DNA of 11,444 nt. Source: Anaerolineaceae bacterium. GTDB lineage: Bacteria > Chloroflexota > Anaerolineae > Anaerolineales > Anaerolineaceae. Position 1 is the stretch's first letter, and each line of letters starts with the position of its first letter. This document shows, piece by piece, positions 1 to 11,444 of the stretch. The stretch covers positions 1 to 11,444 of the forward strand of contig JAQTMA010000056.1 in NCBI GenBank assembly GCA_028714615.1, in the 5' to 3' direction. Below the pieces are notes generated by a model. It was not told where the DNA came from. It made no database searches and saw nothing but the letters and a program-made list of their open reading frames with translations. The position numbers were made by a program, and so were the translations under genes.

Positions 1-65
1 TGTAGGTGTGCATCCTTCATATTCTCCTGGATCAAAAATTTGTCTACATCATTCACCTCCATCAT
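1..65 (-). CDS. N-terminal fragment of an unidentified protein (runs off the window)
   Basis: Reading the minus strand, a frame opens after a TAA at 80-78 and stays open to the edge. It has tandem ATG codons at 65-63 and 62-60 and gives MMEVNDVDKFLIQENMKDAH followed by L. The composition (charged, with alternating hydrophobic residues) looks like a real soluble N-terminus. I do not recognise the family from 21 residues. No clear Shine-Dalgarno lies upstream of the tandem ATGs. A strong GGAGGTGA at 60-53 sits just inside the frame, and an AGGAG at 28-24 precedes a third in-frame ATG at 20-18 with only 3 nt spacing, so the true start is uncertain. It follows the MFS gene on the same strand after about 113 nt. 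Confidence 0.4.
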   Translation of the reverse strand, partial: MMEVNDVDKFLIQENMKDAHL

Positions 66-178
66 AAAGATACGCCATTAACGGATGTTATCTTCGCGGT
101 TAAATTCCATTAAAGAACAAGTAAATAAATATATTAACTTCCCTCTTCATCTGTTATGGAAACTAACTTTTGGGGATG
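66..178. other. Intergenic gap between the MFS gene and the edge gene
   Basis: This A+T-rich gap follows the MFS stop in the direction of transcription. I see no strong stem followed by a T-run, hence no convincing intrinsic terminator. The only structure is a weak 6-bp inverted repeat (AAGATA/TATCTT on the minus strand) with a 16-nt loop, too weak to call. The A+T-rich stretch around 125-150 could hold a promoter for the edge gene, but no -35/-10 pair stands out. Confidence 0.3.
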
Positions 179-1489
179 TTATGAGTCGGCTAAGGGTTTC
201 TGGCTAGTTTCTCCCGGTAGGAAGAAGGCTGCCGTGCCGGCCAAAACATAAGATAGGGCAAAAACGGTCAATGGGACCAATAAACTGTAATTGAGCAGAA
301 TCCCCCCCAGGCTTGGAGCAATTGCACCAGCAATACGGGTCATTCCGCTGGCCGCACCCATCCCGGTTCCTCGTAGAATGGTGGGGTAGGCTTCCGGTGT
401 GTAAGCATACAGCGCACCCCATGCACCCAGGGTAAAGAAAGACATCCAAATCCCCATTGCTACAATCCAATTCAACGAAGTAACCGCCGCAAATAGAAAC
501 GTGAATAACCCACTGGCGATCAGGTAGAAACCCAGAGTTTTCCGTCTCCCCAACCGCTCGACCAGGTAGGCAGCGGAAAAGTATCCTGGAAGTTGTGCTA
601 AGGCCAGAATAAAGCTGTTTTGGTACACCGGCAACAATCCCATCCCCTGGGATTTGAACGAATTCGGTAGCCAGGTGAACACACCATAATACCCTAGTGA
701 TATCAAAAACCAAATAGCCCATAGGAGAAAAGTGGTCCGGCGCAATACGGGTTTCCAGATATCTCCCACGGAAGACTTGGTGCTAATCAATGGTTTCAAG
801 TGGAAATCAGCTAACTCACGCCCATTTTCCAAAGCCACTTGTCGTAGTATCCTGGCAGATTGGTCTACTTTCCCCTTGACCAACAAAAAACGTGGAGATT
901 CAGGGATATAAAGCCTTATAAACAAGACGATTGCCGCGGAAATCGCTGGGATTGCGAAAAGCCAACGCCAACCTAACGTTGGAACGACCGCCCAGGCCAG
1001 CCCGGCTGCCAGCAGGCTACCCAAAGCCCAAAATGATTCCAGCAGCACCAGGTACCGCCCGCGCCGGTGGGCAGGTAGATATTCGGCAAAGATAGAATAA
1101 TCGACCGGCAGCATACCACCTACCCCAAATCCGGTCAGCCCGCGCAGAACAAGCAACCACACAAATGAGGGCGCCAATGCCGAAAACAGCCCAAAAAGCG
1201 AAGCGATCAACACCGTAGCAATAAAACTAACCTTGCGCCCGATACCATCACTCAACCGTCCCCAAAACCAGGCTCCCACCAACATGCCAAGAAAAATTGC
1301 TGTCCCTAATAAGCCGGTTTGAGCGCTGGTCAGGTTCCATTCCTGGCGAATCGCCGGAAGCGCGAAAGAGATCAACAAAACTTCCATCGCATCTGCTGCC
1401 CAGCCCAAACCACAGATGAAAAGTAATTTCTGTTGGAATCGTCCAAAACCAATCTGATCGATGGCTTCTTCAAAAGATAGTACGGTCAA
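179..1489 (-). CDS. MFS transporter, NiaP/SV2-like (metabolite:H+ symporter type)
   Basis: This is a 436-aa inner-membrane carrier of the major facilitator superfamily with about 12 predicted helices. Visible signatures are DAMEVLLISF (33-42) in helix 1, the loop 2-3 motif GRLSDGIGRK (77-86), RGLTGFGVGG (116-125) in helix 4, PESPRFLLVKG (196-206) before the central loop, and the second-half repeat ERLGRRK (311-317). TPEAYPTILRG (364-374) is also typical of this group. This pattern matches the NiaP/SV2-like and sugar-porter-like families, which move small organic acids, nicotinate or aromatic acids. The substrate cannot be read from the sequence. The start is TTG (1489-1487), with a modest AAGAGA upstream; the next in-frame ATG is residue 35, inside helix 1. 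It lies 42 nt after the XpaC-like gene in the same direction and may be its last co-transcribed gene. Its functional link to the TelA cassette is unproven. Confidence 0.88.
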   Translation of the reverse strand: MTVLSFEEAIDQIGFGRFQQKLLFICGLGWAADAMEVLLISFALPAIRQEWNLTSAQTGLLGTAIFLGMLVGAWFWGRLSDGIGRKVSFIATVLIASLFGLFSALAPSFVWLLVLRGLTGFGVGGMLPVDYSIFAEYLPAHRRGRYLVLLESFWALGSLLAAGLAWAVVPTLGWRWLFAIPAISAAIVLFIRLYIPESPRFLLVKGKVDQSARILRQVALENGRELADFHLKPLISTKSSVGDIWKPVLRRTTFLLWAIWFLISLGYYGVFTWLPNSFKSQGMGLLPVYQNSFILALAQLPGYFSAAYLVERLGRRKTLGFYLIASGLFTFLFAAVTSLNWIVAMGIWMSFFTLGAWGALYAYTPEAYPTILRGTGMGAASGMTRIAGAIAPSLGGILLNYSLLVPLTVFALSYVLAGTAAFFLPGETSQKPLADS

Positions 1490-1531
1490 GGTTTTCTCTT
1501 GTCGGGAAGAAATTGGGAAGAAGTCGGTGAG

Positions 1532-2149
1532 CTATAGGATACTGGCGGGTTTCTGGAATTTTTCTTTTAGGAACTGGCCTTGAACCATCAGCTTTTGGGT
1601 GTCATTGGCATATACTGCCTGAACGACTTCTTTCATCTCCTGGTCCAGTAAAGCGAGCTGATCCATCAACAGTTGCTTAGGAGTTTTGCCATCTTTAACC
1701 GGATGCAAGTTGGCATAAGCTGGGGGTAAATTGAGATAGTTTTGCAAAGAAGCTGGGAGATAATCTAAAGCGGTCTGTTTGATGGTAAACGTATTGTAAT
1801 CGCTATCGGTAAGGGCTACGATCTGGGGTAGCACTTCCAGGATCGACCCCTTAATACTTTGCACGATGTCCATCACTTCTTTGGGGACCTTTCCGGTGAT
1901 TTTGTGAATCAGTTCATCCAACTCCTCGCGGATATCATTCGCCGTGAGTTGGTTTTTGAGGCTCAGATCGTAAGTTGGGCTACGTGGGGTGGCAAGGACG
2001 CCGATCCCGTATAGCCCAATTACGATCAAGAACCAGAATTGGTGGATGAAGCCCAGGAAGAACAGAGCAAGCCCCAGGATGCCGAGGAGACTGCCAACAA
2101 GGTTGGCCGTGCTGTACAGATATAGCAGCAAACGCTGTCTTTTTTCCAT
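1532..2149 (-). CDS. Two-helix membrane protein, XpaC-like
   Basis: This 205-aa protein has two adjacent hydrophobic helices (about 12-34 and 37-54). A soluble C-terminal region follows, mostly predicted helical, with YLPASLQNYLNLPPAY at 130-145 and a terminal helix (159-198) rich in Q, E, K and L. Length, hairpin-plus-helical-tail layout and linkage to a TelA gene all recall XpaC of Bacillus, encoded beside the TelA-family yaaN. The family label '5-bromo-4-chloroindolyl phosphate hydrolysis' says little about real function, and no catalytic motif is visible. I chose the ATG at 2149 because it lies 4 nt after the stop of the vWA gene; an ATG at 2224 in the same frame would need 71 nt of overlap and adds a non-membrane, basic extension. 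It probably anchors or scaffolds the TelA partner at the membrane (inference). Homology to XpaC needs a profile search. Confidence 0.75.
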   Translation of the reverse strand: MEKRQRLLLYLYSTANLVGSLLGILGLALFFLGFIHQFWFLIVIGLYGIGVLATPRSPTYDLSLKNQLTANDIREELDELIHKITGKVPKEVMDIVQSIKGSILEVLPQIVALTDSDYNTFTIKQTALDYLPASLQNYLNLPPAYANLHPVKDGKTPKQLLMDQLALLDQEMKEVVQAVYANDTQKLMVQGQFLKEKFQKPASIL

Positions 2150-2153
2150 GAGT

Positions 2154-3725
2154 CTATTGGTAACCGCGGATTTCCTTGAAGATAAACGGAAGTGAATCCT
2201 TGCTGGCATCGAACATCCGCCCACCGGTCAGATCAGCAATCGATTGCAAAGTTTTTGCATCAGCTTCACCAAACAGGATTGTAAAAGTCCGGATATTGGT
2301 CAGGCCGGGGGTAGATTTGTAATAACCAGTAAATTCATTCTCTGAAATGCCGGAGTTGTTTTCGCCATCCGTCATCAGCACAATCGAATAAGTTCGATCG
2401 GGCTCCTGCCGGTAGGTCTGAAGCGCCAGGTTGTAAGCATTTTGAAGAGCCGAAAAGATGGCGGTACTTCCACCAGCATTTAGAGCATGCACGTAGTCAC
2501 GAATCTGTTGGAGACTGGCGGGCTGGTTGGTATCTACCTCAAAATCGGAGGCGGTAACAACCTGTGAATTGAACGGTAAGATTGTGATCTTCTCCCGGTT
2601 GCGGAAACGAGCAAATTGCCCGGTCAGGCTGGTATCGGCTCCGGTCAAATTATCCATCGCTTTTACCAGGTTGTCCAGGCGGTCCCCATTCATCGAACCG
2701 CTGGTGTCGAGGACGTAATAGGTGTGAGAAGGCTTGACCTGCTCATTTAGGTAGCTGACTAACAACGCGTCGACAACCTCACGGCTGCTCGGAAAAGAAA
2801 CCTCGACCAACAATTGTTTTGGAAAATCAGCATCTAAGGTCACCTGGCTGTTCACAGGACGGCGCAGGGTTTTGACCATGATCTCGCGTTGAAAATCCGT
2901 TGATTTCAAATACGTAACCAGTTTATTGTAATCATCCCGCTTATCCGGGTTGAGCAATAGGAGGGGATAATCAGCGGTGATGATGCCCTCTTTGGGATAG
3001 ACCAGGTATAGCTTTTCTTTTAACTTGCCACTCTTATTCTGGGCGAGCAAGACCGATTCATAATTGACCATCCCGTCTAATTGGTCCTGGTCGGTAATGT
3101 ACTGTTCAGCCAACCAGCCTGAACTTCCAGCGGTGAGCGACTGTCCCTTGAAAAACCCTTGCAATTGAGGCGTAATGCTGGCGATATCCTCTTTCTGCAA
3201 TGCATCTCCCTTGCCAGCCAGGGCAGAAGCAACCCCGATCAGAGCGGAAAACCCAGAGTTGGAAGAAGAAGGATTGGTCATGGCAAAGTGCAAGTCACCG
3301 CTGGCTGCTTTTTGTACCACATCGCTCCAGGTCAGGTTAGGATTGTCGACCCAGCCCCAGGCGTGCGCCTTGCTCTCTTTTATTCCCAGCACCACCGGGG
3401 AAAGCATGATCTTTTCCTGAGCCAGTACCTTATCCTTTGAGCCTTCCATCAGGTTGAGGTATTTCGCGTGGCTAAACCAGGCCAGGTCAAACTTCGCTCC
3501 GGACATGATCTGTTCAGCGCCGTCCAAAGTACCGGTAAATTGAAACGTCAGGCGGATGCCGGTATTTTGCTGGATTTCGTCCAACATCGGCGCCAGGTCA
3601 TTCAGTTCTGAACCGGCCAACACAGTCAGAACCTTACCTCGCTTCTGAGAAGTGCTACAACCATTCGCGCTGAGCAGAAGCACGGTCAGTAAACAAATGA
3701 AAGACAGACTCCGGCGGAAGTTCAT
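2154..3725 (-). CDS. Lipoprotein fusing a solute-binding-like domain to a vWA domain
   Basis: This 523-aa exported protein starts with a short basic N-terminus, a hydrophobic core (7-19) and a lipobox-like SANGC with Cys23, so it is probably a lipoprotein on the outer face of the membrane. Residues about 32-300 resemble a type 2 periplasmic binding protein (ModA-like): TWSD (132-135), SSSNSG (153-158), MVNYES (219-224) and a YP at 243-244. Residues about 335-520 are a vWA domain with a complete MIDAS metal site: DTSGSM (340-345), GGSTAI (418-423) and MTDGEN (451-456). The vWA half predicts divalent-cation-dependent protein binding. No permease or ATPase gene is nearby, so uptake is unlikely to be the role. 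It follows the TelA gene by 27 nt and is followed 4 nt later by the XpaC-like gene. The ATG at 3725 fits the signal peptide; AAGG/AGG bases upstream give a weak ribosome-binding site. Confidence 0.87.
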   Translation of the reverse strand: MNFRRSLSFICLLTVLLLSANGCSTSQKRGKVLTVLAGSELNDLAPMLDEIQQNTGIRLTFQFTGTLDGAEQIMSGAKFDLAWFSHAKYLNLMEGSKDKVLAQEKIMLSPVVLGIKESKAHAWGWVDNPNLTWSDVVQKAASGDLHFAMTNPSSSNSGFSALIGVASALAGKGDALQKEDIASITPQLQGFFKGQSLTAGSSGWLAEQYITDQDQLDGMVNYESVLLAQNKSGKLKEKLYLVYPKEGIITADYPLLLLNPDKRDDYNKLVTYLKSTDFQREIMVKTLRRPVNSQVTLDADFPKQLLVEVSFPSSREVVDALLVSYLNEQVKPSHTYYVLDTSGSMNGDRLDNLVKAMDNLTGADTSLTGQFARFRNREKITILPFNSQVVTASDFEVDTNQPASLQQIRDYVHALNAGGSTAIFSALQNAYNLALQTYRQEPDRTYSIVLMTDGENNSGISENEFTGYYKSTPGLTNIRTFTILFGEADAKTLQSIADLTGGRMFDASKDSLPFIFKEIRGYQ

Positions 3726-3752
3726 GACCTGCCTTGACTTTCAATCTCTCGA

Positions 3753-4970
3753 TTATAGGTGGATGTCATTATCAGGGATTGACACATCGATATCGCCTGC
3801 AGTCCGGGCGGCTTCTTCCCGGCGCACTCGGTCCAAGTAGGTTTGAGATTTCTCAATCTCGGTTGATAGTGTATCGACAGTCTGTTTCATGGTCGTCAAT
3901 GCCTGAACTTTATAATTTGAAATCATGTCCATCGATTCATAGATATTGGCAAAAGCTTTCTGGAGACTCTCGACGCTGAGGGTTGCACTGGCGGCTTGTT
4001 GGTGGATATCTACGGATTGCTTGCGCAGTAACTGTGAGGTTGATTCAATCAGGCTGCTGGTTGTGGTATTGAGAGCTGTGATCTGATCCAAAACCAGTTT
4101 TTGATTTGCAAGCGCTTGGGCTACGATGACCGCTGTACGTAGTGCAGATACCGTTGTGGTCGTAGCCCGATCGACGCCCTTGATCAGCTCAAGGTTATTA
4201 CGGCGCACCATATCAAGCGCCAGGTATCCCTGGATGTTCACTGCCTGCTGGGTCAGTAAATCCTGAACCTTCTGGCGCACATAAAAGAGCATTTCTTCTT
4301 TGACTACCCGCGCTTTCTCCGGATCAGAAGCTTCAATGGTTGCAATGCGGTCCTCCAACGCCGTATCGATTTTCTTGCCAACATAAACGTACTGCTGGAG
4401 CTGGCCCATCAGGTTCCACAGGTTGACCTTTTCTTGTTCAATGGCTGCATTGTCTTTCCGTAGTTCATCCTGGCCTTGATAGAGGGCGTTGATGATGGCA
4501 TTGATGTGGCTTTGAGAAGACTGGTAGCGCATAAAGTAATCTTGCAGCTTGTTGCCGAAAGGGATCAAGCCCAACAGTTTTTGTGGTGAAAACAGATCGC
4601 CTTGGTGTGCAGGATCCAGGCTCTCCACAGTTTTTCGTAGGTCCACCAATGATTTAGAGATGGGCGCTGTGTCGTTAAACAACCCACTTTCCATCGACTT
4701 AACCGGCTTATCCAACATTCTGTTCGAAACGCTGGCTGAGGCCCGGATTTCCTTGACGCCCAGGTTATGGATCGCTTCAACTCGCTCTTTGAATGGATCG
4801 CTTTGCACATCCGAACGGATCACAATATCGGTAAATTCACTGACCTTATCATCCAGGTGTGTGAGTGTAGCCGAATCCAACTTCACCATCTGGCTGGCCT
4901 GGTCTGGAGCAACCGCCTGGACTGGTTCCGGCGGGGTGAGGGTGTTCGGAGGGACTAACTCGTTCGCCAT
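3753..4970 (-). CDS. TelA-family toxic anion resistance protein
   Basis: This 405-aa soluble, almost wholly helical protein has no signal peptide or membrane segment. It fits the TelA/KlaA family, originally named for plasmid tellurite resistance and widespread as YaaN-like proteins. Signs are the family length, LIPFGNKLQDYF (135-146), the long charged helices with YVYVGKKIDTALEDRI (194-209), and the polar Thr-rich stretch RATTTTVSALRTAVIVAQAL (268-287). The N-terminus (1-28) is proline-rich and disordered-looking, and the tail after about 385 is acidic. The ATG at 4970 has AGGAG seven bases upstream, overlapping the stop of the preceding gene. Biochemical function is unknown for the family; comparative genomics places TelA proteins with ter-type chemical stress genes, vWA proteins and XpaC. 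Here it sits between two genes for extracytoplasmic binding-type proteins, so I infer a cytoplasmic partner of a membrane complex. Confidence 0.9.
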   Translation of the reverse strand: MANELVPPNTLTPPEPVQAVAPDQASQMVKLDSATLTHLDDKVSEFTDIVIRSDVQSDPFKERVEAIHNLGVKEIRASASVSNRMLDKPVKSMESGLFNDTAPISKSLVDLRKTVESLDPAHQGDLFSPQKLLGLIPFGNKLQDYFMRYQSSQSHINAIINALYQGQDELRKDNAAIEQEKVNLWNLMGQLQQYVYVGKKIDTALEDRIATIEASDPEKARVVKEEMLFYVRQKVQDLLTQQAVNIQGYLALDMVRRNNLELIKGVDRATTTTVSALRTAVIVAQALANQKLVLDQITALNTTTSSLIESTSQLLRKQSVDIHQQAASATLSVESLQKAFANIYESMDMISNYKVQALTTMKQTVDTLSTEIEKSQTYLDRVRREEAARTAGDIDVSIPDNDIHL

Positions 4971-4980
4971 AGCAATTCTC

Positions 4981-6060
4981 CTATTGTTTATATTTCTGCT
5001 CGATTTGCTGGATCATTTTTTCAAGGATCTCATAACTTGGCGGATCCACAACGTCGACAAGGGTGTCAGGTAAGGTCAGGTTGCGGCTTTTTTTCACCTG
5101 CTTGAACAGCTCCGTGTTCGCGTTCCGAAAACCGTTTTCGACTGCCAGACGCTGCAGATCAGGATCCGTTTGGAGTAGTTGGCCCAATTTCTGACCATTG
5201 GGGGTAAGTGCAATCAAGGTATGCTTGCTATAAATGGTCGGCTCAGGATACATCAACACCATATCGGTAGAGATGCCTTCAGGTTGAACAGCCTGATTAA
5301 TATAGGATGATTCATAAACCATCACCATGGGTGCTTTGCCGACCCCCATACTGACATAATCTTGAAACGGAACTTCCGACGAGTATTCGGTAAAACCTTG
5401 CTTCAGGAATAACGATTCGACCAGAGGGAGAACTTTTCGGATGTCGTCATCACTCTGCACCACGTTATTGCCATTGGCCACGTAGCTCGCCAATGCCAGG
5501 TACATCGCGGCAGAGTTCGATTGGCGCACGTCAGTGGAGACGATTAATATGCTTTTATTAACGTTGTAATCCGCGTTGTTCTTTAGATCGCTCCAGCGTT
5601 TACCATCGGTCACGATTTGCAAGTACGCCGCCATATCCAGTGTGTAATAACCGCCCTGGTTTTTGGCGATTCCATTGGCCTCGAGGATATTGGCGATCGA
5701 TTTCCAGGACGCGATTGCCATCGGTGTGAAGAATTCGTCGAACGCTTTTTCAAATTTTGGGTCCTGGCGAAGCTTGGTGGCGGCTGGCACCCCTGCCGGG
5801 AAAACAAAATCATACTTGCTCAAATCTGTATTCGCAATTGTTCGCGAGCCTGCCTTTTCAAATTGGACTTCAACACCCCCCTTGTGTAGAGCATCGACCA
5901 CTTTCGGGTCGCGAAAAAAAGCCTCTTTTTCCGATCCGATCAAGCCTTTGACTGTCACGATCTGCCGCAAAGCTAGCTGCTGATTAACAGAAAAAAAGAT
6001 AGCCGTGCCAACACCGATTACGAGCACGACCAACATCAACGGGCCTAACAGCCGTTTCAT
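4981..6060 (-). CDS. Membrane-anchored solute-binding-like protein
   Basis: This 359-aa protein has a single N-terminal hydrophobic helix (about 5-24) without a lipobox Cys, so it is either secreted or anchored by an uncleaved signal. The rest resembles a type 2 substrate-binding domain: RWSDL (155-159), STDVRQSNSA (175-184), APMVMVYESSY (243-253) and YPEPTIYSKHTL (271-282). The order and spacing of WSD, SNS, MV-x-x-YES and YP parallel the binding half of the vWA lipoprotein two genes downstream, so the two are likely paralogous domains. The C-terminus (340-359) is a short charged helix. The ATG at 6060 has a clear AGGAG six bases upstream (6071-6067). It is the first gene of the TelA cluster and its stop overlaps the Shine-Dalgarno of the TelA gene. 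Ligand unknown. Confidence 0.8.
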   Translation of the reverse strand: MKRLLGPLMLVVLVIGVGTAIFFSVNQQLALRQIVTVKGLIGSEKEAFFRDPKVVDALHKGGVEVQFEKAGSRTIANTDLSKYDFVFPAGVPAATKLRQDPKFEKAFDEFFTPMAIASWKSIANILEANGIAKNQGGYYTLDMAAYLQIVTDGKRWSDLKNNADYNVNKSILIVSTDVRQSNSAAMYLALASYVANGNNVVQSDDDIRKVLPLVESLFLKQGFTEYSSEVPFQDYVSMGVGKAPMVMVYESSYINQAVQPEGISTDMVLMYPEPTIYSKHTLIALTPNGQKLGQLLQTDPDLQRLAVENGFRNANTELFKQVKKSRNLTLPDTLVDVVDPPSYEILEKMIQQIEQKYKQ

Positions 6061-6185
6061 TGGAGACTCCTATGTTACTGTTCGTGCGATCTTGAAGACC
6101 GACACTATTCCATCATTAGTGTACCCAAAGTTTATTAACGATTTAGGAAGATGCGATTAACATTCCATCAATAATCCCATGCACT
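6061..6185 (-). promoter_or_regulatory. Leader and probable promoter region of the TelA operon
   Basis: These 125 bp separate the kinase stop from the first gene of the TelA cluster. They hold a good Shine-Dalgarno (AGGAG, 6071-6067) and a candidate -10 TACACT (6123-6118, minus strand), but no clear -35, as expected for an activator-dependent promoter. A 9-bp direct repeat, ATTCCATCA on the plus strand, occurs at 6107-6115 and 6162-6170, 55 bp apart (about five helical turns). No terminator-like hairpin with a T-run follows the kinase gene, so read-through from the two-component operon is possible. Confidence 0.4.
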
Positions 6186-7700
6186 TTAGACCGGTAAGCG
6201 CACCTCAAAAACCGAACCCTTTCCCACCTCACTTTGCACACTGACCTGCCCCTTGTGCGCCTGGGCAATCCACTGCACGATGGAAAGACCGAGACCGCTC
6301 CCATCCGGAGAATCATCAGGAGATCCAATGGGAACAGCGCCATCATGATGCGTCCGAGCTTTATCCACCCGGTAGAAGCGGTCAAACAAATGAGGTAGAG
6401 CGTCAGGTGGAATACCCGGTCCATCGTCTTCCACCCGTACCCACCCATACTTCGATATCCCTTCAACCAGCAGCCCGGTATGGATGCAAACGTGTTTTCC
6501 CGGCGTTCCAGCGTATTTGATGGCGTTTTCAACCAGGTTGGTCAGCATCTGGGAGAGGTACAGGCGATCGCCCTGCATTGGGAGCGGCGGCAGCTCACCT
6601 GTCGTCAGTTCAATGCCCTGGCGGCGCGCTAATCCGTTCAGGCGTTCCGTCACGTCCAAAGCAAGGTCGCTGAGATCGACCGGTTCGTGCCGTAAATGGG
6701 TTTGACCGGCATCCATCCGTGCCAGGGTGAGCAAGTCATTCACCAGGCGAGCCATAGACTCATTCTCGGATTGGATGATTTTTATTGCACGCTGGTAATC
6801 TTCAGGGGCGCGTTGGCGTTCCAAAGCGTGATCGGCTTCGAGACCAACAATGGTCAAGGGTGTGCGTAATTCGTGGCTGGCATCCGCGGTGAACTGGCGC
6901 TGGCGTTCAAAAGCGGCTTCCAGGCGGGCTAGCATAGCGTCGAATGTGTTAGCCAGTTCTCCAAGCTCGTCTTTCGTTTGCAAGTTCAAGCGTTGGTGCA
7001 TGTCGTTATCGCTGATCCCGCGCGCTGTACGTGTGATCACGCGTACCGGCGCCATTGCCCGGCTGGCTATCCAGTACCCGCCCGCGAGCGCAATGACCAG
7101 GGTAGAGATCGATGCGAGCAACAACGTGATTAATAAGCGAGGAAGCTGGCTTTGGGGATCGATCGGTTGGCCGAGAATCACAACGCCAATCGGGTGGCGC
7201 TCCATAAACATCGGGCTGATCAAGTACTCGTAGCGCACGTCTTTACTCTTTCCTGAAATAAAAACAGTATACTCAGCGGTTGAGCCTGGAGGGATATCAC
7301 GCGAAGCCTGCTGCCAATCTGCCAATAGAACAGTAACACTCGGGTTGGTAATCTCTCCGGCTGATTGCACCAGATGCCCATCTGGGCCGATTAATGCCAA
7401 CACCTCACCGGCATCGAGAGCTGAGAATCCATTGCTGGTCAGGTCAGGTGGTTGAAAATGATCCCCTTCCGCATCCACCAATCCGGCCACCCGGTAGAGG
7501 GTCTGCACTTGCTGGTATTTGAGCTGGAGGTGATTTTGCGCTTCAATCTGTAAATCCTGCAACTGCCGGTAGTAGATAATGCCGCTAAAAATAACCAGGA
7601 TAACCGCCAGAATGGCCACCGTCCACAAGGTAAGCCGAAAGCGAATACTGTGGAAGAAATCCCCCATTCTTTTGCGCACAGGATTCAGACGTTTATCCAT
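6186..7700 (-). CDS. Sensor histidine kinase (HisKA/HATPase, HAMP)
   Basis: This 504-aa inner-membrane kinase is the partner of the adjacent regulator. The first membrane helix is about 22-44, then an extracytoplasmic sensor of about 140 residues (46-186), a second helix about 188-210, and HAMP about 211-263. In the HisKA segment FTADASHELRTPLT (270-283) the phosphorylated residue is His276. The ATP-binding domain shows the N box LVENAIKY (389-396), G1 DDGPGI (425-430), the F box region FDRFYRVD (439-446) and G2 GSGLGLSI (467-474). The lid between F and G2 is long and carries an HH-DG and PDDSPDG stretch. The sensor has no family I can name. The ATG at 7700 has GAGG seven bases upstream and lies 9 nt after the regulator stop; ATG at residue 12 is a possible shorter start. 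No chromosomal symbol can be assigned. Confidence 0.95.
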   Translation of the reverse strand: MDKRLNPVRKRMGDFFHSIRFRLTLWTVAILAVILVIFSGIIYYRQLQDLQIEAQNHLQLKYQQVQTLYRVAGLVDAEGDHFQPPDLTSNGFSALDAGEVLALIGPDGHLVQSAGEITNPSVTVLLADWQQASRDIPPGSTAEYTVFISGKSKDVRYEYLISPMFMERHPIGVVILGQPIDPQSQLPRLLITLLLASISTLVIALAGGYWIASRAMAPVRVITRTARGISDNDMHQRLNLQTKDELGELANTFDAMLARLEAAFERQRQFTADASHELRTPLTIVGLEADHALERQRAPEDYQRAIKIIQSENESMARLVNDLLTLARMDAGQTHLRHEPVDLSDLALDVTERLNGLARRQGIELTTGELPPLPMQGDRLYLSQMLTNLVENAIKYAGTPGKHVCIHTGLLVEGISKYGWVRVEDDGPGIPPDALPHLFDRFYRVDKARTHHDGAVPIGSPDDSPDGSGLGLSIVQWIAQAHKGQVSVQSEVGKGSVFEVRLPV

Positions 7701-7709
7701 TCATGGACC

Positions 7710-8393
7710 TCATCCAAGGGTGGGCGGGGTAACCAACCGGTAACCCGCTCCTCGAACCGTCTCGAACAACTTGGCTTCGTGCATGTCATCAATTTTGCGG
7801 CGTAACCGGCGGATATAAACATCGATTACATTCGAACTCCCCTCAAAATCATAATTCCAGATATGGCTTTCAGCCATCTCCCGGGTGATCAGCCGGTCAG
7901 GGTTGCGCATAAAGTATTCCAACAAAGAATATTCCTTCGCGGTCAGGTCAATTTCCTGACCGGCGCGTTGTACTCGATGAGCTGCCGGGTCCAGTTTAAG
8001 GTCCCCCACGGAGAGCACCCCTGACTTATCGCTGGATTCTCGGCGCAGGAGAGCCCGTAAACGGGCGCGGAGCTCACTAAGCGAGAATGGTTTAACCAAA
8101 TAATCGTCTGCTCCACTGTCCAGACCCGTGATACGATCCTCGATCGTATCACGGGCTGTCAGCATCAAGATCGGCGTGTTTACCCGGTTGTCGCGTAAAT
8201 CCTGACAGACCTGCATGCCGTTTTTCTTCGGTAGCATGATATCCAAGACGATGGCATCGTAGGAGGTCACCTCTGCCAGTTGCTCACCTTCCAAACCGTC
8301 ATAAGCGGTGTCAATAGCATACCCATCCTCAGACAGGCTCATCTTCAAGGAGTCACTCAGGCGATGATTGTCCTCGACCAACAAGATACGCAT
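7710..8393 (-). CDS. OmpR/PhoB-family response regulator
   Basis: This 227-aa transcription factor has a receiver domain (1-118) with the acidic pair Glu7 and Asp8, the phospho-acceptor Asp51 in VLDIMLP, Thr79 in LMLTARD, and Lys101 in LVKPF. All catalytic positions are present. A winged-helix DNA-binding domain (about 126-224) has EIDLTAKEYSLLEYF (147-161), the recognition helix region SSNVIDVYIRRLRRKID (186-202) and VRGAGYRL (213-220). It should bind direct repeats as a dimer when phosphorylated. The ATG at 8393 has GGAGG seven bases upstream. First gene of the two-gene signalling operon, divergent from the coiled-coil/ApbE/ferric-reductase operon, which is a natural target. Codons 81-90 contain a perfect 14-bp inverted repeat at DNA level (listed separately). 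Confidence 0.96.
   Translation of the reverse strand: MRILLVEDNHRLSDSLKMSLSEDGYAIDTAYDGLEGEQLAEVTSYDAIVLDIMLPKKNGMQVCQDLRDNRVNTPILMLTARDTIEDRITGLDSGADDYLVKPFSLSELRARLRALLRRESSDKSGVLSVGDLKLDPAAHRVQRAGQEIDLTAKEYSLLEYFMRNPDRLITREMAESHIWNYDFEGSSNVIDVYIRRLRRKIDDMHEAKLFETVRGAGYRLVTPPTLG
8125..8155. repeat. Perfect 14-bp inverted repeat inside the response-regulator gene
   Basis: Left arm CCCGTGATACGATC (8125-8138), spacer CTC (8139-8141), right arm GATCGTATCACGGG (8142-8155). The arms are exact reverse complements and would form a 14-bp stem with a 3-nt loop in RNA. It encodes the conserved receiver stretch ARDTIEDRITG after Thr79. There is no T-run beside it, so it is not a standard intrinsic terminator. 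It may be a coincidence of codon choice in a conserved motif, or an mRNA structure. Confidence 0.9.
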
Positions 8394-8400
8394 ACCTTAT

Positions 8401-8405
8401 CCTCC
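8401..8405 (-). promoter_or_regulatory. Shine-Dalgarno of the response-regulator gene
   Basis: GGAGG on the minus strand with a 7-nt spacer to the ATG at 8393. It fixes that start. Confidence 0.8.
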
Positions 8406-8453
8406 AGAACGGCTTCCATTTTCGGCCATCCGTTCTATTCTTGAATAAATTCT

Positions 8454-8482
8454 AGCATAAACGGTTAACAGGAGCATGACAA
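8454..8482 (-). promoter_or_regulatory. Sigma-70-type promoter of the two-component operon
   Basis: On the minus strand, TTGTCA (8482-8477; 5 of 6 to the -35 consensus) and TATGCT (8459-8454; 4 of 6 to the -10 consensus) are separated by exactly 17 bp. The transcript would start near 8447, about 53 nt before the regulator ATG, and includes the GGAGG site at 8405-8401. A 12-bp inverted repeat, TATTC-TT-GAATA (8436-8447), covers the expected start point and could be an operator. Confidence 0.6.
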
Positions 8483-8525
8483 TTTCTAAAACTGAGATCC
8501 CTTTTTGTTTCATGGAACTGTCATC

Positions 8526-8596
8526 TTGAATCGATATACTTTCCACAAGTTGAATTTGATCTTGTTTGTCGTTTTATGTTTGTCGATACAGAGGAG
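8526..8596 (+). promoter_or_regulatory. Candidate promoter and leader of the coiled-coil/ApbE operon
   Basis: A good -10 (TATACT, 8535-8540; 5 of 6) has no recognisable -35 at 16-18 bp, which suggests activation by a regulator. TTGAAT occurs at 8526-8531 and 8550-8555 (24 nt apart, each followed by a GAT), and again at 8441-8446 in front of the divergent gene. A 9-bp direct repeat TGTTTGTCG lies at 8563-8571 and 8577-8585 in the presumed leader. GAGGAG (8591-8596) is the ribosome-binding site for the ATG at 8606. The neighbouring OmpR-type regulator is the obvious candidate to act here, but no site can be assigned to it by sequence alone. Confidence 0.45.
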
Positions 8597-8605
8597 ACAC
8601 AAGAG

Positions 8606-9013
8606 ATGAAAACATTCCGAGCCATTTTAGCCGCCCTGGCGGTTACGGCAGTGATTGGAATTTCCATGTTTGTAGTTGGCGCCAATGCCTTAGCGAATAA
8701 AAACACCCTACCAATCACTAACTCACCGCAGTCGGCAATCACGAACACCCCAAACACGGCGTCCAATGATGCTCAAATAGCGCAGTTGCAAGCTCTGGTC
8801 AAACAGTACCAGGAACGAGATAACCAATATCAGACAGAATTGAATGATGCAGCCCAGAAATTATCCCAGGCAAACCAGCAGCTTGATCAACAAAACCAGA
8901 GCCTAACCCAATACCAACAATTACTGGTAGTCCTACAACAGCGCGGCATCATCCAGGTCAACCAGAGCGGGCAGATCATGATCCCTCGCGGCGGATTTGG
9001 TAACGATAATTAG
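8606..9013 (+). CDS. Exported or anchored glutamine-rich coiled-coil protein
   Basis: This 135-aa protein has an N-terminal hydrophobic helix (about 5-27) after a Lys/Arg start, so it is a signal peptide (cleavage possible after AxA near 26-30) or a membrane anchor. A Thr/Asn/Pro linker follows (32-54). Residues about 55-113 form a heptad-like coiled coil very rich in Gln, with many QL and QQ pairs. The tail ends in IIQVNQSGQIMIPRGGFGND. The ATG at 8606 is chosen over the frame's earlier ATG at 8576 because GAGGAG lies 9 nt before it. No enzyme motif and no family I recognise. First gene of the divergent operon, 36 nt before the small proline-rich protein. Position suggests a structural or adaptor role for the membrane redox module, or being the output sensed by the adjacent kinase (inference). 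Confidence 0.8.
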   Translation: MKTFRAILAALAVTAVIGISMFVVGANALANKNTLPITNSPQSAITNTPNTASNDAQIAQLQALVKQYQERDNQYQTELNDAAQKLSQANQQLDQQNQSLTQYQQLLVVLQQRGIIQVNQSGQIMIPRGGFGNDN

Positions 9014-9049
9014 CCCATCCTCACGGAATCATGATTTTGGAGTATAGAA

Positions 9050-9346
9050 ATGAAACCATTAAAACTTGGATTGCGCATCTGGATCGCACTATCGAGCATC
9101 ATTGCTTTTTTGGGTGGCTGGGCTTTGTTTTCCCACGCCAACAAACCCGTCTCAATCTTTTCGGCCCCCAGTCAGAGTCAGAGCATCGATTCGGGCGCCC
9201 TGGCGCCGATCCCGACGCTTCCCCCGGTGCCTTCACTCGACCAACTCACCAATGGGTCAAGGAATAGCGCTATTCAACCGCTACCTCCGCTTCCCCAGAT
9301 CAGCTCGCAGCAATTCATGCCGCGTTTGCGCACCATGGGGTCATGA
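9050..9346 (+). CDS. Small membrane-anchored proline-rich protein
   Basis: This 98-aa protein has the positive start MKPLKLGLR, one hydrophobic helix (about 9-28) and an extracytoplasmic tail. The tail is rich in Pro and Ser, with PIPTLPPVPSL (53-63) and IQPLPPLPQI (75-84). A TTGGAG seven bases upstream supports the ATG at 9050. Its TGA overlaps the apbE ATG by four bases (ATGA), so translation is likely coupled and the gene is real despite its size. It has no Cys or heme motif. It contains DSGAL (47-51), which resembles the flavinylation signature but lacks the Thr/Ser that would carry FMN, so it is not an evident ApbE substrate. No family recognised. Confidence 0.75.
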   Translation: MKPLKLGLRIWIALSSIIAFLGGWALFSHANKPVSIFSAPSQSQSIDSGALAPIPTLPPVPSLDQLTNGSRNSAIQPLPPLPQISSQQFMPRLRTMGS

Positions 9347-10272
9347 TGAGGTACCGCGAATTCCGAGCGATGAATACCAGCATTCTCCTGGCCGCCAGTG
9401 GGCGTCCGGAAGAAATCGAGGTAGGTTTTCAACATACTGAGGCATTTATCCGGGCCAGCGAACAACGATTTACCCGCTTCTCAGATGAAAGCGAGCTGGC
9501 TCATCTCAACCGGTCTGCTGGTGAGTGGTTCCTGGCAACGGATGACCTCTACGAAGTGGTCCAAACTGCCGTTAAATTCCACGGCGAAACCGGAAAATTG
9601 TTTGACCCGGGGATTTTACCCGCACTAGAACGAGCAGGGTATGACCGTTCGATGGACGAGCTCCGAGCGCATGGAGGGGAAGTACAAACCGTCCCGGTCG
9701 CACTAAAACAAGCAGAATTTGATCAGGTTGAGCTCGATCCAGACTGCAAGCGCATCCGACTTCCTTCTGGACTCAAAATCGACCTGGGAGGGATTGCTAA
9801 GGGTTGGATTGCAGAACGCGCCGCTCAAGTGCTTTCCGAGTTTAGCCAGGCTTGTGCGGTAGATGCCGGCGGCGACGCATTCATGATCGGTATACCTATC
9901 CATTCGGAGACCTGGCGGATTTCCCTGGAAGATCCGGGTGACTCGAGCCGCACGCTAGCGGTATTGAAAGTCCATCCGGGGGCCATCGCCACTTCGGCAA
10001 TTACCAAACGACGCTGGCAGCAGGGTGACAAGACCCACCACCATTTGATCGATCCGCGCACCCAACAGCCTGCGGACACCGATTGGCTTAGCGTGACGGT
10101 GGTGGCAAACCACGCCGCACAGGCGGAAGTCTACGCGAAATGCCTTTTGATTGGCGGATCTCAGGAAGTCAATGAAATCTCAAACCGGGCAACCGGGATC
10201 GAATTTATTGCCGTAGACCAGCACAAACGCATGTGGGGGTCACAGCACAGCAGGGAGTTACTCGATGTCTGA
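9343..10272 (+). CDS. apbE: FAD:protein FMN transferase ApbE
   Basis: This 309-aa enzyme of the ApbE family uses FAD to attach FMN covalently to a Thr/Ser of target flavoproteins, with Mg2+. Motifs in order: FRAMNTSI (7-14), FTRFSDESELAHLNRSAG (43-60), KLFDPGILPALERAGYD (85-101), KIDLGGIAKGWIAERA (145-160), VDAGGDAF (173-180), AIATSAITKRRW (214-225) and HHHLIDPRTQQP (232-243). The ATSAITKRRW/HHHLIDPRT pattern is the variant form of the usual ATSGD...HIIDP motif. There is no signal peptide or lipobox, unlike many ApbE lipoproteins, so it probably acts in the cytoplasm. It overlaps the preceding gene by 4 nt and the following gene by 8 nt. ApbE next to a ferric-reductase-like protein normally indicates flavin-based transmembrane electron transfer, but no FMN_bind protein with a D-x-x-S/T-G-A-T/S motif is seen in this window. 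Confidence 0.95.
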   Translation: MMRYREFRAMNTSILLAASGRPEEIEVGFQHTEAFIRASEQRFTRFSDESELAHLNRSAGEWFLATDDLYEVVQTAVKFHGETGKLFDPGILPALERAGYDRSMDELRAHGGEVQTVPVALKQAEFDQVELDPDCKRIRLPSGLKIDLGGIAKGWIAERAAQVLSEFSQACAVDAGGDAFMIGIPIHSETWRISLEDPGDSSRTLAVLKVHPGAIATSAITKRRWQQGDKTHHHLIDPRTQQPADTDWLSVTVVANHAAQAEVYAKCLLIGGSQEVNEISNRATGIEFIAVDQHKRMWGSQHSRELLDV

Positions 10273-11047
10273 TGGTAAATCGTTTTCTATTCAATCTCAC
10301 TCACCCGCGCCCAGATATATGAACGCGTTGACGATGCTGGGTTGGCTAGGGGGTACTATTATTTTGGTGACCGTATTCATGGTCGCCACCCTGCTGATGC
10401 AAGCGCCGGTCGGCAGCTCAGTCACCGGTTTTCTCAGTTGGTTATTTGCAGCCGACAGTGTGCAAGTGATGTGGTTTATTACCCGCGCGGCCGGGTTTAC
10501 CGCCTACATCCTCATCTGGCTTTCGGTCGCCTGGGGGCTGGCGGTCTCCAACAAGATCCTGGACCATCTGCTGCATCGCCAGATCACGTACGATTTTCAC
10601 CAGTTCATCTCACTGCTGGCGATTGGATTTCTCTTACTGCACATTGGGATTTTGCTCTTCGATCGTTATCTACCGTACAGCGTCTTACAAATCCTGGTTC
10701 CATTCCTTTCACCCTATCGCCCACTTTGGGTGGGGATCGGGGTTATCGCTTTCTACCTGACCCTTCTGGTGACGGTAACCTACTACCTGCGCGGTCGGAT
10801 TGGCATGAAGGCATTCCGCTCGATCCACGTGCTTAGCCTGGTTGCGTACCTGGGGGCTAGCATTCATGGGTTCTTTTCCGGCACCGACTCGTCCTTGATC
10901 TCCGTGCAATACTTATACGCAGGAACCTTTCTGGCGACGGTTTTCCTGATGGTATATTGGTTGATCTTTTTGGCTCAAAAGCATCCCGCTGGGAAACCTG
11001 GAGTTGTTCCGCAAAAGTCCGCTCCCGACCTTCCCCGTTCTCGATAG
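10265..11047 (+). CDS. Ferric-reductase-like transmembrane di-heme protein
   Basis: This 260-aa inner-membrane protein has about six hydrophobic helices (roughly 23-47, 67-93, 110-132, 156-175, 186-203 and 213-237) and resembles the ferric reductase-like transmembrane domain (also the NOX/YedZ core). Four helix histidines are the probable b-heme ligands: His112 and His126 in one helix (13 residues between), His188 and His201 in another (12 between), in IHVLSL and SIHGFFSGTDS. The cytoplasmic FAD/NAD(P)H half found in NOX-type enzymes is absent, so electrons must come from or go to a separate protein, presumably one carrying flavin from ApbE. The ATG at 10265 has AGGGAG seven bases upstream and overlaps the apbE end by 8 nt. 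Last gene of the operon; the tail is Lys/Pro-rich. Donor and acceptor are unknown. Confidence 0.88.
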   Translation: MSDGKSFSIQSHSPAPRYMNALTMLGWLGGTIILVTVFMVATLLMQAPVGSSVTGFLSWLFAADSVQVMWFITRAAGFTAYILIWLSVAWGLAVSNKILDHLLHRQITYDFHQFISLLAIGFLLLHIGILLFDRYLPYSVLQILVPFLSPYRPLWVGIGVIAFYLTLLVTVTYYLRGRIGMKAFRSIHVLSLVAYLGASIHGFFSGTDSSLISVQYLYAGTFLATVFLMVYWLIFLAQKHPAGKPGVVPQKSAPDLPRSR

Positions 11048-11201
11048 TTACATGTAAGGTTATCAGCAATGAAGTATTCATAGGGGTGGGTCTGTGACCC
11101 ACCCCTTGCTCTACATAAACGCATTGAAAACCTGAATTCCGGTCTTGTTGGCCAACCCCGGTATTAATGGTCCCAGGCCAACACCTGTTGAAAACCGGTA
11201 A
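11048..11201. other. Convergent intergenic region with two inverted repeats
   Basis: This 154-bp gap lies between the ferric-reductase-like gene (plus) and the cytochrome (minus). It holds no ORF of note. It contains the 11-bp hairpin at 11082-11106 and a second inverted repeat TGTTGGCC (11146-11153) / GGCCAACA (11176-11183) with a 22-nt loop, starting about 20 nt after the cytochrome stop. TTGAAAACC is repeated directly at 11124-11132 and 11188-11196. Confidence 0.6.
11082..11106. terminator. Probable bidirectional hairpin terminator
   Basis: A perfect 11-bp G+C-rich stem, AGGGGTGGGTC / GACCCACCCCT, with a TGT loop, 35 nt after the ferric-reductase-like stop and between two converging genes. 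It lacks a T-run on either side (TGCTCT on plus, ATGAATAC on minus), so it may act with a termination factor or only as a 3' end protector. Confidence 0.55.
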
Positions 11202-11444
11202 CTATTGGCTATTGAGAGAGATGACGTATGCAATCAGATCGGCAATGGCCTGATCGGAAATGATCTTATTATCTCCAAATGCAGGCATCGCCAACATCGG
11301 CCCTTTACCATCGGGAATTGAACCATGCTCGATGAACAGGTCGATGTTCAATGCGAAGGTTTTTGGATCTTTATTCAGCAAGGTTGAATCGATCGGGTTC
11401 AAGGACGGAACAAATCCGTCTTCTGACCCCGGATTGGGGATACC
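11202..11444 (-). CDS. C-terminal part of a c-type cytochrome (truncated by the window)
   Basis: The minus-strand frame is open from the window edge to TAG at 11204-11202 and gives 80 residues. They contain GFVPSLNP (10-17), a helical middle, the axial-ligand segment MPAFGD (53-58) with Met53 as probable sixth heme ligand, and the closing helix SDQAIADLIAYVISLN (63-78). This is the classic second half of a class I cytochrome c domain. The CxxCH heme-attachment motif would lie just beyond the window. It may be a stand-alone electron carrier or the last domain of a larger protein. Convergent with the redox operon; a role in the same electron route is possible but unproven. Confidence 0.85.
   Translation of the reverse strand, partial: GIPNPGSEDGFVPSLNPIDSTLLNKDPKTFALNIDLFIEHGSIPDGKGPMLAMPAFGDNKIISDQAIADLIAYVISLNSQ

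Follow-up and report, generated by a model that had tools for sequence, protein, structure and literature searches.

The window (the whole 11,444-nt stretch analysed, contig JAQTMA010000056.1 of an Anaerolineaceae bacterium, in whose coordinates all positions are given) carries a four-gene cassette that we read, with a probability of about 45%, as a transporter-free, envelope-spanning sensor or tether operon for envelope stress. Its core consists of a membrane-anchored substrate-binding protein (SBP1), a lipoprotein in which an SBP is fused to a vWA domain (SBP-vWA) and a helical protein of 205 aa with two transmembrane (TM) segments; TelA is a frequent add-on outside this core. In the open reading frame list, the genes follow one another in the order SBP1, TelA, SBP-vWA and 205-aa gene, all on the minus strand, and the tight packing claimed in an earlier note on this DNA is borne out by intergenic gaps of 10, 27 and 4 nt. 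The length of 205 aa counts from an ATG at 2149, with a longer reading of 230 aa from a GTG also possible.

Table. Features of the cassette, with positions in the window, strand and basis of assignment
Feature	Position	Strand	Basis
SBP1 (359 aa), type II SBP, TM anchor predicted at the N-terminus	4981..6060	-	ORF, AlphaFold model, Foldseek, hydropathy
Predicted TM anchor helix of SBP1	5974..6057	-	Hydropathy and AlphaFold model
TelA-family protein without hydrophobic segment, 405 aa	3753..4970	-	PF05816, hydropathy
SBP-vWA fusion, predicted lipoprotein, 523 aa	2154..3725	-	PF13531 and PF00092, lipobox, Cys23
SBP domain of SBP-vWA, residues 34-280, SBP1 paralogue	2886..3626	-	Pfam match and hhalign
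vWA domain of SBP-vWA, residues 338-509, MIDAS intact	2199..2714	-	Pfam match and alignment
C-terminal tail FKEIRGYQ of SBP-vWA, flush with the stop codon	2157..2180	-	Alignment, database matches
XpaC-like protein, two TM helices and helical bundle, 205 aa	1532..2149	-	Structure model, homologues

Conservation was assessed in 80 loci gathered by the SBP-vWA gene alone (the best 80 of 110 relatives). All four genes occur in the same order and on one strand in 52 of these, the 205-aa gene lies beside SBP-vWA in 74 and SBP1 was found in 73, the loci spanning Chloroflexota, Pseudomonadota, Actinomycetota, Acidobacteriota and others. Because 52 loci from several phyla keep the four genes in order, the arrangement is far above chance and not local to this contig; the co-occurrence that the earlier note had suggested looking for is thus present, and the gene order is not the one-off that it had named as fatal to its reading. 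The three core genes show an all-or-none pattern at the cut-offs applied in 150 Burkholderiales genomes, being present and contiguous in the same five, each of which also has TelA between SBP1 and SBP-vWA. The XpaC-like gene went undetected in four of the 80 loci that have both SBP1 and SBP-vWA (L005, L006, L051 and L078) and in one with a lone SBP-vWA (L056), and neighbouring genes gave no consistent functional hint across loci. More distant SBP-vWA genes (up to 187 bits) are present in Chloroflexota, for example G080 and G112, both of which have another SBP-like match close by, and show that the fusion occurs beyond this cassette too.

Both binding-type proteins have the type II SBP fold, as indicated by Foldseek for SBP1 and by PF13531 and paralogy for the vWA protein. 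The AlphaFold model of SBP1 (pLDDT 90.5) has an N-terminal helix at residues 2-32 followed by a binding-protein fold; hydropathy places a hydrophobic segment at residues 1-29, and a lipobox was absent from 71 of 71 relatives. SBP1 matched no Pfam family at E<=1, and the top Foldseek rows against the PDB were substrate-binding proteins (best E 8.7e-9, TM-scores about 0.4-0.7), including such transport SBPs as PotD, FutA and ModA. Judged from profile comparison of SBP1 with the SBP part of SBP-vWA (hhalign probability 94.1, E 1.2e-7), the two cassette SBPs are paralogues, one of them joined to a vWA domain, as had been proposed. SBP-vWA itself matched PF13531 (59.8 bits) and PF00092 (48.3 bits), and its residues D340, S342, S344, T421 and D453 reproduce the DxSxS, T, D signature of vWA proteins with a MIDAS. 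Every one of the 38 aligned rows keeps these residues, except that S342 is kept in 37, so that the MIDAS is intact, again as claimed. Equally invariant (38 of 38) is Cys23, the lipid-anchor Cys, with a lipobox pattern matching 72 of 79 relatives. The C-terminal tail, FKxIRGYQ, is near-invariant: it is present in 38 of 38 aligned rows, and IRGYQ ends 117 of the best 120 database matches and the proteins of 77 of the 80 loci, including 17 of 17 loci without the search's tail pattern.

The 205-aa protein, with 158 homologues, is modelled (mean pLDDT 80) as helices at residues 14-31 and 39-53 and then a bundle that is presumably cytosolic. It shares with XpaC the succession of TM segments and helical domain, as seen in the model, and linkage to TelA, which 58 of the 80 loci have within the cassette or immediately next to it. 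Membership of the XpaC family (PF10112, XpaC / Halogen_Hydrol) is not supported by Pfam: the protein matched no Pfam family at E<=1 or at E<=10, PF10112 is absent from the 25 of 65 families listed for 59 relatives (the other 40, outside that listing, being single-member families), and the sole PF10112 match in five cassette genomes (L081) is not the cassette gene. What resemblance there is comes from profile-profile comparison and is weak and remote, with hhalign probability 38.8 and E 3.2e-4 against 12 PF10112 relatives and, for the cytosolic part, a score of 23.5, above the 18.3 that 180 shuffles reached at most, but at a probability of only 3.2. The earlier note's naming of the protein as XpaC-like thus finds no support in Pfam, whose failure to assign PF10112 goes the way that the note had said would count against it. 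With XpaC homology unproven, evidence from Firmicutes may not transfer beyond TelA.

TelA is a clear family member (309.5 bits against PF05816, cut-off 30), with no TM segment by hydropathy. It is missing from 20 of the 80 cassettes, and in 14 of the 20 genomes concerned no TelA turned up elsewhere either; for this reason it is not part of the core, nor can it be an obligatory output. On the tree of SBP1 plus SBP-vWA its absence is scattered while the core persists, with 11 changes counted, 9 of them forced by starred branches (of the 22 rows labelled TelA-less, two, L015 and L034, owe the label to a partial or broken TelA). Cassette TelA itself splits into two deeply separate groups in trees that are quick and without bootstrap, long branches being flagged in the TelA tree for L034, L103, L113, L084, L085 and L086. 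Separate TelA-XpaC-like pairs are found in L049 and in L113, the latter in the same genome as a TelA-less cassette (L041). Apart from the cassette, a TelA gene on a Curtobacterium plasmid has TerD genes nearby.

Hydropathy and models fit the topology guessed at the outset, with TelA inside, the XpaC-like protein and the anchored SBP in the membrane and the vWA lipoprotein outside. Beyond hydropathy we infer this topology, the assembly of the members into one complex, and the direction of signalling, ligand and output. SBP1, held by its single TM helix, and the SBP-vWA lipoprotein would sit outside the membrane, each SBP with a conserved predicted binding cleft and the vWA MIDAS free to use a divalent metal in binding an acidic partner. 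Loading or loss of ligand in the SBPs may alter the contact between SBP1 and SBP-vWA, a change that the two-TM XpaC-like protein would relay through the membrane, its cytosolic helical domain recruiting or releasing TelA, which would act at the inner membrane face and keep the envelope intact under stress. TelA-less lineages would retain the same outer core with another cytosolic partner or none. A bolder and rather tentative version makes the cassette a widespread, horizontally spread transporter-free receptor, in which paralogous SBPs, a MIDAS vWA whose FKxIRGYQ tail docks on or gates the complex, and a two-TM adaptor serve exchangeable cytosolic effectors, TelA being the commonest.

The cassette could instead be an uptake accessory, its SBPs feeding an ABC importer encoded elsewhere and TelA and the XpaC-like protein acting as regulators, a very doubtful alternative despite the transport-type fold of SBP1, a weak match of the SBP-vWA profile to ModA and the Vibrio plasmids described below. 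No ABC permease or ATPase, and no pairing of both with the SBPs as in an importer, was found among the ten window proteins scanned, as first noted, or as a recurrent feature of the 80 loci: 18 have an ABC ATPase homologue somewhere in their flanks, with no fixed strand or distance, and one has a permease, so the cassette has no consistent transporter partner. Importer SBPs are not usually TM-anchored, as SBP1 is, or fused to a vWA domain, as its paralogue is. Resistance to toxic oxyanions or metals, with SBPs and MIDAS sequestering or sensing them and TelA providing tolerance, is also unlikely. It draws on the TelA family name, on the weak likeness of SBP-vWA to molybdate-binding ModA (E 0.0027; SBP part against PF12974, 25.8 bits, below the 27-bit cut-off), on the tellurite sensitivity of L. 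cremoris when Orf53/TelA/TelB/TelC levels fall (available text of PMC13109727) and on two-component proteins upstream in the window that are closest to heavy-metal models, below model cut-offs. TelA is often absent, however, homologues of those proteins flank only two of the 80 loci (L006 and L024), and no reductase or efflux family appeared in ten scanned of 13 recurring neighbour clusters. None of the four cassette proteins matched a PADLOC anti-phage defence family at E<=1.

It is likewise improbable that the outer core (SBP1, SBP-vWA and XpaC-like protein) is a receptor by itself, to which TelA was added secondarily and exchanged. The scattered absence of TelA and its two groups would agree with this, as would L006, where an OmpR-type response regulator directly follows SBP-vWA in a genome without detected TelA and a locus without the XpaC-like gene. 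That case is a single locus, however, the trees carry the limits given above, and with TelA in or just beside the cassette at 58 loci, much can be explained by its loss from an ancestral set of four genes.

The operon matters for TelA, a common 'resistance' family without an established molecular role, in that it ties TelA in several phyla to extracytoplasmic ligand-binding and vWA proteins and offers it a testable input and a defined set of partners. It also brings out a linked three-gene core that persists without TelA, and two proteins of this core, SBP1 and the 205-aa protein, matched no Pfam family. If the receptor version is true, TelA would be an effector of ligand-gated envelope sensing.

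We did not find the four-gene combination described in the open-access literature searched, which yielded only TelA, XpaC and tellurium-resistance papers. In favour of the envelope-stress reading, the available portions of these assign the TelA-XpaC pair to the sigma-W envelope-stress regulon in B. subtilis (PMC3498285), the CesSR regulon in L. lactis (PMC3139573) and the LiaSR regulon in Listeria, in which loss of telA function reportedly raises nisin sensitivity (PMC12791056; PMC11765107). Like this Firmicutes xpaC-telA (xpaC-yaaN) operon, for which an envelope role is reported or proposed, the cassette pairs TelA with a small membrane protein that has a helical domain; those portions mention no SBP or vWA genes, and here the 205-aa protein fails PF10112 and TelA is optional. 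Ter systems (TerC/TerD/TelA/TerF-vWA; Anantharaman et al., 2012, as cited in the accessible part of PMC7824862), a proposed sub-membrane stress system, also bring TelA and vWA domains together, but no TerB, TerC or TerD was found among the ten window proteins, and the cassette vWA is SBP-fused and predicted to be extracytoplasmic. In the Vibrio plasmid cluster (L103, L114), too, a vWA gene and several genes of SBP type are neighbours of TelA; in contrast to the cassette, this cluster has its own ABC permease, ATPase and OmpA domains and its vWA is a separate protein, and none of the L103 proteins matched the vWA, SBP1 or XpaC-like profiles. With the SBPs of ABC importers (ModA, PotD and FutA type) the cassette shares the type II fold, but it stands without importer genes and carries its SBPs anchored in the membrane or fused to vWA.

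Genome contigs were scanned with the SBP-vWA alignment alone, and the best 80 of the 110 relatives found were kept as loci. The four cassette genes, encoding SBP1 (a TM-anchored substrate-binding protein), TelA, SBP-vWA (an SBP fused to a vWA domain, predicted to be a lipoprotein) and the XpaC-like 205-aa protein, occur in the same order and on the same strand in 52 of these 80 loci (exactly so in 49; the other three have an additional copy or their TelA is broken) across several phyla, so that the families grouped in the earlier note as a sensing or stress complex without a transporter do recur together elsewhere. Other arrangements are SBP1, SBP-vWA and XpaC-like in order without an intervening TelA (16/80; in L049, a TelA–XpaC-like pair lies just upstream), SBP1 and SBP-vWA only (4/80), SBP1 absent with a contig edge at the start (6/80), a locus ended by a contig edge before XpaC-like (L025) and SBP-vWA alone (L056); XpaC-like matches were weak (25–43 bits) in L032, L044, L066 and L080. 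By record titles and NCBI names, which for MAGs may be wrong, the loci fall in Chloroflexota, Pseudomonadota, Actinomycetota, Acidobacteriota, Eremiobacterota (Vulcanimicrobiota), Dormibacterota, Thermodesulfobacteriota and a Bacteroidota MAG. The cassette is also found on plasmid-filed records of Sphaerotilus, Variovorax and Nonomuraea (the last of 11.85 Mb) and, without TelA, of Deinococcus. On a Variovorax plasmid (L086) its neighbourhood includes a gene for Wadjet JetA and one with a flotillin domain, and in an Acidobacteriota MAG (L034:773-3520) the TelA frame is broken between SBP1 and SBP-vWA, possibly by an assembly error.

Features of the window (forward-strand numbering)
Feature	Coordinates	Strand	Position
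SBP1	6060-4981	minus	
TelA	4970-3753	minus	
SBP-vWA	3725-2154	minus	
205-aa protein	2149-1532	minus	
Histidine kinase/response regulator pair	6186-8393	minus, same as cassette	upstream, 125 nt from SBP1
MFS transporter	179-1489		downstream of cassette
ApbE-family gene	9343-10272		
260-aa multi-TM protein	10265-11047		

In sampled genomes the cassette is rare, patchy and all-or-none at the cut-offs used. Among 150 Burkholderiales genomes, including by choice that of Undibacterium, SBP-vWA (E ≤ 1e-40), XpaC-like (E ≤ 1e-5) and SBP1 (E ≤ 1e-15) were each found in the same five, with the genes contiguous; TelA was found in eight, these five among them, and in those five it is flanked by SBP1 and SBP-vWA. 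For the class of genome G001, 150 genomes yielded SBP-vWA (E ≤ 1e-60) and XpaC-like once each, both in G001, and TelA matches in four, above cut-off in two. A phylum-wide sample gave SBP-vWA profile matches (E ≤ 0.001) in 79 of 121 genomes, mostly to the vWA part only among the matches listed, and the sole cassette-level score was that of G001 (814 bits; next ≤187 bits). Such occurrence would fit a horizontally moving operon. More distant SBP-vWA genes (L101, L102, G080, G112), from Thiodictyon, Streptomyces and genomes of the Chloroflexota sample, have unknown genes or a further SBP next to them and hint that the SBP-vWA superfamily may be wider.

TelA matched PF05816 (309.5 bits) and SBP-vWA matched PF13531 and PF00092, while a Pfam scan assigned SBP1 and the 205-aa protein to no family and a PADLOC scan (E ≤ 1) gave zero matches for all four proteins. 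SBP1 is predicted to carry a long N-terminal helix (structure model, mean pLDDT 90.5), and the top PDB matches of the model were substrate-binding proteins (best E 8.7e-9, moderate TM-scores). The SBP1 profile aligned to the SBP half of SBP-vWA (probability 94.1, E 1.2e-7), from which we take the two binding domains to be paralogues; this and the MIDAS residues of SBP-vWA (D340, S344, T421 and D453 invariant in 38 aligned rows, S342 in 37/38) uphold the earlier description of paralogous binding domains and an intact vWA MIDAS. All 71 SBP1 relatives tested have a hydrophobic N-terminal segment and none a lipobox, which a regular expression found in 72/79 SBP-vWA relatives, and Cys23 of SBP-vWA is invariant (38/38 rows). 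SBP-vWA ends in FKxIRGYQ in all 38 aligned rows and in IRGYQ in 117 of the 120 best-ranked among 4853 database relatives; among the 80 loci the end is IRGYQ in 77, including 17/17 that do not contain the tail pattern with which the search was made, and IRGYV in three. This conserved tail points to a possible C-terminal docking or gating role.

Placement of the 205-aa protein in the XpaC family was not supported: it has no PF10112 match in Pfam, and a search of five cassette genomes for PF10112 gave none at the cassette gene. Its model (mean pLDDT 80), which shows two TM helices plus a helical bundle, had no clear PDB match. Profile comparison with 12 PF10112 proteins was weak (probability 38.8, E 3.2e-4), and the cytosolic part scored 23.5 against PF10112 (shuffle maximum 18.3, n=180) at a probability of just 3.2. 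We call it XpaC-like by layout and neighbourhood, not a family member. A PF10112 gene adjoins a TelA gene in one of 13 PF10112 loci checked, mostly 3.5-kb stretches; this one (L092) is from the phylum of genome G003, and the pairing therefore also occurs outside Firmicutes.

TelA is not part of the cassette core. It lies within or immediately next to the cassette in 58 of the 80 loci, is absent from 20 and could not be judged in two; among 20 genomes with TelA-less cassettes it is elsewhere in six and was undetected in 14, though drafts may miss genes. In Arsenicicoccus the cassette comprises SBP1, SBP-vWA and XpaC-like, and a separate contig carries a TelA–XpaC-like pair. Rows labelled TelA-less are dispersed through the SBP1+SBP-vWA tree (11 changes, nine forced by starred branches). 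The TelA tree has two deep groups of cassette TelA, and five non-cassette Methylococcaceae genes nest among Chloroflexota and Pseudomonadota cassette TelA. One group (18 rows, SH-aLRT 94) corresponds to one cassette-tree region (17 rows plus four labelled TelA-less, SH-aLRT 97), which would fit either a single TelA exchange or faster change there.

The window cassette has intergenic gaps of 10, 27 and 4 nt, and the closest named relatives are mainly Chloroflexota, Anaerolineaceae among them; one is a MAG that bears the name Smithella. For the upstream kinase/regulator pair the best NCBIfam models were heavy-metal sensor kinase and regulator types, under their cut-offs (232.9 bits against 292.55 and 257.4 against 279.2). 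The ApbE-family gene and the 260-aa multi-TM protein, the latter unmatched in a Pfam scan at E ≤ 1, are perhaps a small flavinylation/membrane redox locus. At L006:168-5570, where neither TelA nor XpaC-like is present, SBP1–SBP-vWA is directly followed by an OmpR-type response regulator, and upstream are a small frame that looks kinase-like (by reading only) and one belonging to a SpoIIE-type phosphatase cluster that lies near four of the 80 loci (L006, L010, L054, L057).

The components are of known kinds, and term searches of open-access papers found no description of all four joined in one operon. According to passages of the cited papers, the TelA–XpaC pair belongs to the sigma-W core regulon in B. 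subtilis (PMC3498285), to the CesSR regulon in L. lactis, where deleting both partly impairs growth during membrane-protein overproduction (PMC3139573), and to the LiaSR regulon in Listeria, where a telA mutant reportedly shows fourfold higher sensitivity to nisin (PMC12791056, crediting Collins et al., 2010). Since Firmicutes pairs sit in such regulons, we favour the cassette being an envelope-stress sensor or tether, whose contacts, ligand and output we infer: the two SBPs and vWA would lie outside the membrane, the 205-aa two-TM protein would act as adaptor and TelA, where present, would be on the inner side. Queries with one Vibrio ABC ATPase and one Vibrio permease found an ATPase homologue in the flanks of 18/80 loci, at varied distances and strands, and a permease in 1/80. 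A Vibrio plasmid TelA cluster (L103, L114), which combines vWA, SBP-type and OmpA-domain proteins with an ABC permease and ATPase, is a possible transporter-linked analogue of the cassette.
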